Part shown: one piece after another, positions 1-64,000 of the stretch
Layout of the letters: each line of letters opens with the position of its first letter
How positions within the stretch are numbered: the first letter of the stretch is position 1
Assembly (NCBI RefSeq): GCF_014084125.1
Contig: NZ_CP048405.1
Span: 7,254,001 to 7,318,000 of the forward strand
Source: Streptacidiphilus sp. PB12-B1b
GTDB taxonomy: Bacteria; Actinomycetota; Actinomycetes; Streptomycetales; Streptomycetaceae
Length of the DNA stretch: 64,000 bases
Reading direction: 5' to 3'
The notes under the pieces: model-generated
The model's input: the letters and a program-made list of their open reading frames with translations, nothing else
Told to the model about the DNA's origin: nothing
Databases searched by the model: none
Program-made: the position numbers and the translations under genes

Positions 1-1062
1 ACCGCCGCCCATGCGACGGCCGCCCGCGCCGCCGACTCGGCCGTGTTCGTCCAGAGCAACAACGTCAACGGCAACACCGTGGTGGCCTACGACCGCGCCG
101 CCGACGGCCGGCTGACCCAGGCCGGGGTCTACCGCACCGGCGGCCTCGGCGGGGTGCTGGCCGGGTCGGCCGTGGACCACCTGGCCTCCGAGCACTCGCT
201 GACCTACGACCCGGCACATCACCTGCTCTACGCCGTCAACGCGGGCAGCAACACCGTGACCGTGTTCCAGGTCTGCGGCGACCAGCTGGTCCGGCTCCAG
301 GTGATCGGCTCCGGCGGGGAGTTCCCGGTCAGCATCGCCGTCCACGGCAACCTGGTGTACGTGCTGAACGCGCTGGACGGCGGCTCGATCCAGGGCTTCG
401 AGCGGACCGGCCGGGGCCTGGTGCGGGTCGCCTCCTGGCACCGCGCGCTGGGCCTGGACCCGGCCGCGACGCCGCAGTTCACGCACACGCCCGGGCAGGT
501 CTCGTTCACCCCGGACGGCTCGGCGCTGGTGGTCACCACCAAGGCCGGCGCCAACAGCATCGACGTCTTCCCGCTCGGCCGGCACCAGGCGCCCTCGGCC
601 GCACCGGTGACCGATGTCGAGGCCGGTACCGTGCCGTTCGGCTTCACCTTCGACCGGGCCGGGCGGCTGGTGGTCACCCAGGCCGGGCCCAACGCGGTCG
701 CCACCTTCACCGTGCACCGCAACGGCACCCTCACCCCGCTCGGCTCGGTGCCCACCGGCCAGTCCGCCACCTGCTGGATCACCCGGACCGGCAACCACCT
801 GTACGCCTCCAACGCGGGCAGCGGCACGGTGTCCGGCTTCCGCTCGGGCCCGGGCGGAGAGCTGACGGCGCTCGGCAACACGGCCACCAACGCCGGTACC
901 GTGGACGCGGCCGCCTCCGCCGACGGCCGCAACCTGTACGTGCAGACCGGGGCGGCCGGCATCGTGGACGAGTTCCGGGTGCACCACAACGGTTCGCTCA
1001 CCGCGATCGGCTCGGTCACCGTGCCCGGCGCCGTCGGCGGCGAGGGCATCGCCACCACCTGA
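1..1062 (+). CDS. Secreted lactonase-like beta-propeller protein (5' end missing)
   Basis: The frame is open from base 1, so the true start lies outside the window. The first residues (TAAHATAARAADS) look like the end of a signal peptide followed by the mature N-terminus. The body is built of repeated blades with motifs such as HLLYAVNAGSNTVTVF, FTPDGSALVVTTK and NHLYASNAGSGTVSGF, as in the 7-bladed lactonase (6-phosphogluconolactonase-like, PF10282) family. Family members bind or hydrolyse sugar lactones, but many exported actinobacterial copies have no proven activity. It converges on the next gene with a shared terminator. The fold call is firm; the substrate is unknown. Confidence 0.8.
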   Translation, partial: TAAHATAARAADSAVFVQSNNVNGNTVVAYDRAADGRLTQAGVYRTGGLGGVLAGSAVDHLASEHSLTYDPAHHLLYAVNAGSNTVTVFQVCGDQLVRLQVIGSGGEFPVSIAVHGNLVYVLNALDGGSIQGFERTGRGLVRVASWHRALGLDPAATPQFTHTPGQVSFTPDGSALVVTTKAGANSIDVFPLGRHQAPSAAPVTDVEAGTVPFGFTFDRAGRLVVTQAGPNAVATFTVHRNGTLTPLGSVPTGQSATCWITRTGNHLYASNAGSGTVSGFRSGPGGELTALGNTATNAGTVDAAASADGRNLYVQTGAAGIVDEFRVHHNGSLTAIGSVTVPGAVGGEGIATT

Positions 1063-1085
1063 CGTCACGTCAATCCTGATGTGCA

Positions 1086-1138
1086 GAAGGACTCCCGCGG
1101 GTCGCGCACCCTCGGGGTGCGGACCCGCAGGAGTCCTC
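1086..1138. terminator. Bidirectional terminator between convergent genes
   Basis: A long, nearly perfect inverted repeat: the left arm at about 1088-1110 (AGGACTCCCGCGGGTC...) pairs with the right arm at about 1115-1137 (...GGACCCGCAGGAGTCCT) around a short loop. It lies between two convergent stop codons, so it probably ends both transcripts. Confidence 0.8.
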
Positions 1139-1178
1139 GGTGTCTCTCAGCAGTGCCTGTGGCCCAACTTGGCCCGGA

Positions 1179-4100
1179 TCACAGGACGGTGGAGAGGGTG
1201 AACGCCTGCGTGGCCGTGCCCGCGGCGTTCTTGGCGGTGAGCGTGAGCCGGTAGGTGCCCAGCAGCGCCGCCGTGGTGCCGGAGATGGTGGCGGTGCCGT
1301 TGCTCCCGGCGGTGAACTTCAGCCCCGAGGGCAGCGCCCCGGACTCGCTCAGCGTCGCCGCCGGGTAGCCCGTGGTCTTGATCGTGAAGCTGAACGGCAC
1401 TATCCCCAGCGCCGTCGCCGAATCGGCGGTGGTGAACACCGGCAGCTGATTGACCGTCAGATCCAACTCCTGGGTGGTGCTTCCGACGCCGTTCCGGGCG
1501 GTCAGGGTCAGCGGGTAGACGCCGTCGGCGGTGACCGCCGGTGTGCCGGAGAGGGTCGCGGTGCCGTTGCCGTTGTCCTTGAAGGCCACCCCGGAGGGCA
1601 GCGCGCCGGACTCGGTCAGCGTGATCGGCGCGGTGCCGGTCGTGGTCACCGTGAACGTCCCGGCCTTGCCCGCGGCCAGGGTCAGCGCCGCAGCACTGGT
1701 GATGACCGGTCCGGTGGACTGGCTGACCGTGACCGTCACCGTCTCGCTGCCCGCACCGTTGGCGTTGGTCGCGGTCAGCACCACCGGGTAGCTGCCCGCC
1801 GTGCCCGCCGCCGCCGTACCGGAGATGGAGCCGGTGCCGTCGCCGTTGTCCTTGAAGACCAGGCCCGAGGGCAGCGCGCCGCTCTCGGTCAGGACCGGCG
1901 CCGGGTATCCGGTACTGGTCACCGGGTAGCTGCCGGCGGTGCCGGTGCTGAACGCCGCCGTGGCCGGGCTGCTGACGGCGGGCGTGGACGACACCGTGAG
2001 GGTGAAGTCCTGGGTGACCGAACCGGAGGCGTTGGCCGCGGTGACCGTCAGCGGATAGCTGCCGCCGCTGCCCGCCGCCGGGGTTCCGGCCAGCGTCGCC
2101 GTGCCGTCGCCGTTGTCGGTGAAGCTGACGCCGCCGGGCAGTGCCCCGGACTCCTTCAGCGCCGGGGCCGGCGCGCCGGTGGCGGTGAGGGTGGTGGTGA
2201 AGGCGGTGCCGACGCCCGCCGAGGCGGTCGCGGCACTGGTGATCAGCGGCGCCGTGTTCTGCTGCAGCGTGGTGCTGCCGCTGCCCGCGACGGAGGTCCA
2301 CGCAGAGAGCGTGCCGCCGTACGCCTGGCCGAAGGCCGCGCCGTTGACGGTGGTGCCGGTCGGAGCGGTGATCGGCACCGCGACGGCCGAGGTGCCCGCG
2401 TTGGCGACGGTCACCGCGCCGTCGGTCTCCGAGGCGGTCACCGTCCCGGCGGCCTCGGCGGCGCTCCAGGCGGTCTGCTCGCCGAGGATGTCGCCGATCG
2501 CGCCGAGCGTGGGCTGCTCGTACGGGGTGAGCGGGCTGAAGTAGCTCGCGTACTGCGCCAGCAGCGGGTTCAGCACCGAGTACAGCAGGCCGTCGCCGGT
2601 GGTGTCCGGCGTGCTCGGCGGCGTCCCGGTGGTGGCGGGCCCGGCCGGGGGCGCGCCGATGATGTTGGTCTGGTGCACGTAGCTCGGCCGCGGGTCGTTG
2701 CTGAGCATGTTCTGCATCATCCCGGAGACCACGCTGTTGACGATGTCGGCGAAGGTCGCCGGGGCCGTCTCGCAGGTGGTCGTCGAACTGGCCTGGCACT
2801 GGCCGCCCATGGACGGCGGCTCGTACAGGGTGTTGTACTCGTCCACCTCCTGGGCCTCGGTGGAGGCGTTGTAGTAGATGTTGATCGGGTGGCGCGGGGC
2901 CACCTGCGCGGTGCCGTCCAGGAAGGCCTGCGCGGGCGCGTACGCCGCGCCGTTGTAGTCCGCGCCGATGCCGAACTGCGCGTCCGGCGGGTTCGGGTAC
3001 GCCTTGGAGGCGTCGTCGCCGACGTCCTTGATGCCGACGGCCTCCAGCGCGGGGATGAAGTACGGGTTCTGCTCCCAGGGGCCCTCGACCGCGTTCTCCT
3101 GGGTCGGCGGGGTCCAGCCGGGCTGCGGGGTGCCCGAGGCGCCGGTGTCGGTGTAGCTCAGCTCCTTCTCGCCGCCGCCGGTGACGTCGGTGGTGGACGC
3201 CGGGTCGCCGGAGCTGTTGTCCGGCAGGGTGGCGGAGGAGGGCGTCGCATAGGTGTCGATCAGCGACCAGTCGTTGCTGCCCTGCGCCTCGCGGTAGATC
3301 TGGTAGTCCGAGGCGTGGCAGATGGCCTCCATCTGCAGCGTCACCGAACCGCCCTGGGGCACGGTGATCGGCGCCGTGACGTACGCCGCCGACTGGCCCG
3401 CGCTCGGCGAGTCGGTGAACTGGTCGGTCACCGCGTACACGTAGCTGCCCGCGGCCAGGCTGCCGCCGGTGCCGCCGTCGGCCTCGTCCAGGTCCGGCGG
3501 GTCCACCGTGGCCGGGTTGCCGGGGACGAGGTCCGCGAAGCCGGAGTGGTTGCCCGGGACGAAGACCTGCGGGTTCTCGTAGCCCAGCGCCTGGCTGGCG
3601 TCGGTGCTGCTGGTCAGGCCCAGGCCGCCGGTGCCCGGCGTGCTGCCCGGCTTGCCCGCCGCCCAGCTGGTGTTCTCGTTCAGCTCCGCCTCGATGTAGT
3701 TCTGCGTCGCGCAGCCCACATCCATGTACGGGGTGTCGTAGGTGTGGCTGAGCCAGCCGAAGTCGTCGGCGTACGGCTTGCCGGTCGCCGGATCCTTCTT
3801 CTGGAACTCCGCCAGCACCGGGTCGGCGCCGGAGTTGTTCGCCTGGTACTCGACACTGCCGCCGCCGTTGAACAGCTGGTCCATGCGGAAGTTGTTCGCC
3901 TGGGACCAGGTGGCCGCGTAGTCGACGTCGGCCGCGCGCATCCGCAGCGCGTCGGCGTCGGCGTAGTCGATGGTGTGGTCGGCGGTGTCCCAGGCGTCGT
4001 CCGGGGTGAAGGTGTCGTCGATGTCCATCTCGACGTAGTTGCGGTACAGCCCCAGGTGCATGCCGTCGGTCACCCAGTTGATCAGGCCCGGGGCGAGCAG

Positions 4101-4805
4101 CAGCCACTGCGTCTGCGCGGCGTTATAGTCGAAGCCCAGCGTCAGCTCCACCACTCCCGCCTGCGCGTCGGTGCCCGGGTGCTGGTAGACGGCGGCCAGG
4201 ATGCCGCCGTCGGAGTTCTCCAGCCACGGGGTGACCGGGGCGCCCGCGACGGCGGACGCCGGGTAGCCGTACGAGCCGGTGCCGAACGGGATGGTGCCCT
4301 TCAGCTCCGGCAGGGCCTGCAGCCCGGCCGCGGTGAGCCGGCCCGAGGTGCCGTCCAGCGCCCCCGCGCCGGTGTCGGTCAGGCCCAGCGCCGGGTTCGG
4401 ATAGCTGTAGCCGTCGACCTGCCGGACGGCGAACGCCGACTCGTACGCGTCCAGCGCGGTGAGCTGACCGGCGGCGAAGTACGTCGGCGAGTCGGCGATC
4501 ACCACGCCGTTGTAGGCGCCGTGCGTCCCGCTGGACAGCGCGGGCAGCGACACCGTCTCGCTGCCCGCCGCGCCGGCCGCGTCGACCTCGGTGAACGGCA
4601 CCCCCTCGGTGGTCAGGGCCGACGCCCAGGCCGCCGTGGTCGGATCGGCCGCGGCCCCGCCCACTCCCCCGACCAGCAGAACTCTCAGATCCAGCTGCGG
4701 CGGCGACGCTGCCGCAGCCGCCCCTGCCGGAATCGCGGCCCCCGCTGCCGCGATCAGGGTGGCACTGGCCAATGCGGCCATCCACCCCTTTTTCCCTTGC
4801 CTCAT
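1179..4805 (-). CDS. Large secreted deacetylase-like protein with four Ig-like repeats
   Basis: 1208 residues from the ATG at 4805, which has GGAGGG seven bases upstream; an ATG 13 codons earlier lacks this. Residues 1-35 form a signal peptide (ATLIAAAGAAIPAGAAAAA). The N-terminal two thirds carry YVEMDIDDTF (about residue 262), WLSHTYDTP (about 352) and VFVPGNHSGF (about 418). Their Asp-Asp and His placement recalls polysaccharide deacetylase-fold enzymes of the Agd3/CE18 type, though this is inference. From about residue 850 there are four tandem Ig-like (He_PIG type) repeats, each with ESGALP(S/G)G and NGTATxSGT motifs, likely for wall or polysaccharide binding. It is probably an extracellular or wall-attached enzyme acting on amino-sugar polymers. 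It has its own transcript, ended by the shared terminator. Confidence 0.7.
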   Translation of the reverse strand: MRQGKKGWMAALASATLIAAAGAAIPAGAAAAASPPQLDLRVLLVGGVGGAAADPTTAAWASALTTEGVPFTEVDAAGAAGSETVSLPALSSGTHGAYNGVVIADSPTYFAAGQLTALDAYESAFAVRQVDGYSYPNPALGLTDTGAGALDGTSGRLTAAGLQALPELKGTIPFGTGSYGYPASAVAGAPVTPWLENSDGGILAAVYQHPGTDAQAGVVELTLGFDYNAAQTQWLLLAPGLINWVTDGMHLGLYRNYVEMDIDDTFTPDDAWDTADHTIDYADADALRMRAADVDYAATWSQANNFRMDQLFNGGGSVEYQANNSGADPVLAEFQKKDPATGKPYADDFGWLSHTYDTPYMDVGCATQNYIEAELNENTSWAAGKPGSTPGTGGLGLTSSTDASQALGYENPQVFVPGNHSGFADLVPGNPATVDPPDLDEADGGTGGSLAAGSYVYAVTDQFTDSPSAGQSAAYVTAPITVPQGGSVTLQMEAICHASDYQIYREAQGSNDWSLIDTYATPSSATLPDNSSGDPASTTDVTGGGEKELSYTDTGASGTPQPGWTPPTQENAVEGPWEQNPYFIPALEAVGIKDVGDDASKAYPNPPDAQFGIGADYNGAAYAPAQAFLDGTAQVAPRHPINIYYNASTEAQEVDEYNTLYEPPSMGGQCQASSTTTCETAPATFADIVNSVVSGMMQNMLSNDPRPSYVHQTNIIGAPPAGPATTGTPPSTPDTTGDGLLYSVLNPLLAQYASYFSPLTPYEQPTLGAIGDILGEQTAWSAAEAAGTVTASETDGAVTVANAGTSAVAVPITAPTGTTVNGAAFGQAYGGTLSAWTSVAGSGSTTLQQNTAPLITSAATASAGVGTAFTTTLTATGAPAPALKESGALPGGVSFTDNGDGTATLAGTPAAGSGGSYPLTVTAANASGSVTQDFTLTVSSTPAVSSPATAAFSTGTAGSYPVTSTGYPAPVLTESGALPSGLVFKDNGDGTGSISGTAAAGTAGSYPVVLTATNANGAGSETVTVTVSQSTGPVITSAAALTLAAGKAGTFTVTTTGTAPITLTESGALPSGVAFKDNGNGTATLSGTPAVTADGVYPLTLTARNGVGSTTQELDLTVNQLPVFTTADSATALGIVPFSFTIKTTGYPAATLSESGALPSGLKFTAGSNGTATISGTTAALLGTYRLTLTAKNAAGTATQAFTLSTVL

Positions 4806-4967
4806 TACCTGACCCTCCCATGGCACGTGCATCTGCAACCTCATCGGGCTGCGGCGCCAGAATGGCAGGAGGAGTGCGCGGTGTATGGCGATTGCGGAGA
4901 GATTCAGCGAGAGACCCCGGTATATACGAACACCTGTATGTGCGGTTATTCGATGTACGACAAGAAG

Positions 4968-5010
4968 AAACCCGTGCGGGTGATTATCGGGAAATCACCT
5001 GCACGGGCCG
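4968..5010 (-). terminator. Terminator after the HtrA-like gene
   Basis: Arms CCCGTGCGGGTGATT (4971-4985) and AAATCACCTGCACGGG (4992-5007) form a hairpin. On the minus strand it is followed by a T-rich run (TTTCTTCTTG), a good rho-independent terminator for the gene ending at 5041. Confidence 0.75.
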
Positions 5011-5040
5011 AGTCGTGTCGGTCGCGCCCTTGCGAGGGGG

Positions 5041-6519
5041 TCAGTTGGCCGGGCCGCTCACCAGGTCCACGGTGGCGCTGTGCTGCGCGCCGCTGCTGTC
5101 GGTCCAGACGACCGCCACCCGGTCACCGGGGTTGTGCGAGGCCATCAGGGTCGTCAGCTGGTCGGCCGTACCGACGGTCTTGCCGCCGACCGAGGTGATC
5201 TCGTCGCCCTGCGCCAGACCGGCCTGCGCGGCCGGGGAGCCGGCGATCACCCCGGCGACCGGCGCACCGGCGGCCGTGCCGGAGCCGGTGCCGGAGCCCG
5301 TCCCCGAGCCGGTGCCCGAGTCGCCGTTGCCGGAGCTGCCCGAGCCGGTGCCCGAGCCGCTGCCGAAGCCCTGGCCGGTGCCCGAACCCGCGCCCGCGCC
5401 GCTGGACGACGAACCGGTCGAGACCTCGACGCCCAGGAAGGCCGTCGGCCCCACGTGCACCGCGCTGCTCGCGGTACCCGCCTCGATCTGCTTAGCCACC
5501 GCCGAGGCGGTGTTGATCGGTATCGCAAAGCCCTGCGGCTCGGCCTGCTGCTGGAAGCCGGAGGAGCCCGAGGACTGCGAACCGGCGGTGTCCATCCCGA
5601 TCACCGCGCCGGAGGAGTTCACCAGCGGCCCGCCGGAGTCGCCCGGCTGGACGTTGGCGTTCACCTGGATCATGCCGGTCAGCTGCTCGGCCGACCCGGT
5701 CACCTCGTCACTCGCGGTCACCGACTGGTCGACGCCGGTCACGCTGCCCGCGGCGGCCGTCGGGGTCGCCCCGGTGCCGCCCGCGTTGCCGATCGCCGTG
5801 ACCGAGGCGCCGACGGCGACCTGGGAGGAGTCGGCCAGGGTCGCCGTCGCCAGCCCGGAGGCGTCCTTCAGCTGCAGAACGGCCATGTCACCGGTGCGGT
5901 CGTAGCCGACCACGGTCGCGGTGTAGGTGTGGCCGTTGCCTATGTCGGTCGCGGTGATCGTGGTCGCCCCGGCGATCACGTGGTTGTTGGTCAGCACCTC
6001 GCCGTTGGAGGTCAGCACAATCCCGGTCCCGGCCGCCTGGATATCCTGGTAACCGAGAGTGGTATTGATGTCCACCAGCTCAGGATCCACCTTGGCGGCG
6101 ACGCCGGTGGCGCTGCCGCCACCGGTACTGCCGCTGCCACCGCTGCTGCTGCCGCCGTTGGAGCCGCCGAACTGCGGCTGGGACGGCTGGACGGGCGCGG
6201 TCGGGCTGGACCCGCCGGCCGACGCGGACGCCGCCGGACGCCAGACGCTGCGCCCGAGGCCGACGCCGGCCGCCAGCGCCACCGCCGCGACCACCACGAA
6301 GGCCACCAGACTGCGCACCCAGTGCCGCTTGGGCGGCACCGAGCCGTAGCCATGGCCGTGGCCGTAGTACGAGGCCGTGGGCGGGTACGGCGGCATGGGC
6401 GGCGGCATCTCGGCCGACGGCGGGATGATCCGCGTGTCGTCCTGTGGCGCCGGGGGCGGACCCCAGCTGCCGCCCGTGCCACCGGCTCCGGTCGGCGTTG
6501 CTCCGTGACTTGTGCTCAT
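5041..6519 (-). CDS. HtrA/DegP-type serine protease (S1C) with PDZ domain
   Basis: 492 residues from ATG 6519. The order is a Pro/Gly-rich cytosolic N-terminus with a Tyr/His/Gly patch, one TM helix (about 68-90, SLVAFVVVAAVALAAGVGLG), a Ser/Gly linker, a trypsin-like domain and a C-terminal PDZ domain. The catalytic triad is visible: His in TNNHV (about 178), Asp in DRTGDMAVLQ (about 210) and Ser in QPGDSGGPLV (about 295). It is thus a membrane-anchored extracellular protease or chaperone handling misfolded exported proteins. The PDZ domain is odd: a run of about 45 Gly/Ser/Thr residues splits its first strand (FLGVEV) from the rest (GAPVAGVIAGSPAAQAGL). It has its own terminator. Confidence 0.9.
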   Translation of the reverse strand: MSTSHGATPTGAGGTGGSWGPPPAPQDDTRIIPPSAEMPPPMPPYPPTASYYGHGHGYGSVPPKRHWVRSLVAFVVVAAVALAAGVGLGRSVWRPAASASAGGSSPTAPVQPSQPQFGGSNGGSSSGGSGSTGGGSATGVAAKVDPELVDINTTLGYQDIQAAGTGIVLTSNGEVLTNNHVIAGATTITATDIGNGHTYTATVVGYDRTGDMAVLQLKDASGLATATLADSSQVAVGASVTAIGNAGGTGATPTAAAGSVTGVDQSVTASDEVTGSAEQLTGMIQVNANVQPGDSGGPLVNSSGAVIGMDTAGSQSSGSSGFQQQAEPQGFAIPINTASAVAKQIEAGTASSAVHVGPTAFLGVEVSTGSSSSGAGAGSGTGQGFGSGSGTGSGSSGNGDSGTGSGTGSGTGSGTAAGAPVAGVIAGSPAAQAGLAQGDEITSVGGKTVGTADQLTTLMASHNPGDRVAVVWTDSSGAQHSATVDLVSGPAN

Positions 6520-6753
6520 GACGGCCCCCAAACGGTTCTGGACCGGGCGAGCTAAGCGGTGCTGCCCTGCCTCCATCATGCGAGCTACCAACTGTAAGTA
6601 CCGTGAGCACTGCATGAGAATGGAGGCAGGACTGCCTCCGCTCCGATCCTCGGCCCCGGCCCGCCCCGGCGCGACGCCAGTGGGCCGATCAGGTGAGGAG
6701 CCGCCACGGGCACCGGATATCCGAGCACGGCGAACGCAGCTCGGCGGTCGTCC

Positions 6754-6792
6754 GAGCGGGCCGGGGACGACGCTGTTGTCCCCGGCCCGCTC
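6754..6792 (-). terminator. Terminator at the end of the HdeD-family gene
   Basis: GAGCGGGCCGGGGA (6754-6767) pairs with TCCCCGGCCCGCTC (6779-6792). The right arm overlaps the stop codon of the minus-strand gene ending at 6791. The rest of 6520-6753 is the HtrA upstream region, with no further element recognised. Confidence 0.65.
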
Positions 6793-7429
6793 AGTCCAGG
6801 GTGCGGGTGGAGTGCCGCAGCCGCAGCGCGGTGACGATCTCGAAGACGCCGAGCGCGGCCAGCCACCACCCGGCCAGGACCGCCAGCACGACGATGCTGG
6901 TGACCGGCGAGGTGATCAGCACCATCCCGGCCAGCACGCTGACGATGCCGAGGAAGACGATCCAGCCGCGTCCGGGCAGTTCCGGGGCGGTGATCGCGGC
7001 GGCCAGTTCGGCGAAGCCCCGGAACAGCCAGCCGATGCCGATCCACAGGCCGAGCAGCACCACGGACTGTTCCGCGCTGCGGAAGCACAGCAGCCCCAGC
7101 ACCACCGACAGCGTCCCGCTGGCGAACATCAGCACCCGCGTCCCCGCGCCGAAGCGGTCGTTGAACGCGTGCGCGAACTGCAGGATGCCACTGAGCAGCA
7201 GGTAGATGCCGAACAGCACGGCCACGACCACCAGCGTCTTGCCCGGCCAGACCAGGGTGAAGACGCCGATGAGCAGCGTGCCGACGCCCAGGGCCAGGGC
7301 CACCGGCCAGGACGCCCTGGCCAGCAGGCCCGCCAGCGGCGTCCCGAGGATCGCGTCCTCGGGCCCGTCTCCGGGTCCGCTGCCGGGCCTGGTGCCGGGC
7401 CTGCTGTCGGGCGGGACTCCGTACGACAT
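6791..7429 (-). CDS. HdeD/DUF308 family membrane protein
   Basis: 212 residues from ATG 7429, chosen for GGAGGA seven bases upstream. After a Gly/Pro-rich cytosolic leader of about 35 residues there are six hydrophobic segments arranged as three hairpins (for example ALGVGTLLIGVFTLVWPG, VVLGLLCF, IVFLGIVSVLAGMVLI), the pattern of DUF308/HdeD proteins. E. coli HdeD is linked to acid resistance; the role in actinobacteria is not established. It is divergent from an ArsR-type regulator 110 bp away, which may control it. Confidence 0.8.
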   Translation of the reverse strand: MSYGVPPDSRPGTRPGSGPGDGPEDAILGTPLAGLLARASWPVALALGVGTLLIGVFTLVWPGKTLVVVAVLFGIYLLLSGILQFAHAFNDRFGAGTRVLMFASGTLSVVLGLLCFRSAEQSVVLLGLWIGIGWLFRGFAELAAAITAPELPGRGWIVFLGIVSVLAGMVLITSPVTSIVVLAVLAGWWLAALGVFEIVTALRLRHSTRTLD

Positions 7430-7539
7430 GGCGGTTCCTCCGGGTCGAAGCCTGGGCGGAATATGCACCTTTATGTCATGGTTGGTCGGTCTCCGCCATC
7501 CGGGCGGGCGCTGGATCGGGCGTGTGCGAGAGTTGTGCC

Positions 7540-7959
7540 ATGCATCTCGTCCCGGCCGAGCGGGCCCAGCAGGCGTCCATCGACGAGCACCGGGCGTGCG
7601 AGGCGATCGAGGCGTTGGGCGAGCCGGGGCACGTCGCCGCCTGGGCTGCCCGCTTCTCGCTGCTCAGCGATCCGGGCCGGCTCTCGCTGCTGCTGTGCAT
7701 CCGCCACGCGGGCCCGATCAGCGTCACCGACCTGGCTCTGGCCACCGGCATGAACGCGACCACCGTCTCGCAGGCGCTGCGGTTGCTGAAGACCGCCAAC
7801 GCGGTCACCGGCATCCGCGACGGCCGGGTGGTCCGCTACCGGCTGGCGGACCAGACCCTGGACGCCGTGCTGGCCATGGCCACCCCCGCGACCGCCGTCC
7901 ATGCGCACGCTCACGCGCACGCCTCGGCCACCCACGCCCACACCTCGGCCCAGCAGTGA
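7540..7959 (+). CDS. ArsR/SmtB-family regulator with His-rich tail
   Basis: A winged-helix repressor, 139 residues from ATG 7540; an in-frame GTG at 7522 would add MCESCA with a CxxC pair. The core RFSLLSDPGRLSLLLCIRHA, TDLALATGMNATTVSQALRLL and DGRVVRYRLAD is typical of ArsR proteins. The C-terminus, HAHAHAHASATHAHTS, carries seven His in 16 residues, which suggests Zn, Ni or Co sensing (inference). It is divergent from the HdeD-family gene, so both may respond to metal or envelope stress. The downstream gene is an amylase with its own promoter and is probably unrelated. Confidence 0.85.
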   Translation: MHLVPAERAQQASIDEHRACEAIEALGEPGHVAAWAARFSLLSDPGRLSLLLCIRHAGPISVTDLALATGMNATTVSQALRLLKTANAVTGIRDGRVVRYRLADQTLDAVLAMATPATAVHAHAHAHASATHAHTSAQQ

Positions 7960-7964
7960 AATTT

Positions 7965-8006
7965 CTTGCAGGCTGATTCTGAAAAACTTTGCAGAAACTC
8001 TTGACG
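7965..8006 (+). promoter_or_regulatory. Amylase control region with CTTGCAG-type repeats
   Basis: CTTGCAG at 7965-7971 and CTTTGCAG at 7987-7994 sit just upstream of a TTGACG -35-like hexamer at 8001-8006. In Streptomyces, direct or inverted CTTGCAG repeats upstream of amylase genes are targets of the MalR/Reg1 (LacI-family) repressor. No convincing -10 was identified. The 5' leader to the ATG at 8140 is about 100 bases. Confidence 0.55.
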
Positions 8007-8139
8007 ACGCTGCGGGGGCGGCGCGATCGTCAGTGCGTTCACCCAGCCGGTCACCCTCGCGGCTGGCTCCGGCCGGGACAGCCGCGGGCCGGCCGCCGCG
8101 GCGGCGACCGCTCTCCCCACCCCCACCCGGGAGCCGCAC

Positions 8140-10005
8140 ATGACACCCCTGCGCACATCGACGTCCGCAGCGCCGCCCCGCACCCGCCCCCGTCGCCGGT
8201 TCGGGCCGGGCGGGCTGACCCTCGCCGGAGCCCTGGTCGCCGGGACGCTGCTGCCGCTGACGCTCGGCGGCACCGCGCACGCGAGCAGCCCGAACGGCGG
8301 CGACGTGATCGCCAACCTCTTCGAGTGGAACTGGCCCTCGGTGGCCGCCGAGTGCACCAGCGTGCTCGGCCCCAAGGGCTACGGCGCGGTCCAGGTCGCC
8401 CCGCCGGAGGACTCCATCCGCATCCCGGGCAGCAGCCACCCCTGGTACGACGTCTACCAGCCGGTGGGCTACGACCTCAACAGCCGGATGGGCGACGAGG
8501 CGCAGTTCCAGTCCATGGTGGCGACCTGCCACGCGGCCGGGGTCAAGGTCTATGTGGACGCGGTGATCAACCACATGTCCGGCAACGACCAGACCAGCAC
8601 CGACTCGTACGGCGGCGACGGCTTCAACGTGTCGTCCAAGACGTACTCCGAAGTGCCGTACGGCCCGGCCGACTTCCACACCTCCCCGGCCAACTGCCCC
8701 AACGCCGACATGTCCATCCAGGACTGGAACAGCCAGACCCAGGTGCAGGAGTGCGACCTGGAGGACCTGGCCGACCTCGACACCGAGTCGGACGACGTCC
8801 GGGCGAAGATCGCGGCCTACCTCAACAAGCTGATCGGCTACGGCGTCGACGGCTTCCGGGTGGATTCGGCCAAGCACATCAACCAGGCCGACATGGCCAA
8901 TATCGAGTCCCGGCTGAACAACACCGCGTGGGGCCAACGCCCTTACGTGCTCCAGGAGGTGGCGCTGGGCGGCACCGGGAACCTGGCGCCCTCGGCGTTC
9001 GAGGGCAACGGCAGCGTCATCGGCTTCGACTACGCGGACGCGCTGAAGGCGCAGTTCCAGGGCAGCATCGCCAACCTCAAGACGTTCGGCCAGAGTTGGG
9101 GGTTGGAGCCGAGCGACAAGGACGGCGCCATGGTCGCCAACCACGACACCGAGCGCGACGGCTCCACGCTGAACTACAAGAACGGCTCGCAGTACACCCT
9201 GGCCACCGAGTTCATGCTGGCCTGGAACTACGGCGTGCAGCCCACGGTCTACTCCGGCTTCGCCTTCGCCGACGCGAACGACTCGCCGCCAGCCGACGCC
9301 AACGGCTTCGTGACCGCCACCGACTGCTCGTCCGGCGCCTGGGTCTGCACCGACCGGGTGCCGGGCATCGCCAACATGGTGGGCTGGCACAACGCGGCCC
9401 AGGGCCAGCCGGTGGCGAACTGGTGGGACAACGGCGGCAACGCCATCGCCTTCAGCCGGGGCAGCGGCGCCTGGATCGCCATCAACAACGGCTCCTCAGC
9501 GGTCACCGAGACCTTCACCACCGGCCTGGCGGCGGGCAGTTACTGCGACGTCATCCACGGCGACACCACCGCCGCGGGCGGCTGCACCGGCCCCGCGGTC
9601 AGCGTGAACAGCTCCGGCCAGGCCACGGTGACGGTCAACGCCGGCGACTCGGTCGCCGTCTACACCAAGGCCGCCTGCAGCACCGGCTGCACCCCCACCG
9701 CCCCGGCGGCCGGCACCGTCTCGGAGACCTTCAACGAGACCAGGACCACGGTGTGGGGCCAGAACGTGTACGTCGTCGGCTCGATCCCGGCGCTGGGCGA
9801 CTGGGATCCGGCGTCCGCCGTCCCGCTCTCCTCGGCCGGGTACCCGGTGTGGAGCGGCACCGTGCAACTGCCCGCCGACACGTCCTTCCAGTACAAGTAC
9901 ATCATCAAGGACGGCTCGGGGAACGTCACCTGGGAGGACGGCGGCAACCGCAGCGCCAGTACCGGCGCCTCCGGTTCGGCCACCCTGAACGACACCTGGC
10001 AGTAG
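8140..10005 (+). CDS. Secreted alpha-amylase (GH13) with C-terminal CBM20
   Basis: 621 residues. A twin-Arg-rich leader (PRTRPRRRFGPGG) with hydrophobic core ends at TAHA-SS (about residue 47). The GH13 barrel shows VDAVINHM (region I), GFRVDSAKH with nucleophile Asp about 237 (region II), VLQEVALGG with acid/base Glu about 272 (region III) and VANHDTE with Asp about 333 (region IV). A Ser/Thr-rich link leads to a CBM20 starch-binding domain (about 525-620: NVYVVGSIPALGDWDP, YKYIIKDGSGNVTWE). It hydrolyses internal alpha-1,4 bonds of starch outside the cell. Its length and architecture match classic Streptomyces amylases. Regulation by maltose through a MalR-type repressor is suggested by the upstream repeats. 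Confidence 0.95.
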   Translation: MTPLRTSTSAAPPRTRPRRRFGPGGLTLAGALVAGTLLPLTLGGTAHASSPNGGDVIANLFEWNWPSVAAECTSVLGPKGYGAVQVAPPEDSIRIPGSSHPWYDVYQPVGYDLNSRMGDEAQFQSMVATCHAAGVKVYVDAVINHMSGNDQTSTDSYGGDGFNVSSKTYSEVPYGPADFHTSPANCPNADMSIQDWNSQTQVQECDLEDLADLDTESDDVRAKIAAYLNKLIGYGVDGFRVDSAKHINQADMANIESRLNNTAWGQRPYVLQEVALGGTGNLAPSAFEGNGSVIGFDYADALKAQFQGSIANLKTFGQSWGLEPSDKDGAMVANHDTERDGSTLNYKNGSQYTLATEFMLAWNYGVQPTVYSGFAFADANDSPPADANGFVTATDCSSGAWVCTDRVPGIANMVGWHNAAQGQPVANWWDNGGNAIAFSRGSGAWIAINNGSSAVTETFTTGLAAGSYCDVIHGDTTAAGGCTGPAVSVNSSGQATVTVNAGDSVAVYTKAACSTGCTPTAPAAGTVSETFNETRTTVWGQNVYVVGSIPALGDWDPASAVPLSSAGYPVWSGTVQLPADTSFQYKYIIKDGSGNVTWEDGGNRSASTGASGSATLNDTWQ

Positions 10006-10034
10006 GGCAGTAGCCCGCACCGGGACTCCAGCAC

Positions 10035-10074
10035 CGCGTGGGCGGCGGCCGCACCCCCGGCCGCCGCCCACGCG
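10035..10074 (+). terminator. Terminator after the amylase gene
   Basis: CGCGTGGGCGGCGGCC (10035-10050) pairs with GGCCGCCGCCCACGCG (10059-10074), a perfect 16-bp stem with an 8-base loop, 30 bases after the stop codon. Confidence 0.85.
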
Positions 10075-10222
10075 CGTCCGTCCGGCTGCCGTGCGTCGCT
10101 GGGGCACGGCAGCGGCTCGCGGCCTGATAGCAGGTCCATGACAGGCGTACAGGTATACAATCCCCGTGGCCCGTTTCACGCAGCGTTGCGCACTGTTCTT
10201 CAATTGGCGCAGCCGGCCAAGG

Positions 10223-10345
10223 GGTTGGATATCCCAACCACTCGGTGAACCATTCCCCACGGAGTGGTTCACTCGGTAGCCTAGGCGGGCGCACCGGACC
10301 AATTCAAGTGCGTACAGGAGCCCTTGGCCCTCACTCAAGTGAGGG
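10223..10345 (+). promoter_or_regulatory. Cluster of inverted repeats before the XRE cassette
   Basis: Three dyads lie within 125 bp upstream of the XRE gene: GGTTGG-N5-CCAACC (10223-10239), GTGAACCA-N12-TGGTTCAC (10245-10272) and a CTCACT/AGTGAG dyad (CCTCACTCAAGTGAGG, about 10329-10344). They are plausible operators for the first gene of the cassette or for another regulator. The last could also be a small hairpin in the leader. Function is inferred from position and symmetry only. Confidence 0.45.
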
Positions 10346-10366
10346 GACGATTTCGAGAGGTGGCGC

Positions 10367-10864
10367 ATGGCTGCTGCCCGACAGCCGCGGACGCTGGCTG
10401 AGAAGCTCAACGGACTGATCGCCGCCGTCACTCCGAAGGACCGCCAGTCGCCCTACTCCGACAACGAGATGTCGGCGCTGATCAGCGAACGCGGCCTGCT
10501 GCGCATCTCCGCAACCAACATCGCCAACCTGCGCAGCGGCCGCAACGCCAACCCCACCATGGGCACCATCGACGCGTTGGCGCAGTTCTTCCACGTCCCG
10601 CCCGGCTACTTCCACCAGGACGCGCTGCCGCCGGAGGTGGAGCGCGGCATCGCCGAGGAGATCGAGGCCGCCACCCTGCTCAAGGACCTCGGCGTGCGCT
10701 CCATCGCGCTGCGCTCGGCCGGTCTGGCCGGGGAGGACCTGGTCCCGGTCCAGGCCATCCTGGACGTGCTGCGCCGCGCCAACAACCTTCCGCCGATCGC
10801 CGATCCGGTCACCGCCCAGACCGCCGAAGGCAGCAGGGAACCAGGGGCTCCGGCGTCCCCGTGA
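10367..10864 (+). CDS. XRE-family helix-turn-helix regulator, first gene of the ImmA/IrrE-P450 cassette
   Basis: 165 residues. The N-terminal 75 residues form an HTH with the segment YSDNEMSALISERG...ISATNIANLRSGRNANPTM and the helix TIDALAQFFHVPPGYF, typical of actinobacterial XRE proteins. A helical region follows (EVERGIAEEIEAATLL) and then a Pro-rich tail. The neighbour is an ImmA/IrrE-type metallopeptidase. In the ImmR/ImmA and DdrO/IrrE pairs the peptidase cleaves the XRE repressor to induce genes, and the same logic is plausible here. Dyad operators lie directly upstream. The next coding start is 39 bases downstream. Confidence 0.8.
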   Translation: MAAARQPRTLAEKLNGLIAAVTPKDRQSPYSDNEMSALISERGLLRISATNIANLRSGRNANPTMGTIDALAQFFHVPPGYFHQDALPPEVERGIAEEIEAATLLKDLGVRSIALRSAGLAGEDLVPVQAILDVLRRANNLPPIADPVTAQTAEGSREPGAPASP

Positions 10865-10902
10865 TGGTGACAGGATGGGTCATCGTCCCGAAGGAGACAG
10901 AC

Positions 10903-11433
10903 ATGTCGCGGTCGCTCCGTCGGCAGTGCGCGAAACTCGTCAAGGATCTGGACCTGCCCTCGCCATTCGACCTCGAACAGTTCTGCCGCAACCTCGGCGA
11001 ACTGCGCGGACGCCCGCTCACCCTGATGGAGATCGACCTGCCGTCCGCGCTGCCCTGCGGCATGGTGGCCGCCCTGGACGACCGCGACATCATCTTCATC
11101 ACCGCCGGGCTGACCGGGCCGCACCGCGACGTGGTCGGGCTGCACGAGATCGGCCACCTGATCGCCGGGCACCTCACCGACCCGCTGGCCCACCCCGACG
11201 CCGGCCGCTTCGTCTACACCCACCTCGATCCGCGCCTGGTGCGCAGCATCAACGGCCGCAGCAACTACTCCACACCCGAGGAACAGCAGGCGGAGCTGAT
11301 CGCCACCATGCTGTTCGCCCGGATCAACCGCTTCACGGCCGAGTCGCAGTGGTCGATCGCCGGCGGCGAGGGCGGCGTCGTCGACCGGATCAGCCGCTCG
11401 CTCGGCGACGGCACCACGCCAGGAGCCCCGTGA
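10903..11433 (+). CDS. ImmA/IrrE-family zinc metallopeptidase (COG2856)
   Basis: 176 residues from ATG 10903, which has a strong AAGGAGA Shine-Dalgarno; an in-frame GTG at 10861 overlapping the previous stop codon is weaker. The zinc motif HEIGHLIAGH lies at about residues 77-86, preceded by DIIFITAGLTGPHRDVVGL. The later EEQQAELIATML supplies the third-ligand Glu region expected for this family. Members act as cytosolic proteases on partner XRE repressors or as toxins of toxin-antitoxin-like pairs. Its 3' end overlaps the next start by GTGA, so it is translationally coupled to the membrane protein. Confidence 0.85.
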   Translation: MSRSLRRQCAKLVKDLDLPSPFDLEQFCRNLGELRGRPLTLMEIDLPSALPCGMVAALDDRDIIFITAGLTGPHRDVVGLHEIGHLIAGHLTDPLAHPDAGRFVYTHLDPRLVRSINGRSNYSTPEEQQAELIATMLFARINRFTAESQWSIAGGEGGVVDRISRSLGDGTTPGAP

Positions 11434-12692
11434 ACAGCGTCCTCTACCCCATCGCCGCCGTCACCGCCTGGCTCGCCTGCCTCTACAAGGCCCGCGACCT
11501 GCGCCGCCGGCGCAACCTGCCGCTGGTCGCGGTGGTCGCCGCGTTCGTCTGCCTCGGCGGCATCTTCTTCATCGCCTCCCCGGACGTGTGGGTGGCCCTC
11601 GACCGCGCCGCCCACTACCCGAACCTGGCCATCCTGGTCAGCCAGGGCCTGGTCATGCCGTACACCTTCTGCGTGCTCGCCGCCTGCGTGCTGTGGCGCT
11701 ACCCGCCGCACCGGGCACGGCAGTTGATCCGGCGCTCGGGGCTGGCGCTGACGGCCGTGGTGGTGCTGATGGCGGTGCTCTTCCTGGCCGCCCCGATCAG
11801 CGCCGAGGACCCGACCACCTACGTGCCGGACAACGCCCGCCAGCCGTACATCAACGCGTACCTGATGGTCTACATCGCCACCTACGCGGTGCTGCAGATC
11901 GTGGTGGTGCGGATCACCCTGCAACTCGCCCGGATCGGCGGCCGGCCCTGGCTGCGCCGCGGCCTGCGCATCAACGCCTTCGGCAACCTGCTGGCGCTGC
12001 CCTACTGCGCGGTGCGGATCGCCGACGTGGCGCAGCGCTGGGTCGCCCTCGACGCCGGACGCTTCGAGGACGTCGCCCGGCTCGCGGTCGGCATCGGCGT
12101 GCTGATGCCGCCGATCGGCTGGACCATCCCCCGCTGGGGCCCGCGGCTCTCCGCCGCCGCCGACTGGGCCCGCGCCCACCGCCCGTACTGGCGGCTGTAC
12201 CCGCTGTGGGACGCGCTGACCACGGCCGTCCCGTACGTCGTGCTGGACACCGGCGACCGGGCCTCGCTGCTGGGCGGGCGCCGTCGGCCGGGCCGGGTGG
12301 CACTGCGGGCCGGCTACCGGCTCACCCGCCGGTACGTCGAGATCCGCGACGCCCGGCTGGAGCTGCGCCCCTTCCTCGACCCGGGCGTCGCGGCCGCCGC
12401 CGAGCAGGCGGGCGGCCGGGCCGGGCTCGCCCCGGACCAGCTCGCCGCCGTGGTCGAGGCGGCCCGACTCGCCGCCGCCATGCGGGCCGTGGCGCTCGGC
12501 ATCACCCCCGAGCGGACCGCGCTCGCCCCGCAGCGCGACGCCCGCACCGGCGCCGACCCGGGCGGCGCCGACGCCGCCGCCGAGATCGCCTGGCTGGTCC
12601 GGGTCGCCGCCGCGCTCGTCGACTCCCCCGTGGTCGCCTCCGTGCTGGCGGACACCGATCCGCACGGCCTGCAGCCGACCAGCCGCACCTGA
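11430..12692 (+). CDS. Multi-TM membrane protein of the MAB_1171c type
   Basis: 420 residues from GTG 11430 (AGGAG upstream; GTGA overlap with the peptidase gene). The first 240 residues hold about seven hydrophobic helices (for example AAVTAWLACLYKA, LVAVVAAFVCLGGIFFIA, LTAVVVLMAVLFLAAP, LMVYIATYAVLQIVVV, LAVGIGVLMPPIGWTIP). A soluble tail of about 170 residues follows (YWRLYPLWDALTTAVPYVVL, LTRRYVEIRDARLEL). This layout matches a family of putative transporters or sensors repeatedly found in actinobacteria beside XRE and ImmA/IrrE genes. No enzyme motif is visible. I infer a membrane sensor for the cassette. It ends 24 bases before the P450 gene. Confidence 0.7.
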   Translation: MNSVLYPIAAVTAWLACLYKARDLRRRRNLPLVAVVAAFVCLGGIFFIASPDVWVALDRAAHYPNLAILVSQGLVMPYTFCVLAACVLWRYPPHRARQLIRRSGLALTAVVVLMAVLFLAAPISAEDPTTYVPDNARQPYINAYLMVYIATYAVLQIVVVRITLQLARIGGRPWLRRGLRINAFGNLLALPYCAVRIADVAQRWVALDAGRFEDVARLAVGIGVLMPPIGWTIPRWGPRLSAAADWARAHRPYWRLYPLWDALTTAVPYVVLDTGDRASLLGGRRRPGRVALRAGYRLTRRYVEIRDARLELRPFLDPGVAAAAEQAGGRAGLAPDQLAAVVEAARLAAAMRAVALGITPERTALAPQRDARTGADPGGADAAAEIAWLVRVAAALVDSPVVASVLADTDPHGLQPTSRT

Positions 12693-12716
12693 CCTGCCAT
12701 CACCACCGGAGAAGCC

Positions 12717-14045
12717 ATGTCGCCCCACGCCCCGACGCCGTCCGACACCGCCGCCCTGCCCAGCCTGGACACGGCGTTCGGCCCGGACCCGTACCCCCGG
12801 TACGCGCAGCTGCGCGAGGCCGCGCCGGTGCACCAGGTCCTCGGCCCGGACGGCGTGCCGATCTGGCTGGTCACCCGGTACGCCGATGCCCGCGCCGCGC
12901 TGGCCGACCCCCGGCTGTCGCTGGACCGCCGCAACGCCGCCCCCGGCAAGTACGCCGGCCTGTCGCTGCCCCCGGTGCTGGACGCCAACCTGCTGAACAT
13001 GGACGGCGCGGACCACTCCCGGCTGCGTCGCCTGGTCGCCCCGGCGTTCAGCGCCGCCCGGATGGACGCCCTGCGCGACCGGGTGCGCGAGGTGGCCGCC
13101 GGGCTGCTGGCGGACGCCGCCCGGCAGAGCGGCCCGGTGGACCTGGTCGAGGCGTACGCCGCGCCGCTCTCGCTCACCCTGCTCTGCGACATCCTCGGCG
13201 TCGACCGGGCCGAATCCCGGCGCTTCCACGGCTGGACCGCGCTGCTGCTGGCCCCGGCCACCGCGACCCGCGCCCAGCTCCAGGAGGCGCTGGAGGGCGT
13301 GGTCGCCTCGCTGGCCCGGCAGATCGCCGCCAAACGCGCCGAGCCCGGCGCGGACCTGCTCTCCGCCCTGGTCACCGCGCACGACGGCGACGACCGGCTG
13401 AGCGCGGACGAGCTGCTCAGCCTGGCCTTCCTGCTGCTGCTCGCGGGCTACGAGAACACCATCAGCGCGATCACCGCGACCGTCCTGGCCGTGGTCACCG
13501 AGCCGGGCCTGCGGCAGCGGGTGGCCGCCGACCCGGCCGTCGTCCCGGCCCTGGTGGAGGAGGTCATCCGGCACGACGGCCCGGTGGAGCTGGCGATCCG
13601 GCGCTTCCCGGTGGAGGACCTGGAGATCGGCGGGGTGCTGATCCCGGCCGGGGAGCCGGTGCTGATCGCCGTCGGCTCCGCGCACCGCGACCCGGACGCC
13701 TTCGACGACCCCGACGCCCTCTCCCCGGAACGGCCCCGGACCGGCAGCGGCCACCTGGGCTTCGGCCACGGACCGCACTACTGCCTGGGCGCCGCCCTCG
13801 CCCGGCTGGAGACCACCACGGCGTTGAGCGTGCTGCTGGAGCAGCACCCGGAGGCCGTCCTGGCGCTGCCCCGCGAGGAGCTCCGCCGACGCCCCTCGAT
13901 CCGCACCCGCGGCCTGGCCGCACTGCCGGTCCTGCTCGACCCGGCACAGGGCGAACCGGCACAGGACGAAGCGGCACAGGGCGAAGCGGCGCAGGACGAA
14001 CCGGCGGGACCGGCGGCGGACGGCGCCGGGGTCGGCAGGGCCTGA
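12717..14045 (+). CDS. Cytochrome P450
   Basis: 442 residues, standard for a soluble bacterial P450. The I helix reads LLLLAGYENTIS, with Asn where most P450s have the conserved Thr of AGx(D/E)T(T/S). The K-helix ExxR is EEVIR, and the heme loop is GFGHGPHYCLGAALARLE with the Cys ligand. The C-terminus ends in a duplicated low-complexity tail (AQGEPAQDEAAQGEAAQDEP). It is the last gene of the cassette and shares one transcription direction and tight spacing with the three regulatory and membrane genes. There is no ferredoxin gene next to it. The substrate is unknown. Confidence 0.9.
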   Translation: MSPHAPTPSDTAALPSLDTAFGPDPYPRYAQLREAAPVHQVLGPDGVPIWLVTRYADARAALADPRLSLDRRNAAPGKYAGLSLPPVLDANLLNMDGADHSRLRRLVAPAFSAARMDALRDRVREVAAGLLADAARQSGPVDLVEAYAAPLSLTLLCDILGVDRAESRRFHGWTALLLAPATATRAQLQEALEGVVASLARQIAAKRAEPGADLLSALVTAHDGDDRLSADELLSLAFLLLLAGYENTISAITATVLAVVTEPGLRQRVAADPAVVPALVEEVIRHDGPVELAIRRFPVEDLEIGGVLIPAGEPVLIAVGSAHRDPDAFDDPDALSPERPRTGSGHLGFGHGPHYCLGAALARLETTTALSVLLEQHPEAVLALPREELRRRPSIRTRGLAALPVLLDPAQGEPAQDEAAQGEAAQDEPAGPAADGAGVGRA

Positions 14046-14049
14046 CCGG

Positions 14050-14598
14050 TCAGCCGGCTGCGGGCGCGGCCAGTCGGCGCAGCACCGTGCCGCAGCGCCG
14101 GGCGTACAGGCGCTGGAACAGCGGGACGAGCGGCCCGGCCGCCCGGGTGTACCAGCACGCCGGGCGGCTGAAAGCGGTGACGGTGAACCAGACCCGCCCG
14201 TCCGGGGCCAGCTCCACCAGGAACGCCTCCTCGCCGCACTCCGGGTGCCCCGGCAGGCTGCCGTAGCCGAAGCCGCGCCGGTCCGGCTCCTCGACCGCCC
14301 AGACCACTTCGCACAGCCCGGCCGGGCCGATCCCGCCCCGGCCGATCAGCACCCGCACCCGTACGCCCGGCCGGGCCCGGTCGTCCGTGGCGGTCACCCG
14401 CACCCCGATCGCGCGGTGCATCCGCCAGCTCAGCACGGCCTCCCCGGCCGCCGCGCACACCTGCGGCCCGCTGCCGATCAGGGTCCGGTGCCGCAGGTGC
14501 CGGTAGCCGGCGGGCAGCGGCCCGGCCTCGGCGCCGGGCAGCCCGCCGGCGGCCGGACGGGTGGCGCCCACCTCGGGATAGCTGAACCCGTCGTCCAT
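14050..14598 (-). CDS. DUF1990 family protein
   Basis: 182 residues from ATG 14598. It begins FSYPEVGATRP and carries GYRHLRHRTLIG, WRMHRAIGVRV, GFGYGSLPGHPECGEEAFLVEL and WFTVTAFSRPACWYTR, the conserved pattern of DUF1990 proteins (about 170-190 residues, a START-like or lipid-binding fold is sometimes proposed). It converges on the P450 gene with only four bases between the stops. Its function is not known. Confidence 0.85.
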   Translation of the reverse strand: MDDGFSYPEVGATRPAAGGLPGAEAGPLPAGYRHLRHRTLIGSGPQVCAAAGEAVLSWRMHRAIGVRVTATDDRARPGVRVRVLIGRGGIGPAGLCEVVWAVEEPDRRGFGYGSLPGHPECGEEAFLVELAPDGRVWFTVTAFSRPACWYTRAAGPLVPLFQRLYARRCGTVLRRLAAPAAG

Positions 14599-14632
14599 CG
14601 CGCCTCCGCTCCACGGCCCCCGGTGTGCGCCT

Positions 14633-15343
14633 TCAGCCTAGGCCGTGGAGCTTCGCGTAGTTGATGGCGGCGGCGCGGTCCCGGGAGCCGGTCTTGGCGA
14701 AGATCCGGTTGATGTGGGTCTTCACGGTGTGGCTGCTGACCACCAGCCGGGCGGCGATCTCCGGATTGTTCAGCCCCTGCGCGATCAGCGCCAGGATCTC
14801 GGCCTCGCGCTGGGTCAGCCCGTCCGGCAGCGCCACCGGCTGCTGCACCGGCTGCCGCTCCGGCTGGGCGGACGCCGGTGTGGACGCCGGGCCCGGCTGC
14901 GGGGCCATCGCGGCAGCCAGCAGCGTCGCCTGGACCCGCGGGTCCAGCACGCTCAGCCCGCCCGCCGCGGCGTGCAGCGCCCGCGCTATGTCGGTGCGGT
15001 CCGCGTCCTTGGTCAGGTAGCTGCGCGCCCCGGCCTGCAGCGCGTCCAGCACCGAGTGGTCGTCGGCGTAGGTGGTGAGCACCACCACGGCCACGCCGGG
15101 ATGCTCGGCGGCCAGCCTGCGCGTGGTCTCGATGCCGTCCAGCACCGGCATCCGCAGGTCCAACAGGATGGCGTCGGGCCGCAGTTCGGCGACGAGTTCG
15201 AGCGCCCGCGCGCCGTCGGGGGCGTCGCCGACCACGTCGATGTCGGGCAGGCCGCCGAGGAGCAGCACCAGGCCCTCCCGGACGCTGGCCTGGTCGTCGG
15301 CGATGACGATGCGCAAGGGGGCGGCGGAGCCGGTGGCGGTCAT
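14633..15343 (-). CDS. LuxR/NarL-family response regulator
   Basis: 236 residues from ATG 15343. The receiver domain shows IADDQASVREGL, phosphoacceptor Asp in DAILLDLRMPVLDG and Lys in YLTKDADR. A Pro/Gln-rich linker leads to a LuxR HTH (LTQREAEILALIAQGLNNPEIA, VSSHTVKTHINRI). Its start overlaps the kinase stop as ATGA, so the pair is translationally coupled. It probably activates a nearby or unlinked transporter or stress operon; no target is evident in the sequence. Confidence 0.9.
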   Translation of the reverse strand: MTATGSAAPLRIVIADDQASVREGLVLLLGGLPDIDVVGDAPDGARALELVAELRPDAILLDLRMPVLDGIETTRRLAAEHPGVAVVVLTTYADDHSVLDALQAGARSYLTKDADRTDIARALHAAAGGLSVLDPRVQATLLAAAMAPQPGPASTPASAQPERQPVQQPVALPDGLTQREAEILALIAQGLNNPEIAARLVVSSHTVKTHINRIFAKTGSRDRAAAINYAKLHGLG

Positions 15344-16548
15344 GTGATCAGTGTGGCGGGTCGGGCGTCCGCCGTGTCGTCGCTGTGCGGAAGCTCCGCC
15401 GTCACCGTCCACCGGCCGTCCTGCGGACCGGCGGCCAGGGTGCCGTTCAGCAGCCGCAGCCGCTCGCGCATCCCGATCAGGCCGTAGCCGCCGTCCACGC
15501 CGCTCCTCGGTTCCCCGCGCGGGGCGCCGCCCTCGCCCAGGGCGTTGGTGACGGTCACCCGGGTGAGCCCGCCGGTGTACTCCAGGCGCACCGCGACGGA
15601 CTGTCCGGCCGCGTGCTTGGCGGCGTTGACCAGGGCCTCCTGCCCGATGCGCAGCAGCGCCACGGTGGCGTCCGGCGGCAGCGCCCGGGGAGCGCCGTCG
15701 ACGTCGAAGCTCACCTGGGCGCTGTGGTTGCGGGCGTGCGCCTCGGCCGCCCGGGCCATCTCGTCGGCCAGCGGAAGCGCGTCGGTACGCAGCGCGTGGA
15801 CCGCGCGCCGGGTCTCGGCCAGCCCCTCGGACGCCATCCGGTGCGCGGTGTTGAGGACGTCCACCGCCCGCCCGATATCCTCCTGGTCGGTCAACACCGC
15901 CCGCGCGACCTGGATCTGGATACTCAGCGCGCCCAGCGAGTGGGCGAGCACGTCGTGGATCTCGCGGGCGATGCGGGTGCGCTCGTCCAGCACCTCGGTC
16001 CGGCGCTGCTGGGCCTGCAACTCCCGCGCCTGCGCCAGCATCGCCTCGGACTGCGCCAGCATGGCCTCCGACTGCTCGGCGGATATCCGGTAGGCGCGCC
16101 GGTTATGGCCGATCAGCAGGCCGACCAGCAGCAGCAGCGGATATCCCAGGACCGTGCCGATGCTGTCGCCGTAGACCACGGCGCCGATCTCGACCGCCAG
16201 GATTCCGCAGCCCAGCACGGTCCACCCGGCAATCAGGGCGATGTCGCCGCCCGCGGCGACCGCGGCCGTCACCGCGAAGGCCACCAGGCTGTCGCCGTGC
16301 GGCAGGGTGCAGCCGAGGCTTCCGGCGACGCAGAGCACCCCCAGCAGCGGCACCATCCGGGCGCGGTCGCGCTCGCCGGACGGGTGCAGTTCGAGCCAGG
16401 TCCAGGCCAGCAGGCCGAGCCCGATCAGCGCGTAGACGGTGATCTGCAGGACCCGTGAGGGCAGGCCGACCGGGCCGCCGAGGAAGACCAGCACCCCGAC
16501 GACCGCGAAACCGAAGGCCCGGGCCAGGCAGATCGTCGTACGCAGCAT
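15340..16548 (-). CDS. DesK/NarX-type sensor histidine kinase
   Basis: 402 residues from ATG 16548. The N-terminal 150 residues contain about five or six hydrophobic helices (ICLARAFGFAVVGVLVFLGG, ITVYALIGLGLLAWTW, LLLLVGLLIGHN) with almost no extracellular domain. A coiled-coil linker includes a direct repeat SEAMLAQ-SEAMLAQ. The HisKA_3 dimerisation box is RTRIAREIHDVLAHSLGALS, with the phospho-His in EIHD. The HATPase_c domain has LRIGQEALVNAAKHA and GGYGLIGMRERL. It forms a two-component system with the overlapping regulator. An intramembrane-sensing kinase responding to envelope stress is the usual reading for this layout. Confidence 0.9.
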   Translation of the reverse strand: MLRTTICLARAFGFAVVGVLVFLGGPVGLPSRVLQITVYALIGLGLLAWTWLELHPSGERDRARMVPLLGVLCVAGSLGCTLPHGDSLVAFAVTAAVAAGGDIALIAGWTVLGCGILAVEIGAVVYGDSIGTVLGYPLLLLVGLLIGHNRRAYRISAEQSEAMLAQSEAMLAQARELQAQQRRTEVLDERTRIAREIHDVLAHSLGALSIQIQVARAVLTDQEDIGRAVDVLNTAHRMASEGLAETRRAVHALRTDALPLADEMARAAEAHARNHSAQVSFDVDGAPRALPPDATVALLRIGQEALVNAAKHAAGQSVAVRLEYTGGLTRVTVTNALGEGGAPRGEPRSGVDGGYGLIGMRERLRLLNGTLAAGPQDGRWTVTAELPHSDDTADARPATLIT

Positions 16549-16866
16549 CCCGGCATTATCGCGCCTCCACGACAGCAGTCCCGACGCTCCGTGCACAGCA
16601 GGCTCCCTGGTCGTACCTGTCGCCCACCAGGCGGTGCGCGCGCACCCGGCCGCGCGGCCGGGCTCCGCCACGGTACGGACCGCTGCCGCCCGGCCGCGTC
16701 GGAGCAGGGGTTGACCGGCGGGTTGAGACCGCCGCCCCGGGCCTGGTACCGCGCCCGCCGCGCGGATCATGCCGGAGGTCAGCCCGGACTCCGATCCGCC
16801 GATCGCCGCGGACGGCGAAGGTAGTGCCATCAGCCGCCAGTTCACCAGTTCACCAGGGAGTCAGCC
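16549..16866. other. Intergenic region between kinase and membrane protein
   Basis: About 318 bp of very GC-rich DNA between divergent genes. It must hold both promoters, but no clear -35/-10 pair, operator or small gene was identified. Confidence 0.4.
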
Positions 16867-17418
16867 ATGATGTCCGAACTCACCGAAGCCATGATCGTCA
16901 ACGGCACCGTGCTGGTCGCCGTGCTGCACAGCGACCTCGGCCGGCACAAGAAGGTCGGCGCCTTCCGCATCCTGCGGCCGCTGCTGATGGCGGGCGGCAT
17001 CGTCCCGCTGTTCCTGGAATCCCCGGTCACCCACGGCAGCGGCCTGGCCGTGGAGCTCGCCGGTGTCGCCGCCGGGCTGGTGGCGGGCCTGGCCGCCACC
17101 GCGCTGATGACCGTCCACCGCAGCCCGCAGACCGGCAAGCCGGTCAGCCGCACCGGAGCCGCCTACGCCCTGCTGTGGACGCTGGTGATCGGCGCCCGCG
17201 CGGCCTTCTCCTACGGCTCGGTCCACTGGTTCCCCACCCAGCTGGCGAGCTGGGCCGTCGCGCACCAGGTCAGCGCCGCCGCGATCACCGACGGGCTCAT
17301 CTTCATGGCCGTCGCCATGCTGCTCACCCGCACCATCGGCCTGGGCCTGCGCGCCGCCGCCCTGCCGCCCGCCACCGGATTCGGCAGCGCGCCGCGCGTC
17401 GCCGCCGCCCGGGTCTGA
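16867..17418 (+). CDS. Four- to five-TM hypothetical membrane protein
   Basis: 183 residues; ATG codons at 16867 and 16870 are both possible, with AGGGAG upstream. Hydrophobic segments include LLMAGGIVPLFLE, LAGVAAGLVAGLAATALM, AAYALLWTLVIGARAAF and LIFMAVAMLLTR. A cytosolic-type loop HSDLGRHKKVGAFRILRP follows the first helix. I recognise no named family with confidence; similar small membrane proteins are widespread in Streptomyces. It stands alone between the two-component system and the LCP gene. Confidence 0.65.
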   Translation: MMSELTEAMIVNGTVLVAVLHSDLGRHKKVGAFRILRPLLMAGGIVPLFLESPVTHGSGLAVELAGVAAGLVAGLAATALMTVHRSPQTGKPVSRTGAAYALLWTLVIGARAAFSYGSVHWFPTQLASWAVAHQVSAAAITDGLIFMAVAMLLTRTIGLGLRAAALPPATGFGSAPRVAAARV

Positions 17419-17566
17419 TCATGACCGGCCCGGACGGAACCATGAGCGACGCGTGAACGTCCCGCTCATAAATGACTGTCATATCGCGCCCGTCCGTTCA
17501 CTTCCGGACCTTCGGTCTCCGCCGCCAGGCGGGCGACGCGACGTGGCCGGGAACGCGGAGGGGCGC

Positions 17567-19330
17567 ATGAGCAGGCAACGATCGGCCGGAGAGGACGTCC
17601 CGGCCGACGCAGCGCCGACCGGGGACGCCGACGGCGGGGCCGCAGGCGCGGCCGACAGCGCAGCCGAGGGCGGGGCCGATGGCGGCGCCGATGGCGGAAC
17701 CGGCGGCGAGACCGTCCCGGACGACGGGCCGAGCGGCAGACGGCCCCGGCGCCGGAGAGCCCTGCGCATCCTGGCCCTGGCCACCGCCGTCGTGACCCTG
17801 GTCTGCGGCTCGGGGGCGTCGTATGTCTACTTCCACCTGCAGAGCAATATCAAGAGCGCGCCCCTCTTCACCGGCGACAACCGGGCGGCGGCGGTGGGCG
17901 TGGAGAAGCCGGACCCCCTCGGCCGGACCCCGCTCAACCTGCTGCTGATCGGATCCGACACCCGGGCCACCGCGGTCGACGCGGCGGACGGCGGCGACGC
18001 GGGCAGCGGCGCCAACGCGGATGTCGAGATGCTGGTGCACCTCTCGGCCGACCGCAGCAACATCACGGTGATCAGCATTCCCCGCGACACCGTCACGCAA
18101 CTGCCGTCCTGCGCGGGCGAGGCCACCGCGCAGATCACCAGCAGCCTGCAGTACGGGCCCGCCTGCACCGCCGAGGCCGTGCACAAGCTCACCGGCATCA
18201 CCGTGGACGACTACGCCATGGTCGATTTCGGCGGCGTGGTCAACATATCCAACGCCCTGGGCGGCGTGAATGTCTGCGTCAGCAGCAATATGTATGACGT
18301 CTACTCCGGGCTCAAGCTCACCGCAGGCACGCACACGCTGGAGGGCAAGGCGGCACTGCAGTTCCTCCGCACCCGGCACGCCTTCGGCAGCGGCAGCGAC
18401 AGCAGCGACCGCACCTCCGCGACCCACATCTTCTTCACCGACATGATCAACAAGCTGAAGGACTCCGACACCCTCAGCGATCCGATAGCCATGTACCGGA
18501 TCGCGGACGCGGCCACCAAGTCGCTGACCGTCAGCCCCGGCCTGGACAGCATCCCCAAACTGCTGAATCTGGTGGACGACCTGAACAAGGTGCCCACCGA
18601 CCGGATCACCTTCACCACCATGCAGAACGTCCCCTACGACGGCCCGAACATGGCCGAGTGGGGCGAGGACGTGTCCGAGGACACCAGCCAGGCGCCCGCC
18701 CTGTTCCGCTCGGTCATCAACGACCAGTCCCTCACCCCCGCCGCCCCCGCCCCGTCCGCCTCCGCAACGGCCACCGCATCCGCCTCCGCATCGGCCACCG
18801 CCACCGCCACGTCGTCCCCGACCGCAGCCCCCACGCCCACGCCCACCACCGCCCCCACCGCGCCGCCGCTGTCCTCGATCACCGTCACCGTCCGCAACGG
18901 CACCAGCGTCTCCGGGCGCGCCGACGCCATCGCCGCCGAACTGACCGGCGACGGCTTCAACCCCGCCACCGCCGGCTACCCCGACACCGCCGCGCCCGCC
19001 ACCACGACGCTCGACTACGGCCCCGGCGACGCCGCCCAGGCGCAGGAGACGGCCGCGATCCTCGGTCTGCCGTCCACCGCCCTGCACCGGACCGACGACA
19101 GCGGCCTGACCCTGGTCGTCGGCGGGGACTGGACCAGCGGCGACGCCTTCCCGCACTCCACCCCCTCGGCCGCCCCGCTGGACACCGCCGCCGCCCTCAG
19201 CGGCACCGCCCCGCAGACCGCCGACCAGGACAACCGCTGCGCCGTGGTCGGCACCCAGTACACCGAGCCGGGCCACACCCCCCAGTCGGAGTTCGCCGAC
19301 AACCCGGACGTCCCCAACTCCGCCCCCTGA
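17567..19330 (+). CDS. LytR-CpsA-Psr (LCP) family cell-wall glycopolymer ligase
   Basis: 587 residues from ATG 17567 (GGAGGGG upstream). The cytosolic N-terminus is Gly/Ala/Asp-rich, followed by one TM helix (about 66-88, LRILALATAVVTLVCGSG). The LCP catalytic domain spans about 121-318 with LLLIGSDTRA, NADVEMLVHL, ISIPRDTVTQLP and LQFLRTRHAFG. A Pro/Thr/Ala linker leads to a LytR_C domain (about 435-525, ITVTVRNGTSVSGRADAIAAEL). LCP enzymes transfer lipid-linked polymers such as teichoic acids or arabinogalactan to peptidoglycan on the outer membrane face. Its last 316 bp overlap the convergent DUF1772 reading frame on the other strand. Confidence 0.9.
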   Translation: MSRQRSAGEDVPADAAPTGDADGGAAGAADSAAEGGADGGADGGTGGETVPDDGPSGRRPRRRRALRILALATAVVTLVCGSGASYVYFHLQSNIKSAPLFTGDNRAAAVGVEKPDPLGRTPLNLLLIGSDTRATAVDAADGGDAGSGANADVEMLVHLSADRSNITVISIPRDTVTQLPSCAGEATAQITSSLQYGPACTAEAVHKLTGITVDDYAMVDFGGVVNISNALGGVNVCVSSNMYDVYSGLKLTAGTHTLEGKAALQFLRTRHAFGSGSDSSDRTSATHIFFTDMINKLKDSDTLSDPIAMYRIADAATKSLTVSPGLDSIPKLLNLVDDLNKVPTDRITFTTMQNVPYDGPNMAEWGEDVSEDTSQAPALFRSVINDQSLTPAAPAPSASATATASASASATATATSSPTAAPTPTPTTAPTAPPLSSITVTVRNGTSVSGRADAIAAELTGDGFNPATAGYPDTAAPATTTLDYGPGDAAQAQETAAILGLPSTALHRTDDSGLTLVVGGDWTSGDAFPHSTPSAAPLDTAAALSGTAPQTADQDNRCAVVGTQYTEPGHTPQSEFADNPDVPNSAP

Positions 19331-19803
19331 CCGCCGCAGGCCGGGCCGCCGCCCGGCTGGAGCAGGGCGACGACGAACAGTGCGAAGCCGCTCACGATGA
19401 CGCCCACCCGGACGTAGTGGTAACGGTCCCACCGCCCCACCTGCTGCTTCCAGTCCGCCGGCGCGCCCTCCAGGCTCCAGGTGGCGACCCGCGCGTTGAT
19501 GGGCACCAGCAGCAGGAGCGACATCACCACGCTCAGCACCAGCAGCGCCGCGCCCGCGGCGATCAGCGGGGCGCGCGCGTCGCCCCAGGCCAGCGCCGCC
19601 CACGCCGAGCCGAGTACGACCGAGCCGACGTACCAGAACGGCATGATCCGGCCGAGCACCCGGGCCCCGTCGCTGCGGGCGCCGAGCCCGCCGTCGTCCG
19701 GGAGCCGGTCCAGGATCGGATTGACGAACACCGCCACCGCGAACTCCACGCCCACCATCAGCCCGACCACGACGACCGTGACAGCGGCCAGTACGTCCTG
19801 CAT
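19015..19803 (-). CDS. DUF1772 (anthrone oxygenase-like) membrane protein with antisense extension
   Basis: From ATG 19803 the first 160 residues form a four-helix membrane protein of the DUF1772 type: VVVVGLMVGVEFAVAVFVNP, LSVVMSLLLLVPINARVATW, VGRWDRYHYVRVGVIVSGFALFVVALL. Family proteins are usually 150-165 residues long. Here no stop codon follows, and the frame runs another 100 residues antisense to the LCP gene. Either the C-terminus is truly extended or the natural stop was lost. It is divergent from a TetR gene with two operators between them, so TetR control is likely. Confidence 0.75.
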   Translation of the reverse strand: MQDVLAAVTVVVVGLMVGVEFAVAVFVNPILDRLPDDGGLGARSDGARVLGRIMPFWYVGSVVLGSAWAALAWGDARAPLIAAGAALLVLSVVMSLLLLVPINARVATWSLEGAPADWKQQVGRWDRYHYVRVGVIVSGFALFVVALLQPGGGPACGGQGAELGTSGLSANSDWGVWPGSVYWVPTTAQRLSWSAVCGAVPLRAAAVSSGAAEGVECGKASPLVQSPPTTRVRPLSSVRCRAVDGRPRIAAVSCAWAASPGP

Positions 19804-19824
19804 GTCCCCTCCCCGGGGTGATTT

Positions 19825-19888
19825 CTAGCACTGCTAGGTTATGAATCGATGCTAGACATACCGACGCTTGGTTGTCTAGCGGTGCTAG
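19825..19888. promoter_or_regulatory. Twin CTAGC-N3-GCTAG operators between DUF1772 and TetR genes
   Basis: CTAGCACTGCTAG (19825-19837) and CTAGCGGTGCTAG (19876-19888) share the dyad CTAGC-N3-GCTAG, with a further TGCTAGA half-site at about 19850. They fill the 94-bp gap between divergent starts and are the expected binding sites of the adjacent TetR protein. Confidence 0.75.
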
Positions 19889-19897
19889 CATCGCCGC

Positions 19898-20503
19898 ATG
19901 CCGGTACACGAGCGCAAGGAACGCGAGCGGGCCAACCGCCACAGGCTGATCGTCTCCACGGCCCGCGAGCTCGCCGAGGCCCACGGCTGGGACGCGGTCA
20001 CCACCCGCCGACTGGCCGAGCGGATCGAGTACAGCCAGCCCGTGCTCTACAGCCACTTCCGGGGCAAGAACGAGATCGTGGCAGCGGTCGCCCTGGAGGG
20101 CTTCACCGAGCTGGCGGCCGCCCTGCGCGCCGCCGCCCCGCAGGGCGCGGCCGACCGGCAGGCGGTCATCGCCCTGGCCCGCGCCTACACCGACTTCGCC
20201 GCAGCCAATCCGGCCCTGTACGACGCCATGTTCAGCCTCGACAACGGCCTGGCCTTCGCCGACGAAGCCACCCCGGCCCCCCTCCGCGAAGGTTTCCAGG
20301 CCCTGCTCGACCCCCTCGCCGACCACGCCCACCCGAACGACCCGGGCCTGTTCGCCGAAACCTTCTGGGCCGCCCTGCACGGCCTGGCCACCCTCACCCG
20401 GGCCGGCCGGCTCCCCGTCGCCCGGACCCCGACCGGCTCGCCCTCCTGGCCGACCGCTTCCTCCCCGGGGCCTGACCCGGCCCCGCTCGACGGTCCGGCC
20501 TGA
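19898..20503 (+). CDS. TetR-family regulator, C-terminus possibly frameshifted
   Basis: 201 residues. The TetR HTH is at 15-60: RLIVSTARELAEAHGWDAVTTRRLAERIEY with the recognition helix SQPVLYSHFRGK. The ligand domain contains ALARAYTDFAAANPALYDAMF and FWAALHGLATLTRAGRLP. After about residue 175 the frame becomes Ser/Pro-rich (TGSPSWPTASSPGPDP). The other plus frame over the same bases reads DPDRLALLADRFLPGA and stops at 20475, a normal TetR ending. An indel near 20410-20430 is the likely explanation. It represses itself and the divergent DUF1772 gene through the CTAGC operators. Confidence 0.8.
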   Translation: MPVHERKERERANRHRLIVSTARELAEAHGWDAVTTRRLAERIEYSQPVLYSHFRGKNEIVAAVALEGFTELAAALRAAAPQGAADRQAVIALARAYTDFAAANPALYDAMFSLDNGLAFADEATPAPLREGFQALLDPLADHAHPNDPGLFAETFWAALHGLATLTRAGRLPVARTPTGSPSWPTASSPGPDPAPLDGPA

Positions 20504-20620
20504 GTGATCGTCACATACTCCCTGATCCGGCATGGTTGCGGTTCCCGGCCGCCCGTCGCCGGTGGACACAAGGCCGCAGCCGCGGCGATCGGCGCCAGGC
20601 GTCCGATCCGTCGCGGAGCC

Positions 20621-20669
20621 TTGACATGTCCGAATCCCTGCCCTAAACCTCTGTCTAGAGAGCGCTCTC
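20621..20669 (+). promoter_or_regulatory. Strong promoter with LacI-type operator for the GH3 gene
   Basis: TTGACA (20621-20626), a 17-bp spacer and TAAACC (20644-20649) form a near-consensus promoter. Immediately downstream is the perfect palindrome GAGAGCGCTCTC (20658-20669), the style of CebR/LacI-family operators such as TGGGAGCGCTCCCA. Its position at about +1 to +12 would block initiation when bound. The leader to the start codon is about 260 bases with no other recognised element. Confidence 0.75.
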
Positions 20670-20929
20670 CCAGGGTGGCGGGACGACATTCGGCGCGCTG
20701 AACCGCCTTTGTGCGGCAATTCGTTTCGTCATGCCCTGCCGCCGCCACCGCACCACCGACACGCCGCTGCGGACATCCGCGGATCCGGTCTGCGTCAGCC
20801 GCCCCGGCCGAGCCGGGGGCGCAGGTGCGAGCCGTTCGCGGACGTCTGCGGGCAGACTCCGGCCCCGGCCGGGCAGGTCGGCCCGCCGATCCACGGACCC
20901 ACCCAGATCAGGCAACTGAAGGGACAGCA

Positions 20930-23900
20930 ATGCGACCTCTCCCCCACCTGCGGCCGACCGCGCCCGTGCGCGGCAGACCGCGTCCGCGCCGCCGCCGGCC
21001 CACGTTACGCGCGCTGCTCGCGGTCGCGGCCCTGTGCGCCGTGTCGCTGGTCGGTGTGCGCACCACCGCCTACGCCGCCGGCTCCGCTCCCTTCGGCGGC
21101 ACCGCCGCCGCCGTTCCCGGCACGGTCCAGGCGGCGAACTACGACACCGGCGGCCAGGGCGTCGCGTACAACGTCACGTCCACCAACGGGTCCGCCAACA
21201 GCTACCGCTCGGACGGCATCGACCTCGAGACCACCGCCGACACCCAGGGCACCGGCGCGGCCGGCGGCACGTACGACATGGGGTGGATCACCGCAGGCCA
21301 GTGGTTCAAGTACACCGTCAACGTCGCCACCGCCGGGATCTACACGGCCAGCTTCCGGCTGTCCTCGCCGTACGGGATCACCGACGCCCTGCACATCGCC
21401 AACGCCTCGGGCACCAACCTCAGCGGCTCCGTCGCCGTCCCCAACACCGGCGGATACGAGACCTGGACCACGGTCGCGGCGAGCGTCACGCTGCCCGCAG
21501 GTGTGCAGACGCTGACCATCGACCAGGACTCCAACGGCTGGAACTTCCACAACGTGGCCTTCGCCCTGAGCTCGGGCGGCGGAGGCGGCGGGGGCGGCGG
21601 CTCCAGCGGCGACCAGCCCTTCGGCGGTACTCCGGCGGCCGTCCCGGGCACGGTCCAGGTGGCCAACTACGACACCGGCGGCCAGGGCACGGCGTACAAC
21701 GTCACCTCCGCCAACGGGACGGCCGACAGTTACCGCTCGGACGGCGTCGACCTCGAGACCACCGCGGACACCCAGGACTCCGGGGTGGCCGGCGGCGCCT
21801 ACGACATGGGCTGGACCACGCCGGGGCAGTGGTTCAAGTACACCGTCAACGTCGCCACCGCCGGCGTCTACACCGCCAGCTTCCGCGTCTCCTCGCCGTA
21901 CGGGATCAGCGACGCCCTGCACATCGCCAACGCCTCGGGCACCAACCTCAGCGGCTCCGTCGCCGTCCCCAACACCGGCGGATACGAGACCTGGGCCACC
22001 GTGACCGCCAGCGTCACGCTGCCGGCCGGCGTGCAGACGCTGACCCTGGACCAGGACTCCAACGGCTGGAACTTCCACTATCTGGCCTTCACCCAGGGAT
22101 CGGGCGGCGGCGGAGGAGGCGGCGGGGGCGGCGGTTCCGGCCCCACCGAGTACTGCGGCACCCAGGACCTCGCCCTGGACCAGCCGACCACGGCCTCCTC
22201 GACCCAGGACGCCACCGACTACCCGGCGGCCGACGCCACCGACGGCGACCCCGGCAGCCGCTGGTCCAGCGCGGCCGGCGACCCGCAGTGGCTGGACGTC
22301 GACCTCGGCTCCCCGCAGCAGATCTGCAGCGTGGGCATCCTCTGGGAGGCCGCGTACGCCACGGCGTTCCAGATCCAGGTGTCCAACGACAACGCGACCT
22401 GGACCACGATCTACTCCACGACGACCGGCACCGGCGGCAACCAGACGTTCACCGCCTCCGTGACCGACCGCTACATCCGCATGTACGGCACGGCGCGGGG
22501 AACCCAGTTCGGCTACTCGATCTTCGAGTTCGACGTCTACGGCCTGACCACCACCGCGCCGGTCACCGGCGGCAACGGCAACGGCGGCAACGGCGTCTGC
22601 CCGTGGGTCGGCTCCACCGCCCCGGTCGCCCAGCGCGTCCAGCAGGTGCTCAACACCATGGACCAGTCGGAGGAGGCCAGCCTGCTCTCCGGAGACGGCG
22701 CCTCGTCCTACATCGGCCAGGTGCCCGGCGTTCCCAACCTGTGCATCCCGCCGGACAACATGGAGGACGGCCCGTCCGGGGTCGGCGACGGCAACGGCGG
22801 CGTGACGGCCTTCCCCGACGGCGAGAACGCCGCCGCGACCTGGGATCCGGCGCTGATCAAGCAGGAGGGCGCGGCCAAGGGCGCCGAGTTCGCCGGCAAG
22901 GGCGTGAACATCTCCCTCGGCCCGACCACCAACCTGGTGCGCGACCCGCGCTGGGGCCGGACCTACGAGACGTACGGCGAGGACCCGTACCTGGCCGGCC
23001 AGATCACCTCGGCCGAGGTGGACGGCCTGCAGAGCCAGGGCGTGATGGCCATGGTCAAGCACGCCGCCGCCTACGACCAGGAGCAGTATCCGAACGGCGG
23101 CGACAACGAGACGGTCGGCCAGCAGGCGCTCGAGGAGCTCTACCTGGCGCCGTTCCAGGCCGCCATCAACCAGTCCGCTCCGGCCTCGGTGATGTGCTCG
23201 TACGCCGTGGTCAACGGCGCCCCCTCCTGCGCCAACGCCGACCTGCTGCAGGACGGACTGGACGAGCAGGCCGACTACGGCGGCTTCGTCGCCTCCGACT
23301 GGGGCGCCGCCGGCTCCGCCGTCGCGGACGCCGAGGGCGGCATGGACATCGCCATGCCGTTCTCCGACGCGAGCGACATCACCGCCGCGCTCACGGCCGG
23401 GACGCTGAGCCAGGCGACCGTCAACGCGATCGTCGCCCGGATCCTGACCCAGATGTTCGCCTTCGGCCTGTTCGACAACCCGCAGAGCGGCTCCCTCTCC
23501 GCCACCGTCACCACCGCGGCGCACCAGCAGACGGCGCTGCAGCTCGGCGAGGAGGGCACGGTCATGCTGAAGAACAACGGCCTGCTGCCGCTCAACCCGA
23601 ACGCCACCGGTTCCATCGCGGTGATCGGCACCGACGGCGGCGCCGCGGTCGAGATCGCCGGCGGCGGCAGCGGCGGGGTCGACAGCTCGAACGCGGTCTG
23701 GCCGCTGACCGGCATCCAGAACGCGGTCGGGCCGAACACCAAGGTCACCTACACCGCGGGCGACGACAACGGCACCACCGACATCCCGCAGGCGGTCGCC
23801 GCGGCCCAGGCCGCCACCGACGCGATCGTCTACGTCAGCGCCCCGGAGGGCGAGGAGAGCGACCTGAAGACGCTCGACCTGTCCAGCGCGGACGAGACGA

Positions 23901-24970
23901 TGATCGCGGACGTGGCGGCGGTGAATCCCAACACCATCGTGGTCATCAACAGCGGTTCGCCGGTGGTCATGCCGTGGCTGAACTCGGTCGCCGGGGTGTT
24001 CGAGAACTGGTACGGCGGCCAGGAGACCGGCGCCGCCACGGCCGCGCTGATCTTCGGCACCGCCGACCCGTCCGGCAAGCTGCCGGTCACCTTCCCGAGC
24101 AGCCTGAGCCAGGTCCCGGCGCAGACCACCGCGCAGTGGCCGGGCACCTCGACCGGGACGGTCTACAGCGAGGGCGTGGACATCGGCTACCGCTGGTACC
24201 AGTCCCAGAACATCACCCCCGCCTTCCCGTTCGGCTTCGGCCTGTCCTACACGAAATTCTCCTTCTCCAACCTCAACGTCGGCGCCTTCAACGCCAACGG
24301 CACGGCCACGGCGACCGCGACGGTCACCAACACCGGGTCCGTGGCCGGCGCGGACGTGGCCCAGCTGTACGTCGGCGACCCGGCAGCCAGCCAGGACCCG
24401 CCGGAGCAGCTGAGGGGCTTCCAGCGGGTCACGCTCACCCCCGGGCAGAGCGCGACGGTCAGCTTCCCGCTGACCATCCACGACCTGGCGGCCTGGTCGC
24501 CGACCGACAACCAGTGGGAGGCCCACGCGGGCACGTACTCGATCAAGGTCGGGGACGCGTCCAACAACCTGCCGCTGACCGGCTCCACCAGCCTGGCCCA
24601 GACCCTGACCGGGCAGATCGCCGCCGGCGCCTCCGGCGCGGGCGTCTCCCTGGCCAACACCGCCGTCAGCGCCAACGTCACCGCCAACTCCGGGGTGCCG
24701 GGCGCCGAGACGGTCGGCGTGGTCAACCCCTTCGGCTACAGCAGCCCGAAGGGCGCGGCGGTCTCCTTCGCCATGCAGGCCGTGGACTCCAACACCTCGC
24801 AGTCCCTCACCTACACCGCGACCGGCCTGCCGCCGGGCATCACGATCGCCTCCAACGGCACCGTCTCCGGCTCCAGCACCGCCCTCGGCACCTACACCGT
24901 CACCGTCACCGCCACCGACCCGAAGGGAGTCTCCGGCACAGCCACCTTCATCTGGTCCGTCGTCCAGTAA
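20930..24970 (+). CDS. Secreted multidomain GH3 glycosidase (two CBM6-like, F5/8C, GH3, Fn3, Ig-like)
   Basis: 1346 residues from ATG 20930 (GAAGGGA upstream). An Arg-rich signal peptide (RGRPRPRRRRP, cleavage near AYA-AGS) precedes two tandem CBM6-like modules (about 52-215 and 230-390). A discoidin/F5-8 type C module (about 410-545) follows. Then come the GH3 N domain with WGRTYETYGEDPYL and KHAAAYDQE and the nucleophile Asp in VASDWGA (about 787), the GH3 C domain (about 877-1090), an Fn3-like domain and a C-terminal Ig-like repeat. Gly-rich linkers join the modules. It probably releases glucose or xylose from plant beta-glucans outside the cell. A LacI-type operator at its promoter implies oligosaccharide induction. 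Confidence 0.9.
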   Translation: MRPLPHLRPTAPVRGRPRPRRRRPTLRALLAVAALCAVSLVGVRTTAYAAGSAPFGGTAAAVPGTVQAANYDTGGQGVAYNVTSTNGSANSYRSDGIDLETTADTQGTGAAGGTYDMGWITAGQWFKYTVNVATAGIYTASFRLSSPYGITDALHIANASGTNLSGSVAVPNTGGYETWTTVAASVTLPAGVQTLTIDQDSNGWNFHNVAFALSSGGGGGGGGGSSGDQPFGGTPAAVPGTVQVANYDTGGQGTAYNVTSANGTADSYRSDGVDLETTADTQDSGVAGGAYDMGWTTPGQWFKYTVNVATAGVYTASFRVSSPYGISDALHIANASGTNLSGSVAVPNTGGYETWATVTASVTLPAGVQTLTLDQDSNGWNFHYLAFTQGSGGGGGGGGGGGSGPTEYCGTQDLALDQPTTASSTQDATDYPAADATDGDPGSRWSSAAGDPQWLDVDLGSPQQICSVGILWEAAYATAFQIQVSNDNATWTTIYSTTTGTGGNQTFTASVTDRYIRMYGTARGTQFGYSIFEFDVYGLTTTAPVTGGNGNGGNGVCPWVGSTAPVAQRVQQVLNTMDQSEEASLLSGDGASSYIGQVPGVPNLCIPPDNMEDGPSGVGDGNGGVTAFPDGENAAATWDPALIKQEGAAKGAEFAGKGVNISLGPTTNLVRDPRWGRTYETYGEDPYLAGQITSAEVDGLQSQGVMAMVKHAAAYDQEQYPNGGDNETVGQQALEELYLAPFQAAINQSAPASVMCSYAVVNGAPSCANADLLQDGLDEQADYGGFVASDWGAAGSAVADAEGGMDIAMPFSDASDITAALTAGTLSQATVNAIVARILTQMFAFGLFDNPQSGSLSATVTTAAHQQTALQLGEEGTVMLKNNGLLPLNPNATGSIAVIGTDGGAAVEIAGGGSGGVDSSNAVWPLTGIQNAVGPNTKVTYTAGDDNGTTDIPQAVAAAQAATDAIVYVSAPEGEESDLKTLDLSSADETMIADVAAVNPNTIVVINSGSPVVMPWLNSVAGVFENWYGGQETGAATAALIFGTADPSGKLPVTFPSSLSQVPAQTTAQWPGTSTGTVYSEGVDIGYRWYQSQNITPAFPFGFGLSYTKFSFSNLNVGAFNANGTATATATVTNTGSVAGADVAQLYVGDPAASQDPPEQLRGFQRVTLTPGQSATVSFPLTIHDLAAWSPTDNQWEAHAGTYSIKVGDASNNLPLTGSTSLAQTLTGQIAAGASGAGVSLANTAVSANVTANSGVPGAETVGVVNPFGYSSPKGAAVSFAMQAVDSNTSQSLTYTATGLPPGITIASNGTVSGSSTALGTYTVTVTATDPKGVSGTATFIWSVVQ
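21088..22098 (+). repeat. Tandem duplication of the CBM6-like module
   Basis: Two copies about 528 bp (176 codons) apart encode the two CBM modules of the GH3 protein. An 84-bp stretch (21383-21466 against 21911-21994) is identical at the DNA level, synonymous positions included, which points to recent duplication or gene conversion. Confidence 0.85.
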
Positions 24971-24975
24971 CCCCA

Positions 24976-25013
24976 CCGGCTGGCCCCGCCACCCCGGTGG
25001 CGGGGCCAGCCGG
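24976..25013 (+). terminator. Terminator after the GH3 gene
   Basis: CCGGCTGGCCCCGCCACC (24976-24993) pairs perfectly with GGTGGCGGGGCCAGCCGG (24996-25013), seven bases after the stop codon. Confidence 0.85.
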
Positions 25014-25205
25014 CGTTTCGGCGGCCCACCTGCGCCGGTTCGGGGAGCGCCTCCGGCGTCCGGGGCCGATGCCGAGCCGCCGCGCGGCCGGGCATCGTCC
25101 GAGGGCAGCCGGCACGTGCTCCCCAGCGGGCCGGGTGCCCTGCGGAGCGGCCGGGCGGCGCCGTCGCTACGATCCCTTCTGCGATCAACATCAACAGGGG
25201 GCATT

Positions 25206-25778
25206 GTGAAGAAAAACCTGCGCCGCATGCTGGGACTGGCTGCTGCGGCGGCACTCCTCGGCTTCGTTCCCGGCGGGACCGCCACCGCCTCGGCCGCGTC
25301 CGCGCCCGGCCCGGTCGGAGCGCTGTACAGCAGCACCGTCGGCGTCCCCGGCTCGGTCCGCGCCGGAACCACGGTCTCCCTGCACACCTGGTACATGGAG
25401 CGGTCGCGGTACTCCATGGCGGCCACCGACTTCCTCGTGTCGGTGTGGAGCGGGCAGACAGCGAGCGAGAAGGGCCTCTCCGTGAGCTGGCTCAATCCGC
25501 TGACGCACCGCTGGCAGGCCGTGGGAAGGACGGGGTACTCCGACTTCGGGCTCTCCCTGGACTCGGCGCCCACCCATCTGACGCTCGCCCCGGGCCGGTG
25601 GGCCCGGATCGACTTCCGCATCACCTTCGGCGCCTCGACCCGTCCGGGGACCTGGCACGTGGAGCCCAACGTTCCCAACGGCTTCGTCCTGCTCGACGCG
25701 TACGGCAGGCCCGTCCTGAACCCGGGCTACCTCTCGGTCGCCCACAAGCAGGACTTCACCGTCACCGTGCACCGCTGA
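25206..25778 (+). CDS. Small secreted protein of unknown function
   Basis: 190 residues from GTG 25206 (AGGGGG upstream). A signal peptide MKKNLRRMLGLAAAAALLGF ends near TASA-ASA. The mature part is a predicted beta-rich domain with VRAGTTVSLHTWYMERSRYS, GLSVSWLNPLTHRWQAVG, RWARIDFRITFGASTRPG and FTVTVHR, resembling the signal-peptide plus beta-sandwich proteins common in Streptomyces. No catalytic motif and no cysteine are visible. It is a single-gene unit with its own terminator. I do not recognise a family. Confidence 0.75.
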   Translation: MKKNLRRMLGLAAAAALLGFVPGGTATASAASAPGPVGALYSSTVGVPGSVRAGTTVSLHTWYMERSRYSMAATDFLVSVWSGQTASEKGLSVSWLNPLTHRWQAVGRTGYSDFGLSLDSAPTHLTLAPGRWARIDFRITFGASTRPGTWHVEPNVPNGFVLLDAYGRPVLNPGYLSVAHKQDFTVTVHR

Positions 25779-25804
25779 CTCCCAGCGCTACCAGGCTGGT
25801 TGTC

Positions 25805-25845
25805 GTCAGGGATCAGGGCTGGAGGCCCCGGCCCCGATCCCTGAC
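25805..25845 (+). terminator. Terminator after the small secreted protein gene
   Basis: GTCAGGGATC (25805-25814) pairs with GATCCCTGAC (25836-25845), with an inner GGGCTGGAGGCCCC segment able to fold further. Confidence 0.75.
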
Positions 25846-25925
25846 GCGCCGCGGCCGCTCGATGCCTGGTCACGAGAGGGAGAGGGGTTCGCCCGGTGAA
25901 GCCTTGAACGGCGACGAACCGGCAC

Positions 25926-26858
25926 TCACCCAACCGGTACAGCGGTTACTGCGGGCGTACGAGGCGCACCATGGAACACCTGTCGGGCATGCCAGTCCCG
26001 ATGCCGTCCTGCGACGGACGGAACGCCCGGCTGCGGTCCTGTCACCGGTCGCCCGGCCAGCGCGAGCACGTGCTGCCTGCTCGCCTCGCTCCGGCCGACG
26101 AAGCGCTGCGAAACAAGAATGCGGTGACCCTCGCCCAGCCCCAGGACACCCTTGTCGAAAAGCTTGTGGTGCAACGAACACAGGCACAGACCGTTGTCGA
26201 CCTCGTCCGGACCGTCGTACGACCACCAACGCACGTGAGCGGCCTCCAGGCCGACGCTGCTCGCACCGAGCATCCCGTCGTAGCCGCAGAAAGCACACTG
26301 GAACTCGTACGCCGTCAGGACGATCTCACGCATTCGGCGGTCCCGCTGTCGACGCACAGCGGTCTCCGCTTCACCCAGCAAGCCGGTCAAAGGCGCAACC
26401 TCGGCAAGCTCCAGGTCGAGACCGACGGCCTCGCACAGCTCGGTGTGCAGTGACGGCGGGAAGTTGACGTCCAGCAGCACTCTGGCCAGCCGCCCCAGCA
26501 GCGAAGGCTCCCTGGCGAGCGCCGTGCGCAACTCCGGTACGAGCCTGCCGGTGGCGCCGCTGGACCGGAGAATCCTGACCCCACTCCCCGGGCTCCCCTG
26601 CCCACGATCGGTCCTGACCTCCCAGACACCGTCACTGACCAGATGGTGGAACGGGTACGCAGGCGTCGTCGGATTCGGCGGCCCGTACTCGACCAGCAGC
26701 CGCTTCAACTCCTCTTCGACCACGCTGTACCGCAGTTCGCTGTCGGCATCCTGCTGAAAGCTGCCGAGCGCGTACAGCAGCAACAACGGCTTGTGCGGGG
26801 CACGGACCTCGTTGCTCCTCCACTGCCGCAACTTCGCCACCCGATCGAGCCAGTCCAT
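25926..26858 (-). CDS. Sulfur-binding HNH endonuclease, type IV restriction (phosphorothioated DNA)
   Basis: 310 residues from ATG 26858. The N-terminal 150 residues match the sulfur-binding domain of ScoMcrA-type enzymes: MDWLDRVAKLRQW, RAPHKPLLLLYALG, YPFHHLVSDGVWEV. The C-terminal HNH nuclease has CAFCGYDGMLG, LEAAHVRWWSYDGPDEVDNG and LCSLHHKLFDKGVLGL, with two Cys pairs for structural zinc and the catalytic His. Enzymes of this class bind phosphorothioate-modified DNA and cut nearby, so they restrict foreign DNA from dnd-positive hosts. No dnd genes are present here. It stands alone at the edge of what looks like an accessory region. Confidence 0.85.
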   Translation of the reverse strand: MDWLDRVAKLRQWRSNEVRAPHKPLLLLYALGSFQQDADSELRYSVVEEELKRLLVEYGPPNPTTPAYPFHHLVSDGVWEVRTDRGQGSPGSGVRILRSSGATGRLVPELRTALAREPSLLGRLARVLLDVNFPPSLHTELCEAVGLDLELAEVAPLTGLLGEAETAVRRQRDRRMREIVLTAYEFQCAFCGYDGMLGASSVGLEAAHVRWWSYDGPDEVDNGLCLCSLHHKLFDKGVLGLGEGHRILVSQRFVGRSEASRQHVLALAGRPVTGPQPGVPSVAGRHRDWHARQVFHGAPRTPAVTAVPVG

Positions 26859-27186
26859 GGCCGACAGCGTAGTTCGTGGCATCGCCGCCACCGTCGGCCG
26901 GTGATGATCGGCTCGGATGCCTCAGGAGCGAAGCGCGCCGCGGAGGCGCCCGCCCGATACTGACGTATCGCCGACCCATTGCGCTGCCGTTTTTCCGACG
27001 CATGCGGACAGAGCCCTTGTCCGCAGTGCCCTGTTCGAGTGGAGCGCATCCGCCGTAGCGGGAGCGCCAGCCCGGCAGCTCGGTAAGCCTCGTAGCACCG
27101 CGCGAAGCGATGGTGGGGGCGGGCGTAGGGTCGACTCGGCAAGGCTTCGGCCGGGCGGCACGATGATGAAGGAGACGAATCCGCGC
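26859..27186. other. Intergenic region between divergent HNH and ARMT1-like genes
   Basis: 328 bp with somewhat lower GC than the surroundings. A small dyad CGGACAGAGCCCTTGTCCG lies at about 27004-27022. No coding sequence or clear promoter hexamers were identified. Confidence 0.4.
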
Positions 27187-28347
27187 ATGACGACGGCACC
27201 CGTGATTGGCATCGGCGTCCCTGGAACATTCGCCTGGGGTGTCTTCCATGAACGGCACCCCAAGCTCGTCCAGCAGGTACTGGACGCTCTGCCGTACGGT
27301 CCGGCCCAGCGCGCGGCGGTCGGGGAACTCCTCGCCGAGAGCACGGGTGGTGTGCTCCAGCCCCTCGACAAGACCGCCCATGATCACCAGCAGTGGCTGG
27401 ACTGGGGCGGGGACCTGTTCGGGCGGCCCTGGGGCGAGGCGCCGTTCCTGTGGGCGGAGAGCTACTTCTACCGCAGGCTGCTCGAAGCCACGGGCTACTT
27501 CCGTCCCGGAGCCTGGCACGGGATCGACCCGTTCGCGCCGTTCAAGAACGCCGAGTTGGCCGGGCAGACCGTTGACGAGGAGATGGCCGCCCTCGACGAC
27601 CTGCCATCCCTGTCCGCCGAGAAGCGGGCCGAGGTGCTGCTCTCCTCAGCGCTCTGGGGCAATCGGGCGGATCTCAGCTTCCAGGTCACAGCCTCTTCGG
27701 CCGAGGCCCGAACCTCCACCGTGATTGCGAACGACAGCTCCCCGCTGTGGTCCGCGCTCGCCGCGGCGGAGAGGGCGCGGGTCTGCGTCATGGCCGACAA
27801 CGCGGGACGCGAGCTCCTGCCCGATTTGGTCCTGGTGGATCACCTGCTCACCAGCAGTCAGGCGGCGGAGGTGGTCCTGTACGTCAAACCGTTCCCCTCC
27901 TACGTGTCGGACGCGACCACCGCCGACGTCCTCGCAACCGTCGAGCGGCTTCACGCCGCACCAGGACGCGAGGCAGCGCGGATCGGCGGTCGTCTCCGGG
28001 AGGCGATGAGCCGGGGCACCTTGGCGGTTCGCACGCACCCGTTCCTCTGCGCGCCTCTGCCCTTCCGCGACATGCCGGCCGACCTCAGAGCCGACCTCTC
28101 CGGCGCCACGATGACGATCCTCAAGGGCGACCTCAACTACCGCCGTCTCGTTGAGGACCGACTCTGGGGCGCCACAACCTCGTTCGCTGGGAGAGTCGCC
28201 TACTTCCCATCCCCGGTAGCAGCCCTGCGGACGTTGAAGTCGGACGTCATCGTGGGCCTCGACGGACAGGTGGTTGCCGGGCTGGACGCCACAGGGGAGC
28301 CGTGGCGCACCAGCGGCACGTACGGCCTCATCCAGGTCTGCGCCTGA
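27187..28347 (+). CDS. DUF89/ARMT1-like damage-control phosphatase family protein
   Basis: 386 residues from ATG 27187; an AAGGAGA lies 12-13 bases upstream, and an earlier in-frame ATG at 27163 is possible. Family motifs are present: LWGNRADLS, VMADNAGRELLPDLVLVDHLL with the metal-binding Asp/Asn, VVLYVKPFPSYVSDAT and MTILKGDLNYRRLVEDR. Proteins of this family are metal-dependent phosphatases acting on sugar phosphates or damaged metabolites; human ARMT1 was also described as a carboxyl methyltransferase. The natural substrate here is unknown. A methyltransferase gene follows after 100 bases on the same strand. Confidence 0.85.
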   Translation: MTTAPVIGIGVPGTFAWGVFHERHPKLVQQVLDALPYGPAQRAAVGELLAESTGGVLQPLDKTAHDHQQWLDWGGDLFGRPWGEAPFLWAESYFYRRLLEATGYFRPGAWHGIDPFAPFKNAELAGQTVDEEMAALDDLPSLSAEKRAEVLLSSALWGNRADLSFQVTASSAEARTSTVIANDSSPLWSALAAAERARVCVMADNAGRELLPDLVLVDHLLTSSQAAEVVLYVKPFPSYVSDATTADVLATVERLHAAPGREAARIGGRLREAMSRGTLAVRTHPFLCAPLPFRDMPADLRADLSGATMTILKGDLNYRRLVEDRLWGATTSFAGRVAYFPSPVAALRTLKSDVIVGLDGQVVAGLDATGEPWRTSGTYGLIQVCA

Positions 28348-28447
28348 CGCAGGTGTCGCCGATGGGCGCAGCCAGTGATCGGACCCATCCGGGACGGACG
28401 GCAAATTGCGTTGACTCGTCTCCGTACCGCTGGTGGGGTAGCGGCTC

Positions 28448-29221
28448 ATGGAGGAAGACAATCTCGCGGACGGCTGGTTCCCGGAGAGCGTGGCTGCGGG
28501 CTACGACGCCCCGGGCGGCGTGAATGCGCCTGAAGCGGTGGACCCGGTGGTGGACGTCCTCGAAGACCTGGCTGCCGGCGGTCCGGTCCTTGAGTTGGCC
28601 GTCGGAACCGGCCGAATCGCTGCCCCGCTGGCGGCCCGCGGCGTGGCCGTGAGCGGCATCGACATGAGCCGGGCGATGGCGGCGCGGATCACCGACAAGC
28701 CGGGCGGTAACCAGGTCGCGGTCACCATCGGCGACATGACCACCACGAGAGTGGACGGCCAGTTCTCCCTCGTCTACCTCGTGTTCAACACCATCAGCAA
28801 CGTGACCACGCAGGACGGACAGGTCGCCGTCTTCCGCAATGCTGCCGCACACCTGCGGCCGGGCGGGGTGTTCCTGATCGAGGTGGGGGTTCCGGACCTG
28901 CGGCGTCTGCCGCCGGGCCAGGACTCGGTCCCGTTTCGGGTGGAGCCCGGTCGTGAGGGCGGCGGCTACCTGGGCTTCGACCAGTACGACGTCGTGACCC
29001 AGCAGTTCACGTCGAACCATGTCACCGTGACGGCGGACGGGAAGGGCCGGTTCTGGCGCATCCCGTTCCGGTACGCCTGGCCGGCCGAGATGGACCTCAT
29101 GGCGCGTATGGCGGGACTGAGCCTGAAGCACCGCTGGGCGGGCTGGGACCGTTCGCCGTTCACGGCGGAGAGCACCACGCACGTGTCGGTCTGGCAGAAG
29201 CCTGAGGAGGCTTGCCCCTGA
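28448..29221 (+). CDS. Class I SAM-dependent methyltransferase
   Basis: 257 residues. The SAM-binding motif I is VLELAVGTGRIAAPLAARG, followed by VSGIDMSRAMAARI (acidic ribose-binding region), FSLVYLVFNTISNV (motif II/post I) and HLRPGGVFLIEVGVPDLR. The C-terminal part (FWRIPFRYAWPAEMDLMARM) closes the fold. The substrate cannot be inferred; related Streptomyces proteins are annotated only as class I methyltransferases. It may form a unit with the ARMT1-like gene. Confidence 0.85.
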   Translation: MEEDNLADGWFPESVAAGYDAPGGVNAPEAVDPVVDVLEDLAAGGPVLELAVGTGRIAAPLAARGVAVSGIDMSRAMAARITDKPGGNQVAVTIGDMTTTRVDGQFSLVYLVFNTISNVTTQDGQVAVFRNAAAHLRPGGVFLIEVGVPDLRRLPPGQDSVPFRVEPGREGGGYLGFDQYDVVTQQFTSNHVTVTADGKGRFWRIPFRYAWPAEMDLMARMAGLSLKHRWAGWDRSPFTAESTTHVSVWQKPEEACP

Positions 29222-29336
29222 GCCGTAGACCAGTAGGACCCTGACGGCCGAGCAGGGAGGCTTCGGCCTGAATCTGCTCGATCTGCGGCCGGGAGCCGTC
29301 GATCATCAGGATCCAGGGGCACCCGTACTGAGGACG

Positions 29337-30311
29337 TCACCACACCAGCGCGGAAGCTCTGCTGGGAGCGAGCCGCTGTCCGGTTGGACGCATGGCGGCA
29401 CGCACACGGGCGGCTCCGCGCCTGGTGGCAGCCTCGCCGGTGCCGACTGCCACCGTGCGTGAGCCGAGCCCGGCGCAGGTGCGGCAGGTGCCCACTTGGC
29501 GTACCGGATCGCCGCAGGTGGGGCACTCGGTCAGGGGCGCGACGGCAGGCCCCGACGTGGCCATCGGGGCCGGGACGGGCGGCAGCTTGCGCACGAGGCG
29601 GTCGCGCAGCAGCGCGGCGGCGCTGTGGACGCGATCGGGTAGGCCGGTCAGCAGGGCCTGTCCGAGGTCGCGCTCGCCGCATCCACGCTCGAGCCAGGCC
29701 GCGACCTGTGGCGCGAGAGCCATGGCCTCAACGGTCCCCACGCGTAGGCGCGGCTCGGGTCCGACGACCCGCAGCAGCGTCTCCGCCGCTCGCTGCGCGG
29801 GGCCGTCGGGCACTTGGGCCCCGCGAGCGGTCGCCATGTCGGCTGCTTGCCACCCGCCCTCCCGGGCGGCTGGAACAGTGCGTCGCTGCCCGGCCTCCCT
29901 GCGCGGCGTGGGGAGGGTGGGTTCTTTCTCCAGGTCCTTTACGGGGTTGGCGCCAGGAAGATCGGCTGCCGCACCACCGGGGACCGGAACAGTGGGAGCC
30001 GGAGCGACCTGCGAGTTCGTCTGCGGGGTGTCGTAGACGTGGGCCTCGCTGATGAAGGTCCCGTCGGCTTGGCGGACCCGCAGGACGCAGTAGTAACCGG
30101 CGGCGGTCAGCTCACGCAGCGCCCTGGCGACGGCCAGTCGGCCCTGCGGACTGGTATCGGCCATGCGCCGTCCGTCCTCGCGCCACCCATCGGGGCGCGA
30201 GAGCAGGTCGGCCAGCAGGCCCCGAGCGGTGTAGGACAGCCGCCGGTCCTGGAGGAGGTAGTTGGGCAGGATCATGAAGCCGCACGTGTGGCGGCTACGA
30301 TGGACGTGCAT
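29337..30311 (-). CDS. Winged-helix protein of integrative elements, with zinc-ribbon motif
   Basis: 324 residues from ATG 30311. The first 100 residues form a wHTH of the sort found on actinobacterial plasmids and integrative elements: FMILPNYLLQDRRLSYTARGLLADLLSRPDGW, LAVARALRELTAAGYYCVLR and DGTFISEAHVYD. A long variable region follows, then VAAWLERGCGERDLGQALL and a C-terminal CPTCGDPVRQVGTCRTCAG zinc ribbon. It probably served replication or maintenance of the element whose integrase remnant lies next to tRNA-Thr. It reads away from that tRNA. Intact as far as I can see; function by analogy only. Confidence 0.65.
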   Translation of the reverse strand: MHVHRSRHTCGFMILPNYLLQDRRLSYTARGLLADLLSRPDGWREDGRRMADTSPQGRLAVARALRELTAAGYYCVLRVRQADGTFISEAHVYDTPQTNSQVAPAPTVPVPGGAAADLPGANPVKDLEKEPTLPTPRREAGQRRTVPAAREGGWQAADMATARGAQVPDGPAQRAAETLLRVVGPEPRLRVGTVEAMALAPQVAAWLERGCGERDLGQALLTGLPDRVHSAAALLRDRLVRKLPPVPAPMATSGPAVAPLTECPTCGDPVRQVGTCRTCAGLGSRTVAVGTGEAATRRGAARVRAAMRPTGQRLAPSRASALVW

Positions 30312-30583
30312 GAGGAGTATGGCTCCTTGTGCCGGACCCCGGGGTGTTCCAGCACCGCCGGGGTCGCCTATTTAGTTCGTGGACCACGGACGGTAGCACG
30401 AACCCACGCCGCAACTCGACCCCATCCCAGACACCCTGATCACACATCAGGCAGGCTCTCCGCGTCCCTCGATCCCGAGCACCCGAAGCAGATCTGCCGA
30501 TCACCCGGCAGTGCTTCCCCAGCCGCAGCACACGGCACGGGTGGGCGTCACGACGGGCCAGGTCATAGCCCTTCCTCCGGCCG

Positions 30584-30910
30584 ATGCCGATGGCGCGAGA
30601 GACCGGCCGGGTCTTCACCAAGGAGAACGGCGAGTGGCTGCACCCGACCGCCGTGACCGACCGCTTCCGCGAGCTGGCCGAGGCGGCCGGCTTGCCGCCG
30701 GTCCGGCTGCACGACCTCCGGCACGGCCCGGCCACGCTGGCTCACGCGGCGGGCGCGACCTGCACACGATCAAGGAGATGCTCGGCCACTCGTCGATCGG
30801 CATCGCCTCGGACACGTACACGACCCTGCGCCCGCAGGTCGACGGGGCGATCGCGGAGGCGGCGGCCCGGCTCGTCCCCCGGGCGAACAGGCCGGGCAAG
30901 GTTGCCCAGT
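30584..30910 (+). pseudogene. Tyrosine site-specific integrase remnant (truncated, frameshifted)
   Basis: Only the C-terminal catalytic part remains: RVFTKENGEWLHPTAVTDRF, then RLHDLRHGPATLAHAAGA with the HxLRH box. At about 30755 the frame shifts, and the next frame continues DLHTIKEMLGHSSIGIASDT and YTTLRPQVDGAIAEAAARL with the LGHSS box and the active-site Tyr. The N-terminal arm-binding and core domains are missing. It ends about 125 bp from the 3' end of tRNA-Thr, the usual place for an integrase beside its attachment site. It is inactive as it stands. Confidence 0.85.
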
Positions 30911-31033
30911 CCACCGCCGATCCGGCCAAGATCATGCCGTCCGCTCACGCAGACGGCCTCGGACGAGGTGTCCGAGGCCGACGATGGAGCCCCCAGAAGG
31001 CCAAAGTTGCAGCTCATCCGAGGTGGTGCGGTG

Positions 31034-31107
31034 AGCCCCCTGTCGGGTTCGAACCGACGACCCCCGCTTTACAAGAGCGGTGCTCTGGCCAACTGAGCTA
31101 AGGAGGC
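31034..31107 (-). tRNA. tRNA-Thr (anticodon TGT)
   Basis: 74 bases on the minus strand folding as a full cloverleaf: acceptor GCCTCCT/AGGGGGC, D arm GCTC...GAGC, anticodon arm CCGCT-CTTGTAA-AGCGG giving anticodon TGT (codon ACA), and T arm GTCGG-TTCGAAC-CCGAC. No CCA is encoded. The integrase remnant lies just beyond its 3' end, so this gene was probably the attachment site of an integrative element. Confidence 0.95.
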
Positions 31108-31149
31108 GTGGTGCCTGTCCGCGGCGGGCCACGGCAGGACCAGGGTGCA

Positions 31150-31275
31150 GTGTACCGAACGGAGTGGGGGTGGTGCCTGGTGGTTTTGTGGGTGGGAGGG
31201 GGTGTGGCGGGGTGGGTGGTTTGTGGCAAAGGGGTGGGGTTTGGGTGGTTGTAAGGGCGGGGGGCGGGCGCATTG
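31150..31275 (+). repeat. G/T-rich strand-asymmetric tract with many G-runs
   Basis: The plus strand consists almost only of G and T, with many runs of three to six G (GGGGGTGG, GGGAGGGGGTG, GGGTGGG, GGGGTGGGG, GGGCGGGGGGCGGG). This fits several G-quadruplexes or a simple-sequence tract. It lies between tRNA-Thr and the msiK promoter region. Confidence 0.6.
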
Positions 31276-31339
31276 GGGTGGGCGGGGGTGCTGACAAGGC
31301 CGCTTCGTGCAGGTACCGTCACCAGCAGTCTGCTGAAAC

Positions 31340-31355
31340 AGTGGACTAGACCTCT
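31340..31355 (+). promoter_or_regulatory. DasR-like responsive element (dre) upstream of msiK
   Basis: AGTGGACTAGACCTCT matches the 16-bp dre consensus AGTGGTCTAGACCACT at 14 positions. It is 89 bases upstream of the msiK start. DasR is the GlcNAc-responsive GntR regulator of Streptomyces, and MsiK energises chitobiose uptake, so the link is biologically sensible. Binding is inferred. Confidence 0.55.
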
Positions 31356-31443
31356 CTCGGAGCGAGACTTCGGAAGAGGGCGCGACATCCACCTTTACTC
31401 GGATCGTCCGGCACGTTCCTGCCGGTGAAGGAGAAGCACAGCT

Positions 31444-32556
<1,113 letters not shown>

Positions 32557-32584
32557 CCCGGAGCCCGGCAGCCCGATGTGACGT

Positions 32585-32626
32585 GCGCTTCTCCACGGTG
32601 GGGTGGTCCCCACCGGGGAGAAGCGC
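32585..32626 (+). terminator. Terminator after msiK
   Basis: GCGCTTCTCC (32585-32594) pairs with GGAGAAGCGC (32617-32626), and an inner GGTGGGG/CCCCACC stem extends the hairpin. Confidence 0.85.
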
Positions 32627-32708
32627 TGTCCGGGTGAAACAAAAGAGACGTCACTCATTCGGGTGACTAAATGTCGCCATATCATTACCCACCGCTAGCA
32701 TCACCGTC

Positions 32709-33164
32709 GTGAAGCAGCTAGCGCGCCGTCTCGGCAGATCCCTCGCCTTCGTCCTGCCCGTCGTCCTGGTGACGACCGGAACCCTCGCGGTGACCCGCGT
32801 GCCCTGGGCCCCTTCCGACAACAGCGGCGATCAGCAGCAGCTCGCCGCCTCCGCGTCCTCGCAGACCGGGAGCGGCACCGCTGTCGGCACGAGCGCCGGC
32901 ACCGGCCACAGCAGCCCGCAGGACGCCCTGCGCAGCCGGCTGCTGCGGGAGCTGGACGCGCAGAACCCCGGCGTGGCGCTGAACTCCCTGCAGCAGGCCA
33001 TGGAGCAGCAGCCCTCGCTGACCCGCTACTGCACCGGTATCGCCCGGGACCTGGGCCAGGCCGCCGTCCGCAAGTACCGGGGCGACGTCCGCCGGGCGCA
33101 GTCCTTCGCCCGCCCGGTCTGCGACGGCTCCTTCGCCGCCGGGACGATGGCGGGAACCGGCTGA
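32709..33164 (+). CDS. Small exported or membrane-anchored hypothetical protein
   Basis: 151 residues. An N-terminal membrane segment (RSLAFVLPVVLVTTGTLAV) is followed by a Ser/Gly/Thr-rich spacer (about 40-68). The helical C-terminal domain contains ALRSRLLRELDAQNPGVALN, SLQQAMEQQPSLTRYC and DVRRAQSFARPVCDGSFAAG, with two cysteines that could form a disulfide outside the cell. I recognise the pattern as a conserved actinobacterial hypothetical, without a function. Its start has little Shine-Dalgarno. Confidence 0.65.
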   Translation: MKQLARRLGRSLAFVLPVVLVTTGTLAVTRVPWAPSDNSGDQQQLAASASSQTGSGTAVGTSAGTGHSSPQDALRSRLLRELDAQNPGVALNSLQQAMEQQPSLTRYCTGIARDLGQAAVRKYRGDVRRAQSFARPVCDGSFAAGTMAGTG

Positions 33165-33206
33165 CCGGCACACCGGCTGGCCCGCCCACCGGCCGCCGGA
33201 CCCCGA

Positions 33207-33247
33207 CCCGCCCGGCCCGCCGACCGACAACGGCCGGGCCGGGCGGG
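33207..33247 (+). terminator. Probable terminator hairpin
   Basis: CCCGCCCGGCCCG (33207-33219) pairs with CGGGCCGGGCGGG (33235-33247) downstream of the small exported protein gene. Confidence 0.6.
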
Positions 33248-33367
33248 CGGATTCGGGCCGACCGGCCCCTACCCGGCCGAACCCGCTGAACGCACACTGA
33301 ACGCGGGGAAGCCGCCGAGGTCCCGGTCGGCGCACCCGCTGTCACCTTCTCCCCATAGGGTGCTCCC

Positions 33368-34132
33368 ATGACCGCTGACCTCATCCCCTCCACCGAGGGT
33401 TCTCCGCTGGCCTCATCGCCCGTCACTCAGGCCGTGATCCTGGCCGGCGGTCAGGGCTCCCGGCTGCGCCCGTACACCGACACGCGTCCCAAGCCGATGA
33501 TCGAGATCCCCGGCACCGGCGTCCCCATCATCGGCCACCAGCTCCAGTGGCTGGCCGAGGAGGGCGTCACGGACGTCGTCATCTCCTGCGGTCACCTGGC
33601 CGAGGTGCTCCAGACCTGGCTCAAGGAGTCGGACCTCCCGCTCAACGTGACCACGGTCGTCGAGACGGAGCCGCTCGGCCGAGGCGGCGGCCTGAAGTTC
33701 GCCGCCTCCTCGCTGCCGCGCCAGGACCAGCCCTGGTACGCCACCAACGGCGACATCTGGACCCGCTTCCAGCTGCGCGACATGGCGGACTTCCACTCCG
33801 AGCGGGACGCCCACGCGACGCTCGCCCTGGCCCGCCCGCGCCTGCCGTGGGGCACGGTGGACACCGACCAGTTCGGCAACATCCTGGACTTCATCGAGGC
33901 GCCGCCGTCGCCGTACCTGATCAACGCGGGTGTGTACGTCTTCTCCGCCCAGTTCGCGTCCATGCTGCCCGATCTGGGCGACCACGAGCGCAGCACGTTC
34001 CCGCGGCTGGCCCGCGAGCGCCGGCTGTCCGGCTGGGAGCTGCCCCAGGGCGTGTACTGGCGGGCCATCGACACCGCCAAGGACCTCTCCGAGGCCGCCA
34101 AGGAGCTGGCCGCCAGCCGCGCCAAGGGCTGA
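33368..34132 (+). CDS. NDP-sugar pyrophosphorylase-type nucleotidyltransferase
   Basis: 254 residues. After about 20 residues of leader comes QAVILAGGQGSRLRPYTDTRPKPM, the nucleotide-binding signature of NTP-transferase enzymes. Metal and product motifs ATNGDIW and PYLINAGVYVFS follow, then GVYWRAIDTAKDL. The length corresponds to the catalytic domain alone, with no left-handed beta-helix. Such enzymes make GDP-mannose, dTDP-glucose or related sugars for cell-wall and glycoconjugate synthesis; the exact sugar cannot be told. It has its own transcript and a long terminator hairpin. Confidence 0.85.
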   Translation: MTADLIPSTEGSPLASSPVTQAVILAGGQGSRLRPYTDTRPKPMIEIPGTGVPIIGHQLQWLAEEGVTDVVISCGHLAEVLQTWLKESDLPLNVTTVVETEPLGRGGGLKFAASSLPRQDQPWYATNGDIWTRFQLRDMADFHSERDAHATLALARPRLPWGTVDTDQFGNILDFIEAPPSPYLINAGVYVFSAQFASMLPDLGDHERSTFPRLARERRLSGWELPQGVYWRAIDTAKDLSEAAKELAASRAKG

Positions 34133-34186
34133 CGGGACGCCTCCCCCTGAGACCGCCGGGAACGGCACGCCGGGGACGCACGCACG

Positions 34187-34228
34187 GTGGCCCCGTACCG
34201 ACTGATCGCCAGTCAGGTACGGGGCCAC
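34187..34228. terminator. Bidirectional terminator
   Basis: GTGGCCCCGTACCGACTG (34187-34204) pairs with CAGTCAGGTACGGGGCCAC (34210-34228), with one or two bulged bases, between convergent genes. Confidence 0.85.
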
Positions 34229-34311
34229 TGTGCGTGTCAGCGGCGCTGAGCCGGAGCCGGGCCGGGGCCGGACGCGCCCGCCGCGCCCGGCCCCGGCCTC
34301 TCGGCCGGAGG

Positions 34312-35859
34312 TCACCCGCCGCCGAGCAGGCCGCCCAGGACGCCGTTGCCGGAGGTGGGCCCGGACGACGGCGAGCCGGTCCGGTGGTGACCGGTGGTGG
34401 GCGCGGGGGCGGTGCCGCCGCCGGTGCCGGTCGGGCCGTGCCCGGCGCCGGCTCCGCTGCTGCTGCCGGTGCCGGACGCCGTGCCGGTGCCGGTGCCCGT
34501 GCCGCTGCTGTGGTGCCGGGACGCGGTGTGGTGCGCCGACGGGCTCGCGGTGGCCGAGGCGTGCGGCGAGGCGGAGGCGTGGGCGTGCGCCGAGGGCTTG
34601 GCGCTGCCGTGCGGCGTGCTCGCCGTCGGCGTGGGCCACATCGGGTCCGGGTAGCTGGTCGGCAGGCTGCTGGGGGTGCCGGTGCTGTCCGGGACGACGG
34701 TGGTGACGGTCCGGCTGCCGCGTACCGCCGCGCCCATGGCCGAGCCCAGCAGCAGCGTCGAGCCGGCGACCACGACCGCGATCACGAAGCCGCGCCGCAG
34801 CACCCGGCGGCGCAGCCGGGAGACCGGGGCGCGCTCGCCCAGCCGCCGCCACGCCTCGATGGCGAGCCGGCCGTCCAGCGAGAACAGCGGGGCGCCGGCC
34901 AGCAGCAGCGGGCTCCAGGCGGCCAGGTAGATGATCTCCGGGGCGTCGTAGACCGGGGCCGAGCGCCAGCTGACGGTCACCAGCAGGACGACGGCCAGGA
35001 TCATGCCCAGCGCGGCCGCGAACCGCTGCCACAGCCCGAGGACGCACAGCACGCCGACGACGATCTGGACGAAGGCGACGCCCAGGCCCGCGCCCACCGG
35101 ATGGGTGAGCGCCTGGTTCAGCAGCGGCGCCGCCACCGGCCACGGGTGCAGCGACTGCAGCCAGTGCATCATCGAGCCGCGCGCGCCGCCGTTGAAGTAG
35201 ACCGGGTCGCAGAGCTTGCTGAAGCCCGCGTAGATGGAGATGCCGCCGAGGAACAGCCGCAGCGGCAGCAGCACCAGGCCGAGGTCGACCCGGCGCCCCG
35301 GGTACCAGGCGTGGCGAACCGGTTCTCCCGGCTCGCGTACGCCCAGCTCGTACGTCTCCTCGTAGCGCTCGCGGTCCCGGTCGCGCGCGTCCCGCCCCGG
35401 GTAGGGCTGGTACGGCTGGTACGTCTCCTCGGGCGCGATCCGGGACATCGGCTGGGTGGCGTCCGGGATCTGCTGCCGGGGCAGCACCGGGGTGCCCAGG
35501 CCGCCCTGGCGCAGGGCGTCCAGCAGCGGGTCGGCACCGCCGGTCCAGGTGATCGGGGTGACCCGGGGCTTGCGCCGGGGCTGCTGCTGCGGCGCGAGCT
35601 GCTGGTTGCCGAAAAGCGGTGCGCCCGCCCCGGCGAGGGCCGGGAAGCCGGGGACGACGAGCAGCTGCTGGGTGTCGTCGGACATGCGGGGGGCTTCGAA
35701 CAGCGGGCTCACCGGAGCGCCCAAGCGCACCCGAAAGCTCGCCGTCGTGGTGTTGAGCCGGGCCGGATCGGTCGGAACCTTGACCCCGTAGAGCCCCGGC
35801 TCGGCGTCTATCCCCTCGGCCGCTGCCTTCTGGGGCCGCGTAGGTGTTCTGGTGTCCAC
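34312..35859 (-). CDS. DoxX family membrane protein with long flexible ends
   Basis: 515 residues from GTG 35859. A Gln/Pro/Tyr/Arg-rich cytosolic N-terminus of about 190 residues (PYQPYPGRDARDRDRERYEE) leads to a DoxX-type four-helix domain: VLLPLRLFLGGISIYAGFSKL, FVQIVVGVLCVLGLWQR, ALGMILAVVLLVTVSWRS and IIYLAAWSPLLLAGAPLFSL. A fifth helix (FVIAVVVAGSTLLLGSAMG) precedes an extracellular Ser/Thr/His/Gly-rich tail of about 130 residues. DoxX proteins are linked to redox homeostasis and membrane stress in actinobacteria. The tail codons account for several spurious open frames on the other strand. Confidence 0.8.
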   Translation of the reverse strand: MDTRTPTRPQKAAAEGIDAEPGLYGVKVPTDPARLNTTTASFRVRLGAPVSPLFEAPRMSDDTQQLLVVPGFPALAGAGAPLFGNQQLAPQQQPRRKPRVTPITWTGGADPLLDALRQGGLGTPVLPRQQIPDATQPMSRIAPEETYQPYQPYPGRDARDRDRERYEETYELGVREPGEPVRHAWYPGRRVDLGLVLLPLRLFLGGISIYAGFSKLCDPVYFNGGARGSMMHWLQSLHPWPVAAPLLNQALTHPVGAGLGVAFVQIVVGVLCVLGLWQRFAAALGMILAVVLLVTVSWRSAPVYDAPEIIYLAAWSPLLLAGAPLFSLDGRLAIEAWRRLGERAPVSRLRRRVLRRGFVIAVVVAGSTLLLGSAMGAAVRGSRTVTTVVPDSTGTPSSLPTSYPDPMWPTPTASTPHGSAKPSAHAHASASPHASATASPSAHHTASRHHSSGTGTGTGTASGTGSSSGAGAGHGPTGTGGGTAPAPTTGHHRTGSPSSGPTSGNGVLGGLLGGG

Positions 35860-35953
35860 ACACCACTAACCGCCCGAGGGTCCGTTTGGACACCCTCTGC
35901 GGCAAGACTCGGCGCGCACACCGGCCCACGCGCCCACCGCGCGGACGCCCCCG

Positions 35954-35986
35954 CCGCGGGCGGGGCGCACCGCCCCGCCCGCGCGG
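35954..35986 (-). terminator. Terminator of the cysS-rlmB unit
   Basis: CCGCGGGCGGGGCG (35954-35967) pairs with CGCCCCGCCCGCGCGG (35971-35986), ten bases beyond the rlmB-like stop codon on the minus strand. Confidence 0.75.
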
Positions 35987-35995
35987 CCGGTCGGC

Positions 35996-36964
35996 TCAGC
36001 GCTTGGCGCGGAGCCTGGCGGCCTCGTAGAGCACGATGCCGGCCGCCACGCCCGCGTTGAGGGATTCGGCGGCGCCGGGCATGGGGATGCGCACCGTCAG
36101 GTCGCAGGTCTCCGAGACCAGCCGGGAGAGGCCCTTGCCCTCGGAGCCGATGACGATGACCACCGGCCCGGTGAGCGCCTCCAGGTCGCTGAGGTCGGCG
36201 TCGCCGTCGGCGGCGAGGCCGACGACGAAGCAGCCGGCCTTCTGGTACGCCTCCAGCGTCCTGGTCATGTTGGTCATCCGGGCGACCGGCACCCGCGCCG
36301 CCGCGCCGGAGGAGGTCTTCCACGCGCCGGCCGTCATGCCCGCGGCGCGCCGCTCGGGGATGACCACGCCGTGGCCGTCGAAGGCGGCGACGGAGCGGAC
36401 GATGGCGCCCAGGTTGCGCGAGTCGGTGATCCCGTCCAGCGCCACGATCAGCGGGCTCTCGTGGTTGTCGGCGGCCCGCGCCAGCAGGTCGTCCGGGTGC
36501 GCGTAGTCGTACGGCGGCACCTGCAGGATCAGGCCCTGGTGGTTGTGGCCCTCGGCGAGGTTGTCGAGCTGCTGGCGCGGGGCCTCCATCAGCGGCACGC
36601 CGCGTTCGGTGGCCAGCGTCAGCGCCTCGCGCACCCGCTCGTCGTTGTCGATGAACTGCTGGACGTAGAGCGCCGAGGCGGGCACGCCGCCCTGCAGCGC
36701 CTCCACAACCGAGTTGCGGCCGTAGACCAGCTCGGAGCCGGCCTTGCCGCCGCGCCGCGCGTTGCCGCGGGACTTGTTGCCCGCGACGGAGCGCTTGGCG
36801 GCGGCGTTGGCCAGCCGGTTCTTCTTGTGCCCCTTGCGCTCGGAGGCGGGCGGGGTCGGGCCCTTGCCCTCCAGGGACTTCCGGCTGTGGCCACCGGTAC
36901 CGACCGACGGGCCCTTCTTGGAGCCGGGGTTGCGGCGGTTCCTGCGCTGGCTGTTGCCGGCCAT
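35996..36964 (-). CDS. rlmB: 23S rRNA (guanosine-2'-O)-methyltransferase, TrmH/RlmB family
   Basis: 322 residues from ATG 36964. A Lys/Arg/Gly-rich N-terminal tail of about 75 residues (RNRRNPGSKKGPSVGTGGHS), probably RNA binding, precedes the substrate-binding domain (ELVYGRNSVVEALQ). The SPOUT domain has motif 1 LDGITDSRNLGAIVRSVAAF, motif 2 VVIVIGSEGKGLSRL and motif 3 IPMPGAAESLNAGVAAGIVLYE. It methylates a guanosine ribose (position 2251 in E. coli) in the peptidyl-transferase region. It sits 44 bases after cysS in the same transcript, a conserved actinobacterial arrangement. Confidence 0.9.
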   Translation of the reverse strand: MAGNSQRRNRRNPGSKKGPSVGTGGHSRKSLEGKGPTPPASERKGHKKNRLANAAAKRSVAGNKSRGNARRGGKAGSELVYGRNSVVEALQGGVPASALYVQQFIDNDERVREALTLATERGVPLMEAPRQQLDNLAEGHNHQGLILQVPPYDYAHPDDLLARAADNHESPLIVALDGITDSRNLGAIVRSVAAFDGHGVVIPERRAAGMTAGAWKTSSGAAARVPVARMTNMTRTLEAYQKAGCFVVGLAADGDADLSDLEALTGPVVIVIGSEGKGLSRLVSETCDLTVRIPMPGAAESLNAGVAAGIVLYEAARLRAKR

Positions 36965-37008
36965 CAGTACGGTCCTGCTTTCGTGGTTGAACGTGAGAAC
37001 GTGAAAAC

Positions 37009-38397
<1,389 letters not shown>

Positions 38398-38461
38398 AGC
38401 GTCAAGCGTAGTGGGAACCAGGGGGTGCCCGGTGCCTCTCCGGGCACCCGGATGCCGAACG

Positions 38462-39022
38462 TCAGTACACCAGGGCCGTGGCGACGGCCACCAGACCCTC
38501 GGCCCTGCCGGTCAGACCGAGCCCGTCGGAGGTCGTCCCGGCGACCGAGAAGGGCGCGCCCACCGCCTCGGAGAGCACCCGCTGGGCCTCCTCGCGGCGG
38601 GTGCCGATCTTCGGCCGTACGCCGATGACCTGCACCGCGACATTGCCGATCTCGAATCCGGCGGCCCGGACGATCCTGGCCGCCTCGGCCAGCAGCCGCA
38701 CCCCGGAGGCCCCGGCCCACTCCGGGCGGTCGGTGCCGAAGTGCGTGCCGAGGTCGCCGACGCCGGCGGCGGAGAAAAGTGCGTCACATGCCGCGTGGGC
38801 GACGACATCGCCGTCCGAGTGCCCGGCCAGGCCGAACTCCTGGCCCTCCCAGCGCAGCCCGGCCACCCACAGCTCGCGCCCGGCCTCGAAGGCGTGGACG
38901 TCGGTGCCGATACCGGTGCGCGGCAGCCGCGGGGCAGCCGCCGGGCCCGGTCCGGGCTCTGGCGCCCGGTCAGAAGCGGCGGAAGCGGAAGCCGCGCGGC
39001 TCCCGGGGTGCTCAGAAGTCAT
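38462..39022 (-). CDS. ispF: 2-C-methyl-D-erythritol 2,4-cyclodiphosphate synthase
   Basis: 186 residues. An Ala/Pro/Ser-rich N-terminal extension of about 35 residues precedes the standard fold: [12 protein letters not shown] (metal Asp and His), [19 protein letters not shown] (second metal His) and [16 protein letters not shown] at the C-terminus. It forms MEcPP in the non-mevalonate isoprenoid pathway, as a trimer. Its start overlaps the end of ispD by 11 bases, so translation is coupled and the two consecutive-pathway enzymes are co-produced. Confidence 0.95.
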
Positions 39023-39749
39023 CGTGCGCCCTCCGTCGTGCCAGGACCGCCTCGGCCAGGACCAGGTCCAGCGGGCGGGTCACCTTGAACGCCTCCTCGT
39101 GACCGGGGACGACCACGACCTGCCCGCCGTAGCGCTCCACCAGGCCGGCGTCGTCGGTGGCGTCCGAGCCGTCGCTCAGCGCCTTGTCGTGGACGCTCTG
39201 CAGCAGGTCGCGGCGGAACCCCTGCGGGGTCTGCACCGCGCGCAGCATCGAGCGGTCGGGCGTGTCGAGCACCGGCTCGGGCCGGCCGGGGCCGTCCGCC
39301 GGGCCGACCCGCTTGACCGTGTCGGCCAGCGGCACCGCCGGGACGACGGCCTGCGCGCCCTCGTCGACGGCGCGGGCGACCGCGTCCACGACCTCCACCG
39401 GGACCAGCGGGCGGGCGGCGTCGTGCACCAGCACCACGTCCACCTCCGGCGGCAGCGCGGCCAGCCCGAGCCGGACCGACTCCTGCCGGGTGGCGCCGCC
39501 CGGGACGACCAGGACCCGCGGGCCGCTGTCGGAGCCCTCGGCCCCGGCGTCGGCCAGCATCCCGCGGACCCGGGCGACTCCGTCGGCGGGCGCGACCACC
39601 ACGACCAGCGTGACGGCGCGGGAGCGCGCGAGCGCGCGGACGGCGTGGACGAGGAGCGGCACGCCCCCCAGTCCACGCAGGGCCTTGGGGGCGCCGGGGC
39701 CCAGTCGTTCGCCCCGCCCTGCGGCGGGTACCACTGCTGCGGCGTTCAG
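39012..39749 (-). CDS. ispD: 2-C-methyl-D-erythritol 4-phosphate cytidylyltransferase
   Basis: About 245 residues. The family motifs are clear: [20 protein letters not shown] (CTP-binding loop), [31 protein letters not shown] and [12 protein letters not shown]. The start is unusual. No ATG or GTG is well placed, but a CTG at 39749 has an ideal AAGGA Shine-Dalgarno seven bases upstream; an in-frame TTG at 39764 lacks one and a GTG at 39734 would remove part of the CTP loop. It makes CDP-ME in the MEP pathway. It probably has its own promoter in 39765-39958, since a terminator separates it from carD. Confidence 0.9.
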
Positions 39750-39958
39750 GTTTTGTTCCTTCAACGAAGTGGGTATGGCCAAGGCGTGCCGGGCCAAGCA
39801 CCTTCCGTGGAGCCCGACCCGCTCGTCCCGGCACACTACCGGTCGGTGGTTCACCGGCCGTCAGACAACGCCTCGCACACCGGCGGCCGCCCCGGCCGTT
39901 GCAGTGTGCGCCGAGGCATGCCCCGTCGGCGCAGGCACCGCCGGCAGGCGCGGGACAT

Positions 39959-39998
39959 GCCTCAGCGCCCGTCGTCGGCTAACGGCGGGCGCTGAGGC
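39959..39998 (-). terminator. Terminator between carD and ispD
   Basis: GCCTCAGCGCCCG (39959-39971) pairs perfectly with CGGGCGCTGAGGC (39986-39998) around a 14-base loop, downstream of carD on the minus strand. Confidence 0.8.
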
Positions 39999-40041
39999 AG
40001 CACTGCATCAGGTCAAGCGCATCGTCACGCGAGGGTGCCTC

Positions 40042-40524
40042 TCAGGAGGCGAGTACCTCGTCGAGAAGCGTCTCAGCCTTGTCCTCGTTGGTGTTCTCAG
40101 CGAGGGCCAGCTCGCTCACCAGGATCTGCCTGGCCTTGGCCAGCATCCGCTTCTCGCCGGCGGACAGCCCGCGCTCACGCTCACGTCGCCAAAGGTCGCG
40201 CACAACCTCCGCGACCTTGATAACGTCGCCCGAAGCAAGCTTCTCCAGGTTCGCCTTGTAGCGGCGGGACCAGTTGGTGGGCTCCTCGGTGTACGGTGCA
40301 CGCAGCACCTCGAAGACCCGGTCCAGCCCATCCTGACCGACCACGTCGCGCACGCCCACGAACTCGGCGTTCTCTGCAGGCACGCGCAGCGTCAAGTCAC
40401 CCTGCTGCACCTTGAGCACCAGGTAGGTCTTGTCCACACCTTTGATCTGGCGAATCTCGATTGCTTCGATCAGTGCGGCCCCGTGATGGGGGTAGACCAC
40501 GGTGTCGCCAACCTTGAACGTCAT
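40042..40524 (-). CDS. carD: CarD-family RNA polymerase-binding regulator
   Basis: 160 residues, the normal length. The RNAP-interacting domain is [20 protein letters not shown] and [20 protein letters not shown]; the C-terminal DNA-binding helices include [39 protein letters not shown] and [19 protein letters not shown]. CarD stabilises the open complex at housekeeping promoters and is essential in mycobacteria. It lies upstream of ispD-ispF as in other actinobacteria, but a terminator separates them here. Confidence 0.97.
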
Positions 40525-40944
40525 GTGACAGGTACCCCTTCCGTGGCTTTCCAGAATAACACGGGTTCAGCCATATCCGAAGGGCGTTTTCGCAGGTCAG
40601 AGCCAGTCTCAGGGCTTGACAAGGACCCCTGCCGCGTGCTGCGACCCCAGTTCGACGCGGGCTTCCCGCAGGTCGGAGCGGTTGCGAACGATCGACAAAG
40701 CACCGGCAAACCCCGGAAGGATCTTACCCGTAAGCCGTAATCGGATCGTTATCTGATCTTCGGGTGAGCCCCTCCGCGATCACCCGCGCGGCGCACTGCG
40801 GTCAACCCCGCGCCGTGGACGTCCCCCGATGCGCCGTCAACAGTGGCTGGGCGACACGGGGCTCCCCCGTGTGAAGCGGATAAAGGGGATCGGTAACCTG
40901 ATCGCGGCCAGACCACCGAAATCGTCCAAGGAGAAGCCTCCGCC
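40525..40944. other. Intergenic region between carD and lipoprotein gene
   Basis: 420 bp between divergent genes, holding both promoters. An inverted repeat CGGGTGA-N12-TCACCCG lies at 40761-40786. No tRNA, small gene or clear consensus promoter was found. Confidence 0.45.
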
Positions 40945-41592
40945 GTGAGCCGCAGTCTTCGTCGCGGCGCTGTCGCCGCCCTCATCATTGCGACCGCCCC
41001 CGTCCTCGCCGCCTGCTCCGCGGGGGACGGAGCTGCGTCCCTCCAGGTGAAGCCCAATGTCGCAGCCACCACCCTCGGATCGCTGAAGCTGAACGGCATC
41101 AACGTCGTCACCGCCGTCGGCGGCAGCACCCAGGCCAACGTGTCCGTGAACATCGCCAACAACGGCACCACCGCCGAGACGCTGACCTCGGTGACCGCCG
41201 ACGGCACCGCGGCCACGCTCAGCGGGCCCGCCGTCATCCCGCCGCAGAGCTCGCTGCTGCTCAGCGGCCCGGGCCAGGTCAGCGCCACGGTTCCGTCGCT
41301 GACCCAGACGCCCGGCCAGAACACCCCGGTGACCCTCACCTTCGCCAACGCCGGCTCGGTCACCATCCAGGCCCTGGTCAGCGCGGGCACCGGCCCGTAC
41401 GCCTCCTACGCGCCCAGCGCGGCCCCCACCCCGACGGCGACCCTGGCGGTCACCACCAGCCCGTCGACCCCGGCCGGCACCGTGTCGGGCAAGGCCGCGC
41501 CGACCGGCAAGCCCAGCGGCAAGGCCACCGAGAAGGCCGCGACCGGCAAGGGCACCGCCAAGGCCACGCCGACCACGAGCAGCACGCCCTGA
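40945..41592 (+). CDS. Lipoprotein of unknown function
   Basis: 215 residues from GTG 40945 (AAGGAGAA upstream). The lipobox LAAC is at about residues 21-24 after RGAVAALIIATAPV, so the Cys is lipidated on the outer membrane face. The mature domain is a beta-sandwich of about 120 residues (VNVSVNIANNG-like motifs, ATLSGPAVIPPQSSLLLSGP, PVTLTFANAGSVTIQALV). A Lys/Thr/Ala/Pro tail (AAPTGKPSGKATEKAATGKG) may sit in the wall. It is conserved at this place in Streptomyces, but I know no function. It converges on phoP. Confidence 0.75.
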   Translation: MSRSLRRGAVAALIIATAPVLAACSAGDGAASLQVKPNVAATTLGSLKLNGINVVTAVGGSTQANVSVNIANNGTTAETLTSVTADGTAATLSGPAVIPPQSSLLLSGPGQVSATVPSLTQTPGQNTPVTLTFANAGSVTIQALVSAGTGPYASYAPSAAPTPTATLAVTTSPSTPAGTVSGKAAPTGKPSGKATEKAATGKGTAKATPTTSSTP

Positions 41593-41643
41593 CCCGAGCG
41601 TCGAGCTGACCGGCCGCGAGCTGAACCGGCCGCCGAGCACGAA

Positions 41644-41685
41644 CGGCCGCGCCCCCGGAGGACGATTCCTCCGGGGGCGCGGCCG
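41644..41685. terminator. Bidirectional terminator between lipoprotein gene and phoP
   Basis: CGGCCGCGCCCCCGGAGGA (41644-41662) pairs with TCCTCCGGGGGCGCGGCCG (41667-41685), a 19-bp perfect stem with a tetraloop between convergent genes. Confidence 0.9.
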
Positions 41686-41703
41686 TCAGCGGGGGTCTGC
41701 GGC

Positions 41704-42390
41704 CTACGGCTCGAACTTGTAGCCGAGACCGCGCACGGTCACCAGGAAGCGCGGGGCGCCCGGGTCGGGTTCGATCTTCGCCCGCAGCCGCTTCACGTGC
41801 ACGTCCAGGGTCTTGGTGTCGCCGACGTAGTCCGCGCCCCAGACCCGGTCGATCAGCTGCATCCGGGTGAGTACCCGCCCGGCGTTGCGCAGCAGCATCT
41901 CCAGCAGGTCGAACTCCTTGAGCGGCAGGTCGACCTTGGCGCCGTCCACGGTGACGACGTGCCGGTCCACGTCCATCCGGACCGGTCCGGCCTCCAGCGC
42001 GCCGGGGCCGCCGTCCACGGCCTCCGGCTCGCCCCGGCGGCGCAGCACCGCGCGGATGCGGGCGACCAGCTCGCGGGTGGAGTAGGGCTTGGTGACGTAG
42101 TCGTCCGCGCCTATCTCCAGGCCGACCACCTTGTCGATCTCGCTGTCCTTGGCCGTGACCATGATCACGGGGACGCTGGACTTGGCCCGCAGCTGGCGGC
42201 AGACCTCGGTACCGGGCAGGCCCGGCAGCATCAGGTCGAGCAGGACGAGATCGGCGCCATTGCGTTCGAACTGGTCGAGGGCGTCTGGTCCGGTGGCCGC
42301 GATCGCCACCTCGAATCCCTCCTTGCGGAGCATGTAGGACAGGGCATCGCTGAAGGACTCTTCGTCCTCGACGACGAGCACACGGGTCAC
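41704..42390 (-). CDS. phoP: Phosphate-regulon response regulator PhoP
   Basis: 228 residues from GTG 42390. The receiver domain shows LVVEDEESFSDAL, the phosphoacceptor in DLVLLDLMLPGLPG and Lys in GADDYVTKPYSTRELVARI. The OmpR-type winged helix follows (LPLKEFDLLEMLLRNAGRVL, TKTLDVHVKRLRAKIE, VRGLGYKFE). Identity as PhoP rests on the sequence plus the conserved context: GTGA overlap with phoR and divergence from phoU. PhoP controls phosphate scavenging and antibiotic production in Streptomyces. Confidence 0.93.
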   Translation of the reverse strand: MTRVLVVEDEESFSDALSYMLRKEGFEVAIAATGPDALDQFERNGADLVLLDLMLPGLPGTEVCRQLRAKSSVPVIMVTAKDSEIDKVVGLEIGADDYVTKPYSTRELVARIRAVLRRRGEPEAVDGGPGALEAGPVRMDVDRHVVTVDGAKVDLPLKEFDLLEMLLRNAGRVLTRMQLIDRVWGADYVGDTKTLDVHVKRLRAKIEPDPGAPRFLVTVRGLGYKFEP

Positions 42391-43682
42391 GGCAGGGCCT
42401 CCGGAGCAGGGAGAGTGGTGGGCAGGGGGTCTGGGGTGTCGTCGGCGTCGGCGGCGGAACCGTCGAAGTCGGCGTCGATCTCGGTGCCGTCGGGGTCCTC
42501 GTCGCCGCCGGCCGCCCGTCCGTCCCGGTGGGCGACGGGCAGGCGCAGGGTGAAGGTGGAGCCCTGGCCCTCGACGCTCCACACCGAGACCGTGCCGCCG
42601 TGGGAGGCGGCGACGTGCTTGACGATGGACAGGCCGAGTCCGGTCCCGCCGGTGGCCCGGGAGCGGGCCGGGTCGACCCGGTAGAAGCGTTCGAAGATCC
42701 GTTCCCGGTCCTTCTCGGAGATGCCGGTCCCCTGGTCGGTGACCGATATCTCGACCGTGTCGCTGGAGCCGCCCGGCACCTTGCGGGCGGCGATGGCGAC
42801 CCGGGTCCGCGCCGGGCTGTAGTTGACGGCGTTCTCCACCAGGTTGCCCAGGGCGGCGGCCAGCTGGCCGCGGTTCCCGTGCAGGTTGAGCCCGGCGATG
42901 CCGCCGGCCGCCATGACGATCTGCTTGGCGGCGGCCTGGTGCCGGCAGCGGTCCATGGCCTCGGCGACCAGCTCGTCCACCGGCACCCACTCGGGGTCGA
43001 CCAGCCGGTTGTCGTCCTGCACCCGGGAGAGTTCGATGATCTCCTGGACCAGGCTGGTCAGCCGGGTGGCCTCGATGAGCATACGTCCGGCGAAGCGCCG
43101 GACCGCCTCGGGATCGTCGCTGGCGTCCTGCACGGCCTCGGACAGCAGCGACAGCGCGCCGACCGGGGTCTTCAGCTCGTGCGAGACGTTGGCGACGAAG
43201 TCGCGGCGGACCGCCTCGATCCGCCGGGCCTCAGTGAGGTCCTCCACCAGGACGAGCACCAGCCGCGAGCCGAGCGGGGCGACCCGCACCGACACGGCCA
43301 GCGCGTCCCCTCCGGTCTTGCCGCCGATCCTCCGGGGTATGTCCAGGTCGGCCTGGCGTATCTCGCCGTCGCGCCTGGTCAGCCGGGCCATGACCAGCAT
43401 GGCGTCGACCGCGATGGCCCCGCCGCGCACCAGCCCCAGCGCATACGCGGCGGAGCTGGCCTTGATCACCTGGTCGCTGTCGTCGAGAACGACCGCGCAG
43501 GAGCGCAGCACGGACAGTACGGTGTCCACACCCGGGGGCAGTCCGGCTTCGGGCTGCTGTTCGACGCGTTTGGCGGGCTTGCGGCGTTCCTTCTCGCTCC
43601 ACCGGAAGGACAGCGCGGCGGTGAGGCCGACTCCGAGCCCGGCGATCGCGCTCGCAGCGGCTTCGGCCACGTTCAGATCCAT
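42387..43682 (-). CDS. phoR: Phosphate-regulon sensor histidine kinase PhoR
   Basis: 431 residues from ATG 43682. A single N-terminal membrane segment (AAASAIAGLGVGLTAALSF) and a PAS-like domain (VLRSCAVVLDDSDQVIKASS) precede the HisKA box FVANVSHELKTPVGALSLLS. The catalytic domain has NLVENAVNYSP, VTDQGTGISEKDRERIFERF and GGTGLGLSIVKHVAASHGG. An acidic tail of about 40 residues ends the protein. It overlaps phoP by four bases. It lacks a large extracellular sensor, as usual for PhoR, consistent with signalling from the Pst transporter through PhoU. Confidence 0.93.
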   Translation of the reverse strand: MDLNVAEAAASAIAGLGVGLTAALSFRWSEKERRKPAKRVEQQPEAGLPPGVDTVLSVLRSCAVVLDDSDQVIKASSAAYALGLVRGGAIAVDAMLVMARLTRRDGEIRQADLDIPRRIGGKTGGDALAVSVRVAPLGSRLVLVLVEDLTEARRIEAVRRDFVANVSHELKTPVGALSLLSEAVQDASDDPEAVRRFAGRMLIEATRLTSLVQEIIELSRVQDDNRLVDPEWVPVDELVAEAMDRCRHQAAAKQIVMAAGGIAGLNLHGNRGQLAAALGNLVENAVNYSPARTRVAIAARKVPGGSSDTVEISVTDQGTGISEKDRERIFERFYRVDPARSRATGGTGLGLSIVKHVAASHGGTVSVWSVEGQGSTFTLRLPVAHRDGRAAGGDEDPDGTEIDADFDGSAADADDTPDPLPTTLPAPEALP

Positions 43683-43755
43683 ATGTTCAGCGTAAGCGCA
43701 CGGCGGTGACCTGCTGTAACCCCTGGAGCAGGGCATCAGCCCCTGGTCGCCGAGA

Positions 43756-43788
43756 ATTCACCTGGGCGTCAGCAGTGGTTCACCGCTG
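43756..43788. promoter_or_regulatory. PHO box between phoR and phoU
   Basis: Three 11-base units in direct order: ATTCACCTGGG (43756-43766), CGTCAGCAGTG (43767-43777, degenerate) and GTTCACCGCTG (43778-43788). The outer two fit the Streptomyces PhoP direct repeat GTTCACC plus four bases. This implies PhoP autoregulation and control of phoU. Confidence 0.75.
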
Positions 43789-43854
43789 CTGAGCGGCGGG
43801 GACGCACGGACGGCCCAAGGTAGGACCAACAGGACTCAGCAGGAGGATGGCACC

Positions 43855-44526
43855 ATGCGTGACGCGTACCACGAGGAACTCGATTCGATCGGTGACGGCC
43901 TGGTCGACATGGCCCGACTGGTCGGCTCGGCGATGGGCCGCGCCACCACGGCCCTGCTGGACGCCGACCTGGAGCTGGCCGAGGGTGTGATCGCGGCCGA
44001 CGAGAAGGTCGACCACCTGCACCACGACCTGGAGAACCGCGCCATCGCGCTGCTGGCCCGGCAGCAGCCGGTCGCCACCGACCTGCGCATCGTGGTCACC
44101 TCGCTGCGGATGAGCGCGGACCTGGAGCGCTCCGGCGACCTGGCCCGCCACGTTGCCAAGCTGGCCCGGCTGCGCTACCCGCAGTCCGCCGTCCCCGCCG
44201 ACCTGCACCCGATCGTCCTGGAGATGGGCCAGCTGGCCCAGCGCCTGGTCGCCAAGGCCGGCCTGGTCATCTCGTCCAAGGACGTGGACGCCGCGCTGGA
44301 GATGGAGCGGGACGACGACGCCATGGACGCGCTGCACCGCCAGCTGTTCTCGCACCTGCTGGACGACCGCTGGCAGCACGGCATCGAGACGGCCGTGGAC
44401 GTCACCCTGTGCGGCCGCTACTACGAGCGCTTCGCGGACCACGCGGTGTCGGTGGCCAAGCGGGTCGTCTTCCTGGTCACCGGTGAGCACGCGGACGACT
44501 TTGTCCCCGAGCCCACCGGCAAGTAG
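43855..44526 (+). CDS. phoU: Phosphate uptake regulator PhoU
   Basis: 223 residues forming two three-helix PhoU repeats. Metal-binding and family motifs are AIALLARQQPVATDLRIVVT, SLRMSADLERSGDLARHVAK in repeat 1 and GRYYERFADHAVSVAKRVVF in repeat 2 (E/DxxxD type). PhoU passes the phosphate status from the Pst importer to PhoR. It is divergent from phoRP behind a PHO box, the standard Streptomyces layout. Confidence 0.95.
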   Translation: MRDAYHEELDSIGDGLVDMARLVGSAMGRATTALLDADLELAEGVIAADEKVDHLHHDLENRAIALLARQQPVATDLRIVVTSLRMSADLERSGDLARHVAKLARLRYPQSAVPADLHPIVLEMGQLAQRLVAKAGLVISSKDVDAALEMERDDDAMDALHRQLFSHLLDDRWQHGIETAVDVTLCGRYYERFADHAVSVAKRVVFLVTGEHADDFVPEPTGK

Positions 44527-44648
44527 CCGGACGCCCGGCCGAGGGGCGCGCGGACGGGCGTGCGGCATGCTCCCGTACGCCCGTTGACGGGGTGTCAACT
44601 CCGGGGCTTGACTGAGGTGTAGGCATGTCCGCCTGAAGGAGGGTCCGC

Positions 44649-44825
44649 ATGACTCAGACTCCGACCCAGCCCGCCCCGACGAAGGCCGCCACGGCCGATG
44701 CCGCGCACGACGCAGTCCTGCGGATCCCGCTGCCCCTGCTCGCCGCGTGCGGGTGCGGCTCCGGGTGCGGCTGCGGCTGCCAGTCCGGCGGCACCTGCCA
44801 GTGCGGCGGGGGCTGCTGCCACTAG
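44649..44825 (+). CDS. Small cysteine-rich, metallothionein-like protein
   Basis: 58 residues with a perfect AAGGAGGG Shine-Dalgarno before ATG 44649. The first 32 residues are Ala/Thr/Pro-rich (MTQTPTQPAPTKAATADAAH), followed by AVLRIPLPLLAA. The C-terminus packs nine Cys in 26 residues: CGCGSGCGCGC, then TCQCGGGCCH. The CxC and CC spacing and terminal His fit soft-metal binding (Cu, Zn, Ag) as in small bacterial metallothioneins; a redox or RiPP-precursor role is a less likely alternative. It lies between phoU and a terminator shared with gpmA. Confidence 0.75.
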   Translation: MTQTPTQPAPTKAATADAAHDAVLRIPLPLLAACGCGSGCGCGCQSGGTCQCGGGCCH

Positions 44826-44870
44826 CCGCGCCGTGGCCCTCGCCGGGCCGCGCACGGCCGCAGGGAACGC

Positions 44871-44908
44871 GTCGGGCTCGGACTCCGCCCAGGGAGTCCG
44901 AGCCCGAC
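44871..44908. terminator. Bidirectional terminator before gpmA 3' end
   Basis: GTCGGGCTCGGACTCC (44871-44886) pairs perfectly with GGAGTCCGAGCCCGAC (44893-44908), a 16-bp stem with a 6-base loop between convergent genes. Confidence 0.9.
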
Positions 44909-44935
44909 GTGCTCTGCCGCGGCTCGCTGCTGCGG

Positions 44936-45697
44936 CTACTTCTTCTTGCCCTGGTTGGCGACCGCCTCGGCGGCGATCGCGGCAGCCTCGGGGTCGAGGT
45001 AGCGGCCGCCGCGGGTGAGCGGCTTGTAGTCGGCGTCCAGCTCGTAGAGCAGCGGGATGCCGGTGGGGATGTTCAGTCCGGCGATGTCCTCGTCGGAGAT
45101 CCCGTCCAGGTGCTTGACCAGGGCGCGCAGCGAGTTGCCGTGCGCGGTCACCAGGACGGTGCGGCCGTCCGCGAGGTCGGGGACGATCGCGTCGTACCAG
45201 TAGGGCAGCATCCGCTCGACGACGTCCTTGAGGCACTCGGTCTGCGGCCGGACGTCGGCGGGGATCTGCGCGTAGCGGGCGTCGTCCGCCTGCGAGTACT
45301 CGGCGTCAGCGGCGAGTACCGGCGGCGGGGTGTCGTACGAGCGGCGCCAGAGCATGAACTGCTCCTCGCCGAACTCGGCCAGGGTCTGGGCCTTGTCCTT
45401 GCCCTGGAGCGCGCCGTAGTGGCGCTCGTTCAGCCGCCAGGAACGGCGGACCGGGATCCAGTGCCGGTCGGCCTTGTCCAGCGCGATCTGCGCGGTCCGG
45501 ATGGCGCGGCGCAGCAGGGAGGTGTGCAGGACGTCGGGGAGGAGGCCCTCGGCGGCGAGCAGCTCGCCACCGCGCACGGCCTCCTTCTCGCCCTTCGCGT
45601 TGAGGTCGACATCGACCCAACCGGTGAAGAGGTTCTTCTCGTTCCACTGGCTCTCGCCGTGGCGGAGCAGGACAAGACGGTAGGGAGCATCAGCCAT
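44936..45697 (-). CDS. gpmA: 2,3-bisphosphoglycerate-dependent phosphoglycerate mutase
   Basis: 253 residues. The phosphohistidine motif is [20 protein letters not shown], with [35 protein letters not shown] and the second catalytic His in [17 protein letters not shown]. The length and a Lys-rich end (NQGKKK) fit the family. It interconverts 3- and 2-phosphoglycerate in glycolysis and gluconeogenesis. It is a single-gene unit. Confidence 0.97.
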
Positions 45698-45769
45698 GAC
45701 CGGAAGCCTAGTCGAGGCGGAAACCCGGTAGCGGCCGAGGCACCGGGCTGCGTAAGCTCTCCACTGCCG

Positions 45770-47188
45770 ATGCGATACTTACACCTGCTGCTCGGGGAGC
45801 CTGCCTTGCCCATCTCGCCACCGCCCCGGCCAGGTATCGCGCAGCGCCTGAGGACAGCGGCCGGGGAGTCGGTGGGCGGACTCCCGGCGACCTTCTGGTG
45901 GCTGTGGACCAGCACACTGGTGAACCGGCTCGGCGGCTTCGTCGTCACCTTCCTGGCGCTGTACCTGACCGTGGACCGGGGCCTCTCCCCCGCCTTCGCC
46001 GGGCTGGTCGCCTCCCTGTACGGGCTCGGCGGCAGCCTGGCGGCGCTCGCCGGCGGGGTGCTCGCGGACCGGATCGGGCGGCGGCCGACCCTGCTGGCGG
46101 CGCAGTCCGCCACGGCGGCGGCGACCCTGGTGCTCGGCCTGGACCGCCCCGCGTGGGCGATCGCCACCACGGCCGCCGTGCTCGGCTTCACCAGCAACGC
46201 CTCCCGCCCGGCGGTGTCCGCGATCATGGCGGACCTGGTGCCGGGCGCCGACCGGGTGCGGGCGTTCTCGCTGAACTACTGGGCGATCAACATCGGCTTC
46301 GCCTTCTCCGCCGCCGTGGCCGGACTGATCGCGGCCCACGGCTACCTGCTGCTGTTCATCGGCGACTCGGCGACGACGCTGCTGTGCGCCCTGGTGGTCT
46401 TCGCCCGCGTCCCCGAAACCCGCCCGGCGGCCCACCCGCACGCCTCCGCCGCAGCGGCAGACGCCACACCCGAGCCCGTACCCGTACCTGCACCGGCCTC
46501 CGTGCCCGCCCCGGCTCCCGCTCCGGCTCCGGCTCCCGCCCCGGCTCCGTCGATCAGCCTGCTCACCGTGCTGCGCGACCCCGCCTTCATGGCCCTGGTC
46601 GGCCTCACCTTCCTGCTCGCCTGCGTGGCCAACCAGGGCAGCGTCGCCCTGCCCATCGTCATGGGCCGGGCCGGCTACTCCCCCACCGACTACGGCCTGG
46701 TCGTCAGCCTCAACGGGCTGCTCATCGTGGTGCTGCAGATCCCGATCACCCGCGTGGTGGAGGGCCGCAGCCGGACGCTGATGCTGTCCGCCGCCGCGCT
46801 GCTCACCGGCTGCGGCTTCGGGCTGACCGCCTTCGCCGGGGCCGCCTGGTTCTACGCGCTGACCGTGGTGGTCTGGACGGCGGGCGAGATGCTGGGCGTC
46901 CCCGCCAACATGGCGATGGTCGCCGAGCTGTCGCCGGTCCACGCCCGTGGCCGCTACCAGGGCGTCTACTCGCTGGCCTGGTCGGCCGCGTCCTTCGTCG
47001 CGCCGATGACCGCCGGTTTCCTGCTGGCCGCGTCCGGCGGCGACGCCGTCTGGCTCAGCTGCACCCTGCTCGGCGCGGTCGCCGCGGGCGGCTACGTCTG
47101 GCTGCTGAACCGGCCCTTGCGGCGCCCCGGCGAGCCCCTGCCGAACCAGCCGAGAAATGCGGGTGCCCCGGCCGACAGCTGCTCGTAG
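45770..47188 (+). CDS. MFS transporter, drug-efflux type
   Basis: 472 residues from ATG 45770. A TTG at 45806 with GGGGAG six bases upstream is an alternative start and would begin closer to the first helix. About 12 TM helices: [20 protein letters not shown] (TM1), the motif A loop [11 protein letters not shown] between TM2 and TM3, then [20 protein letters not shown]. The cytosolic loop between TM6 and TM7 is an extended Pro/Ala run ([10 protein letters not shown]-like). The second half includes [23 protein letters not shown] exporters of this shape extrude drugs or small molecules; the substrate is unknown. The acetyltransferase gene starts 11 bases later, suggesting co-expression. Confidence 0.85.
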
Positions 47189-47198
47189 GGTGCCCGGT

Positions 47199-48497
47199 AT
47201 GGCGACAACGACACCCGGCGGACGGCACGACGGCGGTAGCGGCGACAGCGGCGGCATCGAGATCAGAGCGGTCGAGGAGGCCGATCTGGCGGACTGGGGC
47301 AGGGCCGTCAGCAGTGGCTTCCTCGCCCCCAAAGGCCACAGCCGGCTGGAGATCCGGCAGGCCCAGTTCTCGCCCGGCCGCACCCTCGGCGCGTACCACC
47401 GGCGCCGCTGCGTCGGCACCTTCCGCAGCCTGGACCGGGAGCTGACCGTCCCCGGCGGCGCGACCCTCACCGCCGACGGCATCACCAACGTCACCGTCGC
47501 CGCCACCCACCGCCGACGCGGCCTGCTCACCCGGATGATGACCAGGGGCCTGACCGCCGCCGCCGAGCGCGGCAACAGCCTCGCCATCCTCATCGCCGCC
47601 GAGTACCCGATCTACGGCCGCTACGGCTTCGGCCCCGCCACCGGCTTCCGGAGCTACACCGTCGACAAACTCCGCGCCGGGAACGTCCGCGTGCCCGCCG
47701 AGGCCGACGACGGCAGCTTCGAGCTGCTGGACCTGGACGAGTGGCGCGCGATCGGCCCCGAGCTGTACGACCGCTTCCGGCTCACCCAACCCGGCGCGAT
47801 CAGCCGGCTGCCCCTGGACTGGCGGCTGAAGACCGGCGGGCTGATCCGCTCCCCCTCCGACTGGAAGGAGCCGCTGGTCGCCCTCTACCGCGACGGCGCC
47901 GGACAGCCCGCCGGGTACGTCGCGTACAGGGTGACCGAGGAGTGGACCAACAAGGTCTCCGCCACGGAGCTCATCGTCACCGACCTGATCGCGGTGGACC
48001 GCACGGCCGCCGCCGCGCTGTGGCGCTACCTGCTCGCCATCGACTGGGTCGTCCGCATCCGGATCGACAACGCGGCCCCGGACGAGCCGCTGGCGCTGCT
48101 GTTCGACAACCCCCGCGCCTGCACGGACGGCGGCAACAGCTGCGACGACTTCATGTGGCTGCGCATCCTCGACGCGCCCACGGCTTTCGCGGCCCGCAGC
48201 TACGACGCGCCCGGCCGCGTCGTCCTCCAGGTCGCCGACGCCCTCGGCTACGTCGACGGCCGCTTCGCCCTGGAGACGGCCCCGGACGGCACCGGCCGCT
48301 GGACCGCCGCCGACGCCGGAGAACCCACCGAACTGGCCCTGGACGCCGGAGTCCTGGCCACGCTGTACCTGGGCACCGACACCGCCACCCGGCTCCACGC
48401 CGCCGGCCGCCTCACCGAACTCCGCCCCGGCGCCGCCCACCGCCTCAGCGCCCTCCTGCGCACCGACTTCCGCCCCTGGTGCCCCGACAGCTTCTGA
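47199..48497 (+). CDS. Eis-like GNAT N-acetyltransferase
   Basis: 432 residues from ATG 47199. The N-terminal GNAT domain has ITNVTVAATHRRRGLLTRMM, the acetyl-CoA-binding RxxGxx(T) loop, and AILIAAEYPIYGRYGFGPAT. The second GNAT-like domain and the C-terminal sterol-carrier-type domain (YDAPGRVVLQVADALGYVDG) complete the Eis tripartite layout. The C-terminal carboxylate end (CPDSF) fits the family. Eis proteins acetylate aminoglycosides, polyamines or protein lysines. It is transcribed with the upstream MFS gene, a sensible pair for resistance or detoxification. Confidence 0.9.
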   Translation: MATTTPGGRHDGGSGDSGGIEIRAVEEADLADWGRAVSSGFLAPKGHSRLEIRQAQFSPGRTLGAYHRRRCVGTFRSLDRELTVPGGATLTADGITNVTVAATHRRRGLLTRMMTRGLTAAAERGNSLAILIAAEYPIYGRYGFGPATGFRSYTVDKLRAGNVRVPAEADDGSFELLDLDEWRAIGPELYDRFRLTQPGAISRLPLDWRLKTGGLIRSPSDWKEPLVALYRDGAGQPAGYVAYRVTEEWTNKVSATELIVTDLIAVDRTAAAALWRYLLAIDWVVRIRIDNAAPDEPLALLFDNPRACTDGGNSCDDFMWLRILDAPTAFAARSYDAPGRVVLQVADALGYVDGRFALETAPDGTGRWTAADAGEPTELALDAGVLATLYLGTDTATRLHAAGRLTELRPGAAHRLSALLRTDFRPWCPDSF

Positions 48498-48520
48498 CCC
48501 GCTCCTACGACCGTCGGAGC

Positions 48521-49345
48521 TCAATCCTTTGCGCGGCGTCCGCGTTTTGCGGGGGCTGCCGCCGGGGCGGGCTTGGGGGTGGGCGCGGCTTTGCCGATGG
48601 TGGGGAGGACGAAGTCCTGGATCATGTCGACCGCATCGCGGACCAGCGGGCGGAAGACGCGGTAGCGGGAGAGCGCGACGATCCTGGCGACGAACGGGGC
48701 GCAGCGCTTGACGAAAGCACGGGTGCGCTCGGTGTCCTCGGTGCGGTCGAAGACCCAGTACAGGACGACCACCATCAGGTGCAGCCAGAGCAGGTCCGGC
48801 AGCAGCTGCTCCAGCTCCGGATCCAGCTTGGGCCCGAGGTCCGAGCCGTCCAGCACCTCGCGGAAGATCTGCACCGCGGTGGCGCGCGCCGGGTGGGACT
48901 CGTTGGAGAACGGGCTGAGCGCGCTGTCCGGGTCCGCCGCCGTCCGGAAGAACTGCGCCGCGAACTCGTGGTAGTCCGCCGCGCAGTCCACCCAGGAGTC
49001 CAGCGCGACCTGTAGTCGCTCGGCGAAGTCCGTCCTCCCCGCCATCCGGGCCCGGGCCTCGACCGCGTGCTCGTGCGTCATCCGGTCGTAGAAGCCCTGG
49101 ATCAGGAACTCCTTGGACTCGAAGTAGTAGTAGGCGTTGCCGACGGAGACGCCCGCCTCGGCGGCGATGGCCCGCATGGTGGTCTTGTCGTAGCCCCGCT
49201 CCTGGAACAGCCGCATGGCGGTCTCCAGGATCAGTGCGCGGGTCTGCTCGCTCTTGACGGTCTTCGTCCGGGCGCGGCCGCCCCCCGGCTCGCCGGGGTG
49301 AGCGGAGGCGGGCTCGGGGGGCTCGGGCGGCAGGGCGTCGTTCAC
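48521..49345 (-). CDS. TetR-family regulator
   Basis: 274 residues from GTG 49345. A Pro/Gly-rich leader of about 25 residues precedes the HTH: TRALILETAMRLFQERGYDK, TTMRAIAAEAGVSVGNAYYY, FESKEFLIQGFY. The ligand domain has SWVDCAADYHEFAAQFFRTA and LLPDLLWLHLMVVVLYWVFD. A Lys/Ala/Pro tail (PAAAPAKRGRRAKD) is extra to the family. It lies 10 bases after a DCC-family gene and in line with a membrane gene whose promoter carries two TTTGAAC-type palindromes, the likely targets. Confidence 0.88.
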   Translation of the reverse strand: MNDALPPEPPEPASAHPGEPGGGRARTKTVKSEQTRALILETAMRLFQERGYDKTTMRAIAAEAGVSVGNAYYYFESKEFLIQGFYDRMTHEHAVEARARMAGRTDFAERLQVALDSWVDCAADYHEFAAQFFRTAADPDSALSPFSNESHPARATAVQIFREVLDGSDLGPKLDPELEQLLPDLLWLHLMVVVLYWVFDRTEDTERTRAFVKRCAPFVARIVALSRYRVFRPLVRDAVDMIQDFVLPTIGKAAPTPKPAPAAAPAKRGRRAKD

Positions 49346-49355
49346 GCCCCTGAGG

Positions 49356-49961
49356 CTAGCCCGGCGGCGGGGTGCGCCGTGCATCGCGCTCCTCGGCCGA
49401 CCGCTCCTCGGCCCAGGCGGGATCCACGCCGCACGGCGCGGGCGGCTCCCAGGCGCGGCCGTTCCAGACCCAGTCGCCGGCCGGGGTCGAGGGCGAGATC
49501 CAGGGCATCCGACCGGCTGTCCCCTGCGCAGTCGGTCGGACGCCCTGCTTGGAGGTGCGCGCACCCTTCGCGGTTGCGCGCCACTTGGCGGCGGCCAGCA
49601 CCGCGCCGCGGGCGAGCCTCGCCCCGGCCGGGGTGCTGAGCCGATGGGCCGTGGGCCGGTGGCTCTTGAGCGCCCACAGGCAGACGATCCAGGCGTCCGC
49701 GGCTTCGTACACCTCACCGCCGTCGCTGATGACGGTGATCTCCCGAAGCGTGCGGGCGTGGTCCAGCGCCGGAAAGCGCTGCACTGCCCCGGCCGACCCG
49801 GCGGGGACGAACTCCAGCGGGACGAGCTGCAGTTGCCGTTCCAGCCAGCCGCGCACATGGCGGCAGAGGGGACAGTCGGCGTCGTACAGCACGGTCAGTG
49901 AGCGGATCGGCGGCGCTTCCTGCTCCGTCGGCACGGTCGTGGCGGTGTCCGGCTCGGCCAT
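49356..49961 (-). CDS. DCC-family (DUF393) thiol-disulfide oxidoreductase-like protein
   Basis: 201 residues. The signature is LTVLYDADCPLCRHVRGWLE with the CxxC pair, followed by LEFVPAGSAGAVQRFPALD and ITVISDGGEVYEAADAWIV. The C-terminal third is Arg/Pro-rich with WVWNGRAWEPP. DUF393 proteins have a thioredoxin-like fold; their substrates are not known. It forms a minus-strand unit of membrane protein, DCC protein and TetR. Confidence 0.85.
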   Translation of the reverse strand: MAEPDTATTVPTEQEAPPIRSLTVLYDADCPLCRHVRGWLERQLQLVPLEFVPAGSAGAVQRFPALDHARTLREITVISDGGEVYEAADAWIVCLWALKSHRPTAHRLSTPAGARLARGAVLAAAKWRATAKGARTSKQGVRPTAQGTAGRMPWISPSTPAGDWVWNGRAWEPPAPCGVDPAWAEERSAEERDARRTPPPG

Positions 49962-49970
49962 GGTCCGGCC

Positions 49971-50393
49971 TCAGACCTGCGGCGCGAGCGGGGGCGTGGT
50001 GGTGGTGCGTCCGCGCGGCGGGACCGGCGGGCGCTGCTGGAGCTCCATCAGCCCGCGTCGGCGGATCCGGCTGAGGACGTACACATTGCACAGGTGCAGC
50101 AGGCCGAGGACGAGCAGCACCGTGCCGATCTTGACCGAGAGCGCGGTGGAGATCGAGCGGGTGTCGGCGACGTCGGTGTCGCCGCCGCGCAGCCACAGCG
50201 CCACAAATCCGAGGTTGACCAGGTAGAAGCCGACCACCAGCAGGTGGTTGACGGCGTCCGCGAGCTTTTCGCTGCCCTGGAGGACATCGGCCAGGAAGAC
50301 GCGTCCGCTGCGGCTGAGCGTGCGCGCCACCCAGACGGTGAGGCCGATGCTCAACGCCAGGTAGACGACGTAGGTGACGACCGTGAGGTCCAT
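49971..50393 (-). CDS. Small three-TM membrane protein
   Basis: 140 residues from ATG 50393. Three hydrophobic helices: LTVVTYVVYLALSIGLTVWV, HLLVVGFYLVNLGFVALWL and VKIGTVLLVLGLLHLCNVYV; the tail is Arg/Pro/Thr-rich. It resembles small conserved actinobacterial membrane proteins with no assigned role. It is the first gene of the unit with the DCC and TetR genes and starts just after a pair of palindromic operators. Confidence 0.75.
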   Translation of the reverse strand: MDLTVVTYVVYLALSIGLTVWVARTLSRSGRVFLADVLQGSEKLADAVNHLLVVGFYLVNLGFVALWLRGGDTDVADTRSISTALSVKIGTVLLVLGLLHLCNVYVLSRIRRRGLMELQQRPPVPPRGRTTTTPPLAPQV

Positions 50394-50414
50394 GGTTCCG
50401 CCCCTTGGGAGATT

Positions 50415-50476
50415 TTTGAACGCGTTCAAATTTCGCGTCGAGCAGGACACTAGACCCGTTTTTGAACATGTTCAAG
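50415..50476. promoter_or_regulatory. Pair of TTTGAAC-N2-GTTCAAA palindromic operators
   Basis: TTTGAACGCGTTCAAA (50415-50430) and TTTGAACATGTTCAAG (50461-50476) lie in the 128-bp gap between a minus-strand membrane gene and the plus-strand DinB gene. Centre-to-centre spacing is 46 bp. They suit a TetR dimer, most simply the TetR encoded at 48521-49345, controlling both directions. Confidence 0.8.
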
Positions 50477-50521
50477 TCCCTTTCGGAGCCACTGTCACAG
50501 GCGGCTGTTACGGTCGCCTGC

Positions 50522-51028
50522 ATGGGACGACGAGTGCCGTTCACCGGCAGCGAGAAGGAAAGCCTGCACGTCAGCCTGGACCGGCACCGCGACGTGGTGC
50601 TGTGGAAGCTGGACGGGCTGGACGACGAGCAGGTGCGCCGACCGATGACCCCCTCCGGGACCAACCTGCTGGGGCTGGTCAAGCACCTGGCCGCAGTCGA
50701 GTACTGCTGGTTCTCGCAGACCTTCGGGCGGGAGACCGAGCCGCTCCCGTTCGACCCCGACGACGAGGACGCGGATCTGCGGGTGCTGCCGCACGAGTCC
50801 ACCGCCGACGTCCTGGCCTTCTACGGCCGGGCCCGGGCCGCCACCGACCGGGTGATCGACGAGCTGTCGGTCGAGGACCTGGGCACGGCCTGGTCCGGCG
50901 AGACCGTGTCGCTGCGGTGGGTGCTCATCCACATGGTCGAGGAGACCGCGCGCCACGCCGGCCACATGGACGTCGTCCGCGAGCTCATCGACCGGTCCAC
51001 CGGCGACCACCCGGGCAGCCGCCCGTAG
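50522..51028 (+). CDS. DinB/DUF664 family protein
   Basis: 168 residues from ATG 50522. Four-helix DinB fold with SLDRHRDVVLWKLDGLDDEQ, LLGLVKHLAAVEYCWFSQTF and LRWVLIHMVEETARHAGHMD; the His residues in VKHL and TARHAGH form the usual metal site. Related proteins include bacillithiol- and mycothiol-dependent S-transferases, so a thiol-transfer or detoxification role is plausible but unproven. It shares the TTTGAAC operators with the divergent TetR-linked unit. Confidence 0.85.
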   Translation: MGRRVPFTGSEKESLHVSLDRHRDVVLWKLDGLDDEQVRRPMTPSGTNLLGLVKHLAAVEYCWFSQTFGRETEPLPFDPDDEDADLRVLPHESTADVLAFYGRARAATDRVIDELSVEDLGTAWSGETVSLRWVLIHMVEETARHAGHMDVVRELIDRSTGDHPGSRP

Positions 51029-51037
51029 GGCCGCCCC

Positions 51038-51691
51038 TCAGGGACGGGCCGTGGCCGCAGCCGCCAGCGCCGCGCGGACCTCCGCCGTCCCGGCGAGGCG
51101 GACGCTGATCCCGGCCAGGTCGGCGAGCCGCTCCTCGCTGGTCCGCGACACCGCGTCGGTGACCAGCACCGCGCGCAGATCCCGCTCGCTGGCCTCGAAC
51201 AGCGTCGCCCGTGGGCAGTTGGGCAGATTGCACCCGGCGACCACGACCGTGCTGACCGCCCACCCGCGCAGCAGCCGCTCCAGACCGGTCCGGTGGAAGG
51301 CGCCCCAGCGCGGCTTGAACAGCACTGCCTCGCGCTCAGCCAGGTACTGCGCCTCCCCCGCCAGCAGGGCGGGCGCGTCCAGCTCCGCCATCCGCCCGCC
51401 GAGGACGGCGGGCACCAGCCGGCTGCCGTCCGTGCCCGGCGCGACCAGCTCCAGCCCGGCCTCGACCGCCGCCCGGCGCGGCAGGTCGACATCGCTGCCG
51501 CCCGGCTCGCTCAGCCGCACGACGTGGACGATCGGCCGCCCGGCCGCCCGGAACGCCCCGACCAGCTCGGCCAGGCGCGGCAGCACACCCACGGTGCCGG
51601 GGATCGCACACGCCCCGCCGTCCAGGAAGTCCCGCTGGACGTCGATCACCAGCAGCGCCGAACTGTCCCACAGCGGTTCGGTGTAGTCCAC
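51038..51691 (-). CDS. Isochorismatase-family cysteine hydrolase
   Basis: 217 residues from GTG 51691. Motifs: ALLVIDVQRDFLDGGACAIP with the catalytic Asp, FKPRWGAFHRTGLERLL with the Lys, and VSTVVVAGCNLPNCPRATLF with the nucleophilic Cys. This is the Asp-Lys-Cys triad of isochorismatase-like hydrolases (nicotinamidase, N-carbamoylsarcosine amidase and others). The exact substrate is unknown. It is convergent with DinB and divergent from an amidase, and 17-bp direct repeats lie between the two divergent starts. Confidence 0.85.
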   Translation of the reverse strand: MDYTEPLWDSSALLVIDVQRDFLDGGACAIPGTVGVLPRLAELVGAFRAAGRPIVHVVRLSEPGGSDVDLPRRAAVEAGLELVAPGTDGSRLVPAVLGGRMAELDAPALLAGEAQYLAEREAVLFKPRWGAFHRTGLERLLRGWAVSTVVVAGCNLPNCPRATLFEASERDLRAVLVTDAVSRTSEERLADLAGISVRLAGTAEVRAALAAAATARP

Positions 51692-51724
51692 GCCGCCGAT
51701 GGTAGCCAGCCCCGGGCCGGAATC

Positions 51725-51758
51725 GTCGGGGTGTTGTCGCCGTCGGGGTGTTGTCGCC
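51725..51758 (+). repeat. 17-bp tandem direct repeat in a divergent promoter region
   Basis: GTCGGGGTGTTGTCGCC occurs twice without a gap (51725-51741 and 51742-51758), between the isochorismatase and amidase starts. It could be a regulator site. Confidence 0.7.
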
Positions 51759-51873
51759 GGGGCTGCGGGCGTCGGGCGGATAAGTTGACTGTGCCGTGGA
51801 CTCCGGTCGTACCGTCCGCATCGACCGGCGCGAAGCGGCGTTCCGCCGGACCGCACCAGGCGAAGGGCTCACC

Positions 51874-53091
51874 GTGCTGACCTCCCGGATCGAACCGTTC
51901 GTGGGCTGGCTGCGCGACGCCCCCGTCCTCCCGCCGACCGGCGACGGGCCGCTGCGCGGGCTCCGGCTCGCCGTCAAGGACGTCCTGGACGTGGCCGGGC
52001 TGCCCACCGGCGCCGGCCACCCGGACTGGCTGCGGGCCCAGGGCCCGGCCCTCGCGGACGCCGAGGCCGTGGCCCGGCTGCGGGCGGCCGGCGCGAGCGT
52101 GGTCGGCAAGACCCACACCGACGAGCTGGCGTACAGCCTGGACGGCGACAACGCCCACTACGGCGCGCCACGGAACCCCGCCGCGCCGGACCGGCTGTGC
52201 GGCGGCTCGTCCAGCGGATCGGCCTCGGCGGTCGCGCTGGGCGCGGCCGATCTGGGCCTGGGCACCGACACGGCCGGGTCCATCCGGGTGCCCGCCTCGT
52301 ACTGCGGCCTGTTCGGTTTCCGCCCGAGCCACCGCGGGGCGCCGCGCGCCGGGATCGTGCCGCTCGCGCCCTCCTACGACGTCCCCGGGCTGCTGGCGCG
52401 GGACGCCGCCACCCTGGACGCCGGTCTGCGGGCGCTGCTCGGCGGCCCCGGAGAGGCGTGGCTCGGCGGCGTCGCACCCGACAGCGACCGGCTGCTCGTA
52501 CCGGACGATCTCTGGTCGGCCGTCAGTTCCCGGGTGCGGGAGGCGTTGCGCCCGCTGCTGGACCGGTTCGGCACCGGCATGGCCGCCGTGGACCGCACCC
52601 CCTGGTTCGGACCGGGGTCGGACACCGGGCGGTGGCAGGAGGTCCGAACCGCCTTCATCACCGTGCAGGCCGCCGAGGCGTGGGCCTGCCACGGCGAGTG
52701 GATCGAGCGGGCGCGGCCCCGGTTCGGGCCCGGCGTGGCGGAGCGGTTCGCGCGGGCCGCCACCGTCACTCCGGGGCAGCAGCAGGCGGCCCGGGCCACG
52801 GTCGCCGAGGCGGCGCGGCAGCTGGGCGAGCGGTTGGCGCCGGGCAGCGTGCTGGCCCTGCCGACCACCCCGGGACCGGCGGCGCCGGTCGCCTCCGGCG
52901 CGGCGGACCCCGGGCGCAGGGCCGCCACCGTCGCCCTGACCTGCCTGGCGAGCGGGGCGGGCGCCCCGGCCGTCAGCGTCCCCGGCACGCTGCTCGACGG
53001 CGCGCCGATCGGCCTGTGCCTGGTCGCGGCACCGGGCGCGGACGAGCAGCTGATGGCCCTGCTGGCGCGGGTAGTGCCCGGAGCGCCGTAG
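51874..53091 (+). CDS. Amidase signature family hydrolase
   Basis: 405 residues from GTG 51874 (GAAGGG upstream); an earlier GTG at 51796 would add 26 residues but has no Shine-Dalgarno. The Ser-cisSer-Lys triad is visible: Lys in RLAVKDVLDVAG, the amidase signature CGGSSSGSASAVALGAADLG and the nucleophilic Ser in GTDTAGSIRVPASYCGLFGF. It resembles indoleacetamide hydrolase/AtzF-type amidases. The natural amide is unknown. It may work with the neighbouring isochorismatase-family hydrolase on nitrogen compounds. Confidence 0.88.
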   Translation: MLTSRIEPFVGWLRDAPVLPPTGDGPLRGLRLAVKDVLDVAGLPTGAGHPDWLRAQGPALADAEAVARLRAAGASVVGKTHTDELAYSLDGDNAHYGAPRNPAAPDRLCGGSSSGSASAVALGAADLGLGTDTAGSIRVPASYCGLFGFRPSHRGAPRAGIVPLAPSYDVPGLLARDAATLDAGLRALLGGPGEAWLGGVAPDSDRLLVPDDLWSAVSSRVREALRPLLDRFGTGMAAVDRTPWFGPGSDTGRWQEVRTAFITVQAAEAWACHGEWIERARPRFGPGVAERFARAATVTPGQQQAARATVAEAARQLGERLAPGSVLALPTTPGPAAPVASGAADPGRRAATVALTCLASGAGAPAVSVPGTLLDGAPIGLCLVAAPGADEQLMALLARVVPGAP

Positions 53092-53181
53092 GGTGCCAGC
53101 GCCGTAGGGCACCTCCCGCCGAACCGGCGGCCTCCCACGCGCGGCGACCGCGCGGTGCCTGGGGCGGCGTCCCTCGGCCGG

Positions 53182-53856
53182 TTACCGGGCGGCCTCCGCC
53201 TCGTCCGGCTTGTGGGCCAGGAAGAAGCCCTGCCGACCCTGCCCGGGCTTCTCGCTGTCGTCGGGTTCGCGGACCATCCGGGCGTCCAGCACCAGCCCGG
53301 CTGCGGCCATCAGCTCGGCGACCTGGTCGGGCGGCAGCCAGTAGATGTCGAGCGACACCGCATGCCCGTACGCCTGCTCCCGGTGCCAGTGCTGGTCCCC
53401 GACCTTGAACGCCAGCAGCATGTGTCCGCCCGGGGCCAGCACCCGATGGCACTCGGCGAACACGGTCGGCAGCAGCTCCGGCGGGGTGTGCACGGTCGAG
53501 TACCAGGCGACGACGCCGCCGAGGGAGGCGTCGTCCAGCTCCAAGCCGGTCATCGACCCGGTGTCGAAGCGCAGGCCGGGGTGGGTGCGGCGGGCCACCG
53601 CGACCATCTCCGGGGACAGGTCGATGCCGAACACGTCCACGCCGAGGCCGTGCAGGTGAGCGGTGACGCGGCCGGGACCGCAGCCCAGCTCGGCCACCGG
53701 CCCGGTGCCCGGCGCCTGCGCCAGTTCGGCAAAGGCGGCGAGCATGGCGCGATCCAGCGGCTTGGCGTCGAGCTCGTCCCGGAGCAGCCGCTCGTAGTCG
53801 ACGGCGACGGTGTCGTAGGCCGCCCGGGTGGTGTGCAGGTACGTCGCTTCGCTCAT
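53182..53856 (-). CDS. Class I SAM-dependent methyltransferase
   Basis: 224 residues from ATG 53856. Motif I is VAELGCGPGRVTAHLHGLG, then VFGIDLSPEMVAVARR, GGVVAWYSTVHTPPELL and HRVLAPGGHMLLAFKVGD. The pattern is that of small-molecule methyltransferases of the UbiE/TylM1 broad group. The substrate is unknown. A short tandem repeat array lies between it and the upstream flavoprotein gene on the same strand. Confidence 0.87.
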   Translation of the reverse strand: MSEATYLHTTRAAYDTVAVDYERLLRDELDAKPLDRAMLAAFAELAQAPGTGPVAELGCGPGRVTAHLHGLGVDVFGIDLSPEMVAVARRTHPGLRFDTGSMTGLELDDASLGGVVAWYSTVHTPPELLPTVFAECHRVLAPGGHMLLAFKVGDQHWHREQAYGHAVSLDIYWLPPDQVAELMAAAGLVLDARMVREPDDSEKPGQGRQGFFLAHKPDEAEAAR

Positions 53857-53914
53857 GGCAGACGACCGTAGCCCCCGTCCCCCTTGCACCGCTGCTGCCC
53901 GATCAACGCCGGAC

Positions 53915-53984
53915 GTTCAGCGGCGAGCGTTCAGCGCTGAACGTTCAGCGGCGAAGGTTCAGTGGCGAAGGTTCAGTGGCGGGC
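53915..53984. repeat. Five tandem 14-bp units of GTTCAGCGGCGAAG type
   Basis: Units start at 53915, 53929, 53943, 53957 and 53971, each beginning GTTCAG. The consensus is GTTCAGYGGCGAAG; unit 2 is GTTCAGCGCTGAAC. This creates the perfect palindrome CGTTCAGCGCTGAACG at 53928-53943. The array overlaps the 3' end of the flavoprotein gene and runs into the gap before the methyltransferase gene. Confidence 0.85.
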
Positions 53985-55156
53985 GCTGCCTCGGCGGGGC
54001 GGGCCTGCAGGCGCTGCGGGCGCTTGGCGTCCTTGGCCCAGCTGTAGGAGCCGGGCTTGCGTGCTTCGCGTGCCAACTGCTTGACGGTGTAGACGCAGAT
54101 GAACTCCTTGAGCTTCGCGCCGGAGCGGCCGACGAGGTGGAACCGCGTCGCGGTGTCGTCCCGGTGCGCGATCTGGAAGATGCCGACCCGACGCCCCAGG
54201 CTGATGCACTGGCCGACGAATGCCAGGTCGACCGGTATCGGGCGGCTGCCCGCGATCCGGCTGAGCACGGTGTCGGCGGCCTGCGCGCCCAGCGGTTCGG
54301 CGGCCTGGCAGCTCATCCGCAGCGGCAGGTCCGAGGGGGCCGCCGAATCCCCGGCCGCGACGATGTGCGCGTCGTCCACGCTGGTCAGCGTCTCGTCGGT
54401 GAGCAGCCGACCCAGCGCGTCGGTGCTCAGCCCGCTGCGTGCGGCCAGATCCGGCACGCCGAATCCGGCGGTCCAGACCGTCACCGCGCTCGGCAGGTCG
54501 TGCCCGCCGCTGAGCCGTACGGCGTCGGACGTCACCGCCGTCACCGTGGCGTCGGGGCCTCCGAGCACGGTCACGCCCAGCCGGGCCAGCCGCTTGGCGA
54601 CCGCGCGCCGCCCGCGCGGGTGCAGGTACGGGCCGAGCTCCCGGCCGCAGACCAGGGTCACCCTGCGGCCCTGCTCCGCCAGCTCGGCGGCGGCCTCGAT
54701 ACCGGTCGGACCGGCCCCGACGACCGTCACCGCAGCCGTCGCGGGCACGGCGTCGACGGCGGCCCGCAACCGCCGCGCCTGCTCCAGATCGGCCAGCGGA
54801 TAGGCGAACTCGGCCGCTCCGGGCACGCGCGGGGCGGCGCTGCCGCTGCCCACGGCGTAGATCAGGTAGTCGTACCCGACGCTGCCGCCGTCGGCCAGCG
54901 TCACGCTGCGCCCGGGCGCGTCGATCCGGGTCGCGCTGCCGACCACCAGCCGGACGCCCTCGGCCAGGACGTCCCGGTAGTCGACGACCGCGCCGTGAGA
55001 GCCGCACACCAGCTGGTGCAGGCGGATCCGCTCGACAAAGGCCGGGCGCGGGTTGATCAGCGTCACGGACACGTCCTGGCGCTGGGTCAGCCGGTTGGCG
55101 GCCATGACCCCGGCGTAGCCGCCGCCGACCACGACGACCTCGGTGTGGGTGCTCAT
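53945..55156 (-). CDS. NAD(P)/FAD-dependent oxidoreductase, type II NADH dehydrogenase-like
   Basis: 403 residues from ATG 55156 (GGGAGA upstream). FAD-binding EVVVVGGGYAGVMAANRL at the N-terminus, a second Rossmann GxGxxG in VTVVGAGPTGIEAAAELAE for NAD(P)H, and the FAD loop AHIVAAGDSAAPSDLP. The end (LKEFICVYTVKQLAREARKP) matches the C-terminal region of NDH-2-like proteins of Streptomyces. It probably passes electrons to quinone or another acceptor. The last 14 codons lie in the tandem repeat array. It follows a monooxygenase gene on the same strand. Confidence 0.88.
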   Translation of the reverse strand: MSTHTEVVVVGGGYAGVMAANRLTQRQDVSVTLINPRPAFVERIRLHQLVCGSHGAVVDYRDVLAEGVRLVVGSATRIDAPGRSVTLADGGSVGYDYLIYAVGSGSAAPRVPGAAEFAYPLADLEQARRLRAAVDAVPATAAVTVVGAGPTGIEAAAELAEQGRRVTLVCGRELGPYLHPRGRRAVAKRLARLGVTVLGGPDATVTAVTSDAVRLSGGHDLPSAVTVWTAGFGVPDLAARSGLSTDALGRLLTDETLTSVDDAHIVAAGDSAAPSDLPLRMSCQAAEPLGAQAADTVLSRIAGSRPIPVDLAFVGQCISLGRRVGIFQIAHRDDTATRFHLVGRSGAKLKEFICVYTVKQLAREARKPGSYSWAKDAKRPQRLQARPAEAAPATEPSPLNLRR

Positions 55157-55281
55157 GAGTGTCTCCCTCGTCTCGGGGCCTCGTCCCGAGGCCCCTTCTG
55201 GCGTGTTCGACGTGTAGACACCGCAGGGCCGCGCGATGTGACATCGCCGGGGGACCGGAGCGCCGCGCAGCGGTTCCTGCC

Positions 55282-56907
55282 TCACCTGCGCGCGGCGGCC
55301 GCCGTGTTGCGGGTCGGTGCCGCCGCGAAGGGGAGGTGGTCGGCCAGCTCGGCGGCGCGGTCGCCGGGGAGGCGGGCGGCGATGTGGCCGTCCGGGCGGA
55401 CGAGTACGAGTTCGCCTCGGTGCGGCGCGTATATCCGCTGGAACTGGCCGTCGGCGTCGAGGATTCCGTCGCCGGGGTCGGTGGTGATCCGGTGCACGTG
55501 CAGGGTGTTCGGCCGGGCGAGGTCGGCCAGGGCCAGGGCGTCACTGTCGGTGTCGCTGTCGAAGGCGAACAGGTTCCACTGCGGGCCGCGGGTGAGGTCG
55601 AACAGGCCGCCGGTGAAGCCGGGGCCGCGCAGGCCGGTGGCGTTGGGCGCCCGGTCCCCGGCGACCGGCCCCCCAAGACGGTCGCCGGCGTGGTCGCCGC
55701 CGTGCTCGGCGTAGCTGATGCCGAGGCCGGTCGTCACGGCGTCGTCGGCGAGTTCGCCGAGGGCGGCGCCCAGGGTGTCGGCGTCGCCGCCGATCCGCTC
55801 GGTCGTCCGGTCCAGCTTCTCGGTGCTCAGGGCGAGCACGGCCCGGGCGACCGGCGCCCGTTCGGCGGAGTAGCTGTCCAGCAGGTCGGGGGAGGCGCCC
55901 TGGACGACCGCGCCCAGCTTCCAGCCGAGGTTGTAGGCGTCCTGGATGCCGGTGTTCATGCCCTGCCCGCCGGCGGGCGAGTGCACATGCGCGGCGTCGC
56001 CCGCGAGCAGTACCCGCCCGCTGCGGTAGTCGGTCACCATACGGATGTTGACGCGGTAGACCGAGAGCCAGTCGGCGCTCGTCAGGGTCACCCCGGCGTT
56101 GCGCGCGTCGAGCAGCCGCTGGTACAGCTCGCGGCTCGGGACGGCCGGCTCCGCGCCCTCCGGGATGGGGGCCTGAAGCTGCCACAGCTCGCTGTGCGGC
56201 AGCGGCGTGAGGACGATCATGCCCTCGCCGGACGGCCAGACGTGCATGTGGTCGCGGTCGAGGCCGGTGAGCGTGACATCGCCGATGTACCAGCGCTCCT
56301 GCTCGCGGGTCTCGCCCTCCAGCGGGAGCCCGACCAGCTTGCGGACGGTGCTCCTGCCGCCGTCCGTCCCCACCGCGTAGCGGGCCCGGACCGTGCGGTC
56401 GCCGTCCGGCGTGCGCAGGGTGGCCGTGACCCCGTACGCGTCCTGCACCAGGTCGACCGCCTCCGTCCGGTACTGCACCGAGCCGCCCAGTTCGCGCAGC
56501 CGCTCGCGCAGCGCGTGCTCGACGTCGAACTGCCCGATCCAGAGCGCGTCCGGGTAGGGGGTGTGGAAGGAGTCCCTGGCGCGGACCGTGATCGACGGCC
56601 GGTCGGTCACGCCGCCGGACGCGTCGTGGAACCGCAGCGGCAGGTCGGCGAGGCCCCGGCGCACCACGTGCCCGACGGCGCCCAGGTCGTCCAGCACCTC
56701 CAGCGAACGGGACTGGATGGTCTTGGCCTTGGACGCGCGGTTGGCGGTCGCGTCCCGCTCGATGACCAGGCAGGCGACGCCTCGCCGGGCCAGGTCGCAG
56801 GCCAGCGTCAGACCGACCGGGCCGGCGCCGACGACGAGGACGTCGGTCCGGATGTCGATGGTCCGGTCGTCGATGGTCCGGATGTCGTTCCTCTGGTGCT
56901 CGTTCAT
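55282..56907 (-). CDS. FAD-dependent aromatic monooxygenase (PheA/TetX type)
   Basis: 541 residues from ATG 56907. The FAD motif DVLVVGAGPVGLTLACDLAR, the DG motif YAVGTDGGRSTVRKLVG and the GD motif GRVLLAGDAAHVHSPAGGQG are all present, followed by MNTGIQDAYNLGWKLGAVVQ. A thioredoxin-like C-terminal domain (LPGDRAAELADHLPF region) is typical of rifampicin and polyketide hydroxylases. It hydroxylates aromatic substrates using NAD(P)H and O2, possibly an antibiotic. The divergent TetR gene and a dyad between them suggest substrate-dependent induction. The N-terminus has a short repeat (DIRTIDDRTIDIRTD). Confidence 0.9.
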   Translation of the reverse strand: MNEHQRNDIRTIDDRTIDIRTDVLVVGAGPVGLTLACDLARRGVACLVIERDATANRASKAKTIQSRSLEVLDDLGAVGHVVRRGLADLPLRFHDASGGVTDRPSITVRARDSFHTPYPDALWIGQFDVEHALRERLRELGGSVQYRTEAVDLVQDAYGVTATLRTPDGDRTVRARYAVGTDGGRSTVRKLVGLPLEGETREQERWYIGDVTLTGLDRDHMHVWPSGEGMIVLTPLPHSELWQLQAPIPEGAEPAVPSRELYQRLLDARNAGVTLTSADWLSVYRVNIRMVTDYRSGRVLLAGDAAHVHSPAGGQGMNTGIQDAYNLGWKLGAVVQGASPDLLDSYSAERAPVARAVLALSTEKLDRTTERIGGDADTLGAALGELADDAVTTGLGISYAEHGGDHAGDRLGGPVAGDRAPNATGLRGPGFTGGLFDLTRGPQWNLFAFDSDTDSDALALADLARPNTLHVHRITTDPGDGILDADGQFQRIYAPHRGELVLVRPDGHIAARLPGDRAAELADHLPFAAAPTRNTAAAARR

Positions 56908-56965
56908 GGCGGGCCTCCCCCAGCAGCCGATGCGACGCACCGAGCCGCCAATTAGATGCAGCTAC

Positions 56966-57004
56966 GTATCTTATCCATGAGCGTACGCACGCCTGATAAG
57001 ATGC
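56966..57004. promoter_or_regulatory. ATCTTATC/GATAAGAT operator dyad between monooxygenase and TetR genes
   Basis: ATCTTATC (56968-56975) and GATAAGAT (56995-57002) form an inverted pair with a 19-base spacer in the 101-bp divergent gap. The sequence is AT-rich against the background. It is the likely site of the adjacent TetR protein. Confidence 0.65.
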
Positions 57005-57008
57005 GCAA

Positions 57009-57638
57009 GTGCATCCTGAAAAAGTTCAGTCACCCCAGCGCCGTCGCGGCACCGCGCTCGAGGAGGCGCTGCTCGCCGCGGCGTGGGCGGTGCTGCGCGA
57101 GAACGGCTACGCCGGATTCACCCTGGAGGCGGTGGCCACCCATGCCGGCACCAGTCGCCCGGTGCTCGCCCGCCGGTGGGCCAGCCGGAACGACCTGCTG
57201 CACGCCACCATCACCCACGCCGGAGTGGCCCGGACGTCCCCGGTGCCGGACACCGGAAGCCTGCGCGGCGACCTGATCGCCCTGCTGCACGAGGTCAACG
57301 ACTCCCGCCTCGACTTCGCCACCGTGCTGGGCGTGCAGCTCGGCGGCTACTACCAGGAGACCGGCGAGACCCTCTCCGACCTGCGCGAGGTCCTGCTCAG
57401 GGGACAGGAGCCGGTGCTCGAGCAGATCCTCGCGGCAGCCGTCGAACGCGGCGAGGCCGACCCGGACCGGCTGACCCCGCGCATCCGGTCGCTGCCGATG
57501 GACCTGCTGCGCCACCACGCCCTGATGACCTTCCAGGCCATGCCGGACGACGGCATCGAGGACATCGTGGACACGATATTCCTGCCCCTGGTCAGCCCTG
57601 CACGGTCCGAGCGCACCACCGTCCAGCCCGGCTCCTAG
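57009..57638 (+). CDS. TetR-family regulator of the divergent monooxygenase
   Basis: 209 residues from GTG 57009; the GTG follows the operator by five bases, so the transcript may be nearly leaderless. HTH: LEEALLAAAWAVLRENGYAG, FTLEAVATHAGTSRPVLARR, WASRNDLLHATI. The ligand domain includes LDFATVLGVQLGGYYQETGE and PMDLLRHHALMTFQAMPDDG with C-terminal dimer helices. It belongs to the TetR_C_16-like group common beside oxidoreductases. It likely represses itself and the FAD monooxygenase. Confidence 0.87.
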   Translation: MHPEKVQSPQRRRGTALEEALLAAAWAVLRENGYAGFTLEAVATHAGTSRPVLARRWASRNDLLHATITHAGVARTSPVPDTGSLRGDLIALLHEVNDSRLDFATVLGVQLGGYYQETGETLSDLREVLLRGQEPVLEQILAAAVERGEADPDRLTPRIRSLPMDLLRHHALMTFQAMPDDGIEDIVDTIFLPLVSPARSERTTVQPGS

Positions 57639-58493
57639 GCTCCCGGCGCGTCCCCTTCCCGAACCGTCGACTGCCGCCAGCAGCCGGAATCCCGGCTGGG
57701 CTCCCCCTCCCGGCAGTGCTTGGCCGACCGGCTCCCGCACCCTGGCTGGCGGCTGCGAGCAGTCACCCGCCCATCAGGCACCGCCGAGCGCGCCGGGCCG
57801 GCTACCGCGAGAGGGTCCACCGGGGGCGCCGAACAGTTCGGCATCGTCGGCGGGAGAGCGCGATCAGTGGCAGGCGTCGCAGTCAGCCGTGCTCTGGGGC
57901 CCGCCCCGCTGCCCGCCGTGGTGGTGATGCGGCGAAAGAACGGCCGCGGTGACAACCCGCACCCGTCGCCGCCTCTCTCTATGAAGTGAGGTCCTGCGTG
58001 GGGGCCAGACCGGAGGCGGCAGTGGTGGGTTACGACGATCGACTGGCGGGAAACTCGGCAAGTCGGCACGGAACACTGCGTCGGAGCGCGTCTCCGCTGT
58101 GGCCGGCACCGGGCAGGTTTCCGCCTGAGCAGGAAGGCGTCGCTACAGGTCACACCCATGACCCCACTGGTGGTTGTCGCGGAGGGCGCCGCCAGGGCCA
58201 CCGACCCGGACTGGTTCGGGCCCCTGCCCGCACTCCCGGGCTGGCGGGGAAGCCAGGCGATCACCCCGCACGCGCCCGCCACGGCCTTCTGGTGAACTGC
58301 CGAGTGATGTCCCCCACGGCTGCGAGCGGCTCACGTCGAGTCGGAGACCCGCCGGAGGCCGTAGCAAGGACCGTCCAGATGTGTGATCCGCAGACCCCGG
58401 CCCCCTGGACGATCCCGGCATGACGCGGATCAGGCCGCACCCGATCGTCGGGCCCGCCGTGGCACCCGCGCGGGAGACTCCGGGGGAGAAATC
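57639..58493. other. Gene-poor region of 855 bp
   Basis: No conserved protein spans this stretch. Two short frames could be real: the minus-strand 32-residue His/Cys peptide at 57864-57962, and a plus-strand 45-residue frame at 58158-58295 (starts MTPLVVVAEGAAR, ends HAPATAFW) that looks like a gene fragment. GC is slightly lower than around it. No repeat or RNA gene was recognised. Confidence 0.5.
57864..57962 (-). CDS. Possible 32-residue His/Cys peptide
   Basis: GTG 57962 has GAGAGG nine bases upstream. The peptide starts MRVVTAAVLSPHHHHGGQ and ends STADCDACH, giving a four-His run and a CxxC-His end that could bind a metal. The same frame stays open upstream but with Arg/Pro-rich, non-protein-like sequence. 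It may be a small metal-binding peptide, a leader peptide, or chance. Confidence is low. Confidence 0.3.
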   Translation of the reverse strand: MRVVTAAVLSPHHHHGGQRGGPQSTADCDACH

Positions 58494-58793
58494 GTGATCT
58501 GGCTGTACATCGCCCTGGGCGTGTTCGCCGGCCTCGTCGCGCTCGCAGCCCTGGCCCTTCAGTCGATGCGCGCCGAGTTCGAGGAGATAGCCGCCGACGA
58601 GCGTGCCAGATCCGAGTTCTGGTCCAGGAGGGGCAAGCAGGTCATCGCGGCAGAGAAGCGCCGCCGGCAGGCCGACGTCCTGCGCTGGTACGCCGACCTC
58701 GGCTCCCCGGTGCGCGGGCCCGACGGGGTGACGCTGACGGCGGAGCAGTTGCGGTTCGCGGCACAGCTGATCGACCAGGACGGAACCCCGTGA
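58494..58793 (+). CDS. Small single-TM hypothetical protein
   Basis: 99 residues from GTG 58494 (GGGGGAGAA upstream). One TM helix (LYIALGVFAGLVALAALALQ) is followed by a charged helical part (MRAEFEEIAADERARSEFWS, QVIAAEKRRRQADVLRWYAD). The end is DGVTLTAEQLRFAAQLIDQD. It is probably a membrane-anchored coiled-coil protein facing the cytosol. I recognise no family. It stands alone in a decayed region. Confidence 0.65.
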   Translation: MIWLYIALGVFAGLVALAALALQSMRAEFEEIAADERARSEFWSRRGKQVIAAEKRRRQADVLRWYADLGSPVRGPDGVTLTAEQLRFAAQLIDQDGTP

Positions 58794-58897
58794 ACCACAT
58801 CAGCCCAACCGTCCGATCGACTCGACTGGATCGGCACGGCCGGTGTTCAGCTCGAGGGGCTGACGGGTACAGCCCCGGGAAGTGCCGCTGCCCTCGG

Positions 58898-59575
58898 TCA
58901 GTACATGCGTTCAGCCTCGGCCGCGCGGGCCCGCAGGGTGTCGGCCTGCTCGCGCTCGCCGCGGGCTTCGAGGATCTCCGCGCGGTACTCCATGGCATAG
59001 GCGTCGCCCAGGTTCCCGGCGATCGTAAAGGCGCGCAGGGCTTCCGAGGTGTGGCCGCGCGCGCCGAAGGCGACTCCTACCGCAGTGATCGGAAAGGCCA
59101 GATCCTGGGCGTAGATCCGCGGCACCCAGCGCTCGATCGTCGGCCGGTCGTCCTGCTCGAAGGCCAGCCGGACCAGGCCGAGCATGGCGTCGACGTCGCC
59201 ACGGGTAGCGGCCAGCTCCCAGATGAGCCGCGCCTGGTGCCGGTTCCCGGCCCTCCAGTGCAACGTGCCGAGGTTGAATCCGGCAACGACATTCCCAGCT
59301 TCCCAGGACCTGGTGTACCAGTGCAGCGCGCCGGCCTGGTCACCGGCCGAGTGCAACACCGTCCCGTAGTTGGCCATGGCCACCGGCAGGCCCCGCTCCG
59401 CGGCCGCTCGGACCGCCGCCAACGACTCGGGGGTGACCCGCCCGTCGGCATCGTGTTCGATGTCGGGTCCGACGGCCGCAACGTCTTCGGTCGCCTCGTC
59501 CGGAGAGCCGGTCAGCGGACCTACGGGCAGACCGCCGTCCTTGCCCGCGCGCAGGTGGACGCGGCGAAATCTCAT
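58898..59575 (-). CDS. TPR/Sel1-like repeat protein
   Basis: 225 residues from ATG 59575; a GTG at 59611 is an alternative start. At least four helical-hairpin repeats: VAMANYGTVLHSAGDQAGAL, VAGFNLGTLHWRAGNRHQAR, VDAMLGLVRLAFEQDD and AYAMEYRAEILEARGEREQA. The pattern (A-x-x-x-L/F-G) is that of Sel1/TPR scaffolds that mediate protein contacts. No enzyme motif is seen. Similar proteins occur near contact-dependent and regulatory genes in Streptomyces, but no partner is evident. Confidence 0.75.
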   Translation of the reverse strand: MRFRRVHLRAGKDGGLPVGPLTGSPDEATEDVAAVGPDIEHDADGRVTPESLAAVRAAAERGLPVAMANYGTVLHSAGDQAGALHWYTRSWEAGNVVAGFNLGTLHWRAGNRHQARLIWELAATRGDVDAMLGLVRLAFEQDDRPTIERWVPRIYAQDLAFPITAVGVAFGARGHTSEALRAFTIAGNLGDAYAMEYRAEILEARGEREQADTLRARAAEAERMY

Positions 59576-59625
59576 GCGGGCGATCTTGCCAGAGATGCTG
59601 ACCGGTGACACCCGCGAGTCGGCAT

Positions 59626-59853
59626 TCAGACCGACCGCTGGCCCGGATGCGGATGGCCGATCCCGGAAATGTCCTCTGCCAGGTCTGCCAAGCCGATCTC
59701 AGGGTTCAGCGACGACACGACTTCCTGGCTCAGTGGCCGCAGGGCATACACCTGGCCCACCGCCCCCAGGTCCACGGAGACCTCGTAGTAGTCCTCTGCG
59801 AAGCGCTGGAATACTTCCGGCGAATGGTCGACCAGGAGCGCGAACAGGCTCAT
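59626..59853 (-). CDS. Short hypothetical protein, possibly a fragment
   Basis: 75 residues from ATG 59853: MSLFALLVDHSPEVFQRFAE, DYYEVSVDLGAVGQVYALRP and LSQEVVSSLNPEIGLADLAE. It looks like genuine protein sequence with helix-strand alternation. The frame is open upstream with low-complexity Pro/Gly sequence, so it may be the remains of a longer gene. I do not recognise a family. Confidence 0.45.
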   Translation of the reverse strand: MSLFALLVDHSPEVFQRFAEDYYEVSVDLGAVGQVYALRPLSQEVVSSLNPEIGLADLAEDISGIGHPHPGQRSV

Positions 59854-59896
59854 TGCCCCGTCAGGGTTGACCGCACCCAGCCGTGGGCGGTAATGG

Positions 59897-60342
59897 ATGG
59901 GCGAACACCGGTCCCTACCAAAAGGATCTTGCGGCTGCGTTCCGCCTGGCCCAGGACCAGGAGCTGGCGGGGGACGACCCACGGCTTCGAGGGACGCACC
60001 ATCGTTGAGCTGTGGGAGGACCCGGAGTGGCAGGAACCATCCTCCTGCCCTCGTCTTCTACGCCCGGGACGGGGTCACACTCTGCGGGTTCGGACTCGGC
60101 GAGGAGAACGTGCGCTGGGGCCGGCAGCCTGAGCTGCTGCTTCCCGATCTGATAGCCGGACAGGTGCTTCAGCCCGGCGGGAGCACGCTCATAGCCCCCG
60201 AAGGCGAGCAACGTGCGGGCGCCGACCGCCGGGCACTCGGCATCATCGAGCAGCGGTTCGGCCTTTCGCTCCCCCGGCCTGCTTGGACGATGCCCGGCTG
60301 CTGGCGTACGCCGTTCGCGGTGAACCGAACATGGACATCTGA
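59897..60342 (+). pseudogene. Decayed coding region, fragments of two proteins
   Basis: The first part reads as one protein only if the frame changes twice: MGEHRS, then YQKDLAAAFRLAQDQELAGD, then HGFEGRTIVELWEDPEWQE. The second part reads PALVFYARDGVTLCGFGLGE, RWGRQPELLLPDLIAGQVLQ and RRALGIIEQRFGLSLPRPA in one frame (DUF6461-like), then LLAYAVRGEPNMDI with a stop at 60340 in another. Several indels have broken what were probably two short actinobacterial hypothetical genes. The family labels are my recollection and uncertain; the frameshifts are read directly. Confidence 0.6.
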
Positions 60343-60556
60343 GTGCCGGTCATCCGGTGAGACCGGCTGTGTCACCGCCGCCAATCCGGGCCCGGGACAA
60401 CATCACCGAGATCATCGAACGCAACGAAGGTCTCACCCGATGCTGACTCCTTGGCCGAGAACCCTGCACCGTCTGGCCAAGTAGCCCGAAAACTTTGGCC
60501 ATCAACCCTGAAAAATGGCCATCTGTAGTGCTCAGGCACACGAGCAACGACGACAG

Positions 60557-60577
60557 TTGCAAGCGATGTGCTTGCAA
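60557..60577 (+). promoter_or_regulatory. Operator TTGCAAGC-N5-GCTTGCAA before the XRE gene
   Basis: A perfect inverted repeat with 8-base arms (60557-60564 and 60570-60577), 30 bases upstream of the start codon of an XRE regulator, in AT-richer sequence that should include the promoter. Autoregulation is the simplest reading. Confidence 0.75.
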
Positions 60578-60606
60578 TAGTTAGCATTCGGGGGCAGAGT
60601 GGAGCC

Positions 60607-60999
60607 ATGGCCTCACTGAACGTCGGCTCGCTCGGGGAGTACATCCGCGAGCAGCGGCGGCACGCGCAGTACTCGCTGCGGCAGCTCGCGGAGGCGGCTG
60701 GGGTGTCCAACCCGTACCTCAGCCAGATCGAGCGCGGGCTGCGCAGGCCGAGCGCGGAGATTCTGCAGCAGATCGCCAAGGCGCTGCGGATCTCGGCGGA
60801 GACGCTGTACGTGCAGGCGGGGATCCTCGAGGAGCGCGAAGAGGCCGGCCTGGGGCTCCGGGCGGCGATCTTTGCGGACCCGTTGATCAACGAGCGGCAG
60901 AAGCAGGTGCTGCTCGCCGTCTACGACTCCTTCCTCAAGGAGAACGAGAAGGAGCACGGGACCAGTGACAGCACGACCCGGGTCGATCCCGACTCTTGA
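60607..60999 (+). CDS. XRE-family regulator with all-helical C-terminus
   Basis: 130 residues from ATG 60607. The HTH_3 domain is SLGEYIREQRRHAQYSLRQL, AEAAGVSNPYLSQIERGLRR, PSAEILQQIAKALRISAETL. The C-terminus (ADPLINERQKQVLLAVYDSF, LKENEKEHG) is conserved in its Streptomyces orthologues. It precedes an HbhA-like gene by 24 bases; this pair is conserved in the genus. A perfect palindrome lies at its promoter. Confidence 0.9.
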   Translation: MASLNVGSLGEYIREQRRHAQYSLRQLAEAAGVSNPYLSQIERGLRRPSAEILQQIAKALRISAETLYVQAGILEEREEAGLGLRAAIFADPLINERQKQVLLAVYDSFLKENEKEHGTSDSTTRVDPDS

Positions 61000-61023
61000 T
61001 CCCTACTAAGGGGAGGAACTCCC

Positions 61024-61596
61024 ATGCCTATCACCGATGACCTGCGCAAGACCCTTTCCGACCCCACCCCGCTCTACGCCCTGGCCGGCGCCGGCGACTT
61101 CGCCGTGGAGAAGCTGCGCGAGGTGCCCGAGCGGGCCGCCGCGATCGCCGCGGACCGCCGGGCCGCGCAGGAGAAGGCCACGGCCCGCCTTCAGGAGGCC
61201 GGGGCGAGGCTGACCGAGGCGCAGGCCAAGGTCGCCGAGAGCGTCAGCACCCTGCCGACCGACCTGAAGTCGCTGCAGGAGAAGGCCCAGGGCCTGGCCC
61301 TGCAGTCGGTGGGCCGCGCCGCCGAGCTGGCCGTGAAGGCCCGCGAGGTGTACGACGAGTTGGCCGAGCGCGGCAAGGTCGTCGTCGACCGGCAGCGCAA
61401 GGACACCGCGGACGATCTGGCCGGGATCGCGGTCAAGGCCGAGTCCAAGGCGGACGCCTTCGCGGCCGGTGTGGACCGGGTCTCGGACGCGGCCGTGGAC
61501 GAGGTGATCGAGGTCGCCGAGTTCGTGGAGCCCGAGGCTCCGGCGAAGCCCGCCGCCAAGCGGCCCGCCCAGCGCAAGGGCGCGTCCAAGGAGTGA
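61024..61596 (+). CDS. Heparin-binding hemagglutinin-like helical protein
   Basis: 190 residues (GGGGAGGAA upstream). Almost entirely alpha-helical coiled coil: LYALAGAGDFAVEKLREVPE, AQEKATARLQEAGARLTEAQ, AVKAREVYDELAERGKVVVD. The C-terminus is Lys/Ala/Pro-rich (AKPAAKRPAQRKGASKE), the feature that binds heparin in mycobacterial HbhA. In Streptomyces the role is unknown, perhaps membrane or surface organisation. It is co-transcribed with the XRE gene. Confidence 0.85.
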   Translation: MPITDDLRKTLSDPTPLYALAGAGDFAVEKLREVPERAAAIAADRRAAQEKATARLQEAGARLTEAQAKVAESVSTLPTDLKSLQEKAQGLALQSVGRAAELAVKAREVYDELAERGKVVVDRQRKDTADDLAGIAVKAESKADAFAAGVDRVSDAAVDEVIEVAEFVEPEAPAKPAAKRPAQRKGASKE

Positions 61597-61718
61597 CACC
61601 GGGCGGGTGATCCCGTGGGGCGCGTCGGGCACGCCCGGCGCGCCCCGGGCGTTTCCCCCGCAAGGGGGGCGACGCGTGGGACGATGCGTTTCATGGAGTC
61701 CCGGGCCGAGGAGAGACG

Positions 61719-62084
61719 ATGATCCCGCACTATGCCGTGAGTGGCGTCCTGGTCGACGGCTTCAACAACGTCCTCGCCTACCTCACGATTGTCGTGCTGC
61801 TGTTCGAGCTGGTCGCCTTCGTGGACGCGCTGATCCGGCGCAAGGACGCGTTCCCGGCCGTCGACAAGCAGACCAAGGCGTTCTGGCTGATCATCCTGGG
61901 CCTGGCCGTGGCCGTGTCGATCATCCCGATCGGCGGCTTCCTGAGCACCATGCTGGTGCTGGCCGGGCTGGTCGCGGCGATCGTCTACATGGTCGACGTT
62001 CGCCCGCGGGTGCGGGCCATCACGCCGCCGCGCAAGGGCCGGAACGGCAAGAACGACCACATGGGGCCGTACGGGCCCTGGTAG
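61719..62084 (+). CDS. DUF2516 family membrane protein
   Basis: 121 residues with three hydrophobic helices: VLAYLTIVVLLFELVAFVDA, AFWLIILGLAVAVSIIPIGG and FLSTMLVLAGLVAAIVYMVD. Charged loops LIRRKDAFPAVDKQTK and VRPRVRAITPPRKGR and the end GPYGPW are typical. DUF2516 is an actinobacterial family without assigned function, and it follows the XRE-HbhA pair here as in other Streptomyces. The 122-bp gap before it contains GC-rich sequence with no clear element. Confidence 0.9.
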   Translation: MIPHYAVSGVLVDGFNNVLAYLTIVVLLFELVAFVDALIRRKDAFPAVDKQTKAFWLIILGLAVAVSIIPIGGFLSTMLVLAGLVAAIVYMVDVRPRVRAITPPRKGRNGKNDHMGPYGPW

Positions 62085-62156
62085 CCCCAGGTCCGGCAGT
62101 CGGCCCGGGTGAACCCGGGTGCGCGAGCGGCCGAGCCGCCCGCCGAGCGCCCCCGG

Positions 62157-63560
62157 TCAGACCGCGGGGGCGGTCGGCGGGCGGCTCAGCAGCAGCACCG
62201 CGACATCGTCGGCGAGCGCGCCGCCGTTGAGGTCCTCGACCTCGGACATGGCCGTGTCGATCAGCAGTTCGTCGCGCAGCCCGCTCTGCTGGTGGTCGGC
62301 GACCATGCCGATCAGCCCCTCCTGCCCGAGGCGCCGCGTGCCCGCGCCTATCCGGCCCTCGATCAGGCCGTCGGTGTAGAGCATCAGGCTCCACTCGTCG
62401 CCGAGGCGGACCTTGGTCGGCGGCCACTGCTCGGCCTCGGCCGGGGCGTCCAGCGGCAGCAGCCCGAGGGCCGGGCCGCCGTTGTCGTACGGCAGCAGCT
62501 CCGGCGGGCGGAACTCGCGCAGCAGCAGCGGCGCGGGGTGCCCGGCGAGGTGCAGTTCGGCGTACTCGGCGTCGGGGTCGATGGCGAGCATGCACAGCGT
62601 GGCGAAGATCTCCTCGCTGCGGCGCTCGTGCTCCAGTACCCGTTGCAGGGTGCCGAGCAGGGCCTCGCCGGTGAGGCCGGCGAAGACCAGGGTGCGCCAG
62701 GCGATCCGCAGGGCGACGCCGAGGGCGGCCTCGTCCGGGCCGTGGCCGCAGACGTCGCCGATGACGACGTGGACGCTGCCGTCGGAGGTGCGGACGGCGT
62801 CGTAGAAGTCGCCGCCGAGCAGCGCGCGGCGGCGTCCGGGCCGGTAGCGGGCGTGGAAGGTCAGGCCGGAGCCGTCCAGCAGCGGGGTCGGCAGCAGGTG
62901 CCGCTGCAACCGGGCGTTCTCCTGGCCGCGCAGCTCGGCCTCGACCAGGCGGCGCTGGGACTCGTCGGCGCGCTTGCGCTCGACGGCGTAGCGGACGGCC
63001 CGGGTGAGCAGCCGCCCGTCCATCTCCTGCTTGACCAGGAAGTCCTGGGCGCCCGCGGCGACCGCGGCGGCGCCCAGGTAGACGTCGGCGGTGCCGGTGA
63101 CGGCCAGGACGGCGGTGCGCGGGGCCCGGCGCAGCAGCCGGCGCAGGCCGTCGAGGCCGCCGGCTTCGGGCAGTTCGAGGTCCAGCAGGACGCAGGCGGT
63201 GTCCGCGGTGAGCATCGCCTCGGCCTCGTCCAGGGTGCGCGCGCAGCGGACCTGGACGTCGGAGGCGACCTCGGCGAGCAGGTTGCGCACGGTCTCGGCG
63301 TCGCCCGGATCGTCGTCGACGACCAGCACGGACAGCGCGACCGCCGGAGAGATCGAGGCCAGGGCGGACATGGCGGTGACCGCCGCGGCAGCGGTCGTCG
63401 CCGACAGCGCCGGAGCAGCCGCAGGCGCCGAAGCAACCGCAGGCGCCAGGGCCGCCGGGGAGGCCGGGGCCGCCGGGACGGGGGCGAGGCGCGGGCGCGG
63501 TATGGGCGTGCCGGTGGGCGCGCTCGACTGCTGCTCGTGCGCGCTCTCGATGGCGGGCAT
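62157..63560 (-). CDS. Receiver-PP2C (SpoIIE/RsbU-type) phosphatase
   Basis: 467 residues from ATG 63560. An Ala/Pro-rich flexible N-terminus (about 75 residues) leads to a receiver domain with SVLVVDDDPGDAETV, phosphoacceptor Asp in CVLLDLELPEAGG and Lys in DFLVKQEMDG. A helical linker (VERKRADESQRRLVEAEL) then joins the PP2C domain: metal Asp motifs LLGGDFYDAV, VIGDVCGHGPDEAALGVALR, YTDGLIEGR and ADDVAVLLL. Such proteins dephosphorylate anti-sigma factor antagonists in response to a histidine kinase, controlling stress sigma factors. The kinase and target are not in this window. It is divergent from a macro-domain gene. Confidence 0.92.
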   Translation of the reverse strand: MPAIESAHEQQSSAPTGTPIPRPRLAPVPAAPASPAALAPAVASAPAAAPALSATTAAAAVTAMSALASISPAVALSVLVVDDDPGDAETVRNLLAEVASDVQVRCARTLDEAEAMLTADTACVLLDLELPEAGGLDGLRRLLRRAPRTAVLAVTGTADVYLGAAAVAAGAQDFLVKQEMDGRLLTRAVRYAVERKRADESQRRLVEAELRGQENARLQRHLLPTPLLDGSGLTFHARYRPGRRRALLGGDFYDAVRTSDGSVHVVIGDVCGHGPDEAALGVALRIAWRTLVFAGLTGEALLGTLQRVLEHERRSEEIFATLCMLAIDPDAEYAELHLAGHPAPLLLREFRPPELLPYDNGGPALGLLPLDAPAEAEQWPPTKVRLGDEWSLMLYTDGLIEGRIGAGTRRLGQEGLIGMVADHQQSGLRDELLIDTAMSEVEDLNGGALADDVAVLLLSRPPTAPAV

Positions 63561-63811
63561 CAGCGATACCTCCCTCTCCCCGGCTGTGCAACGGTTGGGC
63601 GACGGGTGCAGTGCCCATCCAACACCGCAATCCTGGAGCTTTCCCGTGACCCTAACGTGATCTCCACACCCCCTCCGTACGGCACGTCACACCGGCAGGC
63701 GGAATCCACCCGCGGGTCGGGGGCCGTGGGCGTCCGCACGGTGCGGCGGAAATCCCAGGGCAGGGGCGCTGCCGGGGCCGATAGCGTGCACACCGACGAG
63801 AGGGGTACGTG

Positions 63812-64000
63812 ATGGAGATCACTTTGGTTCAGGGTGACATCACCCGACAGCAGGTGGACGCGGTGGTGAACGCCGCCAACTCCTCGCTGCTCGGCGGGGG
63901 CGGGGTGGACGGCGCGATCCACCGGCGCGGCGGGCCGGAGATCCTGGCCGCCTGCCGGGCGCTGCGCGCCTCGCAGTACGGCCGGGGCCTGCCCACCGGG
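63812..64000 (+). CDS. Macro-domain protein (ADP-ribose binding), 3' end missing
   Basis: 63 residues visible from ATG 63812 (GAGAGGGG upstream; GTG 63809 is also possible). It starts [20 protein letters not shown], then [20 protein letters not shown] and [11 protein letters not shown], the classic ADP-ribose-binding loops of the macro domain (O-acetyl-ADP-ribose deacetylase type). It removes or binds ADP-ribose derivatives. The gene runs off the window end; typical length is about 170 residues. Confidence 0.93.

What the first reader, a model, noticed from the sequence alone, without database searches (positions are those of the whole stretch)
10201..14045. XRE-ImmA/IrrE-membrane-P450 cassette as an inducible unit
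Seen: four genes in one direction with overlaps (GTGA between peptidase and membrane gene), a HEIGH metallopeptidase directly after an XRE regulator, a multi-TM protein and a P450, preceded by three dyads. Known: ImmA and IrrE/DdrO pairs use the peptidase to cleave an XRE repressor. Inference: the membrane protein senses a signal, the peptidase cleaves the regulator, and the P450 is the output. This would be a signal-gated oxidation system not described by name as far as I know.
Basis: partly seen in the sequence, partly recalled or inferred. Interest (0 to 1): 0.65.

Follow-up and report, generated by a model that had tools for sequence, protein, structure and literature searches.

The report
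Receptor–protease–repressor cassette with swappable enzyme
Many soil actinomycetes carry a compact gene set that looks like a membrane receptor wired to a protease and a DNA-binding switch and ending in an exchangeable enzyme (here a cytochrome P450); no paper I could search describes it as a system.

Summary
In 41 genomes of the family, 79 of 79 long homologues of the membrane gene have this peptidase subfamily within 2.5 kb, 78 of 80 such peptidases sit beside the membrane gene, and 60 of 73 regulators lie near it. The 'XRE' gene is EspR-like along its whole length. The peptidase keeps HExxH plus an invariant Glu in 152 of 152 homologues and folds like IrrE/PprI/CapP, without their sensor domains. 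The 'MAB_1171c putative transporter' models as a 7-helix bundle closest to GPCR folds, N-out, with a cytosolic DUF6545 domain. The last slot is exchangeable (P450, PAP2-like, aldo/keto reductase, amidohydrolase, amidase, methyltransferase and others), follows receptor clade, and is fused to the receptor in two cases. Most cassette P450s form one clade among P450s of the genomes compared. A palindromic operator, GTCAACtnnnaGTTGAC, marks many EspR-like promoters; the window's copy is weak. Best reading: a receptor-gated proteolytic switch with a modular output, a new variant of the IrrE–DdrO/ImmA–ImmR/CapP–CapH kind. Repressor cleavage, ligand and P450 substrate are inferred, not shown.

The parts
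10201..10366 (+). control region upstream of the cassette with several dyads
   Evidence: inverted repeats exceed shuffles
10232..10250 (+). candidate operator TCCCAACCACTCGGTGAAC, best match to the family palindrome GTCAACtnnnaGTTGAC
   Evidence: 8.0 bits, shuffle p about 0.1; core CAACCAC shared with L085 (20.8 bits) and the own-genome paralogue L005 (13.1 bits); weak on its own
10245..10272 (+). inverted repeat GTGAACCA...TGGTTCAC
10328..10345 (+). inverted repeat CCCTCACT-CA-AGTGAGGG
10367..10864 (+). EspR-like HTH regulator, 165 aa
   Evidence: phmmer to EspR 3r1f E 4e-13 over residues 8-141; profile E 6e-39
10903..11433 (+). M78/ImmA-IrrE-like metallopeptidase, 176 aa (possible earlier starts 10861 and 10864)
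   Evidence: HEIGH at 11143-11157 and Glu127 invariant in 152 homologues; model closest to IrrE/PprI/CapP, Z 11.3-10.1
11430..12692 (+). 7TM protein with C-terminal DUF6545 domain (MAB_1171c family), 420 aa; 7TM about 11430-12164, DUF6545 about 12165-12617
   Evidence: NF042915 229 bits, PF20182 114 bits; AF2 pLDDT 90; closest folds GPCRs, Z 17.5
12717..14045 (+). cytochrome P450, 442 aa, output slot; heme motif FGHGPHYCLG at 13761-13790
   Evidence: PF00067 105.6 bits; member of a cassette-associated P450 clade

Best explanation
The unit is a self-contained, receptor-gated proteolytic switch. The EspR-like protein binds dyads upstream of its own gene and holds the operon down (inferred; the family operator is shown statistically). 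The 7TM protein, N-terminus outside, senses a small or lipophilic molecule through its helical bundle and passes the state to its cytosolic DUF6545 domain (fold and topology predicted, ligand unknown). DUF6545 contacts and activates the neighbouring M78-like peptidase, which has a complete active site but, unlike PprI/IrrE, no HTH/GAF sensor domains of its own (inferred from anatomy and tight linkage). The peptidase cleaves the EspR-like regulator, the operon is released, and the P450 is made. Because enzyme class tracks receptor clade and enzymes are occasionally fused to the receptor, the enzyme probably modifies the sensed molecule or a close relative (inferred).
For: Linkage: 79/79 long membrane homologues next to the peptidase, 78/80 the other way, 60/73 regulators near the membrane gene, in 41 genomes. 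Active site H81, E82, H85, E127 and R119 invariant in 152/152. Peptidase model: IrrE Z 11.3, PprI 11.0, CapP 10.1. Regulator EspR-like over full length, with weak profile hits to the HTH protein 7t5u and to SinR. 7TM fold with positive-inside N-out/C-in topology. DUF6545 core more conserved than the 7TM part (0.67 against 0.49 majority residue). Operator 7-mer in 30/74 nonredundant EspR-like upstream regions against 1.5 expected, and only 2/34 upstream of the peptidase where no adjacent regulator exists. Output class follows receptor clade: 13 changes against 43-53 in shuffles. Receptor-PAP2-like and receptor-NUDIX fusions. Ten of 12 cassette P450s fall in one 100%-supported clade with a single free member.
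Against: No direct evidence of cleavage, of a DUF6545-peptidase contact, or of any ligand. 42 of 111 peptidase-receptor loci have no EspR-like gene upstream on the same strand, so the regulator is not always local. The window's own match to the family operator is weak (p about 0.1). EspR itself acts as a nucleoid-associated protein with positive and negative effects (PMC3315491), so 'repressor' is assumed. The GPCR-like fold is a resemblance of predicted structure only; Foldseek E about 0.007-0.06.
Confidence: 0.5

Rival explanations
1. Ligand-processing module: the enzyme makes or destroys the receptor's ligand, and the peptidase/regulator pair only sets gene dosage. The P450 is thus part of the sensing loop and not a downstream output.
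For: Enzyme class matches receptor clade; receptor-PAP2-like and receptor-NUDIX fusions; most outputs are small-molecule-modifying enzymes.
Against: Overlaps with the main explanation; no ligand is known; the TPR-like output group has no recognised enzyme domain.
Confidence: 0.25
2. Transport module: the membrane protein exports or imports the enzyme's product, as its NCBI name 'putative transporter' says, and the regulator and peptidase are ordinary local control.
For: NCBIfam name; the M. abscessus MAB_1171c knockout, described as a transport mutant, makes about 50% less biofilm (PMC8707978).
Against: Closest predicted folds are GPCRs; the sequence profile found no transporter in the PDB; conserved cytosolic domain with a more variable membrane part; universal pairing with a peptidase is unusual for a transporter. 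The paper's transport claim rests on annotation.
Confidence: 0.12
3. Toxin-antitoxin-like or mobile stability module in which the peptidase/regulator pair is the addictive core and the other genes are cargo.
For: Two plasmid homologues are annotated 'toxin'; cassettes occur on Streptomyces and Amycolatopsis plasmids and are patchily distributed.
Against: The receptor gene is as consistently present as the peptidase; cargo is not random but tracks receptor clade; no defence-family match.
Confidence: 0.08
4. The P450 is an accidental neighbour; only the three regulatory genes form a unit.
For: The nearest membrane-protein relative (Kutzneria, L085) has no P450 next to it; one P450 of the subfamily is free-standing (L195).
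Against: 24-nt gap on the same strand; 10 cassette P450s from Streptomycetaceae, Streptomyces plasmids, Actinoplanes and Actinokineospora share one clade with only one free member.
Confidence: 0.05

Closest known systems
PprI(IrrE)-DdrO of Deinococcus (PMC10904395)
   Same: M78-type HExxH peptidase paired with an HTH regulator; same peptidase core fold (Z 11.3 and 11.0)
   Different: PprI carries HTH and GAF-like domains that bind ssDNA; this peptidase ends after the core (176 aa) and is paired with a 7TM protein; the regulator is EspR-like; the output is one enzyme
CapP-CapH regulators of CBASS (Thauera 7t5t; 7t5u taken as its HTH partner from own knowledge)
   Same: peptidase fold Z 10.1; the HTH profile touches 7t5u at E 8e-5; adjacent pair
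   Different: no CBASS or other defence protein detected among the four genes; membrane receptor added; enzyme outputs
ImmA-ImmR of ICEBs1 (from own knowledge)
   Same: small metallopeptidase adjacent to an HTH repressor controlling the unit
   Different: the window cassette lies between an amylase gene and a DUF1990 gene, with no integrative element genes seen in the stretch examined; dedicated 7TM partner
EspR of Mycobacterium tuberculosis (PMC3315491)
   Same: regulator homologous over HTH and C-terminal dimerisation domain
   Different: EspR's motif is TTTGC[TC][GA]; the cassette family's motif is GTCAACt...aGTTGAC
BlaR1/MecR1-BlaI (from own knowledge)
   Same: works-like parallel: membrane sensor, metalloprotease, repressor, enzyme output
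   Different: there sensor and protease are one protein; here they are separate genes with unrelated folds

Membership tests
M78 / IrrE-ImmA peptidases | HExxH motif plus downstream Glu metal ligand | tested here: met
   H81, E82, H85, E127 in 152/152
M78 / IrrE-ImmA peptidases | M78 peptidase fold | tested here: met
   AF2 model, IrrE 3dti Z 11.3, 101 residues, 2.6 A; PprI and CapP next
M78 / IrrE-ImmA peptidases | Pfam PF06114 gathering score | tested here: not met
   13.8 bits against 22; so I call it 'M78-like', a divergent relative, although PGAP names some homologues ImmA/IrrE
M78 / IrrE-ImmA peptidases | cleaves its partner HTH regulator | not testable with these tools
   needs an in vivo or in vitro cleavage assay
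PprI-DdrO | HTH + GAF ssDNA-sensing domains on the peptidase | tested here: not met
   176-aa protein; the alignment with PprI/IrrE ends near residue 140; domain layout of PprI from PMC10904395
EspR | HTH plus C-terminal dimerisation domain, full-length homology | tested here: met
   phmmer E 4e-13 over 8-141; profile E 6e-39
EspR | DNA motif TTTGC[TC][GA] | tested here: not met
   the enriched motif upstream of the family is GTCAACt/aGTTGAC
MAB_1171c / DUF6545 | NF042915 and PF20182 curated cut-offs | tested here: met
   229 bits against 100; 114 against 24.4
GPCR-type receptor | 7TM bundle of GPCR arrangement | tested here: inconclusive
   Z 17.5 over 238 residues, 4.3 A; the 50 rows shown are GPCRs or designed GPCR-like folds, but helical bundles score high, Foldseek E is 0.007 or worse, and there is no sequence similarity
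Transporter (NCBI name) | substrate transport | not testable with these tools
   no sequence-profile match to a solved transporter, which excludes nothing
Cytochrome P450 | heme Cys motif, ExxR, family score | tested here: met
   FGHGPHYCLG, EVIR, 105.6 bits; closest solved 7wex at 382 bits
Anti-phage defence system (CBASS-type) | defence proteins in the unit | tested here: not met
   no PADLOC family at E <= 0.1 for any of the four

The most novel reading that the evidence does not exclude
A widespread, unnamed actinomycete chemosensory system in which a GPCR-shaped 7TM receptor turns on an IrrE-type protease that destroys an EspR-type repressor, with a matched and sometimes fused enzyme that makes or removes the ligand; receptor and enzyme evolve as pairs, so the enzyme class predicts the ligand.
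Probability: 0.3. Interest if true: 0.85.

Novelty: new variant of a known kind. Interest (0 to 1): 0.68.

Why it matters
It would give function to DUF6545/MAB_1171c, a family whose only paper found here is a knockout study, correct a possibly misleading 'transporter' name, and add a membrane receptor to the M78-peptidase/HTH-repressor switches, for which the reported trigger (PprI, CapP) is ssDNA. Since many Streptomycetaceae carry several copies with different enzymes next to a shared operator, it offers a readable set of candidate small-molecule sensors and a handle on silent metabolism.

Tried and rejected
Literature on DUF6545, MAB_1171c, ImmA with Streptomyces, EspR with Streptomyces, and 7TM-protease-P450 operons: only the M. 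abscessus paper was relevant; the library lacks most subscription journals and preprints. Sequence profiles of the peptidase and of the membrane protein against the PDB: no useful hit. Broad alignment A1 was too divergent for a contig scan, replaced by A2. Considered an L-R cleavage site in the regulator by analogy with DdrO (from memory): the EspR-like family has ALR in many members but AQR in EspR and in an Actinokineospora cassette, so it was dropped. Close orthologues in the genus: none at E 1e-30 in 13 other species. Phages: no match. Phylum sample of 149: 4 genomes with a match, all in the window's own family, although named contigs show it in other actinomycete families.

Full report
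What is in the sequence. The window lies in a 7.67-Mb actinomycete chromosome at 7254001-7318000. Four genes run on the + strand: an HTH regulator (10367-10864), a small HEIGH metallopeptidase (10903-11433), a multi-TM protein (11430-12692) and a cytochrome P450 (12717-14045). The peptidase/membrane junction is GTGA; the P450 starts 24 nt after the membrane gene and ends 4 nt before a convergent DUF1990 gene. A Shine-Dalgarno-like sequence precedes each start. The dyads upstream are real and above chance.

Is it a unit? In 41 genomes of the same family I searched the membrane family, a peptidase profile and a regulator profile and compared coordinates. All 79 near-full-length membrane homologues have a peptidase of this subfamily within 2.5 kb, 78 of 80 peptidases are next to a membrane gene, and 60 of 73 regulators are within 3 kb of one. 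The profiles were built from neighbours of the membrane gene, which favours detection of such neighbours but would also pick up free-standing relatives; few were found. The own genome has four such loci. In a larger set of 157 nonredundant loci (selected partly by likeness to the query, so not an unbiased count), 111 have the peptidase directly upstream, 69 of these with the regulator upstream as well; 30 have the order membrane-regulator-peptidase.

What the parts are. The regulator aligns with EspR of M. tuberculosis over HTH and dimerisation domain. The peptidase has HExxH and an invariant downstream Glu in 152 of 152 homologues; its AF2 model (pLDDT 82.6) matches IrrE, PprI and CapP best. 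It falls below the Pfam M78 cut-off, so I call it M78-like. PprI senses ssDNA with HTH and GAF-like domains (PMC10904395); this peptidase has neither. The membrane protein's model (pLDDT 90, pTM 0.81) is a seven-helix bundle plus a helical cytosolic DUF6545 domain; the inside loops carry 9 Lys/Arg and no acids, the outside loops 3 Lys/Arg and 6 acids, giving N-out/C-in. The 50 matches shown are GPCRs or designed GPCR-like proteins, best Z 17.5; this is a resemblance of fold, not evidence of homology. The P450 is closest to solved macrolide- and vitamin-D-type actinomycete P450s.

The last slot. Of 111 peptidase-membrane loci, 71 have a same-strand gene within 120 nt downstream: a TPR-like protein with no Pfam hit (17, label by eye), a PAP2-like membrane protein (11), P450 (8; 11 if gaps to 350 nt count), aldo/keto reductase (8), amidohydrolase (5), FAD oxidoreductase (4), amidase (3), methyltransferase (3), MpaB-type oxygenase (3), and singletons such as SDR, PEP mutase and polysaccharide deacetylase. 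On a membrane-protein tree the output class needs 13 changes for 12 states in 72 rows, against 43-53 in 100 shuffles: enzyme and receptor are inherited as pairs, with occasional swaps. The tree is a quick one with long branches. Two receptors are fused to their enzyme, PAP2-like in L050 and NUDIX in L023. Ten of 12 cassette P450s, from the window, other Streptomycetaceae, Streptomyces plasmids, Actinoplanes and Actinokineospora, form one 100%-supported clade with one free member; two cassette P450s (L005 of the own genome, L029) are of another subfamily.

The operator. Upstream of EspR-like genes (74 nonredundant regions) the 7-mer GTTGACA/TGTCAAC occurs in 30 against 1.5 expected and sits in a palindrome tGTCAACtgncaGTTGACa: 35% of regions score over 12 bits against 0.6% of shuffles, though the matrix was trained on the same regions. 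Upstream of peptidase genes without an adjacent regulator it is near background (2 of 34). The window's best site (10232-10250) is weak, p about 0.1, but shares CAACCAC with the strong sites of its nearest relative L085 and of the own-genome paralogue L005.

How it probably works. Shown: linkage, catalytic residues, folds by prediction, family operator, pairing of enzyme with receptor. Inferred: the receptor activates the peptidase, the peptidase cleaves the regulator, the operon including the P450 is released, and the enzyme acts on the sensed compound or a relative. I put about 0.5 on the whole chain as stated, and somewhat more on each of its two main steps taken alone (membrane protein as sensor about 0.65; cleavage of the EspR-like protein about 0.6).

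Novelty. No paper found describes the set; the only one on the membrane family is a knockout in M. abscessus with less biofilm (PMC8707978). As a mechanism it belongs beside IrrE-DdrO, ImmA-ImmR and CapP-CapH, hence 'new variant of a known kind'.

Noticed in passing
L050:5814-7610 and L023:5017-6720: Natural fusions of the 7TM-DUF6545 receptor with a PAP2-like domain (L050) and with a NUDIX hydrolase (L023).
   Followed up: partly
L100:1724-8128, L104, L118 and about 30 similar loci: A rearranged cassette (TetR-like, receptor, EspR-like, peptidase) sits beside a gene of about 1,100 aa fusing a ketosynthase to a class I/II aminotransferase, in Streptomyces, Amycolatopsis and Catenulispora; it may be a signal or metabolite biosynthesis locus under the same switch.
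   Followed up: partly
L005, L028, L029, L036, L051, L092: A divergent operon (DUF2637, WhiB-like, IstB-like ATPase, 'RIRTIKPEAF' protein, 108-aa protein) borders several cassettes, perhaps a mobile or integration hotspot.
   Followed up: no
L005, L006, L007 (own genome): Three further cassettes in the same genome, followed by a P450 of another subfamily, a PAP2-like protein, and an NlpC/P60 protein.
   Followed up: partly
L195:5889-7094: A free-standing P450 of the cassette clade with no cassette beside it, in a species of the same genus.
   Followed up: partly
window 12717-14045: The I-helix reads AGYENT (same in L049, AGYDNA in L046), so Asn seems to stand where most P450s have the catalytic Thr; the other-subfamily cassette P450s L005 and L029 have AGHETT.
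   Followed up: no
L011, L017, L093, L137 and similar: Receptor-peptidase loci without an upstream EspR-like gene also lack its operator; their regulator, if any, must lie elsewhere.
   Followed up: partly
window 8140-10005: A probably secreted alpha-amylase with CBM20 lies directly upstream on the same strand, separated by 361 bp.
   Followed up: no
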